A stretch of DNA of 47,010 nt from a virus. This document shows, one piece after another, positions 1-47,010 of this stretch (the stretch's first letter is position 1; each line of letters starts with the position of its first letter). The stretch covers positions 1 through 47,010 of the IMG/VR virus record IMGVR_UViG_3300022905_000018; one strand, 5' to 3'. The notes under the pieces are model-generated. The model made no database searches, had not been told where the DNA came from, and was given only the letters and a program-made list of their open reading frames with translations. The position numbers and the translations under genes were made by a program.

Positions 1-71
1 CTTTTTGTGCTAGATCAAAAAGCTGGACAAGTGAAAGAGGTAAAGCCGCAAGAAGAAAATGGAACTGTTAA
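1..71 (+). CDS. C-terminal end of a small Cys/Arg-rich conserved protein (partial)
   Basis: The third frame from the left edge is open until the TAA at 69-71 and encodes 22 residues ending CxARSKSWTSERGKAARR then K-W-N-C. The two cysteines and the basic ARRKWxC ending resemble the tail of small conserved proteins that I recall from phages of this type. Their function is not known. The gene begins outside the window. Its stop lies 15 bases before the next start, consistent with a + strand operon. The first frame is also open here but runs through the next gene's start, so I prefer this frame. Confidence 0.5.
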   Translation, partial: FCARSKSWTSERGKAARRKWNC

Positions 72-86
72 AATAAATTATATATC

Positions 87-368
87 ATGGACACAATTAC
101 AATTATTTTATCAATTATTTCTGTACTATCAATTTTACTAAATTTTTATTTAATTAATATTTATACTGGTAAAATAAAAGATGCAGATAAAGATTTTATA
201 GCAGATTCTGTTGAAGATATTGCAACTGAAATTAAGGAAAGAGCAAAGAGAGTAGCCCAAGAAATTGAAGATGTTAGTATTGCTGTAAAAGAAGTAGGGA
301 ATCAATTGGGTGATATACCAAATGCTGTTAGCGGTAAAAGTAGGGTTGGTAGAAAAAATAAAAAATAA
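87..368 (+). CDS. Small N-terminally anchored membrane protein, function unknown
   Basis: The 93-residue protein has one strongly hydrophobic segment (about residues 4-26, rich in I, L, S and V). A charged amphipathic region follows (about 32-75) with repeated I/V-x-x-I/V spacing that suggests a coiled coil, and the tail is basic (GRKNKK). This fits a single-pass inner-membrane protein with a cytoplasmic coiled coil. The start follows an A/T-rich leader ending TATATCATGG, which resembles the leaders before the scaffold gene and the gene after the capsid. No family was recognised. A holin accessory or superinfection role would be speculation. Confidence 0.6.
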   Translation: MDTITIILSIISVLSILLNFYLINIYTGKIKDADKDFIADSVEDIATEIKERAKRVAQEIEDVSIAVKEVGNQLGDIPNAVSGKSRVGRKNKK

Positions 369-388
369 AATATATAAAATATAAAAAA

Positions 389-742
389 ATGGACGAAGCG
401 AATAAATACAACTTGAAAGAAGCTTATAATAAAAATATTACCGATAAAGCTAGATTACATTATTTAGAAAACTTTGAGCACAATGTGCACAGTCGTAAAG
501 GCTACGCGGGTAGCTATTCTGGATCACACCCTAGATTTTCTTCACCTGCTGGATTAATGGGCCAACCTCAGGGATTAGCACAAGAGCAAAACTTGCAACA
601 AATGCCGCTAGATTCAAATTATAATCCTGTAGCACAAGTTCCTGTTCCAGTGTCTACTATGGCCCCAGATACTAATGTAGCCCCAACAGCCCTCGATGAT
701 CCTGCACAATTGATGGCTCCAACTTATTATAAAAAATATTAA
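389..742 (+). CDS. Hypothetical protein with Pro/Gln-rich C-terminal half
   Basis: The 117-residue protein has a charged, probably helical N-terminus (residues 1-35) and a low-complexity C-terminal half rich in Pro, Gln, Ala and Met, ending in a Tyr/Lys cluster (YYKKY). It has no signal peptide or membrane segment. The composition suggests a disordered virion or scaffolding accessory, but no family was recognised. It lies 20 bases after the preceding small gene and 10 bases before the next, so it is probably in the same + strand operon. Confidence 0.55.
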   Translation: MDEANKYNLKEAYNKNITDKARLHYLENFEHNVHSRKGYAGSYSGSHPRFSSPAGLMGQPQGLAQEQNLQQMPLDSNYNPVAQVPVPVSTMAPDTNVAPTALDDPAQLMAPTYYKKY

Positions 743-752
743 TTTTAAGATA

Positions 753-908
753 ATGCAAAAGGCCAAGGGGGTAGGAGATACTATAGAAACAATAACAAAA
801 GTTACGGGTATAAAGTCTGTAGTTGAAACTGTTTCTAAAGGTTTGAACATACCGTGTGGTTGCAAGCATCGAAAAGAAAAGTTAAACAAAATATTTCCAT
901 ATAAATAA
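753..908 (+). CDS. Small conserved protein with CxC motif (51 aa)
   Basis: A short gene encodes 51 residues beginning MQKAKGVGDTIETITKVTG and ending with a CGCKHRKEKLN segment before FPYK. The Cys-Gly-Cys plus a downstream His and basic residues could be half of a metal site. I recall similar 'GxGDTIxxITKxTGI...CGCxxRKEKLN' proteins from related phages, with unknown function. Its TAA overlaps the next start (TAATG at 906-910), which strongly supports translation of both genes. Confidence 0.65.
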   Translation: MQKAKGVGDTIETITKVTGIKSVVETVSKGLNIPCGCKHRKEKLNKIFPYK

Positions 909-1225
909 TGGCTTTTAAAATTTTCCCACCTTACGCATTGAATAATACACCTGTTTATACAGTAGATTTAGAAGATAATGTTTTAGGCAAAGCAAACAAT
1001 AATGGTAGCATTATAATAAATAAAAATTTAAATCCTTCTGCAATAAAAAAAGTTGTAGATCATGAAATGGTTCATGTAGATCAATTTAAAAGAGGGGACT
1101 TAAATTATGATGATAAAAACGTATATTGGAAAGGTAAAACTTATTCAAGGTCTAAAATGAAAGAAGGGAGTCCCACCCTACCTTGGGAAAAAGAAGCTTA
1201 TAATAAAACTAAACAAACAACTTAA
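908..1225 (+). CDS. Small HExxH zinc metallopeptidase-like protein
   Basis: The 105-residue protein carries a zincin signature: His52-Glu53 and His56 within DHEMVHVDQ, with acidic residues about 40 positions later in PWEKEAY (Glu94 or Glu96) as a possible third zinc ligand. An N-terminal beta-rich segment is followed by a single active-site helix, so it is a minimal metallopeptidase-like fold and smaller than usual secreted peptidases. No signal peptide is visible. Possible roles are virion maturation protease or a structural protein keeping a zincin fold. The fold call is fairly firm; substrate and role are unknown. Confidence 0.6.
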   Translation: MAFKIFPPYALNNTPVYTVDLEDNVLGKANNNGSIIINKNLNPSAIKKVVDHEMVHVDQFKRGDLNYDDKNVYWKGKTYSRSKMKEGSPTLPWEKEAYNKTKQTT

Positions 1226-1236
1226 AAATTAAAATT

Positions 1237-1677
1237 ATGCCTAAAGGATTTGGATATGGTGGTGAGTCCGCCAATCAAGAAAAAAAGAACTTAAACAAAG
1301 ATATGCCTGTTGTAAAACAAGCGTCTTGGATGTCAAAACATTCTATAGCTGCAGGCTCTCCTGTTGCTATGGGTGGATCTTATAAGGGATCTGCTATGGA
1401 AATGAAAGGTGGAAAAAAGAAGGCTAAGAAAAAAGAAGATGATTTTGATTATACCCCTTCAATACCTGACTTTTTCCCAACAGGTACTATGGTAACTGAA
1501 ACAATTGGTGCCGGAACAGGTAAGCCATTTTACGAAAAACCAGCGGCCGGTGGTGGCTATGTGCCTAAAGAAGTGGGCGAACCACTAGTGGGCGGAGGAA
1601 AAGTTCTTGAATCCAAAAGAGTTGGTTCAAGGAAAAAAGTTCTACAAAAAGTAAGAGCACTAAAATATAAATCGTAG
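1237..1677 (+). CDS. Hypothetical Gly/Lys-rich protein
   Basis: The 146-residue protein is rich in Gly, Lys and Pro. It has a basic run (GGKKKAKKKEDD, about residues 58-70) and glycine-rich segments such as AAGGGYV, and ends in a basic stretch. It has no hydrophobic membrane segment and no recognised domain, and is probably largely disordered. Its position among small genes ahead of the terminase suggests a minor virion or packaging-associated protein, but that is only context. Confidence 0.5.
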   Translation: MPKGFGYGGESANQEKKNLNKDMPVVKQASWMSKHSIAAGSPVAMGGSYKGSAMEMKGGKKKAKKKEDDFDYTPSIPDFFPTGTMVTETIGAGTGKPFYEKPAAGGGYVPKEVGEPLVGGGKVLESKRVGSRKKVLQKVRALKYKS

Positions 1678-1680
1678 TAA

Positions 1681-2061
1681 ATGTGGAAATTACTAGTTGG
1701 GTTATTAAAAGGTAACAACGGAAATAAATCTGTTGCAGGTGGCCTAGCTTGGGAAATACGGGAAGCTATTAAAGGCAAAGAGTTAGACCCTAAAGAATTA
1801 ATTGAAATACAAACTAAAATAAATGAGATTGAAGCCCAGCACAGAACTATATTTGTTGCTGGGTGGCGTCCATTTATAGGGTGGATTTGTGGAATAGCTT
1901 TAATGTATAATTTTGTAATAAGAGATTTATTTATATGGGTAGTAAAACCAGAAAGTGTACCTCCTGCATTACAAATGGAACATTTAATGACTGTTTTGTT
2001 AGGTATGCTAGGTCTAGGAGGCCTTAGGACCTTTGAAAAAATAAAAGATAAATCAAAGTAA
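1681..2061 (+). CDS. Holin of the three-TM (HTM / GTA holin-like) family
   Basis: The 126-residue protein matches what I know of the 'holin of 3TMs' family found in gene transfer agents and phages. It has an amphipathic N-terminal helix with an E-Q-like segment (INEIEAQHRT), then AGWRPFIGWICGIALMYN as one membrane helix, a second hydrophobic patch near IRDLFIWVV, and the characteristic MTVLLGMLGLGGLRTFEK ending. Such proteins form inner-membrane lesions that release the endolysin. The M15 endolysin candidate lies far away at 29968-30300, so lysis functions are dispersed. Family call is firm; function as the timing holin is inferred. Confidence 0.75.
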   Translation: MWKLLVGLLKGNNGNKSVAGGLAWEIREAIKGKELDPKELIEIQTKINEIEAQHRTIFVAGWRPFIGWICGIALMYNFVIRDLFIWVVKPESVPPALQMEHLMTVLLGMLGLGGLRTFEKIKDKSK

Positions 2062-2086
2062 TAATAATTAATTTAAATTTAATCAA

Positions 2087-2344
2087 ATGAAAAAAGTAGA
2101 AGAAAAAAAAGTAACAGAAGAGCAATTAGCTAAAATTAAAGACCAACAGATTTCAATGAGTAATAAATTGAGGGATGTAGGATTCTTAGAACAACAAAAG
2201 CATGTGCTATTACATGAATACTCTGGGCTAGTTCAAGAAATGGAAGAGTATAAAAAAGAGTTAGAAAAAGAATACGGGGCTATAAGTGTAGATTTAGAAA
2301 CTGGAATTTACACAGAAATAGATCAATCAGAAATTAAACAATAA
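2087..2344 (+). CDS. Small coiled-coil protein
   Basis: The 85-residue protein is highly charged and almost entirely helical by composition, with heptad-like Leu/Ile/Val spacing between about residues 8 and 68 (LAKIKDQQISMSNKLRDV, LVQEMEEYKKELEKEYG). The acidic C-terminus ends at DQSEIKQ. Lys/Glu-rich coiled coils of this size are common as phage assembly or scaffolding helpers, but no specific family was recognised. It is preceded by an A/T-rich leader and followed 6 bases later by the next gene. Confidence 0.6.
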   Translation: MKKVEEKKVTEEQLAKIKDQQISMSNKLRDVGFLEQQKHVLLHEYSGLVQEMEEYKKELEKEYGAISVDLETGIYTEIDQSEIKQ

Positions 2345-2350
2345 AATAAA

Positions 2351-2581
2351 ATGTCAAGTATTATAAGAAAGATCAGTATCGGAGCTGATTATAAAAATGA
2401 TGCTATGCATTACTCTATAGGGCAAGAAGTCTACGGTGGTCATAAAATAGCTTATATCATATTTGAAGATACTGACGGTTCTTATAATATTCATATTAAA
2501 AAAGATGATGAGGTAGTGCCATGGAAAAAGTTCAATACTAATATGGCAATCTCTGTAGAATATGATTTAAAATATGAATAG
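2351..2581 (+). CDS. Hypothetical small beta-rich protein
   Basis: The 76-residue protein has alternating hydrophobic and polar residues suggesting a small beta-sheet domain (GGHKIAYIIFEDTDGSYNIHIKK), with no membrane segment or metal motif. Its end overlaps the following gene by 8 bases, showing tight translational coupling. I do not recognise the family. Position upstream of a GroES-like gene and the terminase genes suggests an assembly accessory, without direct evidence. Confidence 0.6.
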   Translation: MSSIIRKISIGADYKNDAMHYSIGQEVYGGHKIAYIIFEDTDGSYNIHIKKDDEVVPWKKFNTNMAISVEYDLKYE

Positions 2582-3179
2582 TCTTTATGATTTTATTGTT
2601 GAACCTATTGGCGAAAGATATAATAATACTATAGAAGTAGACAATTTAAAGCTAATTTTAAATACAAAAATTGAATCTTTTAAGTTTGTAAATAAAACGG
2701 CTAAGGTAATAAGTACTCCACTTGCTTACAAAACTGTAATAAAGCCTGGAGATCACGTAATTATACATCATAACGTATTTAGAAGGTATTACGATATTAG
2801 GGGGAAAGAAAAAAATAGTAGTAAATATTTTAAAGACAATCTTTATTTTTGCCAACCCGATCAAATATATATGTATAAAAAACAAAATAAATGGGAATCT
2901 TTTATGGACCGTTGTTTTGTAAAACCAATTTTAAATAGAGACAATTTAACTCTAGATAAAACTAAAAGCCTTGTTGGTATATTAAGATATGGTAATAGTG
3001 TCTTAAATAAGCTTAAAATAGCTCCTGGTGACCTAGTGGGGTATACGCCAAATAGTGAATGGGAATTTATTATTGATAATGAGCTTTTATATTGTATGAA
3101 ATCAAATGATATTGTTATTAAATATGAACATCAAGGAAACGAAATTAAATATAATCCAAGCTGGGCAAAAAGCAGTTGA
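2574..3179 (+). CDS. Possible tandem GroES-like (co-chaperonin fold) protein
   Basis: The 201-residue protein seems to hold two related halves. The first (about 8-105) has FIVEPIGERYN, then a KPGDHVIIHHNVFRR segment. The second (about 112-190) has FVKPILNRDN, then APGDLVGYTPNSEW and a DNELLYCMKSNDIV segment. The 'xVxPIxxR ... pGDxVxxxxnxxxxxxxd...lyxmxxxDI' arrangement resembles GroES and T4 gp31-type co-chaperonins, which modify the host GroEL for capsid folding. Location just ahead of head genes fits that idea. Length is about twice one GroES domain. Identification is by pattern only; a structural beta-barrel protein is an alternative. Confidence 0.4.
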   Translation: MNSLYDFIVEPIGERYNNTIEVDNLKLILNTKIESFKFVNKTAKVISTPLAYKTVIKPGDHVIIHHNVFRRYYDIRGKEKNSSKYFKDNLYFCQPDQIYMYKKQNKWESFMDRCFVKPILNRDNLTLDKTKSLVGILRYGNSVLNKLKIAPGDLVGYTPNSEWEFIIDNELLYCMKSNDIVIKYEHQGNEIKYNPSWAKSS

Positions 3180-3390
3180 GGAATTAATAAAAGTGGCCAA
3201 GGAAGCTATTGTAGATAGTGATGATGATATTAGTGCTGATAGATTAAAAAATGCGGCAGCTACAAAAAAATTAGCCATATTTGATGCATTTGAAATTCTT
3301 ACAAGAATAGAATCAGAAAAAAAATTATTAGAAAATAATGACACAGCTTCAAAGCAATTTGGAGGGTTTGCTGAAAAAAGATCTAAATAA
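3124..3390 (+). CDS. Probable terminase small subunit
   Basis: The protein has 88 residues from the ATG at 3124; an in-frame ATG at 3106 would add six hydrophobic residues and lengthen the overlap with the upstream gene. It is helical and charged, with segments QAGQKAVEELIKVAKEAI and AADRL-like helices and a basic end (GFAEKRSK). Its stop overlaps the terminase start (TAATG at 3388-3392). Small helical proteins immediately before the large terminase are typically DNA-recognition small subunits. I see no clear HTH motif, so the call rests on size, composition and position. Confidence 0.45.
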   Translation: MNIKETKLNIIQAGQKAVEELIKVAKEAIVDSDDDISADRLKNAAATKKLAIFDAFEILTRIESEKKLLENNDTASKQFGGFAEKRSK

Positions 3391-5609
3391 TGTATCAACA
3401 AACATTATATAAAGTATTAGATAAACATATAAAACCTAATACTTTAAAAAGATTAAATAGATTAAAAAAATTTAATTACGGCTATAATAAAGAGTACGAC
3501 TTAGTAGTTATAAGTAAAGATGGTACGATTGGTGAGATATATGAAATTCAAAATCTAAAAATTGCCTTACCATTAATAGATAAAGCTTATCAAAGAAGTA
3601 AAGTTAAAGCAGACCAATATTGGGAAAAACTTTTTTTTCCAGAACAATTAATTAAAATAAAGTCTGTATTTGATTGGAATAAACACCCAGATAGCTTTAA
3701 AGAAAATTGGTACGATTATATTGATAATGAATTTAAATATAGAAATGAAGGATTTGCGTTTTATAATAAAGGTATTCCAACTTATATTACTGGTTCTCAT
3801 TATATGTACTTGCAACACACCAAGATTGATGTTGGGGCAGCAGACTTTAGGGAATCAAATAGACTATTCTTTATATTTTGGGAAGCCTGTAAGGCCGATG
3901 AAAGATGTTATGGCATTATCTATCTCAAAAATAGACGGTCTGGATTTAGCTTTATGGGATCGTCGGAAGCTGTTAACCAGGCAACAATATCAAGCGATGC
4001 TAGATTTGGAATTTTATCGAAGACGGGTGCAGATGCAAAAAAAATGTTTACCGATAAAGTTGTACCCATATCCACAAACTACCCGTTTTTTTTCAAGCCA
4101 ATACAAGACGGAATGGATAGGCCGAAAACAGAGCTCGCATATAGAGTTCCAGCATCAAAATTAACTAGGAAAAAAATTGAAATAGGAGAAGAGCTGGAAG
4201 ATATTGATGGCTTAGATACAACCATTGACTGGAAAAACACAGGGGATAACAGTTATGATGGTGAAAAATTAAAATTATTGATTCATGATGAATCTGGTAA
4301 ATGGGAACGCCCTGATAATATATTAAATAATTGGCGCGTAACTAAAACTACTTTAAGATTAGGAAGCAAGATAGTTGGTAAGTGTATGATGGGATCTACA
4401 TCAAATGCGTTAGATAAAGGAGGTGAAAACTTTAAAAAACTTTATAATGGCTCGGATGTTACAAAAAGAAACCGCAATGGACAGACTAGTACAGGACTAT
4501 ATAGTTTGTTCATACCTATGGAATGGAATTACGAAGGATTCATTGACATGTATGGATTACCTGTATTCGACACCCCTGATGAAAAAGTCAAAGGGATTGA
4601 TGGCCAATGGATTGACACTGGGGTAATTGAGTACTGGCAAAATGAAGTAGAAGGATTAAAATCCGATCAAGATGCTTTAAATGAATTTTATAGACAATTT
4701 CCAAGAACACAAGAACACGCCTTTAGGGATGAAGCGAAACAATCATTGTTTAATTTGTCAAAAATATATGAACAAATAGATTATGTTGAAGAAGCTAAAT
4801 ATAGTGGTTTAGTTACTCAGGGTAATTTTCAATGGGAAAATGGTATAAAAGATACTAAAGTAATTTTTATGCCAAATAAAAATGGTAGGTTTTTTATTAC
4901 GTGGACACCTCCGTATCATTTGCAAAATAAAGTTATTATAAAAAATGGTATAAAATACCCCGGCAATGAAGACTTTGGGGCTTTTGGATGTGATAGTTAC
5001 GATATATCGGGTACAGTAGATGGGAGAGGATCAAAAGGGGCTTTGCATGGGTTAACAAAATTTACTATGGCTGATGTGCCGCCAAACCAATTTTTTTTAG
5101 AATATATTGCTAGACCTGATAATACTGAAATATTTTTTGAAGATGTTTTAATGGCTTTAGTTTTTTATGGTATGCCAATATTAGCAGAAAATAATAAACC
5201 TAGATTATTATATTATATTAAAAGAAGAGGTTATAGGGGTTACTCAATGAATAGACCCGACAAAGTATATAATAAATTATCTGTAACCGAAAGAGAAATA
5301 GGTGGCGTACCGAACTCTAGTGAAGACATGAAACAATCCCATGCCGCCGCAATTGAAACTTATATTAATGACCATGTGGGTTTTAATAATGATAGTTACG
5401 GAAATATGTATTTTATTAGAACTTTAAATGATTGGGCTAAATTTAATTTAAATAACAGAACAAAGCACGATGCTTCTATTAGTTCTGGATTAGCTATTAT
5501 GGCTTGTAATAAAAATAGATATGCACCAATTTCTAAAAGAACGTTTGAGCCAGTAAGCTTGCAAATAAGAAAATATAATAACGATGGAGTTACGTCAAAA
5601 ATAATTTAA
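3390..5609 (+). CDS. Terminase large subunit (packaging ATPase-nuclease)
   Basis: The 739-residue protein powers genome packaging into proheads and cuts DNA. The ATPase half shows an arginine-rich Walker A-like segment, LKNRRSGFSFMGSSEA (about 179-194), typical of terminases with a degenerate P-loop. The Walker B is KLKLLIHDESGKW with Asp300-Glu301. The C-terminal nuclease half carries FGCDSYDISGTV around Asp535/Asp538, which fits the first acidic residue of an RNase H-like site. Length and motifs resemble crAss-like and related Bacteroidota phage terminases. It is followed by the portal after 4 bases. No frameshift or intron is apparent. Confidence 0.85.
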   Translation: MYQQTLYKVLDKHIKPNTLKRLNRLKKFNYGYNKEYDLVVISKDGTIGEIYEIQNLKIALPLIDKAYQRSKVKADQYWEKLFFPEQLIKIKSVFDWNKHPDSFKENWYDYIDNEFKYRNEGFAFYNKGIPTYITGSHYMYLQHTKIDVGAADFRESNRLFFIFWEACKADERCYGIIYLKNRRSGFSFMGSSEAVNQATISSDARFGILSKTGADAKKMFTDKVVPISTNYPFFFKPIQDGMDRPKTELAYRVPASKLTRKKIEIGEELEDIDGLDTTIDWKNTGDNSYDGEKLKLLIHDESGKWERPDNILNNWRVTKTTLRLGSKIVGKCMMGSTSNALDKGGENFKKLYNGSDVTKRNRNGQTSTGLYSLFIPMEWNYEGFIDMYGLPVFDTPDEKVKGIDGQWIDTGVIEYWQNEVEGLKSDQDALNEFYRQFPRTQEHAFRDEAKQSLFNLSKIYEQIDYVEEAKYSGLVTQGNFQWENGIKDTKVIFMPNKNGRFFITWTPPYHLQNKVIIKNGIKYPGNEDFGAFGCDSYDISGTVDGRGSKGALHGLTKFTMADVPPNQFFLEYIARPDNTEIFFEDVLMALVFYGMPILAENNKPRLLYYIKRRGYRGYSMNRPDKVYNKLSVTEREIGGVPNSSEDMKQSHAAAIETYINDHVGFNNDSYGNMYFIRTLNDWAKFNLNNRTKHDASISSGLAIMACNKNRYAPISKRTFEPVSLQIRKYNNDGVTSKII

Positions 5610-5613
5610 ATAA

Positions 5614-8028
5614 ATGGTTTATACAAATTACAATAGTTCATTTCCGGACCAAGTGGTATCTGACGAAATAAAAAATAGTTACGACTATGGGCTACAAGTG
5701 GGGCAAGCTATTGAAAATGAATGGTTTAGGCAAGACACAGGCGGCGACCGTTATTTACAAAATTTTCAAAACTACCATAACCTTAGATTATACGCTAGGG
5801 GCGAACAATCTGTTCAGAAATATAAAGATGAATTATCTATAAATGGTGATTTGTCTTATTTAAATTTAGATTGGAAAATAGTACCTATAATACCTAAGTT
5901 TGTTGATATTATAGTAAATGGAATGGTGGACAAAGGTTATGAAATTAAAGCTTTCGCAAACGATCCATTTGCTTTAGAAGAGAGAACGCAGTTTGCTTTT
6001 AGAGCAATGCGCGATATTCAAAATAGGGAATATATTGAAAAATTAAATCAAGCTACAGGCCAAAATTTTTATGCAAGTGCTGATCCAAAAGCTTTACCCG
6101 CAACAAGAGAAGAATTAGATGTAATGTTGCAGTTAGATTACAAGCAAAGCATTGAAATAGCAGAGGAGGAAGTTATAAATAATGTTTTTGAATTTAATAA
6201 ATATCAAGAAACAAAAAGAAAAATAGCATATGATTTAACTGTGTTAGGAATAGGTGCTTCTAAAACAAGTTTTAATTTATCTGAGGGTATAAAAGTTAAT
6301 TATGTAGACCCCGCGGCTCTTGTTTATTCTTATACAGAAGATCCTAATTTTGACGATATATATTATGTTGGAGAAGTTAAAAACCTAAGTCTTTCTGAAG
6401 TAAAAAAACAATTTCCTAATTTAACTAGTTCTGAATTAGAAGAAATTCAAAAATATAGAGGGCCAAGTAATTATAGTAATTACGTAAGAAATTATAGTGG
6501 TAATAATGATGATAATTTAGTTTCTATATTATTTTTTGAATATAAAACTTATGCTAACCAAGTATTTAAATTAAAATACACTGATCAAGGTTTAGAAAAA
6601 GTATTAGAAAAAAATGATGAATTTAATCCGCCTGAAAGCGATAATTTTGAAAGGATTAGCAGAAGTATTGAAGTATTATATACAGGGGCTAAAGTTTTAG
6701 GAATGCCTAAAATATTAGAATGGAATTTATCAGAAAATATGACCCGCCCTTATGGCAATGTTACTAAGGTTAACATGAATTACTCTATTTGTGCGCCTAG
6801 ATTATATAAGGGAAGAATTGATTCGGTTGTAAGCAAGATAACTTCTTTTGCAGATATGATTCAATTAACTCATTTAAAGCTACAACAAGTTTTATCTAGA
6901 GTTGTACCAGATGGGGTATATTTAGACATGGACGGGCTAGCCGAAGTTGATTTAGGTAATGGAACCAATTATAATCCTGCAGAAGCGCTGAATATGTATT
7001 TCCAAACTGGTAGTATTGTTGGGCGCTCATTAACACAAGAGGGAGATTTAAATAGAGGCAAAGTACCAATTCAAGAATTACAGACTTCAAATGGTATGTC
7101 TAAAATTTCTGCTTTAATTCAAACTTATCAATATTATTTACAAATGATAAGAGATACTACTGGATTAAATGAAGCTGTAGATGGTAGTTCTCCCGATAAA
7201 AATGCTTTAGTTGGCTTGCAAAAAATGGCTGCAGCAAATTCAAATGTAGCTGTTAGACATATATTAAAAGCTTTAATGTATATTACTATAAGAAACGCAG
7301 AAAATATTGGTCTTAGAGTAAATGATGCTTTGCAATTTCCTTTAACCAAAGAAGCGTTATTAAGTAGTATTAATACTTTTAACGTAAAAACGCTAGAAGA
7401 AATTGCAAGTTTAGATATACATAATTTTGGTATATTTTTAGAATTAGAACCAGATGCTGAAGAGAAGGCATTACTTGAACAAAATATTCAAGTTTCATTA
7501 CAACAGAATTCTATTAATCTTGAAGATGCTATTGATATTAGAGAAATAAGAAATATTAAATTGGCTAATCAAGTATTAAAATTAAGAAGAACTAAAAGAG
7601 CAGAACAACAACAAGCTGCTCAATTAGCTAATATTCAAGCACAAGGCCAATCTAATGCACAAGCTTCTGAAGCGGCGGCATTGGCTGAAGTACAAAAACA
7701 ACAAGCACTAGCTGAAACAAAAGTACAAATTGAAAAAGCAAAGTCTGAATTTGAAATAAATAAAATGGAACAAGAAGCTTTAATTAAAAAACAATTAATG
7801 GGTGAAGAGTTCCAATATAAAATGAGGCTTGCCCAAATACAAGCAGACGCGCAAGCAGCAAAAGAAAAACAAATAGAAGACCGTAAAGATCAAAGAGTTA
7901 AAATTCAAGGAACTCAACAGTCTGAACTTATAGATCAAAGAAAAAACGATCTATTACCTAAAGATTTTGAATCATCAGGTAATGATAATCTAGGTGGGTT
8001 TGGATTAGAGCAATTTGAACCAAGGTAA
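5614..8028 (+). CDS. Portal protein with long coiled-coil C-terminus
   Basis: The 804-residue protein is placed directly after the terminase and is of the size usual for podovirus portals in crAss-like phages. Residues 1-640 read as a mixed alpha/beta portal core, with segments such as VPIIPKFVDIIVNGMVDKGY and MNYSICAPRLYKGRID. From about 650 to 775 there is a Gln/Ala/Lys-rich coiled coil (QQQAAQLANIQAQGQ and later QADAQAAKEKQ), comparable with the barrel or crown helices of portals, and a short acidic tail. It forms the dodecameric ring through which DNA passes and to which tail components attach. The call rests on position and general pattern. Confidence 0.75.
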   Translation: MVYTNYNSSFPDQVVSDEIKNSYDYGLQVGQAIENEWFRQDTGGDRYLQNFQNYHNLRLYARGEQSVQKYKDELSINGDLSYLNLDWKIVPIIPKFVDIIVNGMVDKGYEIKAFANDPFALEERTQFAFRAMRDIQNREYIEKLNQATGQNFYASADPKALPATREELDVMLQLDYKQSIEIAEEEVINNVFEFNKYQETKRKIAYDLTVLGIGASKTSFNLSEGIKVNYVDPAALVYSYTEDPNFDDIYYVGEVKNLSLSEVKKQFPNLTSSELEEIQKYRGPSNYSNYVRNYSGNNDDNLVSILFFEYKTYANQVFKLKYTDQGLEKVLEKNDEFNPPESDNFERISRSIEVLYTGAKVLGMPKILEWNLSENMTRPYGNVTKVNMNYSICAPRLYKGRIDSVVSKITSFADMIQLTHLKLQQVLSRVVPDGVYLDMDGLAEVDLGNGTNYNPAEALNMYFQTGSIVGRSLTQEGDLNRGKVPIQELQTSNGMSKISALIQTYQYYLQMIRDTTGLNEAVDGSSPDKNALVGLQKMAAANSNVAVRHILKALMYITIRNAENIGLRVNDALQFPLTKEALLSSINTFNVKTLEEIASLDIHNFGIFLELEPDAEEKALLEQNIQVSLQQNSINLEDAIDIREIRNIKLANQVLKLRRTKRAEQQQAAQLANIQAQGQSNAQASEAAALAEVQKQQALAETKVQIEKAKSEFEINKMEQEALIKKQLMGEEFQYKMRLAQIQADAQAAKEKQIEDRKDQRVKIQGTQQSELIDQRKNDLLPKDFESSGNDNLGGFGLEQFEPR

Positions 8029-8062
8029 ATTTTTTTATTAATTAATTTTATATTATTATATC
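8029..8062 (+). promoter_or_regulatory. A/T-only leader before scaffold gene, shared with post-capsid leader
   Basis: The intergenic stretch reads TTTTTTATTAATTAATTTT then ATATTATTATATC before ATG. The leader before 10826 has almost the same sequence (TTTTTATTAATTATTTAAT then TATATTATATC-ATGGC). The repeated design, including the final ATATCATGGC, suggests a shared late promoter or translation leader for abundant structural proteins. Confidence 0.4.
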
Positions 8063-9289
8063 ATGGCAGAAGTACAAGTAAGACAAGAGGGGGAATTTAA
8101 AATGAAAAAACCCACAAAACCAAAAAATTTAGTGCAAGAGCAAAAAATTACAAAAGTTGAATTAAAAGACTCAGAACCACTAGATAAAGTACAAGAAGAA
8201 GTTACCAAAGTGGTAATCCCTAATGAACAAAAAACAGAAGAAAATGCCGTTCAAGAGTCAAGCACAGAGAAGGTGGATGTATCTAACCAATCCGGAGATG
8301 GCAAAAAAATGGGAGAAGGAAACGCCGAAGAGCAAGTTGCTTCCAAAGAAAGTCAAAAAGAAGAAGTAGAGTCTCCTATAAAATTAGTAGAAGCCGAAAC
8401 GAGTGAAAGCAATGAAACAAAATTTGCTGAACCAGAACAAAAAGAAGTATTAGAAGAAACAAAAGCGCCTGAATTACCAGAAGGAATAGATAAACTTGTT
8501 AAGTTTATGAAAGAAACAGGTGGTACAGTCCAGGATTATGCAAGATTAAATGCGGATTATTCAAACGTTGATAATAATACTTTATTAAAAGAATATTATA
8601 AACAAACAAAACCTCATTTAGATCAAGAAGACATCGATATTTTATTGGATGATTTTTCTTATGATGAAGAAATAGATGAGGATAAGGATATACGCAAAAA
8701 GAAAATTGCGTTTAAAGAAGAGGTTGCAAAAGCCAAAAACTTTTTGGAAGAAACAAAGAGTAAGTATTATGAGGAAATTAAATTAAGACCTGGTATTACT
8801 CAAGAACAACAAAAAGCTATGGATTTTTTCAATCGCTATAATCAAGAAGAACAAAGTAGAAAGTCTATTATAAACAGGTTTGAAAAGGTTACTGATAATT
8901 ATTTTTCCAACAATTTCGAAGGTTTCGATTTTAATGTAGGAACTAAAAAATTTAAGTATTCTGTAAAAGATCCTGTTGCCGTGTCTGACAGCCAGAAAAA
9001 TTTATCAAAGTTCGTTGAGACGTTCTTAAACGATCAAGGTGAATTACAAGACCCTGGAGGTTACCACAAGGCTCTCTATGCCGCTAGGAATACTGACCAA
9101 ATTGTAAATCATTTCTATGAGCAGGGCCGTGCCGATGCTATTAAAGAACAGATTGCTAAAACTAAAAACATTACAACTGAGCCAAGACAAACGGCCGGCG
9201 GTGATGTATTTATTAATGGATTAAAGGTTAGGGCTATTAGTGGAGCTGATTCTAGTAAACTAAAAATAAAAACAAAAAGATTTAACTAA
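8063..9289 (+). CDS. Probable capsid scaffolding / assembly protein
   Basis: The 408-residue acidic protein lies between portal and capsid genes, the classic scaffold position. Residues 1-150 are low-complexity, rich in Glu, Lys, Val, Ser and Gln and probably disordered. Residues about 150-320 are charged and helical (FKEEVAKAKNFLEETKSKYY), and the C-terminal part ends with basic RAISG...KLKIKTKRF. This charged helical design with a basic C-terminal hook is typical of phage scaffolding proteins, which direct capsid assembly and then leave the prohead. Direct sequence homology was not recognised, so the call is contextual. Confidence 0.65.
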   Translation: MAEVQVRQEGEFKMKKPTKPKNLVQEQKITKVELKDSEPLDKVQEEVTKVVIPNEQKTEENAVQESSTEKVDVSNQSGDGKKMGEGNAEEQVASKESQKEEVESPIKLVEAETSESNETKFAEPEQKEVLEETKAPELPEGIDKLVKFMKETGGTVQDYARLNADYSNVDNNTLLKEYYKQTKPHLDQEDIDILLDDFSYDEEIDEDKDIRKKKIAFKEEVAKAKNFLEETKSKYYEEIKLRPGITQEQQKAMDFFNRYNQEEQSRKSIINRFEKVTDNYFSNNFEGFDFNVGTKKFKYSVKDPVAVSDSQKNLSKFVETFLNDQGELQDPGGYHKALYAARNTDQIVNHFYEQGRADAIKEQIAKTKNITTEPRQTAGGDVFINGLKVRAISGADSSKLKIKTKRFN

Positions 9290-9305
9290 TTAAAAAAATT
9301 TAAAA
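9290..9305 (+). promoter_or_regulatory. A-rich Bacteroidota-style leader of the capsid gene
   Basis: The bases before the capsid ATG are TTAAAAAAATTTAAAA, with no Shine-Dalgarno. A-rich leaders like this are known to support strong translation in Bacteroidota, whose ribosomes make little use of SD pairing. Here the leader precedes what should be the most abundant phage protein. Confidence 0.45.
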
Positions 9306-10745
9306 ATGGCAAATGTTTTACCTGCTTTTGGTTCGATTAAACCAAGTCAAAAGCAACAAATACTTAGCGATAACTATCTAAGCTTTACAGATGGCACTAA
9401 TGATTTCGCTCAACAGTATTTACCCGAAATTTACGAGCAAGAAGTAGAAAGATATGGTAACAGAACTCTATCTGGCTTCTTAAGAATGGTTGGTGCAGAA
9501 ATGCCCATGACTTCTGATCAAGTTGTATGGTCTGAGCAAAATAGACTACACGTTGCTTATGATAATGTAACTGTTGCAACTGGAACCACTTTAACATTCG
9601 TATTGGATGCTGCTGCTGGACCTAATTTTGTAGCAAACGTTATTTCTGCAAATGATACTATTGTTCTTATGGATCCTGCTACAGGAAAAGAACTAAAGTG
9701 TTTTGTAGAAACTAGTGTTGATACTTCTCCTACTTTGGCTACTTTAACTGTTAAGCCTTATACTCAGGGAGATCTAGTTGCTACCGGTGGTGGTTCTGAA
9801 ATTGATTTTACAGGATTGACAACTGGTAAGATTTTCGTTTACGGTTCTGAATTTAAGAAAGGAACTGCTGACGGTCGTGAGCGTTCTATCACTCCTTCTT
9901 TTACTCAGTATAACAATTCACCTATCATCATTAAAGATAAATATGCAATTTCTGGATCAGATGCTGCGCAAATCGGATGGGTTGAAGTTGCTACTGAAGA
10001 TGGAACTTCTGGATTTCTATGGTATCTAAAAGCTGAGTCTGAAACAAGACTACGTTTTGAAGACTATCTAGAAATGGCAGTTGTTGAAGGTGAGCTAGTA
10101 AGCGGAACTTCTACGTTGACTGTAAAAGGTACTGAAGGGCTTTTTGCTTCTATTCAATCAAGAGGTAACGTTCTTAATAACTTTAGTGGTGGAGCTACCG
10201 GACTTACTGAATTTGACAGCATTTTGAAAAATTTAGATACTCAAGGGGCTATTGAAGAAAACATGCTTTTTGTTAATAGAGGACTTGCTCTTGATATTGA
10301 CGGAATGCTAGCTGGTGTTTCTGATGGTGCTCAAGGCGGTACTGCTTATGGATTGTTTGAAAACTCTGAAGAAATGGCATTGAATCTTGGATTTAGTGGC
10401 TTCCGCAGAGGATCTTATGATTTCTATAAGACAGACTGGAAATATCTAAATGATGCTTCTACAAGAGGTGCAGTAGCAGTTTCTGGTATTGAAGGAGTTT
10501 TGATTCCTGCAGGTACTTCAACTGTTTATGACCAAATCCTAGGAACTAATATCCGTAGACCTTTCTTGCATGTAAGGTATAGAGCTTCTCAGGCTGATGA
10601 TCGAAGAATGAAATCTTGGATTACTGGTTCTGTTGGAGGTGCTTATACTTCAGCGCTTGATGCTATGGAAGTACACTTCCTATCTGAAAGATGTCTTGTT
10701 ACTCAAGGTGCAAACAATTTCGTATTGTTTACAGCTTCTGCATAG
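9306..10745 (+). CDS. Major capsid protein
   Basis: The 479-residue protein follows the scaffold gene and has the length usual for major capsid proteins of crAss-like podoviruses. Its codon usage and composition look smoother than its neighbours (many GCT, GGA and TCT codons), as expected for a very highly expressed gene. The N-terminal segment contains FAQQYLPEIYEQEVERYGNR and a long helix typical of an HK97-like capsid N-arm. The C-terminal part contains RRPFLHVRYRASQADDRR. It is followed at once by a terminator hairpin and has an A-rich leader. The HK97 fold is expected for this position but not demonstrable here. Confidence 0.75.
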   Translation: MANVLPAFGSIKPSQKQQILSDNYLSFTDGTNDFAQQYLPEIYEQEVERYGNRTLSGFLRMVGAEMPMTSDQVVWSEQNRLHVAYDNVTVATGTTLTFVLDAAAGPNFVANVISANDTIVLMDPATGKELKCFVETSVDTSPTLATLTVKPYTQGDLVATGGGSEIDFTGLTTGKIFVYGSEFKKGTADGRERSITPSFTQYNNSPIIIKDKYAISGSDAAQIGWVEVATEDGTSGFLWYLKAESETRLRFEDYLEMAVVEGELVSGTSTLTVKGTEGLFASIQSRGNVLNNFSGGATGLTEFDSILKNLDTQGAIEENMLFVNRGLALDIDGMLAGVSDGAQGGTAYGLFENSEEMALNLGFSGFRRGSYDFYKTDWKYLNDASTRGAVAVSGIEGVLIPAGTSTVYDQILGTNIRRPFLHVRYRASQADDRRMKSWITGSVGGAYTSALDAMEVHFLSERCLVTQGANNFVLFTASA

Positions 10746-10754
10746 ACTATTATT

Positions 10755-10799
10755 GTAAGGATAAGGGGTATCGTAGTGGTGCCCCTTACTTTACATTTT
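10755..10799 (+). terminator. Hairpin terminator after the capsid gene
   Basis: TAAGGGG (10762-10768) pairs with CCCCTTA (10782-10788) around a 13-base loop. An outer GTAA/TTAC pair (10755-10758 with 10791-10794) extends the stem, and the right side runs into ATTTTT. It lies 10 bases after the capsid stop. It could terminate, or partly terminate, late transcription so that capsid mRNA exceeds tail mRNA. The downstream leader at about 10796-10825 may restart expression. Confidence 0.6.
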
Positions 10800-10825
10800 T
10801 ATTAATTATTTAATTATATTATATC
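10796..10825 (+). promoter_or_regulatory. A/T-only leader after the capsid terminator
   Basis: TTTTTATTAATTATTTAAT followed by TATATTATATC leads directly into ATGGC. It closely matches the leader at 8029-8062. Its position just after the terminator makes it a candidate promoter for the connector and tail genes. Confidence 0.4.
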
Positions 10826-11662
10826 ATGGCTAAAAAAGCTAACCCAGCAGTAGAAAATATTGAGGTTGCGCCTCAAGTAGTAAAAGAAAAAGCTGTTGCT
10901 AAAACACCAGTAAAATCTACAAAACCCGAATGGGAAATTAAAGATAGAACTTATTTGTTAAAAGGTGCACATCAACCTATAACATACACAATTCAATCTA
11001 AACATTCACAAAGATGGCCAATGCTTTGGTTCAATAAAGAAAATGGTGAACAACAGGAGCTTAGATATGCAACTAATCAAAATTCTCCATTTGTAAGCGA
11101 GCAAAAAGGTGAAGTAACACTAGGCCATATAATGTTTAAAAACGGTTCATTATTTGTTCCTAAAGAAAAACAAAATTTACAAAAATTGCTTTCTTTATAT
11201 CACCCTAAAAAAGATGTATTATATTATGAATATGATCAAATTGAAATTGCTGAGGATGATTTAGAAGATTTATTAAGTGAGGTTGATGCGCTAAATGCAG
11301 CAATGAACATGGAGATAGATCAAATGGAAGCAATATTAAGAGTTGAGGTCGGATCTAAGGTAGCAGATCTTACTTCTAAGGAGATCAAAAGGGATTTATT
11401 GCTATTTGCTAAGAAAAACCCTAACTTGTTCTTAAATTTAGCTAATGACGAGAATGTGGAATTAAGAAATTTTGCAATTAAAGCTAGCGAAGCTAATATT
11501 ATTTATTTATCAGCGGACCAAAGAAGCATACATTGGTCTTCAAATGATAAAAGATTAATGATTGTTCCTTTTGATGAAAATCCATTTTCTGCGTTTGCTT
11601 CTTACCTTAAAACTGATGAAGGTGTAGAAGTTTATAAATCAATAGAGAAAAAACTATATTAA
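10826..11662 (+). CDS. Conserved structural-region protein, function unknown
   Basis: The 278-residue protein has a Lys/Ala/Val-rich N-terminal tail (1-35). A probable beta-rich domain follows (RTYLLKGAHQPITYTIQSKH, then MLWFNKENGEQQELRYATNQ), then an acidic helical region (about 135-180) and a compact C-terminal part. I recall proteins with the same 'LKG..P.TY.I.SKH....LWF....G.....RYATNQ.SPF..EQ' pattern directly after the capsid gene in related phages, without known function. Being between capsid and connector genes, it may be a head decoration or head completion protein. Confidence 0.6.
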   Translation: MAKKANPAVENIEVAPQVVKEKAVAKTPVKSTKPEWEIKDRTYLLKGAHQPITYTIQSKHSQRWPMLWFNKENGEQQELRYATNQNSPFVSEQKGEVTLGHIMFKNGSLFVPKEKQNLQKLLSLYHPKKDVLYYEYDQIEIAEDDLEDLLSEVDALNAAMNMEIDQMEAILRVEVGSKVADLTSKEIKRDLLLFAKKNPNLFLNLANDENVELRNFAIKASEANIIYLSADQRSIHWSSNDKRLMIVPFDENPFSAFASYLKTDEGVEVYKSIEKKLY

Positions 11663-11673
11663 CATGTAATATT

Positions 11674-11712
11674 ATAATAGTTAGGTCGTATTAAAAGCGG
11701 CCTAGCTGTTAT
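11674..11712 (+). ncRNA. Sixteen-pair G:U-rich RNA hairpin before the tail connector gene
   Basis: ATAATAGTTAGGTCGT (11674-11689) can pair with GCGGCCTAGCTGTTAT (11697-11712) over all 16 positions around the loop ATTAAAA. Four pairs are G:U wobbles in the + strand RNA; they would be A:C mismatches in the opposite transcript, so the structure is specific to the late mRNA. No U-tract follows (AATTAATAATAAATAAAC), so simple intrinsic termination is less likely than an mRNA processing, stability or translation-control element. Confidence 0.6.
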
Positions 11713-11731
11713 AATTAATAATAAATAAACA

Positions 11732-12463
11732 ATGGCAATAAACGTAAACACTGTATATCAAACAGTTTTATACATATTAAACAAAGAACAAAGAGGCTAT
11801 ATACCTCCCGCCGAGTTTAATAGTTTAGGAACTCAGGTACAGCTTGAAATATTTGAAAAGTATTTTGAAGACTTAAATCAACAATTAAGGGTTCCTCAAA
11901 CTGATGATACATATGCAAGCCGTGTAGAAAATATTGATGAAAAAATATCTATATTTAAAACATTTGGGAATGCAGTTTACGATAATACTTCAACCCCAGG
12001 TCAACAATATTTTACTTTACCAACAACCGATATTTACGGAACTATTGTTTCATTTTACAGACTAGGTGAAGTAATATACAAAGATATTACGGAAGTACAA
12101 AGACTACAAAGAAATGATTTTTATAATATACAAAAATCAAAACTAACAAAAGCCACAGAAGATTTCCCTGTATATTTATATGAAAATAATAAATTATTTA
12201 TTCAGCCAGCAACAATAACAAGTAATATAGTTGTTGATTATGTTAGAAAACCCAATGATGTAGTATGGGGATTTAATGTAGGTACTTTAGGGCAATATAT
12301 ACATAATAATGAAACTTCGGTAAATTTTGAATTACAAGAATCTGAGCAAACAGAAGTTATTTTAAAAATATTACAATACTCTGGTATAATAATAAGAGAC
12401 CCGCAGATAGTTCAAGCTGCTGGCCAACAAATTCAAAAAGAAGAAATAAATCAAAAAAGTTAA
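11732..12463 (+). CDS. Head-tail connector / tail tubular protein A-like
   Basis: The 243-residue protein starts with INVNTVYQTVLYILNKEQRG and continues with segments typical of P22 gp4 / T7 gp11-like connectors: an N-terminal helical part and a beta region (PVYLYENNKLFIQPAT, then IVVDYVRKPNDVVWGF). Proteins of this length in the slot after the capsid form the ring joining portal and tail in podoviruses, including crAss-like phages. It ends with a Gln-rich helix. No overlap with neighbours; the next gene starts 6 bases later. Call by pattern and position. Confidence 0.6.
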   Translation: MAINVNTVYQTVLYILNKEQRGYIPPAEFNSLGTQVQLEIFEKYFEDLNQQLRVPQTDDTYASRVENIDEKISIFKTFGNAVYDNTSTPGQQYFTLPTTDIYGTIVSFYRLGEVIYKDITEVQRLQRNDFYNIQKSKLTKATEDFPVYLYENNKLFIQPATITSNIVVDYVRKPNDVVWGFNVGTLGQYIHNNETSVNFELQESEQTEVILKILQYSGIIIRDPQIVQAAGQQIQKEEINQKS

Positions 12464-12469
12464 TAAGCT

Positions 12470-13687
12470 ATGGCAATACCCAATGGAGGTTTAATAACCG
12501 AAACAAATAGACAATATTACGCTGGGGCACAAAGTTTTATAGCTGATGGTACTCAACTTTCATATACTACTACTTTTGATACTAAGTTAATTTTTGGAGG
12601 ATATGATCCTTCATCTGCTGGTTATGCTCAAAACAATTTTAAAGTATACTCAAGTACTACAGGAGCTGGGAGCAGTTATATTGAATACATAGCCCCATAT
12701 ACTGTTGTTGATAATGTTATAACATTAGAAACACAATTACCCGAAGGCGACTATTTTGTTGTACAATTAAAAAGACAAGATGGTGGTGTTTATGGAAATC
12801 AGGATGCTTATGGCAATACTGTAGAAGATAACTATGGGGGATATGCGTATATTAAAATTTCTGATTTAATAAATAACTTTATAGTTGCTTATGTTGGTGC
12901 TGGGAAACTTATACCTAGTGTTAAAAGAACTGATGTTATCTTCCACGCTAAACGTGCTTTACAGGAATTAAGCTACGATACTTTAAAAAGTATTAAATCT
13001 CAAGAATTAACAATTCCTCCAAATCTTTCAGTTCCTCTTCCACAAGATTATGTAAATTATGTAAAAACCTCTTGGATTGACCAGCAAGGTGTTAAACATA
13101 TAATATATCCAACTACACTTACTTCAAATCCTTACGAAATATTACCACAAGATTATACAGGAGATCCTATACAAGATAATTTTAATGAGAATGTTAGAGC
13201 TACTTCAATAACCGAAGAACGCTGGGACAATGCAAACGATAAATTAATTACTGGTAATTTTAATAATGCAGCCTATGATCAATCTGTTTTTTATAATTAT
13301 CAATTTGCTGATGGCCTTTTAGGACAACGTTATGGGATGAATCCAGAAATATCTCAATTCAACGGATGGTTTACTATAAACGATAGAGAGGGTAGTATGG
13401 CTTTTTCAAGTAATTTAAACGGGGCTCTAATAATATTGGAATATATATCTGACGGAGTTGCATATAATCAAGACATGAGAATACCTAAAATGGCTGAAGA
13501 AGCTGTTTATGCTTATTTAAACCACGCAATACTATCCTCTAAAATTAATACTCCTGAATACATAGTAAATAGATATAAAAAAGAAAAATTTGCTGCTACT
13601 AGAAACGCTAAAATTAGATTGTCTAATATTAAATTAGACGAAATAGCGCAAATAATGAGAAATAAATCTAAATGGATTAAAAGTTAA
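12470..13687 (+). CDS. Tail tube/ring protein, connector partner
   Basis: The 405-residue protein begins with a Tyr/Gly/Thr-rich beta region (about 1-130) that may be a separate decoration-like domain. A helical and mixed region follows, with VGAGKLIPSVKRTDVIFHAKRALQEL split over residues about 145-170, and a C-terminal part with MRIPKMAEEAVYAYLNHAIL. The C-terminal two thirds resemble the second ring protein that follows the gp4-like connector in crAss-like phages, and the AEEAVYAYLNHAIL-type helix recurs in that family. It would form part of the short tail barrel. Confidence 0.55.
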   Translation: MAIPNGGLITETNRQYYAGAQSFIADGTQLSYTTTFDTKLIFGGYDPSSAGYAQNNFKVYSSTTGAGSSYIEYIAPYTVVDNVITLETQLPEGDYFVVQLKRQDGGVYGNQDAYGNTVEDNYGGYAYIKISDLINNFIVAYVGAGKLIPSVKRTDVIFHAKRALQELSYDTLKSIKSQELTIPPNLSVPLPQDYVNYVKTSWIDQQGVKHIIYPTTLTSNPYEILPQDYTGDPIQDNFNENVRATSITEERWDNANDKLITGNFNNAAYDQSVFYNYQFADGLLGQRYGMNPEISQFNGWFTINDREGSMAFSSNLNGALIILEYISDGVAYNQDMRIPKMAEEAVYAYLNHAILSSKINTPEYIVNRYKKEKFAATRNAKIRLSNIKLDEIAQIMRNKSKWIKS

Positions 13688-13691
13688 ATAA

Positions 13692-16600
13692 ATGGCAGAA
13701 GTTAAAAATGCTTTTATAGGGTCTAAAATGAATCAAGACCTTGATGATAGATTAGTACCATCAGGGGAATACAGAGAAGGCTTTAATATACAGGTTAGTA
13801 AATCACAAGGTGCTGATGTAGGCGCTTTAGAAAATGTTTTAGGTAATCAACTTATAAAAGATTTTGAAACTTTAACCGTTTCCGGTATACAGGTTATAGG
13901 GCAGTTTACAAACCCCGCTAAAAATACAATATATTTATTCCTTACTAATAATACTGATAGCGCTTATATTACAAATCCAACTTATAATCCTTCTGCTCAA
14001 AACTTTATATATGAATACAATGTATTAAATGGAGATACCGTTAAATTAGCGGAAGGAGCTTTTTTAAATTTTTCTACTACTAACCCTATTACAGGTGTTA
14101 ATATGCTTGAAAATTTATTATTCTTTACTGATAATAGAAATCAACCACGTAGAATAAATGTTACCAGAAGAAGCGCTAGCGGGGGTGTTTATTACACTAA
14201 TGAAGACTTAGTTTCTGTATCTCAATATAATCCATATCAGCCAATAGAACTTTATAAAGTAAGTTTAGATGAAGCTGCCGCAGGAGCTTACGAAACAACT
14301 ATGTATGATGTAGTAAGTGAATTTTTGCCAGATGGTGTTACTGCTAATCCATATTATAATCCTTCATACGGGGGTGATCCTGATTTTTTAGAAGATAAAT
14401 TTATAAGATTTACTTATAGATTTAAATTTAATGGTGGTGAATATTCTATACTTGCGCCATTTACACAAGCTCTTTTTATACCTCAACAAGATGGGTATTT
14501 TTTAAATGGTGATGAAGAAAGTGCTTATAGAAGTACTATTGTACAATTTATGCAAAATAAAGTAAATCAGATACTTTTACAAATACCTATCCCCGCTAAT
14601 AATGGATCTGAATTTATTTCTAATTTTAATATTAGCGAAATAGATATAATATTTAAAGAATCAGATTCCCAGGCATTATATGTAGTAGATACTATACTTA
14701 AGAGTGAAATAGCGCTTAGCACAAATAGTTATGTTGAATATGATTATCAGGCTAAAAAACCATTTAAAACATTATCTGATAGCACCTTAATAAGAGTATA
14801 TGATAAAGTGCCTGTTAAAGCTTTATCTCAAGAAATAATTGGTAATAGAGTTGTATATGGCAATTATCAAGATAAACACACCCCACCCACTGTATTAAAT
14901 TATGATGTTGGTATCTCTTCAAAATCTAATTTTAATATAGAAAATACTTTCCCCCCTGAGAATACTACTAGTATAATTGAATATCCTAATCATACATTAA
15001 AACAAAATAGAAACTATCAGGTTGGGGTTGTACTTTCTGATAGATATGGAAGATCATCTACTACTATATTATCTTCTACTACTGTTGGATTATCTGAATC
15101 AGATGTATTATATGGAGCATCAACAGTATATAATCCATATAGAATTGGTAATTTAGGGGAAGTCCCAATTTTTTCACCCCCTGTTTCCTCATGGCCAGGA
15201 GATTCTTTAAAAGTAAGATTTGATTCTCCAATACAATCAAATAAAAGCATTGTAACTGGAGCGCCTGGATTATATAATGGTAATCCAAATAGTTCAAATT
15301 ACAATCCTTTAGGTTGGTATTCTTATAAAATAGTTGTTAAGCAACTTGAACAAGAGTATTACAATGTTTACTTAGGTGGGATATTAAATGGTTATCCTGG
15401 AGCACCTGCATCCCCACCAGATCCTCAAAATACTACGTCATTTATAACTCTTATAAACGATAATATAAATAAAGTACCAAGAGATCTTGCAGAGGTTGGG
15501 CCAGATCAAAAGCAATATAGAAGTAGTATACAGCTTTTTGGTAGAGTAACACCAAACAGAAGCACCACTCCTAGCTATAATCAGCAATATTATCCAGGCC
15601 AAATAGATAGTATAACACCAACTACTGCTAGCATAATATTACCATCTTCAAATACAGTTAATACAATTGGGGAAGAAAATAGTATTATTACTACAGGTTC
15701 TTATGTTGATATTTATCAAACTAGCTCTAATCCATATTTAGCTAGAGTAACTCAAGGAAACCCAAATAATCCTATTGGATCATTACCAGTTGCCAGTGGA
15801 TCATATAACTTTTTGTTAGGTGTTTATGAAACTGAGCCTGTTATTTCTAGACTTGACATATTTTGGGAAACCTCTACAACTGGTTTAATATCAGAACTTA
15901 ATGAGGCTATTACAACGGGAACTAATGAAGTAGCGGGGTTACTGGGGTTTGCATGGAATTTGACTGAAGCAGTGCCTTTAAATACTTCTATAGCTGGGAG
16001 ATTTGCTCCCATAGATGAAGCTGGGGAAAATGAAATACCACAAGAACCACTGCAAACAAGTGATTTAGGTGTATCCGTAACTGATATAAATGGCAATACT
16101 ATAAATAAATTTAGTTTACTTAAAATACCAGCCAATGGAGATCCATATAATCCATTAGATCCAGCAACTTATGATACATATGAGCTAATAACTACAGATT
16201 ATTTTTATTATGGCCCTAATGCTTCTATAAACGAAGTGTATTATTTTTCTTTTTATGAAAAAACAGAAGGAAACCTTGTAATTGCTGAGCTAGTAGAAAA
16301 TTTAGGTAATGTAGCACCTACAATAACGAATGGTACTGTAGTAAATTTTGACCCAACTGCTTCTAATCCTGTTTTTACATATACAGCAACAAATGGTTCA
16401 GCAAGCCCTACTTTAAATTCTAATAATTTAACTTGGAGTATATCAGGTAACCCTTCTCAAATGTCTATTGATCCAACCACAGGTGAATTAAATATTTCAG
16501 AAGAATTATTTGGACAATACATAATAACAGTAACTGTTCAAGATGCTGGCGGATTAACTGATACTATTACAAGTAAAGTTGGAATTGGTGAAATACCAAT

Positions 16601-17918
16601 TAATGAAGGCTTTGGAGAGGAGGAAGATTATTTTTTATCTTATGGTTCTGGGGATTCAGGAGCTTTTTATTGGGTAAATGATAACACCAATGCGGTGGAT
16701 TCTACCCCATTACCTGGCTCTGCCTCCGGTACAGTAGACATAAGAGCGCCATATCCAGGTTTAGCTTTAACTACAACTAATGATTATGTTGAATTGCCCG
16801 CTCCTAATTGTAGTGGCTGGACATTTAAAAATTCTAATGCACAATCTAGGGGATCAAATAGTGGTACCGGGGGGTTATCTCAAGGCACTGCATTTATAGC
16901 TTTAGAGTTACGATTAGACCAATTTCCCTTTGATGAAGGGAATTATGTAAATACTTTTCCTTTTGCATTATACCCAATATATTTACAATTTAGAGACCCC
17001 AGCGGGGCTGGTTATCCTAATAATTGGGAGCAAGCTATTGATATTGAAGGTAATGAAATTAAATTTGGTGGTACGCAGGGCAATGACTATAAAGTTACTC
17101 TGGATCCTAATTTAGATATTGATGCATCGGGGGTTATGACAGAAGACATAACAGCTGTAGATTTTAATGGTGGTAATGTTAATACATTTCCTACTACTAC
17201 AAATATTAGTAATAATGATTGTTTAGAATCAATATTGCAACCTTTACCTACAGAAGGAGCTAATTCTATAACCACAATAGCCCGAAAAGTATTTGCTATT
17301 GGGCAAAGCCAACAATCATTATATAACAACCCGCCAGCTAAATATGGCGATTATAGATTGATTGCTAGGTACCCTTGGGGACTTGACAGTAATAATGTTG
17401 GGGAAGGTCAAGATATTGTGCTAGGATCTGGGCCTCTTTGTCCTTCTAACGAAGAATATAAATACTACACGGAAGACGGCGTGATAAGCTTAACATTAAC
17501 ATCTGGTGATTTTTATTATCCAGCTAATTATGGTTCTGAAAATGTTTTTCAATATTTAGTTAGTAGTTTAAATAATCAAGATGCAACAGAGGCCACTAAG
17601 TTAGCCGCTATAAAACCTGTATATGCTAGAGAATGGGCTTATAAATATGTAAGCAAATTTTATACAGATATAGAATTAACACAACCTTGGACTCCCCCAG
17701 CTGGAGCAGGTTGGTATAGTTATAGGGCAGTTGATAATAACTCTATAAGCGCTAAATATGGTAATGACTTTTCGTTTCCAAGAGCCCTTCAAAGCACAAT
17801 CCAGGGCCAACAAAATATTAATAGAAAATGGGCGGCGTATTTTAATAGTGATGGGTTAAAAAGTATGGGGGATGCTCAGCCAGCCGTCAGCCCATCTGAT
17901 ATTGGGAAACCACAGTAA
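13692..17918 (+). CDS. Tail stabilization protein, N-terminal portion, with cadherin-like insert
   Basis: The 1408-residue virion protein's first 740 residues carry signatures that I associate with the large tail stabilization protein of crAss-like and related phages: FIGSKMNQDLDDRLVPSGEY (8-27), ADVGALENVLGN (41-52), NRNYQVGVVLSDRYGRS (about 439-455) and VYETEPVISRLDIFWETSTT (about 711-730). In the usual form the chain then continues into the domain encoded here by the next gene. Instead this protein has about 670 further residues, including a cadherin/Ig-like segment (about 873-970) with a DAGGLTDT strand and further Gly/Pro/Tyr-rich beta material. It would surround the tail barrel. Confidence 0.7.
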   Translation: MAEVKNAFIGSKMNQDLDDRLVPSGEYREGFNIQVSKSQGADVGALENVLGNQLIKDFETLTVSGIQVIGQFTNPAKNTIYLFLTNNTDSAYITNPTYNPSAQNFIYEYNVLNGDTVKLAEGAFLNFSTTNPITGVNMLENLLFFTDNRNQPRRINVTRRSASGGVYYTNEDLVSVSQYNPYQPIELYKVSLDEAAAGAYETTMYDVVSEFLPDGVTANPYYNPSYGGDPDFLEDKFIRFTYRFKFNGGEYSILAPFTQALFIPQQDGYFLNGDEESAYRSTIVQFMQNKVNQILLQIPIPANNGSEFISNFNISEIDIIFKESDSQALYVVDTILKSEIALSTNSYVEYDYQAKKPFKTLSDSTLIRVYDKVPVKALSQEIIGNRVVYGNYQDKHTPPTVLNYDVGISSKSNFNIENTFPPENTTSIIEYPNHTLKQNRNYQVGVVLSDRYGRSSTTILSSTTVGLSESDVLYGASTVYNPYRIGNLGEVPIFSPPVSSWPGDSLKVRFDSPIQSNKSIVTGAPGLYNGNPNSSNYNPLGWYSYKIVVKQLEQEYYNVYLGGILNGYPGAPASPPDPQNTTSFITLINDNINKVPRDLAEVGPDQKQYRSSIQLFGRVTPNRSTTPSYNQQYYPGQIDSITPTTASIILPSSNTVNTIGEENSIITTGSYVDIYQTSSNPYLARVTQGNPNNPIGSLPVASGSYNFLLGVYETEPVISRLDIFWETSTTGLISELNEAITTGTNEVAGLLGFAWNLTEAVPLNTSIAGRFAPIDEAGENEIPQEPLQTSDLGVSVTDINGNTINKFSLLKIPANGDPYNPLDPATYDTYELITTDYFYYGPNASINEVYYFSFYEKTEGNLVIAELVENLGNVAPTITNGTVVNFDPTASNPVFTYTATNGSASPTLNSNNLTWSISGNPSQMSIDPTTGELNISEELFGQYIITVTVQDAGGLTDTITSKVGIGEIPINEGFGEEEDYFLSYGSGDSGAFYWVNDNTNAVDSTPLPGSASGTVDIRAPYPGLALTTTNDYVELPAPNCSGWTFKNSNAQSRGSNSGTGGLSQGTAFIALELRLDQFPFDEGNYVNTFPFALYPIYLQFRDPSGAGYPNNWEQAIDIEGNEIKFGGTQGNDYKVTLDPNLDIDASGVMTEDITAVDFNGGNVNTFPTTTNISNNDCLESILQPLPTEGANSITTIARKVFAIGQSQQSLYNNPPAKYGDYRLIARYPWGLDSNNVGEGQDIVLGSGPLCPSNEEYKYYTEDGVISLTLTSGDFYYPANYGSENVFQYLVSSLNNQDATEATKLAAIKPVYAREWAYKYVSKFYTDIELTQPWTPPAGAGWYSYRAVDNNSISAKYGNDFSFPRALQSTIQGQQNINRKWAAYFNSDGLKSMGDAQPAVSPSDIGKPQ

Positions 17919-17949
17919 TTTATGCAATAAATAAGTAATAATAATACGT

Positions 17950-19425
17950 ATGTCAGCAGTAATAGAAGTAAAATATTTTAATAGCTTTATATTAAGAAAG
18001 ACTATAAACGTTTCGGACCAACCGGTTTGGAATGGGTCTAATGGCATTCCCCAGGCTATAGGAGGATATAATCGCGGAAATGTTTCTATTGCCGATGCTC
18101 AAACAAGTAAAAACTGGGTTATAGAAGAAGCTAGAATCAGAGGAGGTTATAATAATACCGCTGCTGGATATGGGGCTAAAGCATATTTAGTTGAAGATGA
18201 ACCAAAAGCTTCTATAAGGTTTAATTCTTTAATATATTCAGGTATATTTAATTCAACTACAGGGGTAAATAATACTAATGAATTTTCAGTAGGTGAAGAT
18301 ATAACAAGAAGTTTAGACCCCGCTAACGGTTCTATACAAAAATTGTATGCAGAAGATACTAACCTTATTATATTTCAAGAAAATAAAGTTAGTAATGCTC
18401 TTATAGATAAAGACGCTATTTATACCGCTGAAGGTGCTGGGTTAACAACTACAGGGCAAGTTGTTATAGGACCTGTCAGAGCTTATGCTGGAAATTTTGG
18501 TATTAGTAGAAACCCAGAAAGCTTTGCGGTTTATGGTTATAGAAAATACTTTACTGATAAAGATAGAAACGCTGTATTAAGATTATCTCAAGATGGTATA
18601 ACAGAAATATCTAATTATGGAATGATTGATTTCTTTAGAGATCAATTTAGTGCTTTAGACAGTTATCAATTAGGACCAGGAAAAGCAGTTGGAATGTGGG
18701 ATATTTATAATAAACAATATGTTGTTTCTTTACAGCCTACAAATACTGATAGTTATAAAACTTTAGCTTTTGACGAAAGTGTAAAAGGTTGGACTAGCTT
18801 CTTTAGCTATAAGCCAGCACTAGGTACTAGTTTGAAAAATTTATTTTATACTGTTGACAATGGCACTAAAGCCAATAAGAATGCAGGATTGTACTTGCAT
18901 TATAGTCAAAATGTTAATAGAGCACAGTTTTACGGCACAACTTACGATGCATCGATTAAATTTATATTTAATCCTAATGTAAGCATGTCAAAAGTGTTTA
19001 AAACAATCAATTACGAAGGAAGTAACGGTTGGGAAGTAGATTCATATGTTTCAGATTTTACTGGTATTAGTTCTGTAAATACAGACGGAGAATTTAATAC
19101 TTATGCTACAACCAATACTCAAGATAAAACAGCCGCTATATATAGTTATAATCAAGGTGCTTATGATAACTTTGGAAATCAATTTCCATCGCAATTAACA
19201 CCACCTATAAATAGAGCTGGCTTTGATAGAAAAGAAAATAAATATTTTGCTAATTTAGTAAATAATAGTGTTGCGGCACCAGGCGAAATTATTTATGGCA
19301 ATCAATTAAGCGGTATAAAAGGGTATTTCGTAACGGTAACAATGTCTACTGATTCTGTTACAAATTATGGCGGACCAAAAGAATTATTTGCTGTATCTTC
19401 GGAATATGTTGAATCAAGTTATTAA
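17950..19425 (+). CDS. Tail stabilization protein, C-terminal portion (separate gene)
   Basis: The 491-residue protein starts MSAVIEVKYFNSFILRKT and continues with the conserved second half of the stabilization protein: GYNNTAAGYGAKAYLVEDEP, FNSLIYSGIFNSTTGVNNTN, GSIQKLYAEDTNLIIFQE, ALIDKDAIYTAEGAG and GISRNPESFAVYGYRKYF. These read like one beta-propeller-type domain, usually fused to the preceding protein. Here it is separated by a 31-base gap, is in a different frame, and has an in-frame stop at 17932-17934 upstream, so it must initiate independently. It probably assembles with the preceding protein around the tail. Confidence 0.7.
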   Translation: MSAVIEVKYFNSFILRKTINVSDQPVWNGSNGIPQAIGGYNRGNVSIADAQTSKNWVIEEARIRGGYNNTAAGYGAKAYLVEDEPKASIRFNSLIYSGIFNSTTGVNNTNEFSVGEDITRSLDPANGSIQKLYAEDTNLIIFQENKVSNALIDKDAIYTAEGAGLTTTGQVVIGPVRAYAGNFGISRNPESFAVYGYRKYFTDKDRNAVLRLSQDGITEISNYGMIDFFRDQFSALDSYQLGPGKAVGMWDIYNKQYVVSLQPTNTDSYKTLAFDESVKGWTSFFSYKPALGTSLKNLFYTVDNGTKANKNAGLYLHYSQNVNRAQFYGTTYDASIKFIFNPNVSMSKVFKTINYEGSNGWEVDSYVSDFTGISSVNTDGEFNTYATTNTQDKTAAIYSYNQGAYDNFGNQFPSQLTPPINRAGFDRKENKYFANLVNNSVAAPGEIIYGNQLSGIKGYFVTVTMSTDSVTNYGGPKELFAVSSEYVESSY

Positions 19426-19430
19426 ATTTT

Positions 19431-19817
19431 ATGAAATTAATAAAGACTAAAAATAATAATATTATAATGCACAACAATGGTGGTATTGTTGATTGCGGGG
19501 ATTTTATACCAGTTACCCATGAATTTGCAGATCAAATATATTTAAGAAAAATGGTTATGCAAAAAAATCAAATAGTAGTTGGTGCGGAACATAAGCATGA
19601 ACACGTCTGGTTTTTATTAACTGGGAAAGTATTAATTAAAGAGCATGACGAAACAATTATTCATGAGGCACCTTGTTATACAATTTCAAAGCCAGGTGCT
19701 AAGAGAACAATTATAGCACTAGAAGAATCTATTTTTATGAATGTACATAAAAATCCAGATAACACTAAAGATATTAAAGAACTAGAAAATCAAATAGTAA
19801 AATTATGGCATTTATAG
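19431..19817 (+). CDS. Cupin-fold protein in the tail module
   Basis: The 128-residue protein has a single conserved beta-barrel pattern of the cupin superfamily: VGAEHKHEHVWFLLTGKVLI holds the His-rich metal-binding motif 1 (HxHxH with a following Gly), and the second half has GAKRTIIALEESIFMNVHK with a terminal His as motif 2. Small cupins of this type recur in tail regions of related phages, but their substrate is unknown. Carbohydrate or metal binding on the virion is possible. Its last 13 bases overlap the next gene. Confidence 0.55.
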   Translation: MKLIKTKNNNIIMHNNGGIVDCGDFIPVTHEFADQIYLRKMVMQKNQIVVGAEHKHEHVWFLLTGKVLIKEHDETIIHEAPCYTISKPGAKRTIIALEESIFMNVHKNPDNTKDIKELENQIVKLWHL

Positions 19818-20533
19818 CAGGAGCAGCAATAATTGGTGGTATCGCAACCATAGGAGGTAGTTTAATAGGCGCTAATCAAGCAAAAAAAGCTAGACAACAA
19901 GCAGAAGGAAAAGAAAGAGCTCTTCGGACCGAAATGGCTGCAGCAGAAAAACAAAGGTCTCCTGTAATAAATCCTTATGCAGGAGTTAAAGATCTTTCAG
20001 ATAAAATAAAAGATTTAAGCGGAATGATTGATAATCCATATGATAATTTAGGGGTTGCAACACAAGCCTCAAAAATTCAAATGGAACAAAGTGATATTGC
20101 TCTTGCTAATACCTTAGACATATTAGCTGCCACAGGCGCTAGTGCAGGGGGCGCTACTGCACTTGCTCAAGCGGCATTAGCTAGTAAAAAAGGTGTAGCC
20201 GCTAGTATTGAAACCCAAGAAGCTTATAATGAAAAATTAAGGGCTCAAGGAGAAGCTACCTTGCAACAACAGCAAATGGCGGAAGCACTAAGAGTTCAGG
20301 ATGCTGAATTTAGAGAAGCTGGAAGGTTACAAGAGGTTGATGTTGCTGGCAGAAAATATGTTTACGAAGAAGAAGATAGAAGAACCGAACAGCAACTAAA
20401 TAGATTACAGGCACAAATAACTGGTCAACAACAAGCACAAGCCGCCGCAAGAGAACAAGGTGCTAACGCAATCGCCGGCGGCATAGCGGGGGTATCTGGT
20501 ATTGCCTCATCATATATGGAGGCTAAATCGTAA
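19805..20533 (+). CDS. Internal virion / DNA-ejection protein candidate (small)
   Basis: The 242-residue protein has an N-terminal hydrophobic Gly/Ala/Ile stretch (FIAGAAIIGGIATIGGSLIG, about 3-22) followed by a long Gln/Ala/Arg/Glu-rich helical region with ASAGGATALAQAALASKKGV in the middle and a second Gly/Ala-rich segment near the C-terminus (NAIAGGIAGVSGIASSYM). This layout matches small ejection proteins of podoviruses (T7 gp14 / P22 gp7-like) that enter the host envelope during DNA delivery. It is followed by the larger internal proteins, as in those phages. Confidence 0.6.
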   Translation: MAFIAGAAIIGGIATIGGSLIGANQAKKARQQAEGKERALRTEMAAAEKQRSPVINPYAGVKDLSDKIKDLSGMIDNPYDNLGVATQASKIQMEQSDIALANTLDILAATGASAGGATALAQAALASKKGVAASIETQEAYNEKLRAQGEATLQQQQMAEALRVQDAEFREAGRLQEVDVAGRKYVYEEEDRRTEQQLNRLQAQITGQQQAQAAAREQGANAIAGGIAGVSGIASSYMEAKS

Positions 20534-20550
20534 TAAAATAAATAAAAAAA

Positions 20551-21972
20551 ATGGGAGCATACGAAAATCCACAAACAGTTATAACTGATACTTCTTCTGC
20601 TTGGACAAATATGTCTAAGATTATTGCTAATAATACCGTAAGTTTTTTAGAAAAGCAAAGTGCCGTAAGAAATGCTGAACTTAAAAAGAGGGAGGAAGCA
20701 GATGTCAATATGGGTACTAAACTTGTTGACTTTAGGAATACAGCAATCAGGGAATTAAATAAAGTTAGTGCAAATAAAAAAGAAAGAGAATTATATATGA
20801 GTACCTTAGATGATGCCTTTATGTATTCTGAAGCAGTTATTAACGCAAAATCTACAGAAGAAAAAAAGATTGCTCTTCAGAATTATGATTCTACTCAAAA
20901 TAAATTAAATAGTATATTAGATTTTGCAGAAAATAGGCCAAAATTTGTGGAATATTTTGAATCAAATAATAATTTAACAGCTAGAGCCCAAGAAGGCGGT
21001 TGGTCTGTAGAAGGTGGGTTTGAAAATTATAACGATTTTATTGATTACGGCACAGGTTGGACTTCTGGTTTGTCAGCTGTAGATTATGGATTTGACGAAA
21101 ATGACTATTTAACATTAATAATAGCAGATCCTTTAGGTGTAAAACCACCAAAATCATTTAATGCTGCAGAATTTTTAACTACAAGACCCCCTATAACACC
21201 TAAAATTACTGAGTATACAAAAAAGAAACTTATAGATAAAGGCATACTTAATCCTAAAGATCCTAGTAAATTATCAGATGAATATAATAAAATGTCAAGG
21301 GATCAATTAGAAGCTTTAGTAGCTGCGGAAATTTTAAGTCCTGTGGCGCAAGGTATTTTAACCAATCCAAATGATACACAAAGTATATGGGCTAACGTTC
21401 TAAAAGGTAAAGATAGACTAGGGTACCCCCCGCCTGGTAGTAAGAATTTTCCAATTGAAGGATCACCATTTACTAAAGAGAGTTATGAAGCTTTTCTTGA
21501 TACTTTTCAAGATTGGGGATTAAGAAATTTATTACCTAAAAATCATATAGTATCCGTAAAAACTGTAGATGAAGACACCGCCCCCCCAGAAATACAAGCG
21601 GAAAATAGGTTCAACTTATATATGCAAGATTTAGGGGTTGCTTGGGCTGAGGCTACGGGAGAGACAGCTATTTTTGACCCTAAAACAAATATAGTTACAG
21701 TATCAGTAGAAGAGCAAGATGCGGATGGTAACATGATTATAACCCCTGAGCTGTGGGATTTAAATCAGCCAGGTATTTTTGTTAATTATATTAAGCGATT
21801 AACAGAAAAAGATCCAAAATTTAAAGGTATATCCCAAAAAAAGCAGTATGTAGTAGATCTTTTACTTGCAAAAGCCAGGGCTAGAGCAAATGAATTCGTG
21901 CCTAAACCAACTGAAGCTGAAGATTATAAAGGTTTTGAAGATTATCTAACTGGTCAAATTAAAACAGACTAA
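20551..21972 (+). CDS. Internal virion protein candidate (473 aa)
   Basis: The 473-residue soluble protein has a helical Lys/Glu-rich N-terminal third (TSSAWTNMSKIIANNTVSFL, then LNKVSANKKERELYM), a Pro/Asn-rich middle and a charged C-terminus. No catalytic motif or membrane helix is seen. It lies between the small ejection-protein candidate and the giant 2522-residue protein, the order in which ejection-complex genes occur in T7-like phages (gp14, gp15, gp16). The middle-gene role is therefore plausible but purely contextual. Confidence 0.5.
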   Translation: MGAYENPQTVITDTSSAWTNMSKIIANNTVSFLEKQSAVRNAELKKREEADVNMGTKLVDFRNTAIRELNKVSANKKERELYMSTLDDAFMYSEAVINAKSTEEKKIALQNYDSTQNKLNSILDFAENRPKFVEYFESNNNLTARAQEGGWSVEGGFENYNDFIDYGTGWTSGLSAVDYGFDENDYLTLIIADPLGVKPPKSFNAAEFLTTRPPITPKITEYTKKKLIDKGILNPKDPSKLSDEYNKMSRDQLEALVAAEILSPVAQGILTNPNDTQSIWANVLKGKDRLGYPPPGSKNFPIEGSPFTKESYEAFLDTFQDWGLRNLLPKNHIVSVKTVDEDTAPPEIQAENRFNLYMQDLGVAWAEATGETAIFDPKTNIVTVSVEEQDADGNMIITPELWDLNQPGIFVNYIKRLTEKDPKFKGISQKKQYVVDLLLAKARARANEFVPKPTEAEDYKGFEDYLTGQIKTD

Positions 21973-21975
21973 AAC

Positions 21976-24900
21976 ATGTTTAAAAAATTAAATCATAACG
22001 GCAATAATTTTGAATTTCCTGATAACGAAAAAGGAAAAAAAGATTACGAAGCTTTTATTGCCAAATTTCCAGATGCTATAGAGGTAGCAATTACCCCCGA
22101 CCCCGATAAGGAGGGAAAGGAAACCCCTTCACAGGAGATAAAGAGTGCGCCTGTGGAGGAAAGTGTAGCACTCGAGCCTACCGTTACGGATTCCAAGCCG
22201 GTAGTTATTTCATCGGATTTACCAAAGATTAAAACTGGTACCGTTGCAGATACAGAATATATTCCACCCATTATAACTTCAAAAGAATCGCAGAAAATTA
22301 TTGATGATTTTAATAAAGTAAGTAATATTGATATTGAATTTGAAAATAAAAAAGCAACTGTAGAAAAAATAAATAGATTTAAAAAAGATCAATTTAAAAC
22401 TGCTGAAAGAGAAGAATATAATTTATATAAACAAACCGGAAAAGTACAACCTATTATATTAGAAGACGCGGAAATAAAACAAAAAATTGAAAATAACAGA
22501 AGAGATTTTATGGAAGATATTGCACAAGATAAACGTGTGCAATTACTTAATCAAGAAACAAAACTTAGAGATGCTTTACTTAATACTACTAATGAATTAG
22601 CTTCTAAAATAAACTCCAATATAGATTCTGTTAATAATATTATTTCTCAATATGAAGAAAGCGTTAAGCAAAACGTTCCATATTCAGAAGATGAATATAA
22701 TATAGCAAAACAAAAATCTCAAGAAATTATAAAATCTACTAAGCAAATGGAAAGTGATTTGCTGAGGGATCTTGCTATTTTAAATAAAAAAAATGAGTTT
22801 ATAGATTCTTTTAAAAGATCTTATAGTAATATAGATCAACTAGAAAATGTTTTAAAAACAACAGCTACCGATATAGCTTTGGGTTTAGCAGTGCCGTTAG
22901 ACATGCTTAAATCCGAAGAAGGAAAAGAAAAATCTTACTCCAAAGACTTATTAAATTACCGACAAAAACTTCAGAAAGAATCTGCCGAAGGTTTACCAAA
23001 AGCTATACCAGTAGAAAGTATTTCAAGCTTTAAAGATCTTGTAAACTGGGGGTCAGATAGTTTTGTAAATTTTGTGCCAAGCGGCGTTATGGCATTCACT
23101 GGTGCCGCCGCTCCTTATTTATTTGGGGCATCTGGTTTTGGAAGCCGAATGGCTCAATTTGAGTTAGAAGCTTTAGAGGCTAAAAATCAACTTCCTAAAT
23201 TATTAGAATTACAGGATAAGTCAGACGATCCTTTAGAGCAGGCTGAAATAAAAAAAGAAATAGATAAATATAATGAAGCCTTAAATGTAAGCAACTTAAA
23301 AAAACTTGCCGTTAGTGGAATATACGGGGCAGCAGAAGTAGGAACTGAAATGCTAACTACGGTAAGATTAGTAAAAGATTTAAAATCAGCTAATACGTTG
23401 TTTTACAAAGAAGGCTTCGGGCCAGCTTTTAAACAAGCAATAAAAGATATACCTACAGGAGGCACACTCGAGGGGGGTGGCGAGGGCTTAAATGCTATTA
23501 TTGGAAATATAGCTGATATAACTATATTAGGAGAAGATAAAAATGTACTTGATGGGGTTACGGAATCCGCCGCTCAAGGGTTTTTTATTGGTAATGGCTT
23601 TAAAGTAGCTAATGCTGGGAGCTTGGCTAAAGCTTACGCTTATGATGTTATTACAGATAAGCAAAACAAACAAGAAATTGAAAAAATATTAAAAGAAATA
23701 AATAGTCTTTCAGGTGCTTTTACAGAAGATACTGATATAAACACTAAAGCTGAAGCCGCTCGTGTTATAAGATCTAAAATTAAAGAGCTATCATTAAACC
23801 AAGATTTTACAGCTTCTCAATTTTTAAAGCTTTCTGAGGCTGACCAAAAAGCTGTTTTTGAAGCTGATAGGCAATCTAAAAAAGTAAATGAAAGATGGAA
23901 AAAAATAGCTAATTCTAACTTAGACGAAACTAGTAAAGATTTAATTAGAAAAGATCTTGAATCAGAATTTAATAGCTATCAAGATAAAAAAATATCTTTA
24001 CTTAGAAAATCTAATGTAAATACAGAATTACAGCAGCCTAAAGGATTACAAGAAGGAGATTTTTATAGAGGATATAAAATACATCAAGTTAACGATGCAG
24101 CGGTAAAAAGAAATAATTCTTTAAATAAGCTTGCAAACAAAGTTGTTAATGTTTTAAGCAGTGAAGCTGAAACAATAAATGATTTTATTAATTCAGACGA
24201 AACACTGTTAACATTAAATGACGGAAGTGTAATTACGAAAGAAGATGCGCAACAAATTAATCAAATTTGGGAAAGTGGTTCTGATGGGGGATTTGATCGC
24301 ATCAGTAAAAATCAATATACTATTATTGAAAGAGCTGCGGTAAATAATCCATCTACAGCTTTGCATGAATATTTTCATGCTATGGCCGCCGAAAAAGGCT
24401 TTACAGAAGAACAATATAATAAAATAAAAGATGATTATATAAAACTGCTAAAAGCTAAAAAAGAAAGTGGAGAGTTAACAGAAAAACAGTATAATGAAAT
24501 TTTCAGCAGACTTCCTTTATATAATGGAACTACGGCACAAGCGGAAGAATTAATTAACTTAACAGCTGATGCGGTAAACTTGCAAATAATTAAAGAAACA
24601 GATTTTAATTTTTTACAAAGATTTGCTAATAATGTTAAATCTATAGTAGGTTCTATAATAGGCAAAGATGAGGCTGATAATTTTAATATTAATACAGCAG
24701 AAGACGCCTGGAATATGGTGCAAACTTTTTCTAAAGATGTATTAAGTTCTGCTCCTCAAAAGCGAATTATAGGTACTCAACCTGAAGAAGAAGATACAGC
24801 TACTAAAAAAGTCGAAACAGTAATTAAAGAATCAAGATCTGAAGAAGCATCTAATAAAGTTCAAGAAATATATGAACAAAAAGGTATTAATGGCGCTTTA

Positions 24901-27900
24901 GATATAATAGAGCAGTTTAAACCTATAACTAATAAAATAGTAGATCAGCGTAAAAACGCACCAAACTTTGATAGGCAATTACTTACTGATGAAATTGAAA
25001 CAGGCGCGGGTGGTATACTTGATTTAATACAAGCGTATGATCCTGCTTCTAATGTTCCTTTAGCTGCATATATAAATAAATATCTTCCAGTAAGAGCTAT
25101 AACTGCATCACGTAGAGTATTGGGTGAAGAGTTTATAGATGATATTACTGAATCTGTCCAAGTAGCTGCAGAGACTGCCCCTGAAGTAGAAATTGAAGTT
25201 GCAGAAACAAAACCTACAGAAAAATTAATTGAAGTTAAAAAACAAGTTCTTAGTGAATCTAATCAAAAAGAACTTGAAGATATAGTAGCAGAAAAGCTAC
25301 CTGAATTAACTCCAGATCAATTTACATTTAAAACATTGCCTAACTGGGCAAAACAAACACTTGCTAAAGAAATTGATATACCGGTTAAGAAATTTGAGGG
25401 ATCTTCTAATTTTACACAAGCAGAATTAAATAGAGTTATTTCATTTATAGAAAATAACATTGATACAGTTAGGAAAGCTTTGCCTGATGCTGCTGTATTA
25501 GAAGGCGCTCCAGTAAGCGAAGGATTAATAGGTACTGCTACTGGTGTGCCTAATAATTTATTAAAAGATACAAATTTATATACTAGACTCGAAAGAGGTA
25601 CAAAGAAAGCGGGATTAGTTCCTTTTCAAAAAAATAAAGGTATTGACAATAGGTCTGTCCTGAAAGCTATAGGTGTTATTGAAGGAACGAGAACTGCTGG
25701 CCCAAGGGATAAACAAGCTCAGACGGCTAAGGGCATAATAAATGTTCTTGCTAAGTTTATAACAAATCAAGAAATACGTAAACAAGCTGATTTAACTCCT
25801 CAACAAAAAACTGATATTGAAACTGGTAAAGGAAGTAGATTATTATATAGCCTTAACACTAAGGGTGATGGAACATGGGCACCTGACCTTTTAAATCCTT
25901 TAAGTGGTAATAAATTTTATAATTTTAATGTAGCTAATCGAAACTTTAGAATTTCATTATTTGAAAATGATGATTTTGATTACGAAATTTTAGAATCAAC
26001 GGAAGGAATAAAAGATGATGCTTTTGTTAATGATCCTAAATCAATGGCTATAGCCTTCAGAGATATTGAAGACGACTCAACTGAAATAACTGGTAAAGTT
26101 GGGGCAAAAGATTCTATTAAGGTATTTAGTATTGTAGCAAATAGTGTATTAGATATAATTAAACAGGACAATTTAAATTCAATAACATTTACGGCTAAAG
26201 AACCAAATAGGCAAAGATTATATGAAGCTATGGTTCAAAAATTTCAAAAAGAATTAGGGTGGGAATCATATACTTTTCCAGTAGAGGGAGAAACGGCATT
26301 TATAGTTTATAATCCTGAAGTATTTAAAAGTAAAGAGACAGCACCGTTAGATACAAAAAAAAGTAGATTATTGTTTAGCAAAGCAGATAAAAATAAATTT
26401 GACGAAATATTTAAAGATGCTCCACAAGAAGTTTTAAAATATGGAATGCTGTTAAATGTAAAACCTACTAATAAAGCCATTAATTCCGTACTCGACAAAA
26501 TAGAAGAAGAATTACCTATAGATGTTTATGATGAATATTTTGAAAAATATTTTAAACCTTTTATTGAATTTAGAAAATTTGCTCAGAAACAAAAATGGCC
26601 ATGGGCTGAGGAAAAAGTTAAGAATACCCTCATAACTCTTAGCAAAAATAATCCAGATTTAAAATTAAAAAATATAAAATTAAATAAAGATTCTCAGCAA
26701 ATTGACGTACAATTTGAGCAAGATGGAAAATTAGTTTTAGTAGAGGTAAAAAAGAATTATCAAGCTAGAATAAGTCAAATATATTTATATGAAGAGGCTG
26801 ATGGGAAAATATCCACTAATAAGACAGCCGACAAAATATATGAAGATGAAATAATTGAAGCGGATAAAACTAGAAATGTTTTAATTGATCGCATATACAG
26901 AGATTACGAAAAATACGTAGAAAAAACTACCGATAAGAATGACAGAGTACAATATATTGTTCCAATTTTTGCTATTGAAAAAGCTCGAGAAAGCCTTAAA
27001 AAAGACAAAATAGCATACGAAACTACTATAAAAATGCCAATTGGCCTTGCTGTAAGTTTATATAATACAAAAGCAAATAAAGCAAAAAATGCAAAAGGCC
27101 TTTTAATAAGTTTTGGAGATTTAGGTACTTTTTATATAGGAGAAAATAAAATGCAATTTCCGGTTTCATCTTTTGAACAAGAAGGTATGGGGCTAACTGT
27201 TCGAATAATGGATAGATATAATCCACGACAAAACCCTATAGTGGTTGATGGTGAAAAATTTGCTGCGGCTAGTCTTAGTAGAATTGCGGTTAATACTTTA
27301 ACTCCAGAAGCTGTAAAAGTTTTAGAAAATACGCCTTCTTTATCATTACAAAATGAAACTCAAGCTAGGGCAATTCTTAAATTTTCTAAATCAAAAACTG
27401 GGGCTACAGTAAAAAATAATTTAGAATTACCTAAATCTCAACGCTTGCCTAAAGATAGTACTAATGAACAAGTATTGGCTAAAATGCAAGAGCTTGATAA
27501 TGAAGCTAATGAAGCTAGAATTAAATATAGTAAATCGCAAAACTTAGATGAAGCATTTAATGATATTATTGAAGCTAAGACTGGCATTGAAACATATAAA
27601 AGATTTTCTCCAGCTAAAGCAACAGTAAGGGGTGCAAGCAAAGGTAAATTTAATTTCTTTATTCCGCCTAGCGCTGAAGACTTTACAGGTTTATTATATA
27701 AAACATTGGCCAAAGGTAAGTTAGGAGATAGACAAATGCAATGGTATAAAGATAACTTATTAGACCCTTATGCTAGAGCAATGAATGATATATCTGCTGC
27801 TCGCGTTGCAATGTTTGAGGATTATAAAGCACTTAAAGAAGACTTAGAAATTATTCCTAAAGATCTTAAAAAGAAAAGTGTTGATGAATACACAAGAGAG

Positions 27901-29544
27901 CAAGCTGTAAGAGTATATATTTGGAATAGTCAGGATAATAATATACCTGGTTTATTTAAAACAGATCAAAAAGAATTAGTTGATTATGTAAATAATGATC
28001 CTGAACTTAGATTATTTGCAGAGCAACTTATAGCTATTCAGAAAACCGATGGCTATTCAGCGCCAAAAGAAGGTTGGCTTACTGGAAGTATTACTACAGA
28101 TTTATTAGATAACGTTAACTCTATAAAAAGAAAAAAGTATTTAGAGCAGTGGCAAAATAATGTAGATGAAATATTTTCTGAAGTTAACATGAATAAACTT
28201 GAGGCTGCGTTTGGTAAGCCATATAGACAAGCATTAGAAAATATTCTTACAAGAATGAAAACCGGTAGAAACAAACCCTTTACAAGTGATTCACTTGCGG
28301 GCAGAGTTACTGACTGGTTAAATAATTCTGTGGGAGCAATAATGTTTTTTAATACACGATCAGCTGTATTGCAAACAATATCGTCAATTAACTTTATTAA
28401 TTGGAGTGATAATAATATTTATCAAGCTGGTAAAGCTTTTGCTAATCAACCGCAATATTGGAAAGACTTTAAATTTTTATTCAATTCTGACTTTTTAAAA
28501 GAAAGAAGAGGTGGTTCAAGGTTTAATGTTGCAGAATCTGAAATAGCTGATGCTGCTAAAAAGGGTGGTGCAAGAGGCGTTATAAGTAAGATACTTCAAG
28601 CAGGATTTTTACCTACACAAGCAGCTGATAGTTTTGCAATTGCATCAGGTGGCGCTACATTTTACAGAAATAGAGTTAAATCTTATATTAAAGAAGGGTT
28701 AACAGAAGCCCAAGCCGAAGAAAAAGCATTTTTAGATTTTAGAGAAATAGCCGAAGAATCTCAACAGTCGTCAAGACCCGATAGAATTAGTGCTCAGCAA
28801 GCGGGGCCATTAGGCCGCACTATATTAGCTTTTGCAAATACACCAGCTCAGTATGCTAGATTAACTAAAAAGGCCGCTAGCGATCTTATAAATGGCCGTG
28901 GGGATGCTAAAACAAACTTTTCTAAGTTATTATATTATGGATTTGTGCAAAATTTAATATTTAATATGTTACAAAAAGCAACATTTTTACTTGCTTTTGG
29001 AGATGAAGACGAGGATGAAAAGAAAAAAGAAAAAGCATATTTAAGCACTATAAACGGCATGGCTGATGGATTACTTAGAGGAATTGGTGTAGGTGGAGCT
29101 GCAATTTCTACTATAAAAAATGTTTTAATAAAAATTAGCGAAGATGCTGCAGATCCTGTTTCAGATGTATTAGATTTTTCTCCTCCAATATCATCAAAAT
29201 ATGATAAGCTACAAAGAGCTTATAGAACTTATAAATGGAATAAAGAAGAAATAAAAGAAAAAGGATTTAGTTTAAATAGCCCCGCGTATGGGGCAGCAGC
29301 AAATATTATATCAGCAACTGTTAACGTACCTTTAGATAGGGTTGTAAGAAAAGTTAATAATGTAGTTGACGCAACTCAAGAAAACATAACGCCTCTTGAA
29401 AGAGCAATGCTTGCTGCTGGCTGGAGCGAATGGGAATTAGGAATACAAAAACCTAAAGAAGTTAAACCTAAAAAGAAAAAGAAATCTAAATTTAAAAGAG
29501 TAAGAAAAGGAGAAAGAAAAGGAAAAAGAAAAGGAGAAAGATAA
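21976..29544 (+). CDS. Giant mosaic (polyvalent-type) internal virion protein
   Basis: This 2522-residue protein is the largest in the window. Visible parts in order: charged, Pro-rich N-terminus; helical region; Gly/Ala hydrophobic patch (about 365-392); HExxH zincin signature with His797, Glu798 and His801 (ALHEYFHAMA); a short helical YDP...YINKYLPVRAI region (about 1012-1057); a GNAT-like segment (about 1314-1452) with TAKEPNRQRLYEAM; a PD-(D/E)XK nuclease-like segment with Asp1577, Glu1590 and Lys1592 (VEVKK); a long helical C-terminal region from about 1890 with FIPPSAEDFTGLLYKTL; and a very basic tail. Four (Y/F)-S-(K/L) motifs at 1291, 1467, 1803 and 1851 sit between the segments. It is probably packaged and ejected with DNA. 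Confidence 0.7.
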   Translation: MFKKLNHNGNNFEFPDNEKGKKDYEAFIAKFPDAIEVAITPDPDKEGKETPSQEIKSAPVEESVALEPTVTDSKPVVISSDLPKIKTGTVADTEYIPPIITSKESQKIIDDFNKVSNIDIEFENKKATVEKINRFKKDQFKTAEREEYNLYKQTGKVQPIILEDAEIKQKIENNRRDFMEDIAQDKRVQLLNQETKLRDALLNTTNELASKINSNIDSVNNIISQYEESVKQNVPYSEDEYNIAKQKSQEIIKSTKQMESDLLRDLAILNKKNEFIDSFKRSYSNIDQLENVLKTTATDIALGLAVPLDMLKSEEGKEKSYSKDLLNYRQKLQKESAEGLPKAIPVESISSFKDLVNWGSDSFVNFVPSGVMAFTGAAAPYLFGASGFGSRMAQFELEALEAKNQLPKLLELQDKSDDPLEQAEIKKEIDKYNEALNVSNLKKLAVSGIYGAAEVGTEMLTTVRLVKDLKSANTLFYKEGFGPAFKQAIKDIPTGGTLEGGGEGLNAIIGNIADITILGEDKNVLDGVTESAAQGFFIGNGFKVANAGSLAKAYAYDVITDKQNKQEIEKILKEINSLSGAFTEDTDINTKAEAARVIRSKIKELSLNQDFTASQFLKLSEADQKAVFEADRQSKKVNERWKKIANSNLDETSKDLIRKDLESEFNSYQDKKISLLRKSNVNTELQQPKGLQEGDFYRGYKIHQVNDAAVKRNNSLNKLANKVVNVLSSEAETINDFINSDETLLTLNDGSVITKEDAQQINQIWESGSDGGFDRISKNQYTIIERAAVNNPSTALHEYFHAMAAEKGFTEEQYNKIKDDYIKLLKAKKESGELTEKQYNEIFSRLPLYNGTTAQAEELINLTADAVNLQIIKETDFNFLQRFANNVKSIVGSIIGKDEADNFNINTAEDAWNMVQTFSKDVLSSAPQKRIIGTQPEEEDTATKKVETVIKESRSEEASNKVQEIYEQKGINGALDIIEQFKPITNKIVDQRKNAPNFDRQLLTDEIETGAGGILDLIQAYDPASNVPLAAYINKYLPVRAITASRRVLGEEFIDDITESVQVAAETAPEVEIEVAETKPTEKLIEVKKQVLSESNQKELEDIVAEKLPELTPDQFTFKTLPNWAKQTLAKEIDIPVKKFEGSSNFTQAELNRVISFIENNIDTVRKALPDAAVLEGAPVSEGLIGTATGVPNNLLKDTNLYTRLERGTKKAGLVPFQKNKGIDNRSVLKAIGVIEGTRTAGPRDKQAQTAKGIINVLAKFITNQEIRKQADLTPQQKTDIETGKGSRLLYSLNTKGDGTWAPDLLNPLSGNKFYNFNVANRNFRISLFENDDFDYEILESTEGIKDDAFVNDPKSMAIAFRDIEDDSTEITGKVGAKDSIKVFSIVANSVLDIIKQDNLNSITFTAKEPNRQRLYEAMVQKFQKELGWESYTFPVEGETAFIVYNPEVFKSKETAPLDTKKSRLLFSKADKNKFDEIFKDAPQEVLKYGMLLNVKPTNKAINSVLDKIEEELPIDVYDEYFEKYFKPFIEFRKFAQKQKWPWAEEKVKNTLITLSKNNPDLKLKNIKLNKDSQQIDVQFEQDGKLVLVEVKKNYQARISQIYLYEEADGKISTNKTADKIYEDEIIEADKTRNVLIDRIYRDYEKYVEKTTDKNDRVQYIVPIFAIEKARESLKKDKIAYETTIKMPIGLAVSLYNTKANKAKNAKGLLISFGDLGTFYIGENKMQFPVSSFEQEGMGLTVRIMDRYNPRQNPIVVDGEKFAAASLSRIAVNTLTPEAVKVLENTPSLSLQNETQARAILKFSKSKTGATVKNNLELPKSQRLPKDSTNEQVLAKMQELDNEANEARIKYSKSQNLDEAFNDIIEAKTGIETYKRFSPAKATVRGASKGKFNFFIPPSAEDFTGLLYKTLAKGKLGDRQMQWYKDNLLDPYARAMNDISAARVAMFEDYKALKEDLEIIPKDLKKKSVDEYTREQAVRVYIWNSQDNNIPGLFKTDQKELVDYVNNDPELRLFAEQLIAIQKTDGYSAPKEGWLTGSITTDLLDNVNSIKRKKYLEQWQNNVDEIFSEVNMNKLEAAFGKPYRQALENILTRMKTGRNKPFTSDSLAGRVTDWLNNSVGAIMFFNTRSAVLQTISSINFINWSDNNIYQAGKAFANQPQYWKDFKFLFNSDFLKERRGGSRFNVAESEIADAAKKGGARGVISKILQAGFLPTQAADSFAIASGGATFYRNRVKSYIKEGLTEAQAEEKAFLDFREIAEESQQSSRPDRISAQQAGPLGRTILAFANTPAQYARLTKKAASDLINGRGDAKTNFSKLLYYGFVQNLIFNMLQKATFLLAFGDEDEDEKKKEKAYLSTINGMADGLLRGIGVGGAAISTIKNVLIKISEDAADPVSDVLDFSPPISSKYDKLQRAYRTYKWNKEEIKEKGFSLNSPAYGAAANIISATVNVPLDRVVRKVNNVVDATQENITPLERAMLAAGWSEWELGIQKPKEVKPKKKKKSKFKRVRKGERKGKRKGER

Positions 29545-29549
29545 TTATT

Positions 29550-29690
29550 ATGGGAAAAATAAGTGGGCCTTGCAAAACTGCAGCAAAAAGAAAATTTAAA
29601 GTTTGGCCATCCGCCTATGCTTCTGGATGGGGGGTAAGATGTACATCCGCTGGTGGCCCTAATAAGATGGGTAATAAAAAGAAAAAATAA
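29550..29690 (+). CDS. Small basic protein with VWPSAYASGW motif (46 aa)
   Basis: A 46-residue gene starts 6 bases after the giant gene. It reads MGKISGPCKTAAKRKFK, then VWPSAYASGWGVRC and a Lys-rich end. The W-P-S-A-Y-A-S-G core with a cysteine before and after is a recurrent motif in small proteins of large and phage-like viruses (I associate it with DUF5872-like sequences); biochemical function is unknown. The TAA shares its last base with the next ATG (TAATG), confirming coupled translation. Probably a small virion- or DNA-associated basic protein. Confidence 0.65.
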   Translation: MGKISGPCKTAAKRKFKVWPSAYASGWGVRCTSAGGPNKMGNKKKK

Positions 29691-29971
29691 TGTATATTCA
29701 AAATTCTCCATTAAATAAAAAAAGTAAAGTTAAAGGCGGGGGTACAACAAAAGCTTGTTTGCCGCTTGCTAAAATACGAAGCATGAGTAAAGCTGAAAGA
29801 GATCAAGTAATACGTGCTAAAAAATCCGCTGGTAAAGCTGGTAAATATAAAAGATCTTCTAAAACTAATGTTAAAGGAGCAAGTAAACCCGGCTCTACTT
29901 TAAGAGATTGGTTTCAAAAAGAAGATTGGAGACAAGTTGCTAATCCTAATAAAAAATGTGGTGAAAAATGA
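29690..29971 (+). CDS. Small basic DUF5872-like protein
   Basis: The 93-residue Lys/Gly/Ser-rich protein has a conserved-looking end, LRDWFQKEDWRQVANPNKKCG, preceded by KGGGTTKACLPLAKIRSMS. The W-F-x-x-x-D-W core and terminal Lys-Cys-Gly resemble part of the DUF5872 pattern that often accompanies the VWPSAYASG motif of the preceding gene, as if one family had been split in two. It overlaps the previous stop by 1 base and the next start by 4 bases (ATGA). Confidence 0.55.
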   Translation: MYIQNSPLNKKSKVKGGGTTKACLPLAKIRSMSKAERDQVIRAKKSAGKAGKYKRSSKTNVKGASKPGSTLRDWFQKEDWRQVANPNKKCGEK

Positions 29972-30300
29972 AAAAAGCTAATAAAGAAGTTAACTTAAAA
30001 GATCTAAAAACTGAAATGTTACATTTTATAAATGACCTAGAAGAATCATTAGGTTATGAAATAACTATTACTTCAGCATATAGATCACCTGATCATCCAG
30101 TAGAAGCTAAAAAAAATAAACCAGGTGAACACACTGAAGGATTGGCAATTGATGTTGCTGCAGTCGGGGGAACACCTGTTTATGAATTAGTTAAGCATGC
30201 AATGAATCTAGGATGCAAACGTGTAGGTATAAGCCGCAAATCTAACTTTGTACATTTAGGATTATCTAAAAATAGAGTTACGTCTATTTGGACATATTAA
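29968..30300 (+). CDS. M15-type peptidase, endolysin
   Basis: The 110-residue protein is a compact zinc peptidase of the M15 / D-Ala-D-Ala carboxypeptidase-like family (L-alanoyl-D-glutamate peptidase type). TSAYRSPDHPVE is followed by GEHTEGLAIDV, giving zinc ligands His55 and Asp62, and FVHLGL provides His96. It would cleave peptidoglycan cross-link peptides at the end of infection. No signal peptide or binding domain is seen, so it needs a holin; the one-TM protein just downstream and the three-TM holin-like protein at 1681-2061 are candidates. Confidence 0.8.
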   Translation: MKKANKEVNLKDLKTEMLHFINDLEESLGYEITITSAYRSPDHPVEAKKNKPGEHTEGLAIDVAAVGGTPVYELVKHAMNLGCKRVGISRKSNFVHLGLSKNRVTSIWTY

Positions 30301-30310
30301 AAAAAAATAA

Positions 30311-30661
30311 ATGACTAAAGCTAATGTAGACTTTGACGGAGACGGAAAAGGCGATTTCCAGATTGATGTAAAAACTTTAATTGGTATTGCTATGGCTTTA
30401 TTTTCTATTGCCGGAGTATATTTTACTTTGCTTTCACAAATACAAGCTTTAAATGTAGGTTTACTCCGAATGGAAGCTGAACAAAAAATGAATAGTGAAT
30501 TTCGTATCAAATGGCCAAGAGGAGAATTAGGATCTCTTCCAGATGATGCTGAACAAAATTTACGGCTTTTATATTTAGAAAAAAATACTGATAAATATAT
30601 AGAACAAGTTGATTTTTTAAAATTAAAAGTAAAAGAATTAGAAGATTGTGTAAACAATTAA
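30311..30661 (+). CDS. One-TM coiled-coil protein, lysis or envelope candidate
   Basis: The 116-residue protein has a polar N-terminus (NVDFDGDGKGDFQ, calcium-loop-like Asp/Gly spacing). One membrane helix follows (about 23-43, TLIGIAMALFSIAGVYFTLL), then a charged coiled-coil region (about 85-116). It sits right after the endolysin and is the last gene of the + strand arm. This suggests a spanin- or holin-related role, but it lacks a lipobox and no family was recognised. An N-in/C-out single-pass arrangement is possible. Confidence 0.5.
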   Translation: MTKANVDFDGDGKGDFQIDVKTLIGIAMALFSIAGVYFTLLSQIQALNVGLLRMEAEQKMNSEFRIKWPRGELGSLPDDAEQNLRLLYLEKNTDKYIEQVDFLKLKVKELEDCVNN

Positions 30662-30664
30662 AAA

Positions 30665-30697
30665 AAGGGGATTGCCAAAAGCTTTCCCCTTAATTTT
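30665..30697. terminator. Bidirectional terminator between convergent arms
   Basis: AAGGGGA (30665-30671) and TCCCCTT (30685-30691) form a perfect 7-pair stem with an inner GC/GC pair. An A-run flanks the left and a T-run the right (AATTTTTTA), so each strand reads as stem plus U-tract. The + strand gene stops at 30661 and the - strand gene stops at 30708. This is the expected place to prevent transcription collision. Confidence 0.75.
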
Positions 30698-30707
30698 TTA
30701 TTTCTAC

Positions 30708-32453
30708 TTATCCATCACAGCTTAAACAATCTGGATCCATAGCCGCTGCTGCTATATCTCCCCTTAATACAGATTCAGTACGTGTATAATACAATGTTTT
30801 TATACCGCGCTTCCATGCTTCAACATGAACCTGATTTAGCCATCTAGGTGGCGCTTCTGATGGGAAAGCTAAGTTTAAAGAAACAGATTGATCAACGTAG
30901 TCTTGTCTTATACCAGCTTGCCTAACCAACTCTAATTGGTTTATTTCTTTAAATGTTTTAAATACATTTTTTACTGGTTCTCCTTCGTCTTTATTAAGTC
31001 TTCCTCCGTTATCATAATACCATCCATTAAGTTGTTTAATTCCTTGAACGGATCCACCATCTGCCAAAATTTTGTCCCAAGTTTCTTTATTATCGATTCC
31101 AATTTTTCTTAATACTTTTCTAAGTTCTTTGTTTTTTCTAATGAATGTTCCTTTAGCAGATTGTTCCGTAAATACATTAGCGGCCCAAGGCTCAATACCT
31201 GGTGAAACATTCCCTGATAATTTTGAGTTTGATACAGTAGGCGCTATAGCTCTTAGGTGTGTATTGCGGAACCCTGTCCCAACGCACCAAAGTGGTTCCC
31301 CATAAACCTCTGCTAGCTTTCTTGATGCTCTTTCTGTTTCAATTTTTATTTTTGAAAATATTTCTCGCGTTTTGAATTGAGCTAATAAACCTTCGAAAGC
31401 AATTCCGTTTTTTTGTAGTAGGCTGTGCCACCCAAGTACACCTAATCCTAATGCCCGACCTTTCTCCGCACTCCGTACAGAGTTCTCGAATCCCTTCATA
31501 TTCTTCGCCTTTTGAATAAATTCTTCTAGCACACCGTCCAGAAACCAAGTCGCGTCGTAAATTAAATTCGTATTCTTCCATTCGTCGTATTTGTCTAAAT
31601 TAACTGATGATAAACAGCAAACAAAGCTATGTGATTCATCTGTATGCAATACAATTTCGCTACAGATATTAGTCATATGTACTTTTAAACTATTTTTTTT
31701 ATATGCTTCTGGGTTATTTTTGTTTGTATTTCCTTTAAAGAGTATATAAGGCTCTCCAGTTGCCTTACGCTTTTGAAGTAACTTGGACCATTTTCGTCTA
31801 GCTTCTTGATCTCCGCTTTCAAGTCTTCGCATAAACTTGTCACCGACCACAGCGCACTGGTGGAGGTTGAGGGATTGTCTATTAACATCTCCTTTTGGTT
31901 CTCTAATCTCCAGCCACTCTTCAAAGTCGGCGTGATCAATATTGATGTTAACTGACGCAGCTCCGCGCCTGACAGATCCTTGACTAGTGGCAAGTATTGT
32001 TGAATCGTATATCTTGCAAAACGGCACCACTCCATCAGATGTTCCATTACCTGTAATTTTAGATCCGGCGGGTCTAATCATATTAACTCCTATACCAACA
32101 CCGCCGCCATGCTTGGCTAAGAGCATCATCTCTAAATTTTTTGTGCCTATGTCATGGACACTATCTCCAACATCAATGCCAAAACAACTAATAGGTAAAC
32201 CTCTATCTGTGCCTGTGTTAGACAACACTGGTGAGGCTAAACATAGCCAACCATCCCATATGTATTGAAAAAACTTTTCGGCTAATTCTGGCTTATATAA
32301 ACGCTTAGCTACAGTGTTAGCAACTCGCATATAAGCGTCTTTTGGCGTTTCACCAACTAAAAGGTAGCCACCAATAATAGTTTTTTTATAAACCTCAGTA
32401 TCTCCCCAAACAGGATAATCTTCACCCTTAACCCAATTATTGTTCCAATTCAT
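30708..32453 (-). CDS. nrdA: Class I ribonucleoside-diphosphate reductase, large subunit
   Basis: The 581-residue NrdA-type protein, with the small subunit at 33377-34345, makes deoxynucleotides from ribonucleoside diphosphates. Motifs: GLPISCFGIDVGDS (first redox Cys), KHGGGVGIGVNMIRP, NICSEIVL (catalytic Cys with Glu two residues later), CCLSSVNL (second redox Cys), SNSKLSGNVSPGIEPW, and a C-terminal C-x-x-C (CLSC) tail for reactivation. It lacks an N-terminal ATP-cone (E. coli NrdA is about 760 residues), so dATP feedback through that site should be absent. It is the last gene of the - arm. Confidence 0.9.
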   Translation of the reverse strand: MNWNNNWVKGEDYPVWGDTEVYKKTIIGGYLLVGETPKDAYMRVANTVAKRLYKPELAEKFFQYIWDGWLCLASPVLSNTGTDRGLPISCFGIDVGDSVHDIGTKNLEMMLLAKHGGGVGIGVNMIRPAGSKITGNGTSDGVVPFCKIYDSTILATSQGSVRRGAASVNINIDHADFEEWLEIREPKGDVNRQSLNLHQCAVVGDKFMRRLESGDQEARRKWSKLLQKRKATGEPYILFKGNTNKNNPEAYKKNSLKVHMTNICSEIVLHTDESHSFVCCLSSVNLDKYDEWKNTNLIYDATWFLDGVLEEFIQKAKNMKGFENSVRSAEKGRALGLGVLGWHSLLQKNGIAFEGLLAQFKTREIFSKIKIETERASRKLAEVYGEPLWCVGTGFRNTHLRAIAPTVSNSKLSGNVSPGIEPWAANVFTEQSAKGTFIRKNKELRKVLRKIGIDNKETWDKILADGGSVQGIKQLNGWYYDNGGRLNKDEGEPVKNVFKTFKEINQLELVRQAGIRQDYVDQSVSLNLAFPSEAPPRWLNQVHVEAWKRGIKTLYYTRTESVLRGDIAAAAMDPDCLSCDG

Positions 32454-32797
32454 TAATATAATTTTATGTAATCAACAGTTCCATTCCAATCACCTTTTAT
32501 GTCTGCTCTTAATGAATCTTTTCCAATTAATCTATAAACTACAAAAATTTTATGGTCAATGGCTGGATTTACACAAATAGTTTCTATGCTATCATCATTG
32601 AATAATAAAGTTTTTTCAATAAGCCTATCATCTTGTTTAAAGCTATAAGTTAATATATCTACTTCATTATAAATATCATTAACTATAATAGTTGTTAAGT
32701 AATCTGTTTCAACGCTTGCCCAAATTCCTTCGAAATTTTGTATTTGTCCATAAGCACTACTAAATGCTAAAGTTAAAAATATTGCTAATTTTTTCAT
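32453..32797 (-). CDS. Secreted small protein, lipocalin-like pattern
   Basis: The 114-residue protein has a clear signal peptide (KKLAIFLTLAFSSAYG, probable cleavage before Gln) followed by a small beta-rich domain starting FEGIWASVETD, in which a Gly-x-Trp suggests a lipocalin-like barrel. It would be exported to the periplasm of the infected cell. Its end overlaps the nrdA start by 1 base. A phage-encoded exported protein inside a nucleotide-metabolism cluster may alter the envelope or exclude other phages; no direct evidence. Confidence 0.55.
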   Translation of the reverse strand: MKKLAIFLTLAFSSAYGQIQNFEGIWASVETDYLTTIIVNDIYNEVDILTYSFKQDDRLIEKTLLFNDDSIETICVNPAIDHKIFVVYRLIGKDSLRADIKGDWNGTVDYIKLY

Positions 32798-32801
32798 AAT
32801 A

Positions 32802-33020
32802 TTAAATTTCTAATTTTTTTTCATTATTTTTTTCAGTTGTTTTTTCTTTTAATTTTTCTAATGCTTTATCATAACCTGGCATTTGCTTTATAGTTTCAAG
32901 TGTACCAAAAGATAGGGTTCTTAAATTTGTACTTTCTTGAATTAGCTGTTGTATTATATTTGTCATTGCAGCCATTCTTTTTTCTAAAGCGTCAATTCTA
33001 CTTTGTTTTTGTGTTTTCAT
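32802..33020 (-). CDS. Small coiled-coil protein
   Basis: The 72-residue, Lys/Glu/Gln-rich protein has heptad-like hydrophobic spacing (IDALEKRMAAMTNIIQQLIQ) and a basic/acidic C-terminus (EKTTEKNNEKKLEI). It probably oligomerises. No family recognised. It lies between two small envelope-related genes in the - strand operon. Confidence 0.5.
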   Translation of the reverse strand: MKTQKQSRIDALEKRMAAMTNIIQQLIQESTNLRTLSFGTLETIKQMPGYDKALEKLKEKTTEKNNEKKLEI

Positions 33021-33029
33021 TTTTTTTAT

Positions 33030-33383
33030 TTAAATATTATATAAGTAAATTAAATATCCTATTGTTACATTTAAATTAACTACTACTAAGTTCCATTGCT
33101 TAGCAACCCAAACTTGGGGTATAGCTAAAATACCGCCTATAACATAAGTAATGCCACCAATAGTATTTGGTAATAAATAAGGTGAAATCATTATAAAAGC
33201 TGCACCCATATATCCTAATCTATTTGATAATCTTTCAATGGCTGATAGCCTCCTATCTTGTACTAATGATCTCATAAAACGCTGTTTAAATCTATATTCA
33301 CATTTTAAACATGTTTTTTTGTTTTCTCTAAACTTAATTAAAGCTTTTTCTTTATTACATTTATTACATTTTCTCATTACCAT
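33030..33383 (-). CDS. Zinc-ribbon plus membrane protein
   Basis: The 117-residue protein's N-terminus has two Cys pairs, CNKCNKEK and CLKCEYRF (about residues 5-8 and 24-27), making a small zinc-ribbon-like finger. Two hydrophobic segments follow (about 56-80 and 85-113, YMGAAFIMISPYLLPNTIGG and a later VAKQWNLVVVNLNVTIGYL). A cytoplasmic finger tethered to the inner membrane is unusual for a phage. It overlaps the nrdB end by 7 bases. Function unknown. Confidence 0.5.
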   Translation of the reverse strand: MVMRKCNKCNKEKALIKFRENKKTCLKCEYRFKQRFMRSLVQDRRLSAIERLSNRLGYMGAAFIMISPYLLPNTIGGITYVIGGILAIPQVWVAKQWNLVVVNLNVTIGYLIYLYNI

Positions 33384-34345
33384 ATGTCATCAAAGTCTTC
33401 GCCTTCATTAGCTTTTGAATAATCAGTCGGCCTAACAGCAAAAAAATCAGTATGAGTATGCCCCCCGGTAAGATGATAGAACCAGTCAAGATTTGCTGCT
33501 GCTTTTTCGTCAAACGCAAAGTATTTCCCGAAGTCAGAGTAACCAAGTTCTTGTAATTTTTCATTGAGACGTTTTCTAATGAATTGTTTAAGATCGTAAG
33601 CTCTAAGGTTTTCAATGTCCCCAAGCTCGAACATTCTATCGATATATTTTTCTTCTGCTTTGAGCATTGATTCAGCCGCTTTAATAATATCATCTTTACA
33701 GTCATTTAATAAATTAGGGTCTTCTTCGCACATTTGTTTAAATAAAGTGCAACCCATTCTACTGTGTAATGATTCATCTCTTACAGACCATTTCATTTGC
33801 TGACCAATTCCTTTTAATAAATTTCTTAATTGAAAGGAATACAACACAGCAAAAGCAGAATAAAGACTAACTCCTTCAGCAAAAGCAGAAAAAACAGCCA
33901 AAGATTTTCCAATACCAATTTTTTCAGATCCCTCATAAGCAACGAGGTTTTCAAATCGTTCCATTGTCGCCTCATCTTGTAAGAAAGCTTCAAAATTATC
34001 AAGTCCTAATGTTTCGTTTAAATAGCTGTAAGCTACCGCATGTATGGTTTCTTGACTACCAAACATCATAGCCATTTGTTGTATTTCATGTTTAGGAAAC
34101 CAACTAACAACTTTTTGAGTCCAATAATCAGAAACCGCGCATTCTGTTTGTGCAAATCCTAAAAGAATATTACCTACTAAATTTTTTTCTTCAGGTGTTA
34201 ATTTTTCATTCCAGTCTTTAACATCACCAGACATAGATATTTCCGTATGAAGCCAGAAAGCTTGGGCTTGTTTAAGCCAACCTTCTGTGTAATATTCAGG
34301 GTATTCAAAAGGTTTGTATGTTACTCGCGGATCAAATAATCCCAT
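33377..34345 (-). CDS. nrdB: Class I ribonucleotide reductase, small (radical) subunit
   Basis: The 322-residue protein carries the diiron and radical sites of NrdB. Ligands can be placed by E. coli spacing: Glu68 (TECA), Glu99 and His102 (SQETIH), Glu157 (AEGVSLY), and Glu191 and His194 (RDESLH), with the radical Tyr106 (HAVAYSY). The distances (31 from Glu68 to Glu99, 34 and 37 after Glu157) equal those of the E. coli protein, in which the first ligand is Asp84. It partners NrdA at 30708-32453, from which it is separated by three small genes. Confidence 0.92.
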   Translation of the reverse strand: MGLFDPRVTYKPFEYPEYYTEGWLKQAQAFWLHTEISMSGDVKDWNEKLTPEEKNLVGNILLGFAQTECAVSDYWTQKVVSWFPKHEIQQMAMMFGSQETIHAVAYSYLNETLGLDNFEAFLQDEATMERFENLVAYEGSEKIGIGKSLAVFSAFAEGVSLYSAFAVLYSFQLRNLLKGIGQQMKWSVRDESLHSRMGCTLFKQMCEEDPNLLNDCKDDIIKAAESMLKAEEKYIDRMFELGDIENLRAYDLKQFIRKRLNEKLQELGYSDFGKYFAFDEKAAANLDWFYHLTGGHTHTDFFAVRPTDYSKANEGEDFDDIW

Positions 34346-34348
34346 AAT

Positions 34349-34573
34349 TTATTTTTTATTTGTTTTTCTTGTATCAAAAATATGAATTCTATAATTTACT
34401 CTAGCATAAGGCTGTAGATCTCTACATATAACAGATTGATTGTTATTTTCTATAGGCAAATTATAATTTACACCTGAATCAAGAAATAATTGTGATCCCC
34501 CTAAAAAATGCACTGGAGATACACAGGATGTTAAAGCTAAAGATAGCATTGCAATAATAAAATAGTTTTTCAT
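34349..34573 (-). CDS. Small lipoprotein
   Basis: The 74-residue protein has a lipoprotein signal: KNYFIIAMLSLALTSC with the lipobox L-T-S-C, so mature Cys at about residue 17. The remaining short chain contains QSVICRDLQPYARVNY and is about 57 residues long. It would be lipidated and placed in the host envelope. Phage-encoded lipoproteins often block superinfecting phages, but this one was not recognised. It begins 3 bases after the nrdB start on the other side of the same operon. Confidence 0.6.
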   Translation of the reverse strand: MKNYFIIAMLSLALTSCVSPVHFLGGSQLFLDSGVNYNLPIENNNQSVICRDLQPYARVNYRIHIFDTRKTNKK

Positions 34574-34593
34574 AATGTTTAATTTAATTAAAG

Positions 34594-34755
34594 TTAATTT
34601 TTAAAAATTTCTAAAGCTATATCTACAAAAGGTAAATATAATACGTGTAAAACAGAATCTTTTTCTACGTATGTTCTAATTCCTAACAATATTCCAGGGT
34701 AAAGTCCTAAGCTTAATTCCCAATTAGCGCCCTTGGGCTCGATATCTTTTAACAT
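34594..34755 (-). CDS. Short conserved-looking protein (53 aa)
   Basis: A short gene of 53 residues begins MLKDIEPKGANWELSLGLYP and ends with YLPFVDIALEIFKN. The pattern 'DIEPKG.NWELSLGLYPGIL.G.RTY' feels familiar as a conserved small phage protein of unknown function. The Tyr/Leu/Phe-rich core suggests a folded mini-domain. It overlaps the following small gene's end by 32 bases. Confidence 0.5.
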   Translation of the reverse strand: MLKDIEPKGANWELSLGLYPGILLGIRTYVEKDSVLHVLYLPFVDIALEIFKN

Positions 34756-34858
34756 AATTTTTGCTTGTTTTTAATTTAGAAGTTTTGCTTTTTGAGTGTA
34801 CCCCTGGTCTTTTTACTTTTGGTTTTGTTTTATAGTTGTTTGATATTACTTTTGCCAT
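34724..34858 (-). CDS. Small Lys-rich protein with RPGVHSKSKTSKLKTSKNY motif (44 aa)
   Basis: A 44-residue, very basic protein reads MAKVISNNYKTKPKVK, then RPGVHSKSKTSKLKTSKNY and ends YRAQGR. I recall the 'RPG.HxKxKTSKxKxSKNYxKxYRGQGR' pattern as a recurrent small protein in aquatic phages; the role is unknown but nucleic-acid binding is likely from charge. It overlaps both neighbours (32 and 29 bases), which is why an ordinary gene caller may miss it. Confidence 0.55.
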   Translation of the reverse strand: MAKVISNNYKTKPKVKRPGVHSKSKTSKLKTSKNYVKRYRAQGR

Positions 34859-35024
34859 AACATTTTATATTGTATTTATCATGTAATTCTTCTAATTCTT
34901 TATATAATAATTTTCCTCTAGTTTCTACGCTCCATTTAATAAACTTATCAATGTGCCTTTCTGCATATTTATTCCTAGCTATTTTTTTAGACTGCTCAGG
35001 ATTAATTCTATCGTTATATCGCAT
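34830..35024 (-). CDS. Small charged helical protein
   Basis: The 64-residue basic protein has a helical middle (SKKIARNKYAERHIDKFIKW) and acidic stretch (LYKELEELHDKYN). No domain is recognised. It overlaps the upstream endonuclease gene by 46 bases and the downstream Lys-rich gene by 29, part of a run of overlapping tiny genes. Start chosen at the first ATG; a later start is possible. Confidence 0.4.
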   Translation of the reverse strand: MRYNDRINPEQSKKIARNKYAERHIDKFIKWSVETRGKLLYKELEELHDKYNIKCYGKSNIKQL

Positions 35025-35443
35025 TCTTTTTGATTCTGTGGTTTATATAAAGTATATTCTGGGAATTGCTCTGTAACAAGCTTTTTAAATAGCTTCCAAC
35101 GCATGGGGAATGATTCATTTGCTCTACCCTTAGTTTCAATAATAAAATTATCTCCTATAAAATCTGGCGTATACTTAATAGGTAATATTCTTTTACTTCC
35201 CCTATTTTTATACTCACCTTTGCCATTAGATTGTCGTTCATACACCCCATTTTCAAAATGAAATCCATTTAATAATACAAACGTTTCTCCTTCATATTTA
35301 GCTTTAATATTTGCTTTTTTTAAAGCCATATACATATATCTTTCAAGTCCCGAAGCAAAATTAATTCCATCATATGAAACTTTTTTTGAAACAACTGGGC
35401 CACGTTTCTTTTTTTTATATGGCCGTCTTCTAATCATTTTCAT
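34979..35443 (-). CDS. PD-(D/E)XK endonuclease (DUF1064 / resolvase-like)
   Basis: The 154-residue protein carries a classic metal-dependent nuclease core: FASGLERYMYMALKKANI with Glu34 in the first helix, YTPDFIGDNFIIETKGRA with Asp94 and the Glu103-Thr-Lys105 motif, and a helix MRWKLFKKLVTE. The N-terminus is very basic (RRRPYKKKKRG). Proteins of this type in phages act on branched or recombining DNA, or nick DNA. It lies between the overlapping tiny genes and a MazG-like gene. Confidence 0.7.
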   Translation of the reverse strand: MKMIRRRPYKKKKRGPVVSKKVSYDGINFASGLERYMYMALKKANIKAKYEGETFVLLNGFHFENGVYERQSNGKGEYKNRGSKRILPIKYTPDFIGDNFIIETKGRANESFPMRWKLFKKLVTEQFPEYTLYKPQNQKECDITIELILSSLKK

Positions 35444-35678
35444 ATTTTTTTAATAAAGCTTCTTGTAACTCTATACTTGTTGCTTCTTTAAGCTTTTGAA
35501 GATATAGTGTAGCATCCATTAATTCTTCTTGTAAATGATTAATCCACGCAAATACATCTGAAGGATCATTGTCAAGTGTTATACCATATTTTTTAAAACC
35601 TACATCTGATCTAGTTATAAATTTGTCTACTACGCGTTCAACAACTGGATCCCTAAATTCAATTTCTTTTTTATTCAT
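35430..35678 (-). CDS. MazG-like / NTP-pyrophosphohydrolase-related small protein
   Basis: The protein has 82 residues from the ATG at 35678 (another ATG at 35696 would add six residues and lengthen the overlap). It has the helical pattern VGFKKYGITLDNDPSD followed by WINHLQEELMDATLYLQKL, in which the EE..D spacing resembles one helix of all-alpha MazG-type NTP pyrophosphohydrolases. Without a second conserved motif it may be an incomplete or divergent member. It overlaps the GIY-YIG/MazG fusion gene upstream by 8 bases. Confidence 0.45.
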   Translation of the reverse strand: MNKKEIEFRDPVVERVVDKFITRSDVGFKKYGITLDNDPSDVFAWINHLQEELMDATLYLQKLKEATSIELQEALLKKYEND

Positions 35679-36444
35679 CTTTAACAAATGTACCATTAAT
35701 CATTCTACCAGTTCTATTAGATATTTCATCATAAGCAGACTTAATGCAAGTTTCAATATCGGTACCGACAAGGTGGGCAAGATTAGTAAGAACAACAACA
35801 CTATCGCCAATAGCATCAATAATACCCGCTTTATCATTTTTAAGTAAGGACTGGGATAATTCTCCTGATTCTTCATATAATTTAATTAATTGTGTTTTTG
35901 GATCTCCATTTTTATACAAATCTCTTTCATCTGCCCATTCTCTAATATTATTAAAAATATCTAATTGTTCAACAAAACCAGGGTTATGCTCTGGGTTTAA
36001 AAAAGCTTCATAATAAGCTTTATTGTAAATATAACTTTTTTTATCGTTATACATAGATTTTTTTGAATTTATTGTAATCCATCTAATTGTTTCTGGAGTT
36101 AAAATAAATTTACCATGAGAGGTTTCCCATTCTTGATTCATGTTTTCCATTAACCACCCGTTTAATTTAATACGCGGAATAGGGAATGTAGTAGTCTGTT
36201 CAGTAACGTTTATTTTCATTTTATTTGATTTTTGAGAATATAAATTTTTATATTTTTGTCTGTCGACTTTATAACCATAAGACTTTTGAAGTTCTATCTC
36301 CTTGTCAGATATATAATTTATATCTTCACTAGAATCAAGAACTTCATATTCGTCTGGTCTATATCCCTGTATAACCGTTACACGCTTATTAAGATCACGC
36401 GTAACACCTATTTTTTTACCAGGGATGTGATAAATAAAATACAT
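35671..36444 (-). CDS. GIY-YIG-like domain fused to MazG-like pyrophosphohydrolase
   Basis: The 257-residue protein has an N-terminus (1-68), YFIYHIPGKKIGVTRDLNKR then ISDKEIELQKSYGY, which resembles a small GIY-YIG nuclease domain (the second tyrosine-type position is replaced by Lys-Ile-Gly; candidate Glu in KEIELQ). A linker and a helical domain follow. The C-terminus is MazG-like: KLYEESGELSQSL (Glu191, Glu192, Glu195) and DAIGDSVVVL (Asp210, Asp214), which would hydrolyse NTPs or (p)ppGpp. The combination in one chain is unusual. It is in the nucleotide-metabolism cluster next to thyA. Confidence 0.6.
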   Translation of the reverse strand: MYFIYHIPGKKIGVTRDLNKRVTVIQGYRPDEYEVLDSSEDINYISDKEIELQKSYGYKVDRQKYKNLYSQKSNKMKINVTEQTTTFPIPRIKLNGWLMENMNQEWETSHGKFILTPETIRWITINSKKSMYNDKKSYIYNKAYYEAFLNPEHNPGFVEQLDIFNNIREWADERDLYKNGDPKTQLIKLYEESGELSQSLLKNDKAGIIDAIGDSVVVLTNLAHLVGTDIETCIKSAYDEISNRTGRMINGTFVKDE

Positions 36445-36448
36445 AATT

Positions 36449-37273
36449 TTATGTTGATAAAGGAGCCGGAATTGGCTTATGTGGGTTATAATTAATTAAT
36501 TTAATATCTCTATGACTTGGTAAATAAATATATCCTCCTAAGTCTTGTCTTAATACAATACCTTTTTCTAACTCAACAGTAGGAAGTTCTTTAAAATCAC
36601 GAGACAATTGTTCTTTAGCTTGGTCAATATGGTTATTATATAAATGACAATCTCCTAGCGAAGCTGTAAGCCTACCTGGCTTATATCCTGCTCCCTTTGC
36701 TAGCATTAATAAAAGTAAACCATATATTGCAAAATCATAAGGTAAACCTAAAAAAACATCAGCAGATCTTTGGTTCCACATTAAATCTAGCTTTCCTTCG
36801 TTTATATATACTTGAAAACTATAATGACAAGGAGGAAGTGCCATATCAGCCAAATCAACGGGATTCCATAGGCTTGCCATAATACGCCTCGAGCTTGGTT
36901 CTTCATTAATTTGCTCGAGTAGTTTTTTAAGCTGGTCAACACCATTAAAGTCACGAAGCTGCTTACCATAAATAGGGCCAAGCGTTCCATCATTCCTACC
37001 CGACCTGTTATAGTCTGGATCCCAATAAGTAACACCGTTATCGTGCAAGTAAGCAAGGTCAGTACGTCCTTGTAATATCCATAATAGTTCCGTAATCGCA
37101 TGATTAAAATATATTTTTTTAGTTGTTAATAATGGAAACCCAAGTTCCATGTCATGTCTAAGCATTCTTCCAAAGACAGCTTTTGTCCCAGTACCTGTTC
37201 GGTCCTTTTTAGATACTCCACCGTAGAGTACTCCTGATAATAATCCTCTATATTCATCTTGTACGCTTATCAT
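36449..37273 (-). CDS. thyA: Thymidylate synthase (ThyA type)
   Basis: The 274-residue ThyA converts dUMP and methylene-tetrahydrofolate to dTMP. Expected signatures are present: RTGTGTKAVFGRMLRHD near the N-terminus, PLLTTKKIYF, EPSSRRIMASLWNP, catalytic Cys149 in LPPCHYSFQVY, QRSADVFLGLPYD and a DCHLYNNHIDQ segment. Length and motif order are normal. It overlaps the upstream 97-residue gene by 20 bases and lies 4 bases from the GIY-YIG/MazG gene. Confidence 0.95.
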   Translation of the reverse strand: MISVQDEYRGLLSGVLYGGVSKKDRTGTGTKAVFGRMLRHDMELGFPLLTTKKIYFNHAITELLWILQGRTDLAYLHDNGVTYWDPDYNRSGRNDGTLGPIYGKQLRDFNGVDQLKKLLEQINEEPSSRRIMASLWNPVDLADMALPPCHYSFQVYINEGKLDLMWNQRSADVFLGLPYDFAIYGLLLLMLAKGAGYKPGRLTASLGDCHLYNNHIDQAKEQLSRDFKELPTVELEKGIVLRQDLGGYIYLPSHRDIKLINYNPHKPIPAPLST

Positions 37274-37547
37274 AATAAAATTTTCTTACTTTATTTATTG
37301 CTGGCCATATTTCTTTGCTATTATAAGACAAAGGAGATTTATGACTTTTTTCTCCTTTTTTATATGGACCTAATCTTATTTCTATTTTCCATTCGTCTGG
37401 GTATAAACCCTGTGTTGTTGGTACGGGAGATATTCTAATATTATTTTTAATACAATAATTAAAATATTTTTGCTCTTCCAAAGATAGCGTTTCTGCATAT
37501 TTCATTAGCCCTTTATATGACTTTTTTTTTACTAATCCGCTTCCCAT
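37254..37547 (-). CDS. Hypothetical protein
   Basis: The 97-residue basic protein has segments AETLSLEEQKYFNYCIKNN and DEWKIEIRLGPYKKGEKSHK. No domain, membrane segment or metal motif is recognised. It sits between the primase-helicase (16-base overlap) and thyA, so is probably co-transcribed with replication genes. Role unknown. Confidence 0.55.
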   Translation of the reverse strand: MGSGLVKKKSYKGLMKYAETLSLEEQKYFNYCIKNNIRISPVPTTQGLYPDEWKIEIRLGPYKKGEKSHKSPLSYNSKEIWPAINKVRKFYYDKRTR

Positions 37548-39253
37548 GGCATCACCTCATCTTTAATAGTTTCAGGATATATAGGTACAAAACAGCCTGA
37601 TTTATATTCCCATTTAAAATGTGCTTCAGCACCATTTTCACCTAAGTTTTGAAATTTTACTTTGAGCACTTTGGCTTTAACAGTTTTATTATCATAGTCG
37701 CGGTGAACCAATAAACCGTGATAAGAAGCATCATACCACTCACCCCCGCCTTTGATATTGTACATATTTGGCTCTTCAATTTTACCATCTTTATCTTTAT
37801 ACATTTTTGTAGGGTGTGCAACTACAATTACTAGCACATCAAATTTTTTTGCAAATATTTCAATTTTAGTTAGATATTCCATTGTATATCTATTAACATC
37901 TTCAGTATTGCAATCTACATCTCTTACCTTATTAAATGGATCAATAACTAAGCATTTAATACCTTTTCTTTTTACAAGTTCTGCGCCCTTCTTTAAAACA
38001 GATTCTAAAGTATAACGCTCCATATCAATAAAAAAGAAATTGTCATTAACGTGCCTAGCTATTGATTTCCATTTCTCCCCGCCAATGTCGCTTTTGGTCG
38101 GCATATCTTGCCAAACTTTCCGCATTAGTTTATGGGCATGTAAAAATGTAGGGGCGTTTTCAGGAGAAGCAAAAGCGGTTTTCCATTGGTAGTTTTGATT
38201 ATAACCTACAACCATTTGATCCACGAAATCAGACTTACCGCTGCTTGGTATACCAGTAACAGTAATAAACTGGCCAGTATAAGTACTGAAAATATCGTCG
38301 AAATTACTGAGCCCAATTTGGTAGCCTCTTTTAAAACCGTTTTCAACAAAATCTGTAATCTCCCCTTCAATATCATTAAAGGTTGTAACATTTTCAAGTG
38401 GAACGGCCTTCGCTTGCTTAACAAGTTTTGCCAGCTTTTCTTTTCCATGTTTTAATAAATATTCATTTGCATCTTTGCAATCGTTAAAGTCTATAATAAA
38501 ACAAACCTCTGCCCCAAGACGTCTAATTAACTCTTGTTGCAAGGCTTGTCCTGCTTCATCTTTATCAACTGCTAAAATTATTTTTTCTTTATTTTCAAAA
38601 TAATCTATACAATTATCTAAGTAATCTAAATTATTATTATTTAATGTTGCGCCATTAGGTACAGAAACCACATTAGGTATGTTAGCTTCATAAAAAGCAA
38701 GAGCGTCCATTTCACCTTCCACAATAACACAATAGTCATAACCAATAATATTATTAATATTATAAAATATCTTTTCGGCTCCTTTATATAATTTAAAATT
38801 CTTTCGACCATCTCTATATTTTACATTTATTAATTCGTTACCAATATAGTAATTAAAATGTATTGCATTTTCAACTTTACCCGTCTGAGGCATATACTCG
38901 GGACCTTCTGTAACTTTCATTTCATCTAAAGTCCTTTTAGATATACCCCTTTTTTCAAACCATTCTTGTACCTTAGTTTGTACAGGTAAAGTTTTTATAG
39001 GTTCTGGCTTTACATATTCTTTATTTATTTCCCCTTTTCTTTTATATGTGTGCAATTGAAAAGTATTATTGCAATTATGGCAAGTGCCTAATCCTCTTTC
39101 CCAGTCATACGAAGCACATTTCAACTTTTGTTTTTGTGCTGTTCTATCAGACGAACACAGGGGACAAATCCCCTGCGCTTTTCCTTCTTCAAGACCATAT
39201 TGGTTAAAATCTTCTATTAAATAACCATTTATTTCTTGAGTATTTACTTGCAT
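37532..39253 (-). CDS. T7 gp4-like primase-helicase
   Basis: The 573-residue bifunctional replication protein has an N-terminal zinc-binding region with Cys30, Cys33, Cys58 and Cys61 (CPLC and CHNC) for primer-site recognition. The TOPRIM primase core is YDYCVIVEGEMDALAFYEA (Glu179) with DKDEAG (Asp230, Asp232). A RecA-like helicase follows, with Walker A GIPSSGKS (334-341) and a Walker B-like LVIDPFNKV, then a long C-terminus. It unwinds the fork and makes primers. The gene order SSB then primase-helicase is usual; no DNA polymerase is in the window. Confidence 0.9.
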   Translation of the reverse strand: MQVNTQEINGYLIEDFNQYGLEEGKAQGICPLCSSDRTAQKQKLKCASYDWERGLGTCHNCNNTFQLHTYKRKGEINKEYVKPEPIKTLPVQTKVQEWFEKRGISKRTLDEMKVTEGPEYMPQTGKVENAIHFNYYIGNELINVKYRDGRKNFKLYKGAEKIFYNINNIIGYDYCVIVEGEMDALAFYEANIPNVVSVPNGATLNNNNLDYLDNCIDYFENKEKIILAVDKDEAGQALQQELIRRLGAEVCFIIDFNDCKDANEYLLKHGKEKLAKLVKQAKAVPLENVTTFNDIEGEITDFVENGFKRGYQIGLSNFDDIFSTYTGQFITVTGIPSSGKSDFVDQMVVGYNQNYQWKTAFASPENAPTFLHAHKLMRKVWQDMPTKSDIGGEKWKSIARHVNDNFFFIDMERYTLESVLKKGAELVKRKGIKCLVIDPFNKVRDVDCNTEDVNRYTMEYLTKIEIFAKKFDVLVIVVAHPTKMYKDKDGKIEEPNMYNIKGGGEWYDASYHGLLVHRDYDNKTVKAKVLKVKFQNLGENGAEAHFKWEYKSGCFVPIYPETIKDEVMPWEAD

Positions 39254-39355
39254 TTATTCTTCTGGTGTTAATACTATTTGGTTGTTTTCATCATAATGGG
39301 CATAAACCCATTTGTCTTCTATAACATCGTATAGTTTACTAAAAGGGTAAATCAT
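39254..39355 (-). CDS. Very small acidic protein (33 aa)
   Basis: A 33-residue ORF starts 17 bases inside the end of the SSB-like gene and ends directly before the primase-helicase start: MIYPFSKLYDVIEDKWVYAH then YDENNQIVLTPEE. The exact fit between two genes, with the stop just before the next ATG, supports translation. No function recognised. Confidence 0.4.
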   Translation of the reverse strand: MIYPFSKLYDVIEDKWVYAHYDENNQIVLTPEE

Positions 39356-39659
39356 CTGCTACTTCTTTTATTGCAGAGGCTGGTTGAAACCCTGCAGGTT
39401 GTGCATTATCTCTAGGTGCTGGATCTACATTATTACCATTAGTCCACACAACTTTAACATTACCTAAATAAACTTTTGGAGCTTTGCTTTCTCTTTCTTC
39501 TTTAGATTGTGAAACTGTAACAGGTCCATTGTTTCCATAATTATCTAATTCATCATTAAGTGTAATAGTTATAGGTAAGTATTTACCTTTTTTACCATCA
39601 ATGATTTTGTCTTTTGGGATCTTTGTAAGATCAATACTTGTGTTTAAAATAGTTGCCAT
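39339..39659 (-). CDS. Single-stranded DNA-binding protein-like
   Basis: The 106-residue protein is a small OB-fold-like beta protein (GKYLPITITLNDELDNYG, then VYLGNVKVVWTNGN) followed by a flexible Pro/Gln/Ala-rich part and an acidic tip, DDLPF. That resembles the C-terminal DDIPF-type tail by which SSBs recruit partner replication proteins. It lies between the recombination nuclease and primase-helicase genes, where a phage SSB is expected. Start preceded by an A/T-rich leader (TTTTTTTTATATGG). Confidence 0.65.
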   Translation of the reverse strand: MATILNTSIDLTKIPKDKIIDGKKGKYLPITITLNDELDNYGNNGPVTVSQSKEERESKAPKVYLGNVKVVWTNGNNVDPAPRDNAQPAGFQPASAIKEVADDLPF

Positions 39660-39669
39660 ATAAAAAAAA

Positions 39670-40401
39670 TTAAAGTGTTTCGTTTAAAAAAAATTGTTTT
39701 GAGTCAAAATTAGGTGTTTTATACCACAAATCAAATATTTCTGAAGCTTTATTTACTTTTTCGCTACCTCTTTCTAAAAATTGTGGTGAGCAATCACAAA
39801 TTTTTATTCTGTGATTATTTTTATCCATTACTATAAATACCATATCAAATCCAAATAATTTTTGGTATATATAAGCTTGGCTATCGTAATTATAACGCTT
39901 TGCACTATACTTAAAATTATCTATGTCATTTGTTGTTTTCAAATCAATTACTAAATGCTCATCATAGTTTATTATATCAGCTTTAGCCTTCCAATCAAGA
40001 TCATTTATTTTACCTATTTCTGGTCTTTCATATATTATATTAGAACCTCTTATTAAAGATTCAATAAATTTATTACTTAATAACTTGTCTGTCATTAAAT
40101 TTATTTTATCAGCTTCTTCTTGTAATAAACATAATTCTCCTCCAGAAATTTCTTTATATTTTTTAGTATTTCTACTGCTGCTTTCTATTATTCTAAAGTT
40201 TTTAACTTTATTTGGTTCTAATATAATAGTGTGAAAATAGCCTCCTATAAGCATGGCTGAAGTTTTATTTGTTGGCTTATATAAATCTTCAGGATTATTT
40301 AATAATATACTTATATTAGAATTACTTAAATATTTTTGACCAAACTCGCCATAATAATGTTCGTCTTGTTCTAATTTATCTAATATTTCTTTTTTATTCA
40401 T
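39670..40401 (-). CDS. RecE / exonuclease VIII-like PD-(D/E)XK exonuclease
   Basis: The 243-residue protein carries the pattern of phage exonucleases that pair with annealases: GGYFHTIILEP with His57 in the N-terminal motif, AKADIINYDEHLVIDLKTT with Asp142, Asp153 and Lys155, and the Q-A-Y-I-Y helix (Gln176). It would degrade one strand of double-stranded DNA to supply 3' tails. It directly follows the ERF-type annealase gene (stop and start are adjacent), as in two-component phage recombination systems. Confidence 0.75.
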   Translation of the reverse strand: MNKKEILDKLEQDEHYYGEFGQKYLSNSNISILLNNPEDLYKPTNKTSAMLIGGYFHTIILEPNKVKNFRIIESSSRNTKKYKEISGGELCLLQEEADKINLMTDKLLSNKFIESLIRGSNIIYERPEIGKINDLDWKAKADIINYDEHLVIDLKTTNDIDNFKYSAKRYNYDSQAYIYQKLFGFDMVFIVMDKNNHRIKICDCSPQFLERGSEKVNKASEIFDLWYKTPNFDSKQFFLNETL

Positions 40402-40911
40402 TTATAATGTGCTAAGTTCTTTTTCTATTTCAGGTGTTACTTTATATTTTTGTTTTATTTTTTCAATAGATCCACCTTCCTGAATATATTTTTTAGCTTG
40501 AGGAACCCAATCGTTGCCATGGCTATTAGTTGCATCTGAATCTTGAGTATCATCAATTAAAAATAAATTTCCTAATGCATATTTTTTACCATAGCTTGAT
40601 GCTGATCCAAATTTTTGTGGCATTTGCATACCTTTTTGATCTAAATCTACACCTACAATTGCTACGGCTTCTAATTTCATGCCTTCTTGGTCAATAATTT
40701 TTGCTGTGGTTTTAATAATAGGAAAATCAAAAGAAGTGTCTAATTCTTCTGTTATTATTACAGTTACTCCTAGTTCTAATAAATAGGGTTTTGTTGCTTC
40801 AAGAATGTCTTCGGCACTTCTGAAGTAATACTTGCCGAATGAATTAAATCTACTTTTTTTAGATTTAAATTTGGTTTGAATGGTTGCTAATTTATCATTA
40901 ATTGTTTTCAT
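40402..40911 (-). CDS. ERF-family single-strand annealing recombinase
   Basis: The 169-residue protein has features of the ERF family: KYYFRSAEDILEATKPYLLE near residues 28-47, AVAIVGVDLDQKGMQMPQKF and then GSASSYGKKYALGNLFLIDD, which includes the characteristic 'G.A.SYGKRYAL..LF.I.D' signature. The C-terminal part is charged and helical. It would anneal complementary strands with the neighbouring exonuclease and SSB-like protein. A separate leader with an A/T-rich end precedes the start. Confidence 0.8.
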   Translation of the reverse strand: MKTINDKLATIQTKFKSKKSRFNSFGKYYFRSAEDILEATKPYLLELGVTVIITEELDTSFDFPIIKTTAKIIDQEGMKLEAVAIVGVDLDQKGMQMPQKFGSASSYGKKYALGNLFLIDDTQDSDATNSHGNDWVPQAKKYIQEGGSIEKIKQKYKVTPEIEKELSTL

Positions 40912-40982
40912 AAAAAAATTAGTTTGGTTATTAATATAATTACACTTCTCACGCCTTTTTTACGTGGTTTTTGTCATATAAC
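40912..40982 (-). promoter_or_regulatory. Leader between sigma and ERF genes
   Basis: The 71-base gap holds, on the - strand, CACG-TAAAAAAGG-CGTG (a weak four-pair stem) followed by GTGTAATTATATTAATAA and the A/T-rich run before ATG. The second half partly resembles the -10 half of the repeated bipartite element, but the 8-base spacing is not kept, so I do not count it as a copy. Possible promoter of the recombination/replication module. Confidence 0.3.
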
Positions 40983-41735
40983 TTATAGATAATCAAGCAC
41001 TTGCGAGCTATCTACGTTGTTAATTAATTTTTGTATTGCGTCTTTTTTTATTTCTGATATTCTGACATAAGCACTAGGACCTTCAATACCTATAATATCA
41101 GCAATAGCATTGGCAGAATGTTTATCACAATCTAGCCCGTATGATAATCTTAATACTTCATATTCTTTTTCATTCAAGTTTTTCTTTAATAAACTTTTTA
41201 AATATAAATTTAAAAATCCTAAATTATAGGGTTCTGATCTATCAGGTACTTGGTCAAAATAAGTATCTTCATTTTCAGCTTGTTCATCTATACTTAAAAA
41301 TATACTATTAAAAAATATCTCTACTATTTTTTTATTATGTGGATTTTGACGCATTTCATTTAATTTGTGCTCTGGTATGCGTATGTGCCCCCTTGTTATA
41401 TCTATAGCCCTCCGTATTGCACCCTTAATTCTTTTTGATAGAAAAGACTTAATGGTTTTTTCGGGATCAACAGATTGTATTATAGTGTCCATTTCTATTT
41501 TATCTACAGCGGCAATTAGTCCTTTGCTTCCTTCTTGTATTAAATCTGTAATATCTAATACACCCGAGGCTTGTTGTGAAGTTGCAAATTTATGTGCCAT
41601 ATTTTCTACAAGTGGTAAAAACTTAATTATTAACTCATCTCTAGTATAAAGGTTATACGCAGGTTTATCTTCAGGCATGCTATCATTTAAATCATTTTTG
41701 TACCTGACGTAATTCTTTATATTATATTTTTTCAT
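40983..41735 (-). CDS. Phage-encoded RNA polymerase sigma factor
   Basis: The 250-residue sigma70-family protein has region 2 as LVENMAHKFATSQQ and DLIQEGSKGLIAAVDKI (about 64-80), then FLSKRIKGAIRRAIDITRGH with IRIPEHKLNEMR (about 98-129) covering 2.4-3.0. A domain 4-like end (LNEKEYEVLRLSYGL, then a HTH at about 207-235) is also present. It would redirect host RNA polymerase to phage promoters, since no phage RNA polymerase is seen in the window. It is paired with a HTH protein gene (3-base gap), under the same element copy. Confidence 0.85.
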   Translation of the reverse strand: MKKYNIKNYVRYKNDLNDSMPEDKPAYNLYTRDELIIKFLPLVENMAHKFATSQQASGVLDITDLIQEGSKGLIAAVDKIEMDTIIQSVDPEKTIKSFLSKRIKGAIRRAIDITRGHIRIPEHKLNEMRQNPHNKKIVEIFFNSIFLSIDEQAENEDTYFDQVPDRSEPYNLGFLNLYLKSLLKKNLNEKEYEVLRLSYGLDCDKHSANAIADIIGIEGPSAYVRISEIKKDAIQKLINNVDSSQVLDYL

Positions 41736-41738
41736 TTT

Positions 41739-42353
41739 CTAAAGCATTGAGTTCATAATATTTTTTTCGTTTTTTAATTGGTTATCAAGGTTTCTGTACA
41801 CGGTTCTGGTTGAACAACCCAACATTCGTGCAATGGCTTGGATTGTTATGCATTCGTGCATATCGTGTATAGCATTCATGCATTCATATATACTTTCTTT
41901 ACTTGCTAATTTAGATCTTCCTATAAGCTTTCCTACTATACTTAATTTTTCTGATCTTGTTAATCCTGTTTGATCTTTAAATATAATTTTTCTAATCTTA
42001 TTTTTTGGTGGAGATTCTAAATCTAAACTATAAATATTATTTATAATACTATTTAAATTACTTTCCGTAATATCGAAGGTAATAAAATTATTTGACATAG
42101 TAGTTATAAATCTGCATAATTCTTTAAATTTTTTTTCGTCAAGCGTTGGGTTTAAATATAATAAAACTAATAAATGCCATCTTAAAGATTTATACGTATT
42201 AATCTTAGCCTTGCTTCTAAATAATTCATAACATTCAAATGTACCATCTTCATAATAGCTACCCCAATCAAATACCATAGAGGGGGTATCGTTGATAGGT
42301 CCCCTTCTATATATGATTCTGTTATTAATTAAATAATCCATATTGCGTGACAT
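41739..42353 (-). CDS. HTH DNA-binding protein paired with sigma factor
   Basis: The 204-residue protein's C-terminus (about 160-200) contains a helix-turn-helix, ITIQAIARMLGCSTRTVYRN, of the DNA-binding regulator type. The N-terminal 150 residues form an unrecognised, mixed alpha/beta domain. It starts just below a repeated promoter-like element (42365-42404) and is followed after 3 bases by the sigma gene, suggesting an autoregulated pair acting at early-to-late switching. It may be an anti-sigma or activator; this cannot be told from sequence. Confidence 0.65.
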   Translation of the reverse strand: MSRNMDYLINNRIIYRRGPINDTPSMVFDWGSYYEDGTFECYELFRSKAKINTYKSLRWHLLVLLYLNPTLDEKKFKELCRFITTMSNNFITFDITESNLNSIINNIYSLDLESPPKNKIRKIIFKDQTGLTRSEKLSIVGKLIGRSKLASKESIYECMNAIHDMHECITIQAIARMLGCSTRTVYRNLDNQLKNEKNIMNSML

Positions 42354-42364
42354 TAGCCTGTTAC

Positions 42365-42404
42365 TTATATAATATTACTACTTATTGTCGCATTACATTT
42401 CTAA
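42365..42404 (-). promoter_or_regulatory. Bipartite element copy I (upstream of HTH-sigma genes)
   Basis: On the - strand: TTAGAAATGTAATGCG, then 8 bases ACAATAAG, then TAGTAATATTATATAA, with the HTH gene's ATG (42353) about 12 bases further on. The upstream half matches 11 of 16 bases of the strong consensus. Flanking GCG-ACA and TGTCACGC segments make a loose inverted repeat around the start. Confidence 0.55.
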
Positions 42405-42611
42405 TAAGCGTAGCCTTTGGCTATACTTTTTAATGAGTTCTGCTTTATGTTTTAATTTTTCAACAGGTAAAACACCACTTCGATTATAAGATAAAACGTC
42501 TTCTATAAGTTCGTTCCTTAACATATATATATTTTTCCACAAATAATCTTTATGGTTTTGAGTTCTATTTACCCATATTACTAAGGTCCTGTTTAAAATT
42601 TTTATTTTCAT
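42393..42611 (-). CDS. Small basic helical protein
   Basis: The 72-residue, Arg/Lys/Leu-rich protein has segments LWKNIYMLRNELIEDVLSYN and LPVEKLKHKAELIKKYSQRL. If it starts at the first ATG it overlaps the upstream gene by 47 bases; the later ATG (Met30) would shorten it to 43 residues. Its stop overlaps the promoter-like element I. No function recognised. Confidence 0.4.
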   Translation of the reverse strand: MKIKILNRTLVIWVNRTQNHKDYLWKNIYMLRNELIEDVLSYNRSGVLPVEKLKHKAELIKKYSQRLRLLEM

Positions 42612-42861
42612 TTAATTTAATTTTATATATATTAATTTGATCAAATACTATTTTACATTTTTCATAATTTTCAGTACTTTCATAAAGATCTAATAATTCT
42701 TCTAATAGCTTTAAACATTCTTCATAGAAAATTATTCTTTCAAAAGCTTCATATAAATCTACAGGAGGCAAAATTAAATTCGGTTTTACTGAATCAAGTG
42801 ATGCTAATTCATTTAATAATTTTTTTTCTTTATATAATAGATTAAGTATATCTCTATTCAT
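42565..42861 (-). CDS. Helical hypothetical protein
   Basis: The 98-residue, Leu/Glu/Lys-rich protein is nearly all helical, with LYKEKKLLNELASLDSVK followed by FERIIFYEECLKLLEELLDL. It probably forms a helical hairpin or coiled coil. It overlaps the upstream gene by 8 bases. No family is recognised. Confidence 0.5.
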   Translation of the reverse strand: MNRDILNLLYKEKKLLNELASLDSVKPNLILPPVDLYEAFERIIFYEECLKLLEELLDLYESTENYEKCKIVFDQINIYKIKLNENKNFKQDLSNMGK

Positions 42862-43069
42862 TATCTAATTCTATAAGTTTATAAATGTAATTTAATACAT
42901 CTAATTCTATTTTAGCACTTTCAATAAGGCCATTCATTTCTTCGCTAGTAATATTACCTCTAAAAATACCGCTTTTAAATTCGTGGCGCAAGTCTTCAAT
43001 ATAAATATTAGCATGCATTATTTTAGAATAAATTTTATTATTAGCTCTTTCTTTGATCGTCATTTTCAT
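42854..43069 (-). CDS. Small hypothetical protein
   Basis: The 71-residue mostly helical protein (MTIKERANNKIYSKIMHANI, then IELDVLNYIYKLIELDNE) has alternating charged and aliphatic residues. It overlaps the DnaA-like gene's end by 29 bases and the next gene's start by 8. It may work with the neighbouring small genes; no motif seen. Confidence 0.5.
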   Translation of the reverse strand: MKMTIKERANNKIYSKIMHANIYIEDLRHEFKSGIFRGNITSEEMNGLIESAKIELDVLNYIYKLIELDNE

Positions 43070-43535
43070 ATTTTTTATCGTCAGTTATATTATCAAGCTG
43101 ATCACGTAATTTGTCTGTAAATTTATGCCCCATTAAATTCATTTTAAGTAAAAGATCTTTTGCAAAATTATACATTTCTCGGTTTTGTAATAGTTTAATC
43201 CTATATTTATCATGATAAAATCTATCAGGATCAATGTTTTTTATTTGTAATTTAAGTTTGTTTTCTATATGAATTTTAAGCTTAATATATTGATTGTAAT
43301 ATTGTTTTTCCCATTTAGGATTTATTACATTTTCAAATAACTTAAGGCCATGAATAACTGTTGCATGATCTTTGTTTACAGCTTTACCAATCTTAACCAA
43401 TGATTCACCTGAATAATCTTTTGCTAATTTATAATAGATAGCTCTGGAATATACTACATCACGTCTGCGCGATTTTTCTTGTATTTGTCTGTTAAATGCG
43501 GTATTAACTGCATTTCTAATAATTGTTAAATTCAT
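43041..43535 (-). CDS. Protein with DnaA domain IV-like DNA-binding motif
   Basis: The 164-residue protein contains VVYSRAIYYKLAKDYSGESL followed by VKIGKAVNKDHATVIHGLKL (about 27-67). This closely follows the origin-binding helix-turn-helix of DnaA domain IV, whose signature ends 'RDHSTVLHA'. The AAA+ ATPase part of DnaA is missing; the rest is helical and basic. It could bind DnaA-box-like sites in phage or host DNA, as an origin specifier or as a competitor of host DnaA. It overlaps neighbours by 29 bases (downstream) and 4 (upstream). Confidence 0.7.
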   Translation of the reverse strand: MNLTIIRNAVNTAFNRQIQEKSRRRDVVYSRAIYYKLAKDYSGESLVKIGKAVNKDHATVIHGLKLFENVINPKWEKQYYNQYIKLKIHIENKLKLQIKNIDPDRFYHDKYRIKLLQNREMYNFAKDLLLKMNLMGHKFTDKLRDQLDNITDDKKYENDDQRKS

Positions 43536-43753
43536 AGTTTAATAAAGCTTAATGGTTTAATATATTTATTTATAAACTTACCAATTGATTCAGCATTACG
43601 CATACCTTCAAACATAAAAGGCTCAACACTTTTATAAAGGTATTCCCGATTGTTTGCAAATGTAAGCTTTAATTCGTTGGTTTGGTGATCGTACTCGGCT
43701 AATTTAATTGCTGCAGAGTTTACATTGATTCGTTCTTTAATTAGTTTTTTCAT
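43532..43753 (-). CDS. KTSC-domain protein
   Basis: The 73-residue protein matches the short KTSC domain: INVNSAAIKLAEYDHQTNEL, then LTFANNREYLYKSVEPFMFE and SIGKFINKYIKPL. The family is common in phages and bacteria and is thought to bind nucleic acid or associate with lysyl-tRNA synthetase-related contexts; the exact role is unknown. A strong copy of the bipartite element lies upstream (43781-43820), inside the end of the upstream gene. Confidence 0.65.
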   Translation of the reverse strand: MKKLIKERINVNSAAIKLAEYDHQTNELKLTFANNREYLYKSVEPFMFEGMRNAESIGKFINKYIKPLSFIKL

Positions 43754-43764
43754 AATTGTATTAT

Positions 43765-43977
43765 TTATTTTTTACTTTGTTTTATTATATTATCAAGGGT
43801 TGGTCGTGTTAGTTCTGTAATAGATATTTTATCTGTTATATCAATTGTTGCATCTTTAGGATAATACTTTAATATATTTTCAATTATATTAAGTTGTACA
43901 GAATCTTCTAATTCATTATTAAGCACATAATGATCGGTTCTGTCTTTATACGTTACAAATAGTTTGCTTAATCCCAT
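43765..43977 (-). CDS. Small hypothetical protein
   Basis: The 70-residue, mixed alpha/beta-looking protein has LFVTYKDRTDHYVLNNELED and TIDITDKISITELTRPTLDN, and ends KQSKK. Its last codons double as a promoter-like element (copy A), because the sequence TTGATAATATAATAAA is read as codons for L-D-N-I-I. No function recognised. Confidence 0.5.
   Translation of the reverse strand: MGLSKLFVTYKDRTDHYVLNNELEDSVQLNIIENILKYYPKDATIDITDKISITELTRPTLDNIIKQSKK
43781..43820 (-). promoter_or_regulatory. Bipartite element copy A
   Basis: On the - strand: TTACAGAACTAACACG, 8 bases, then TTGATAATATAATAAA. It is embedded within the coding end of the 70-residue gene and ends 28 bases before the KTSC gene's ATG, the longest spacing among the strong copies. 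Confidence 0.6.
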
Positions 43978-43989
43978 TTTATATATAAT

Positions 43990-44142
43990 TTAATCTTTTT
44001 CAAATATTTTATAATCATCTTCTTTTGAAAATTCAAATTTATTTCTGGACGGAACAGAACGAGATTTAAGTGGTGAATACTCATATCCAAGTATTGGATT
44101 TATATTTTGGTCCCACCATTTTTCGGGTAAAGGTTTATTCAT
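43990..44142 (-). CDS. Tiny protein (50 aa)
   Basis: A short gene of 50 residues (MNKPLPEKWWDQNINPILGY, then EYSPLKSRSVPSRNKFEF) ends in acidic KED-type residues. It sits in a row of closely spaced tiny genes with intergenic gaps of only 6-12 bases, which supports it. No function recognised. Confidence 0.45.
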   Translation of the reverse strand: MNKPLPEKWWDQNINPILGYEYSPLKSRSVPSRNKFEFSKEDDYKIFEKD

Positions 44143-44148
44143 AGTGTT

Positions 44149-44295
44149 TTATAATTGTTGGTTTAATATATAGTTTAATACTTGTTTAGTTGTGCCTTGC
44201 ATACTTTGCACAACGCCATTTTGATCTTCGTATTGAAGTTTATAAAACGATGGCTTGTGTATAGCAAATTGTGTGTTGTGTTTATTTCCTGCCAT
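44149..44295 (-). CDS. Tiny protein (48 aa)
   Basis: A short gene encodes MAGNKHNTQFAIHKPSFYKL followed by QYEDQNGVVQSMQGTTKQVL and NYILNQQL. Small, Gln/Asn-rich, soluble; the C-terminal repeat of VQ/VL resembles a short amphipathic helix. Gap of 6 bases to each neighbour supports an operon. Function unknown. Confidence 0.45.
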   Translation of the reverse strand: MAGNKHNTQFAIHKPSFYKLQYEDQNGVVQSMQGTTKQVLNYILNQQL

Positions 44296-44301
44296 AATAT
44301 T

Positions 44302-44484
44302 TTATTTTGTTACTCTTTTAATTAATGAAAATAATATTTGTTGTTTAATTTTTAATTCTAATTCACCTGTTAATTCATCACCTTCATCATCATCAAAAGT
44401 TAATTGCCAGTGAATTGTGTTGTCAATGTGTTCATCAATTTCTTCAATACATTGATCTGCTATTTGTTGTATTATTGTGTTCAT
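44302..44484 (-). CDS. Small acidic protein (60 aa)
   Basis: The 60-residue protein has an acidic middle (WQLTFDDDEGDELTGELELK) and basic end (LIKRVTK). Highly acidic small proteins in phage early regions may act as DNA mimics that inhibit host enzymes, but size and composition alone cannot show that. It starts 1 base after the next gene's stop. Confidence 0.45.
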   Translation of the reverse strand: MNTIIQQIADQCIEEIDEHIDNTIHWQLTFDDDEGDELTGELELKIKQQILFSLIKRVTK

Positions 44485-44485
44485 G

Positions 44486-44713
44486 CTATTTTAATAAGTG
44501 GTGTATTGGTTTTCCAAATTTATTAAACAAATATTCATTTGTTTCACAATGTTCAATTATATCTTGAGTTTCCATGTCAGTAAAGTATTGCCAACGTGTA
44601 TTACCTTCTTCATCTTCATAATCAATAGGGCAATTGTCAAGCCACGTTAATACTTCAAATTGACTCACGGGGTCTAAGTCTTCGTATTTATATGCTTTTA
44701 TTGTTACATTCAT
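44486..44713 (-). CDS. Small acidic protein with DnaK/anti-restriction-like composition (75 aa)
   Basis: The 75-residue protein (AYKYEDLDPVSQFEVLTWLD and DYEDEEGNTRWQYFTDMETQ) is strongly acidic. The pattern 'KYEDL...Q..VL.WL' looks like a folded small domain. Its start overlaps the upstream stop by 4 bases (ATGA). As with its neighbour, a host-inhibitor role is possible but unproven; the comparison is compositional only. Confidence 0.45.
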   Translation of the reverse strand: MNVTIKAYKYEDLDPVSQFEVLTWLDNCPIDYEDEEGNTRWQYFTDMETQDIIEHCETNEYLFNKFGKPIHHLLK

Positions 44714-44910
44714 GCTATTTCAAGATTAAGTTGTTGTACTACGTAGTTGATATGTTTTGTGGTTGTTGCGCTGTATGAGCCAACACCTGGCACACGCCAA
44801 TTAAGCCTGTATAATTTACCATCTTTAATTTCAGCAACGTGTGTATCGTAAGAATAAATATCGTTGCCAATCATTTTTAAATTTTCTTTGTATCTGTCAA
44901 ATGTTTTCAT
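44710..44910 (-). CDS. Small hypothetical protein (66 aa)
   Basis: The 66-residue protein (MKTFDRYKENLKMIGNDIYS, then HVAEIKDGKLYRLNWRVPGV) looks like a small beta-rich domain, ending TTTKHINYVVQQLNLEIA. A strong bipartite element (44922-44961) lies 11 bases before its start. Function unknown. Confidence 0.5.
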   Translation of the reverse strand: MKTFDRYKENLKMIGNDIYSYDTHVAEIKDGKLYRLNWRVPGVGSYSATTTKHINYVVQQLNLEIA

Positions 44911-44921
44911 AATTATATTTG

Positions 44922-44961
44922 TTTATTATATTATCAATTAGTTATCGTATTGTTTTTGTAT
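44922..44961 (-). promoter_or_regulatory. Bipartite element copy B
   Basis: On the - strand: ATACAAAAACAATACG, 8 bases ATAACTAA, then TTGATAATATAATAAA, 11 bases before the ATG of the 66-residue gene. It overlaps the end of the upstream zinc-ribbon gene, so the promoter reads through that gene's stop. Confidence 0.7.
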
Positions 44962-45054
44962 ACACCCAGCACATAGTGGTATTTCGTGTACATATTTTTG
45001 TGCAAATAGTTCTTCAAGTTCGTCAAGGGGTTCGTTGCAATAACTACAATTCAT
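44938..45054 (-). CDS. Tiny zinc-ribbon protein (38 aa)
   Basis: A 38-residue gene carries two Cys pairs: CSYC near the start and CAGC near the end, with an acidic middle (LDELEELFAQKY). Such CxxC...CxxC miniature zinc ribbons bind nucleic acid or proteins. Its start overlaps the next gene's stop by 1 base. Missed by length cutoffs, but motif and coupling support it. Confidence 0.55.
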   Translation of the reverse strand: MNCSYCNEPLDELEELFAQKYVHEIPLCAGCIQKQYDN

Positions 45055-45251
45055 TATGCTATTTTTATATATTGATTTTCTGTGTTCCAGGCTTTGGTTG
45101 TCATATATCCAGTTGTGTAATATTCATTAAAGTCTAGTCTTCTCATCATATCTTTATACTCGCCTGTCATTTCAGGCTTTATGCATTTCTTAATGTAATG
45201 TATTGTTTTAATACCTTCTTTGTTTGTTCCGTAAAATATCCAGTTATTCAT
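45054..45251 (-). CDS. Small hypothetical protein (65 aa)
   Basis: The 65-residue protein has mixed aromatic/charged sequence (NWIFYGTNKEGIKTIHYIKK and LDFNEYYTTGYMTTKAWNTE). Downstream of bipartite element C (45260-45299), whose end is 8 bases from the start. No domain recognised. Confidence 0.5.
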   Translation of the reverse strand: MNNWIFYGTNKEGIKTIHYIKKCIKPEMTGEYKDMMRRLDFNEYYTTGYMTTKAWNTENQYIKIA

Positions 45252-45259
45252 GTTTATTG

Positions 45260-45299
45260 TTTATTATATTATCAATCTAATATCGTATTTATTTTGTAA
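45260..45299 (-). promoter_or_regulatory. Bipartite element copy C
   Basis: On the - strand: TTACAAAATAAATACG, 8 bases ATATTAGA, then TTGATAATATAATAAA. This is the best match to the consensus and ends 8 bases before the next ATG. It contains the upstream gene's stop codon. Confidence 0.75.
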
Positions 45300-45441
45300 G
45301 CCCGCGAGCTATTTTAAGAAGTTCAGTTGTGCTTTTGCTTTCGGCTTCAACCTTCCACGCATTCTTTTCTTTTACTTCTAATCTCCACATATCCATGGAA
45401 AAACCACCTTTAATTTGCCAATCTTGTATATTTCTTTTCAT
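45289..45441 (-). CDS. Tiny protein (50 aa)
   Basis: A short gene of 50 residues (MKRNIQDWQIKGGFSMDMWR, then LEVKEKNAWKVEAESKSTTE and LLKIARGLTK). Its last codon is in the upstream half of element C. Overlaps the neighbour at 45438-45441 by 4 bases (ATGA). Function unknown. Confidence 0.45.
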   Translation of the reverse strand: MKRNIQDWQIKGGFSMDMWRLEVKEKNAWKVEAESKSTTELLKIARGLTK

Positions 45442-45584
45442 CCTATATATTCTAATAATTTTTTAATCTTCTTTAAATTCTTGTGAGCAATCTGTGCATT
45501 CATAAAGTGTGCGTAGTCTGGACCGAGTTCAACCAGATCATCGATCGTTTGGCGTAATTCGTAAAGTTTATCTTTTGTTTTCAT
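45438..45584 (-). CDS. Tiny helical protein (48 aa)
   Basis: A short gene encodes MKTKDKLYELRQTIDDLVEL, then GPDYAHFMNAQIAHKNLKKI and KKLLEYIG, mostly helical. An ATG nine bases upstream (45593) is an alternative start; the MKT start is preferred because several neighbours begin with MKT. Function unknown. Confidence 0.45.
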   Translation of the reverse strand: MKTKDKLYELRQTIDDLVELGPDYAHFMNAQIAHKNLKKIKKLLEYIG

Positions 45585-45611
45585 ATTTATCATTTTATGT
45601 TGTGTATAACA

Positions 45612-45872
45612 TTATGTTCCGCTTCGGCCCCAAGCACCCGCTTCACTATTTAAATATTCATCTTGCATTGCATCAAGTTTAACTTTAGTGTCGTACTTAG
45701 ATACATGATCTTTGATAGTATCAATAGCTTCAGATATATCATCAAAGTTAATGTGTGTTGTTGATGAAGGTCGTTTGAGTATAACCGTAGCACCATAAGG
45801 ACTCAACTTAGTATTCATAAAGCTGTAAGTACCGGGGCGGAACGTGAACATTTCATTGTCTATAGTTTTCAT
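45612..45872 (-). CDS. Small hypothetical protein (86 aa)
   Basis: The 86-residue protein has a beta-rich start (FTFRPGTYSFMNTKLSPYGA), then a helical part (EAIDTIKDHVSKYDTKVKLD). Downstream of bipartite element D, whose end is 8 bases from its ATG. No domain recognised. Confidence 0.5.
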   Translation of the reverse strand: MKTIDNEMFTFRPGTYSFMNTKLSPYGATVILKRPSSTTHINFDDISEAIDTIKDHVSKYDTKVKLDAMQDEYLNSEAGAWGRSGT

Positions 45873-45880
45873 ATCTTTTG

Positions 45881-45920
45881 TTTATTATATTATCAATCAA
45901 CCAACGTGTTTATCCTGCAA
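45881..45920 (-). promoter_or_regulatory. Bipartite element copy D
   Basis: On the - strand: TTGCAGGATAAACACG, 8 bases, then TTGATAATATAATAAA, 8 bases before the next ATG. Its upstream half overlaps the end of the small membrane gene. Confidence 0.7.
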
Positions 45921-46065
45921 TTCCAAAACTTGCATTGTTAAATCCTCCTCCAATTACTCCCTCAATTATTATCATAACCAGTCCGACAGTTATCAAAACT
46001 ATTTTTGCAATTATAATTCCTTGTATTGCAATGCTTAAAATTTTGTTGTGATGAAATTTTCTCAT
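45910..46065 (-). CDS. Tiny membrane protein (51 aa)
   Basis: A short gene encodes MRKFHHNKILSIAIQGIIIA, then KIVLITVGLVMIIIEGVIGG and GFNNASFGIAG: one or two hydrophobic helices with a basic N-terminus (positive-inside). Likely an inner-membrane micropeptide. The nearest upstream element, H, is about 80 bases away. Role unknown. Confidence 0.5.
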   Translation of the reverse strand: MRKFHHNKILSIAIQGIIIAKIVLITVGLVMIIIEGVIGGGFNNASFGIAG

Positions 46066-46077
46066 TTGTAAAGGTGT

Positions 46078-46203
46078 TTATTTATTTGTATGTATTTTTT
46101 TTATCTTAGTTATAATGCATGATCTATATGCATATAATACTTTATTTTCATTTATTATCAGATCAATTACGTGTTTTTCTTGTAAAGATCTAGAGTGCGA
46201 CAT
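46078..46203 (-). CDS. Possible tiny protein (41 aa) with start region like the HTH gene
   Basis: A 41-residue ORF (MSHSRSLQEKHVIDLIINEN, then KVLYAYRSCIITKIKKIHTN) begins under element J. Both its upstream region and its start context (TTAATGTCxC on one strand) resemble those of the HTH gene, which starts MSRNMDY. Element H lies inside this ORF, so it may be coding, a relic, or just regulatory spacing. Low confidence. Confidence 0.3.
   Translation of the reverse strand: MSHSRSLQEKHVIDLIINENKVLYAYRSCIITKIKKIHTNK
46146..46185 (-). promoter_or_regulatory. Bipartite element copy H (weak)
   Basis: On the - strand: TTACAAGAAAAACACG, 8 bases, then CTGATAATAAATGAAA. The upstream half is well kept and the 8-base spacing exact, but the downstream half is degenerate. 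It overlaps the possible 41-residue gene. Confidence 0.45.
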
Positions 46204-46215
46204 TAGGTACTTAAT

Positions 46216-46255
46216 TAAATAATAATAACAAGCTATTGTCACACATTATTTTTTA
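46216..46255 (-). promoter_or_regulatory. Bipartite element copy J (weak)
   Basis: On the - strand: TAAAAAATAATGTGTG, 8 bases ACAATAGC, then TTGTTATTATTATTTA. Less well matched (8 of 16 in the upstream half), but it has the same spacing and resembles element I, including flanking TGTGACA and TGTCGCAC. Confidence 0.35.
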
Positions 46256-46367
46256 TTATTATTCTTTCATTTTCATTTAAGTTATAATATCTTTTTAGTT
46301 TATAACTTAATAATTCTTTATTCATATTTGAGTTTTTGTAACTTTGTATAATTTTATTTAATTTCAT
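46239..46367 (-). CDS. Tiny basic protein (42 aa)
   Basis: A short gene encodes MKLNKIIQSYKNSNMNKELL, then SYKLKRYYNLNENERIIIKN. Basic, with helical propensity; the start overlaps the upstream stop region by a few bases (2-base gap). Its end runs into element J. Function unknown. Confidence 0.4.
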   Translation of the reverse strand: MKLNKIIQSYKNSNMNKELLSYKLKRYYNLNENERIIIKNNV

Positions 46368-46368
46368 T

Positions 46369-46509
46369 TTATTGTATTTTATTATTAGTTTTTAATATTG
46401 AGTCAATTTCTTTTTTAGTTAAGTTTAATTCTTTTTCATTTTCAAGATAGAAAAAGAAAGCTTTTGTTATATTAGTGTAGTCAGATTGAGTTAATGTAAT
46501 TGTTTTCAT
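46369..46509 (-). CDS. Tiny protein (46 aa)
   Basis: A short gene of 46 residues (MKTITLTQSDYTNITKAFFF, then YLENEKELNLTKKEIDSILK). It is downstream of strong element E, ending 9 bases before the ATG. The MKTI start and small size match other early genes. Function unknown. Confidence 0.5.
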   Translation of the reverse strand: MKTITLTQSDYTNITKAFFFYLENEKELNLTKKEIDSILKTNNKIQ

Positions 46510-46518
46510 GTTATTTAT

Positions 46519-46558
46519 TTTATTATATTATCAAAGTAATAACGTATTATTTTTGTAA
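46519..46558 (-). promoter_or_regulatory. Bipartite element copy E
   Basis: On the - strand: TTACAAAAATAATACG, 8 bases TTATTACT, then TTGATAATATAATAAA, 9 bases before the ATG of the 46-residue gene. Confidence 0.75.
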
Positions 46559-46567
46559 GGCTTCGAT

Positions 46568-46744
46568 TCAGTCGACAATGTTATAGGCTAAGCCCAGCAT
46601 TCTATCGATCTTCTCGATAATTTCGTTTACGTGTGTTTCAAATTTTTTAAGCTCTGAGGGTCCAGCATTCGGTACATCATCACTATTCAGCAGATCTTCC
46701 ACTGCATACCTCATCAAGTGTAATTCGTTCTTTGTAAATTTCAT
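46568..46744 (-). CDS. Small hypothetical protein (58 aa)
   Basis: A short gene encodes MKFTKNELHLMRYAVEDLLN, then SDDVPNAGPSELKKFETHVN and EIIEKIDRMLGLAYNIVD, a helical protein of the type 'hypothetical early gene'. It follows element F by 9 bases. The sequence has a slightly higher GC than the surroundings. Function unknown. Confidence 0.5.
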   Translation of the reverse strand: MKFTKNELHLMRYAVEDLLNSDDVPNAGPSELKKFETHVNEIIEKIDRMLGLAYNIVD

Positions 46745-46753
46745 GTTATATAT

Positions 46754-46793
46754 TTTATATTAGTATCAATTGTATTACGTATTTATTCTGTAA
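46754..46793 (-). promoter_or_regulatory. Bipartite element copy F
   Basis: On the - strand: TTACAGAATAAATACG, 8 bases TAATACAA, then TTGATACTAATATAAA, 9 bases before the next ATG. The downstream half is a variant with two changes. Confidence 0.7.
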
Positions 46794-46941
46794 CCTCTCG
46801 AACTTCTTTTATATTGTCTAAGCCCCATTGCTCTGCTGCATATTTAGTTGCTTCTATTATACTATTTGCTTTTACATAACTTTTAAAGTGTGTTGCAATT
46901 CCTCGTTTAAGCCAAGTGGCTTCTTTAATTACTTCGTACAT
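46783..46941 (-). CDS. Small hypothetical protein (52 aa)
   Basis: A short gene encodes MYEVIKEATWLKRGIATHFK, then SYVKANSIIEATKYAAEQWG and LDNIKEVREVTE, a small soluble helical protein. Preceded by element G, with 11 bases from the element to the ATG. Its stop lies in element F. Function unknown. Confidence 0.5.
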   Translation of the reverse strand: MYEVIKEATWLKRGIATHFKSYVKANSIIEATKYAAEQWGLDNIKEVREVTE

Positions 46942-46952
46942 ATCTTTTATAT

Positions 46953-46992
46953 TTTATATTATTATCAAATTAGTTGCGTATTTATTTTGTAA
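46953..46992 (-). promoter_or_regulatory. Bipartite element copy G
   Basis: On the - strand: TTACAAAATAAATACG, 8 bases CAACTAAT, then TTGATAATAATATAAA. Last copy before the right edge of the window; more copies could lie beyond it. Confidence 0.7.
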
Positions 46993-47010
46993 ATCCCCAC
47001 TGTTTAATAT

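Follow-up and report, generated by a model that had tools for sequence, protein, structure and literature searches.

The window analysed here, 47,010 bases long, is a whole IMG/VR record and represents a linear fragment of a podovirus-type genome of ~60-70 kb. Longer relatives mostly measure 59-72 kb, so part of the genome is missing from the window, including the divergent early/late control region of these relatives. Late (virion) genes occupy the + strand (87-30,661), and the - strand, from 46,992 down to 30,708, carries replication, nucleotide and small early genes, the label "early" being given here to genes and units from position and gene type only. The closest match to the window terminase (62%) comes from a complete Manatee Spring podovirus record, followed by phages of Flavobacterium, Cellulophaga, Tenacibaculum and Maribacter, which suggests that the host of the window phage is probably a flavobacterium. 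The marine uncultured phage family that carries the element described below probably infects flavobacteria as well. This element consists of an upstream box (box 1) and a second box containing GATAAT, and it recurs on the early strand together with an inverted repeat and the genes for a helix-turn-helix (HTH) protein and a phage sigma factor:

46953-46992, - strand: predicted promoter copy; predicted -10 46966-46961, +1 46954, leader 13 nt, ORF 46783-46941 downstream
46754-46793, - strand: predicted promoter copy; -10 GATACT, +1 46755, leader 11 nt, ORF 46568-46744; stop codon of the upstream ORF within box 1
46519-46558, - strand: predicted promoter copy; +1 46520, leader 11 nt, ATG 46509
46196-46243, - strand: second inverted-repeat element, overlapped by the earlier weak copy 46216
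46146-46185, - strand: weaker predicted promoter copy with CACG and CTGATAATA; +1 46147; inverted-repeat element immediately upstream
45881-45920, - strand: predicted promoter copy; +1 45882, leader 10 nt, ORF 45612-45872 downstream
45260-45299, - strand: predicted promoter copy with exactly the local consensus; +1 45261, leader 10 nt, ORF 45054-45251
44922-44961, - strand: predicted promoter copy; +1 44923, leader 13 nt, ORF 44710-44910 downstream
43781-43820, - strand: predicted promoter copy entirely within the upstream ORF; +1 43782, leader 29 nt, ORF 43532-43753 (KTSC domain)
43081-43120, - strand: predicted promoter copy entirely within the upstream ORF; +1 43082 (G, preceded by T), leader 13 nt, ORF 42854-43069
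42346-42392, - strand: inverted-repeat element at the HTH gene start, likely an operator, overlapped by the earlier weak copy 42365
41739-42353, - strand: HTH protein, encoded immediately ahead of the sigma gene; its first-codon ATG lies within the right arm of the inverted repeat
40983-41735, - strand: phage sigma factor, sigma-70 family, regions 2 and 4 (PHROG 351, E=2.7e-21; profile search against PDB; AlphaFold)

Copies of the element in the window

The seven strong - strand copies listed in the original prediction are all found by a direct scan of the window, which also detects 46146 and 43081 along with 43781, 45881 and 46754; the remaining four (44922, 45260, 46519 and 46953) match a 40-base pattern with at most three mismatches, vs 0 matches expected from shuffles. 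With a position matrix derived from the relatives, nine window sites score, all of them on the early strand and 0 on the other, in agreement with the claim that every copy shares the orientation of the genes. One of these sites, 43081-43120 (28.8 of 44.6), had been missed in the earlier list. Conversely, three weaker copies had been proposed, of which 46146 is genuine (score 21.4), whereas 42365 and 46216 show no motif match and overlap the left arms of the separate inverted-repeat element (TGYGACAnTAG...CTAnTGTCRCA). Leaders in the window measure 10-13 nt, with 29 nt for 43781 and 82 nt for 46146 (to the first counted ORF), and none of the predicted window promoters is leaderless. The distance of 8-11 bases between the second box and the ATG holds as first described, with 43781 corrected from 28 to 27 bases. 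Box 1 often carries the stop codon of the upstream gene and thereby places several copies partly in coding DNA; confinement to coding regions had been named as a finding that would speak against promoters, and only 43781 and 43081 lie wholly inside an ORF.

Conservation and predicted start point across the phage family

An alignment of 313 copies (310 distinct) from about 50 uncultured related contigs, which are clade-mates whose copies do not represent independent events, gives the family consensus TTACAAAnTAAATACGA-N9-GATAATAWAA, and a motif search in relatives, one of the checks initially proposed, finds the element conserved. Its family-wide constant core is ACAAAnTAAATACGA-N9-GATAATA, i.e., 10 bases from TACG to GATAAT, a spacing observed in 273 of 281 early-strand pairs over a searched range of 4-16 and twice on the opposite strand. 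The two-box architecture with constant spacing extends to the family, whereas the TT of the "TTG" originally assigned to box 2 is peculiar to the group of the window itself. Of 24 related contigs retrieved through the phage sigma and scanned from end to end, 18 carry the element with ≤3 mismatches, on one strand in each, and a reversed-pattern control yields 2 matches across all 24 records together. Whole-contig scans return ≤10 copies per genome, always on a single strand, and in the relatives the copies sit on the early-gene strand upstream of the phage sigma gene. With the exact family core as query, IMG/VR yielded at least 117 stretches. The element is also recovered by a de novo motif search upstream of early-strand genes; searched de novo for a late promoter motif, the sequences upstream of late-strand genes yield A-rich start contexts and nothing else. 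Box 1 or box 2 alone shows no clear excess of single sites, as the boxes occur together, and the family logo displays no symmetry. The element was not found in seven cultured or complete flavophage records, and short-sequence BLAST against cultured phages gave chance-level matches only.

The position of a putative transcription start can be read from the copies themselves. Among the 227 copies without an overlapping start codon, 98% have a purine (A or G) as the base 6 nt past GATAAT; G makes up 41% at this base vs 0-6% at neighbouring bases, and T or C often precedes it. This predicted +1 coincides with the first base of the downstream ORF's ATG in 55 of 258 copies, vs 2-5 at adjacent offsets. 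An ORF start follows 83% of copies vs 35% of control places (gene calls in the relatives are mechanical, ATG ORFs ≥40 codons), and the median leader across family copies is 13 nt. Owing to the purine and the ATG spike 6 nt after it, GATAAT is read as the predicted -10 hexamer (-12 to -7), which would place the upstream box TTACAAAnTAAATACGA at -38 to -22. As in two-element promoters of the sigma-70 family, a -10-like hexamer thus lies at a fixed distance from a purine start and an upstream element at fixed spacing from it. Copies with ATG at +1 predict leaderless mRNAs. In Bacteroides thetaiotaomicron, 3.7% of leaders are under 10 nt and leaderless mRNAs are rare in the phylum (PMC7366714), and Bacteroidota ribosomes are described in one source as not recognizing Shine-Dalgarno sites (PMC9976891), which makes the frequent predicted start at AUG worthy of attention.

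Taken as a fixed two-part DNA switch that stands before early genes in several copies per genome, the element has all the marks of a fixed-start promoter, and that it is a promoter at all seems to us nearly certain. The original preference for promoters over replication iterons is strengthened by the invariant 10-bp spacing, the position before early transcription units and the independent de novo rediscovery, in addition to the evidence weighed next.

Candidate readers and rival explanations

Scattered direct copies between small genes could also be expected of a repressor operator, an iteron, a recombination site for swapping early genes or a 5' leader RNA element, and promoter copies could conceivably double as crossover points. 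Operators, iterons and recombination sites would not, however, predict a +1 purine and an ATG spike, which favours the promoter reading; the strict one-strand orientation and the lack of symmetry point the same way, and iterons in particular were rejected given the fixed relation of the repeats to +1 and ATG. As for an RNA element, copy 45260 has no stable RNA fold (z -0.5) and an Rfam match is absent. A non-promoter role is accordingly rated as highly improbable. The same holds, with hardly any probability left to it, for the idea that the promoter serves an injected virion RNA polymerase like those of N4, phiKZ/AR9 and crAss-like phages. AR9 early promoters share with the element their length, their AT-rich composition and a start 6 nt beyond a fixed motif (PMC5312081), and the window phage encodes a 2522-aa virion-side protein with no assigned function. 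Yet family matching detects no RNA polymerase domain in either of two giant proteins (remote homologues may escape it), and the giant protein has only an acidic low-complexity DxDxD and is poorly conserved over large parts between motif-bearing genomes, while a sigma-70-family factor is present instead.

A sigma factor is the protein that aims RNA polymerase. In profile searches against PDB, the phage sigma matches FliA best (1rp3, 1.9e-8) and also RpoD, and its AlphaFold model matches sigma-70-family chains. By eye, its region 2.4 stretch (S)KRIKGAIRR is nearer FliA than RpoD; FliA and RpoD score almost alike, and the FliA group is thus a lead rather than a membership. Among phages, the element is found in numbers only in carriers of their own sigma factor. 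The 39 long motif contigs examined all come from one phage group, and the sigma is present in 30; the other nine are fragments that lack the primase and have their motif copies close to a contig end, but retain the terminase (66-76% identical). Every motif-rich contig that reaches the sigma region contains the gene. In contrast, both sigma and element are absent from 19 sister-clade contigs and from the complete MW202828, with sigma-bearing contigs serving as positive controls. Absence of the element where sigma is absent holds among the phages of this group, with rare copies occurring in sigma-less genomes. The recognizing factor, initially left open, is thereby narrowed to the phage sigma, which remains a candidate reader. 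The co-occurrence follows one clade, and any other clade-specific protein would fit it equally; no covariation between motif variants and residues of sigma or of the HTH protein survived multiple testing.

We consider it probable that the phage uses the element as an early/middle promoter of its own, read by the phage sigma on host core RNA polymerase; transcription from it, its timing and its reader are inferred from sequence patterns. Region 2 of sigma would contact GATAAT and region 4 the upstream box, which would act as an extended -35-like element. Transcription would start 6 nt past GATAAT at a purine, often G or the A of the ATG itself; each copy would set off a short unit made up of small early genes, with about one-fifth of the mRNAs beginning exactly at AUG. 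With the sigma gene downstream on the same strand, positive feedback could result. The genes preceded by the element sit upstream of the sigma gene, and sigma would need a first promoter of its own; a convincing host-type promoter for the sigma gene was not found.

Two other encoded proteins were considered as readers. The inverted repeat spans about 47 bp (TGYGACAnTAGCCTnTTA ... TAACAGGCTAnTGTCRCA) and in nearly all relatives overlaps the HTH gene at its first codon; it is found again in the divergent control region and ahead of one early promoter. On the simplest reading, the HTH protein binds this repeat and regulates its own operon and sigma; it would probably tune both the sigma operon and the divergent early/late control region. 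A fold search with the predicted structure of the HTH protein (pLDDT 90) found no relative in the PDB. A 50-kb contig, G009, has neither the HTH gene nor the inverted repeat and carries a DNA ligase-like gene in the HTH place. It keeps TACG-N10-GATAAT intact, and the left half of the element is changed (TCGAATnT), coinciding with HTH loss. The HTH protein was rejected as promoter reader given that G009 keeps the core and that the protein goes with the inverted repeat, and the DnaA_C-domain protein (43041-43535) was rejected as it was not found in most motif genomes.

The main rival to reading by the phage sigma comes from outside the clade. Exact copies occur in four Bacteroidota MAGs and one myovirus-like contig, none with the phage sigma; across 84,980 genomes there are 10 stretches, several of them in phage-like contigs. 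A rough base-composition estimate gives ~1 such match by chance, and one genome contains two copies; the outside copies are thus not all chance, and a host reader was kept as a rival. According to this alternative, a true promoter is read on entry by the host holoenzyme (housekeeping or minor host sigma), with or without an activator of phage or host origin on the upstream box, and the phage sigma serves other genes. The promoters precede genes that must be read first, and the exact copies in flavobacterial MAG chromosomes stand before small secreted-protein genes and a TerB-like gene. The upstream box at -38 to -22 covers the position of MotA, which assists sigma-70 at T4 middle promoters. 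However, the small number of stretches, partly phage-like, the divergence of GATAAT from the TAnnTTTG of the host sigma and the sister phages lacking the element all speak against it, and 320 kb of one such host holds two paralogous strong sites with no graded tail, unlike a housekeeping promoter. Altogether we regard a host reader as possible, though unlikely. The flavobacterial genes behind the exact copies might also be switched on by the sigma of an infecting phage, a very doubtful idea that, if true, would mean that hosts have placed genes under the phage's early switch as an infection sensor.

In the open-access papers searched, we found no description of the element and no phage-specific early promoter with a cognate sigma for Bacteroidota phages. 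The element pinpoints, to the base, the predicted start sites of about 300 early units and offers a cheap marker for an uncultured marine phage clade, and together with the sigma it forms a defined candidate pair testable in vitro.

Comparison with known promoter systems

The Bacteroidota sigma-A promoter (-33 TTTG / -7 TAnnTTTG) would be expected for this host type, but neither of its boxes is in the element, and its pattern is not consistently enriched in the window's relatives, in line with the dissimilarity noted at the start. Three further types were set aside: the plain sigma-70 consensus shows no excess over shuffles in a scan, the second promoter motif PM2 of B. thetaiotaomicron (-10/-30) is described as near-palindromic, unlike the element, and a FliA-type promoter shares GATAA alone. 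T4 middle promoters, which depend on MotA, combine an activator box around -30 with a -10, a layout like that of the element; their sequences differ, no MotA-like protein was identified, and the HTH protein goes with the inverted repeat. The FliA (sigma-28) consensus is TAAAGTTT-n11-GCCGATAA (PMC2859248). GATAA lies within its -10 GCCGATAA, and FliA, the best PDB sequence match of the phage sigma, has the RIKGAI stretch in common with it, whereas the upstream box and the spacing are unmatched. The early promoters of AR9 and phiKZ also follow a long AT-rich motif that is repeated many times and has its start point 6 nt downstream (PMC5312081), but they are read by a multisubunit virion RNA polymerase, an enzyme not found here. 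The phages phiEco32 and 7-11 resemble the present system in having their own sigma and promoters inferred from repeated intergenic motifs, and their sigma is transcribed from both host and phage promoters (PMC4331800). Their consensus, TAATGTATA, is found in few copies and serves middle/late genes, whereas the element described here is long, has two boxes and lies over the early cluster in phages of a flavobacterial host group, the sigma factors being likened by role only.

The inverted repeat and the HTH gene

An inverted repeat of about 47 bp, separate from the early promoter, is conserved in nearly all relatives, where it lies at the start of the HTH gene and in early control regions, and it is probably the operator of the HTH protein. 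The RNA fold of the copy at 46196 is unusually stable (z -3.8).

Inverted-repeat copies in the window
42346-42392, about 47 bp, at the HTH gene start
46196-46243, about 47 bp

Additionally, the window encodes a small protein carrying a DnaA DNA-binding domain (43041-43535; PF08299, 5.9e-12), which is found in only some of the relatives.

Promoter copies in other genomes

Exact or near-exact promoter copies also occur in chromosomes of flavobacterial/Bacteroidota MAGs, mostly upstream of genes for small secreted proteins with no Pfam match and, in one case, of a TerB-like gene. The phage sigma gene is absent from these MAG genomes.

Promoter copies in flavobacterial/Bacteroidota MAG chromosomes
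L311 3777 (+)
L314 5809 (-)
L313 324 (+)
L315 179 (-)
L340 1706 (-)
L316 4275 (+)

One very strong copy (score 40; L312 3130, -) precedes a small acidic protein gene in G085:C9, a 64-kb myovirus-like phage contig within a Prochlorococcus single-cell genome. The element was further found in contigs of MAGs labelled Ilumatobacteraceae and Rhodobacteraceae (L309, L317), the L309 contig also carrying sigma, HTH and Erf genes; both are likely phage DNA binned under the wrong organism.

Variation among the relatives

The divergent control region of the two closest relatives holds box-1-like sequences without GATAAT (TTACAGAAAAATCACG).

Box-1-like sequences without GATAAT, divergent control region
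G002 (oriented) 23803-23850
G003 (oriented) 19240

Frameshifts or stops interrupt the sigma gene at L023 8103-8855 and G040 55767-56520, reflecting either sequencing error or real loss. G063, a single contig of 129,537 bp, has two early clusters as well as a pair of sigma genes that differ from each other; it is either a double-size genome or two related phages joined. Finally, the relative G009 (L009, at positions of about 4-10 kb) is a candidate natural swap: TCGAATnT replaces TTACAAA as the left half of its motif, no HTH gene occurs on the contig, and the ORF upstream of sigma resembles a DNA ligase.
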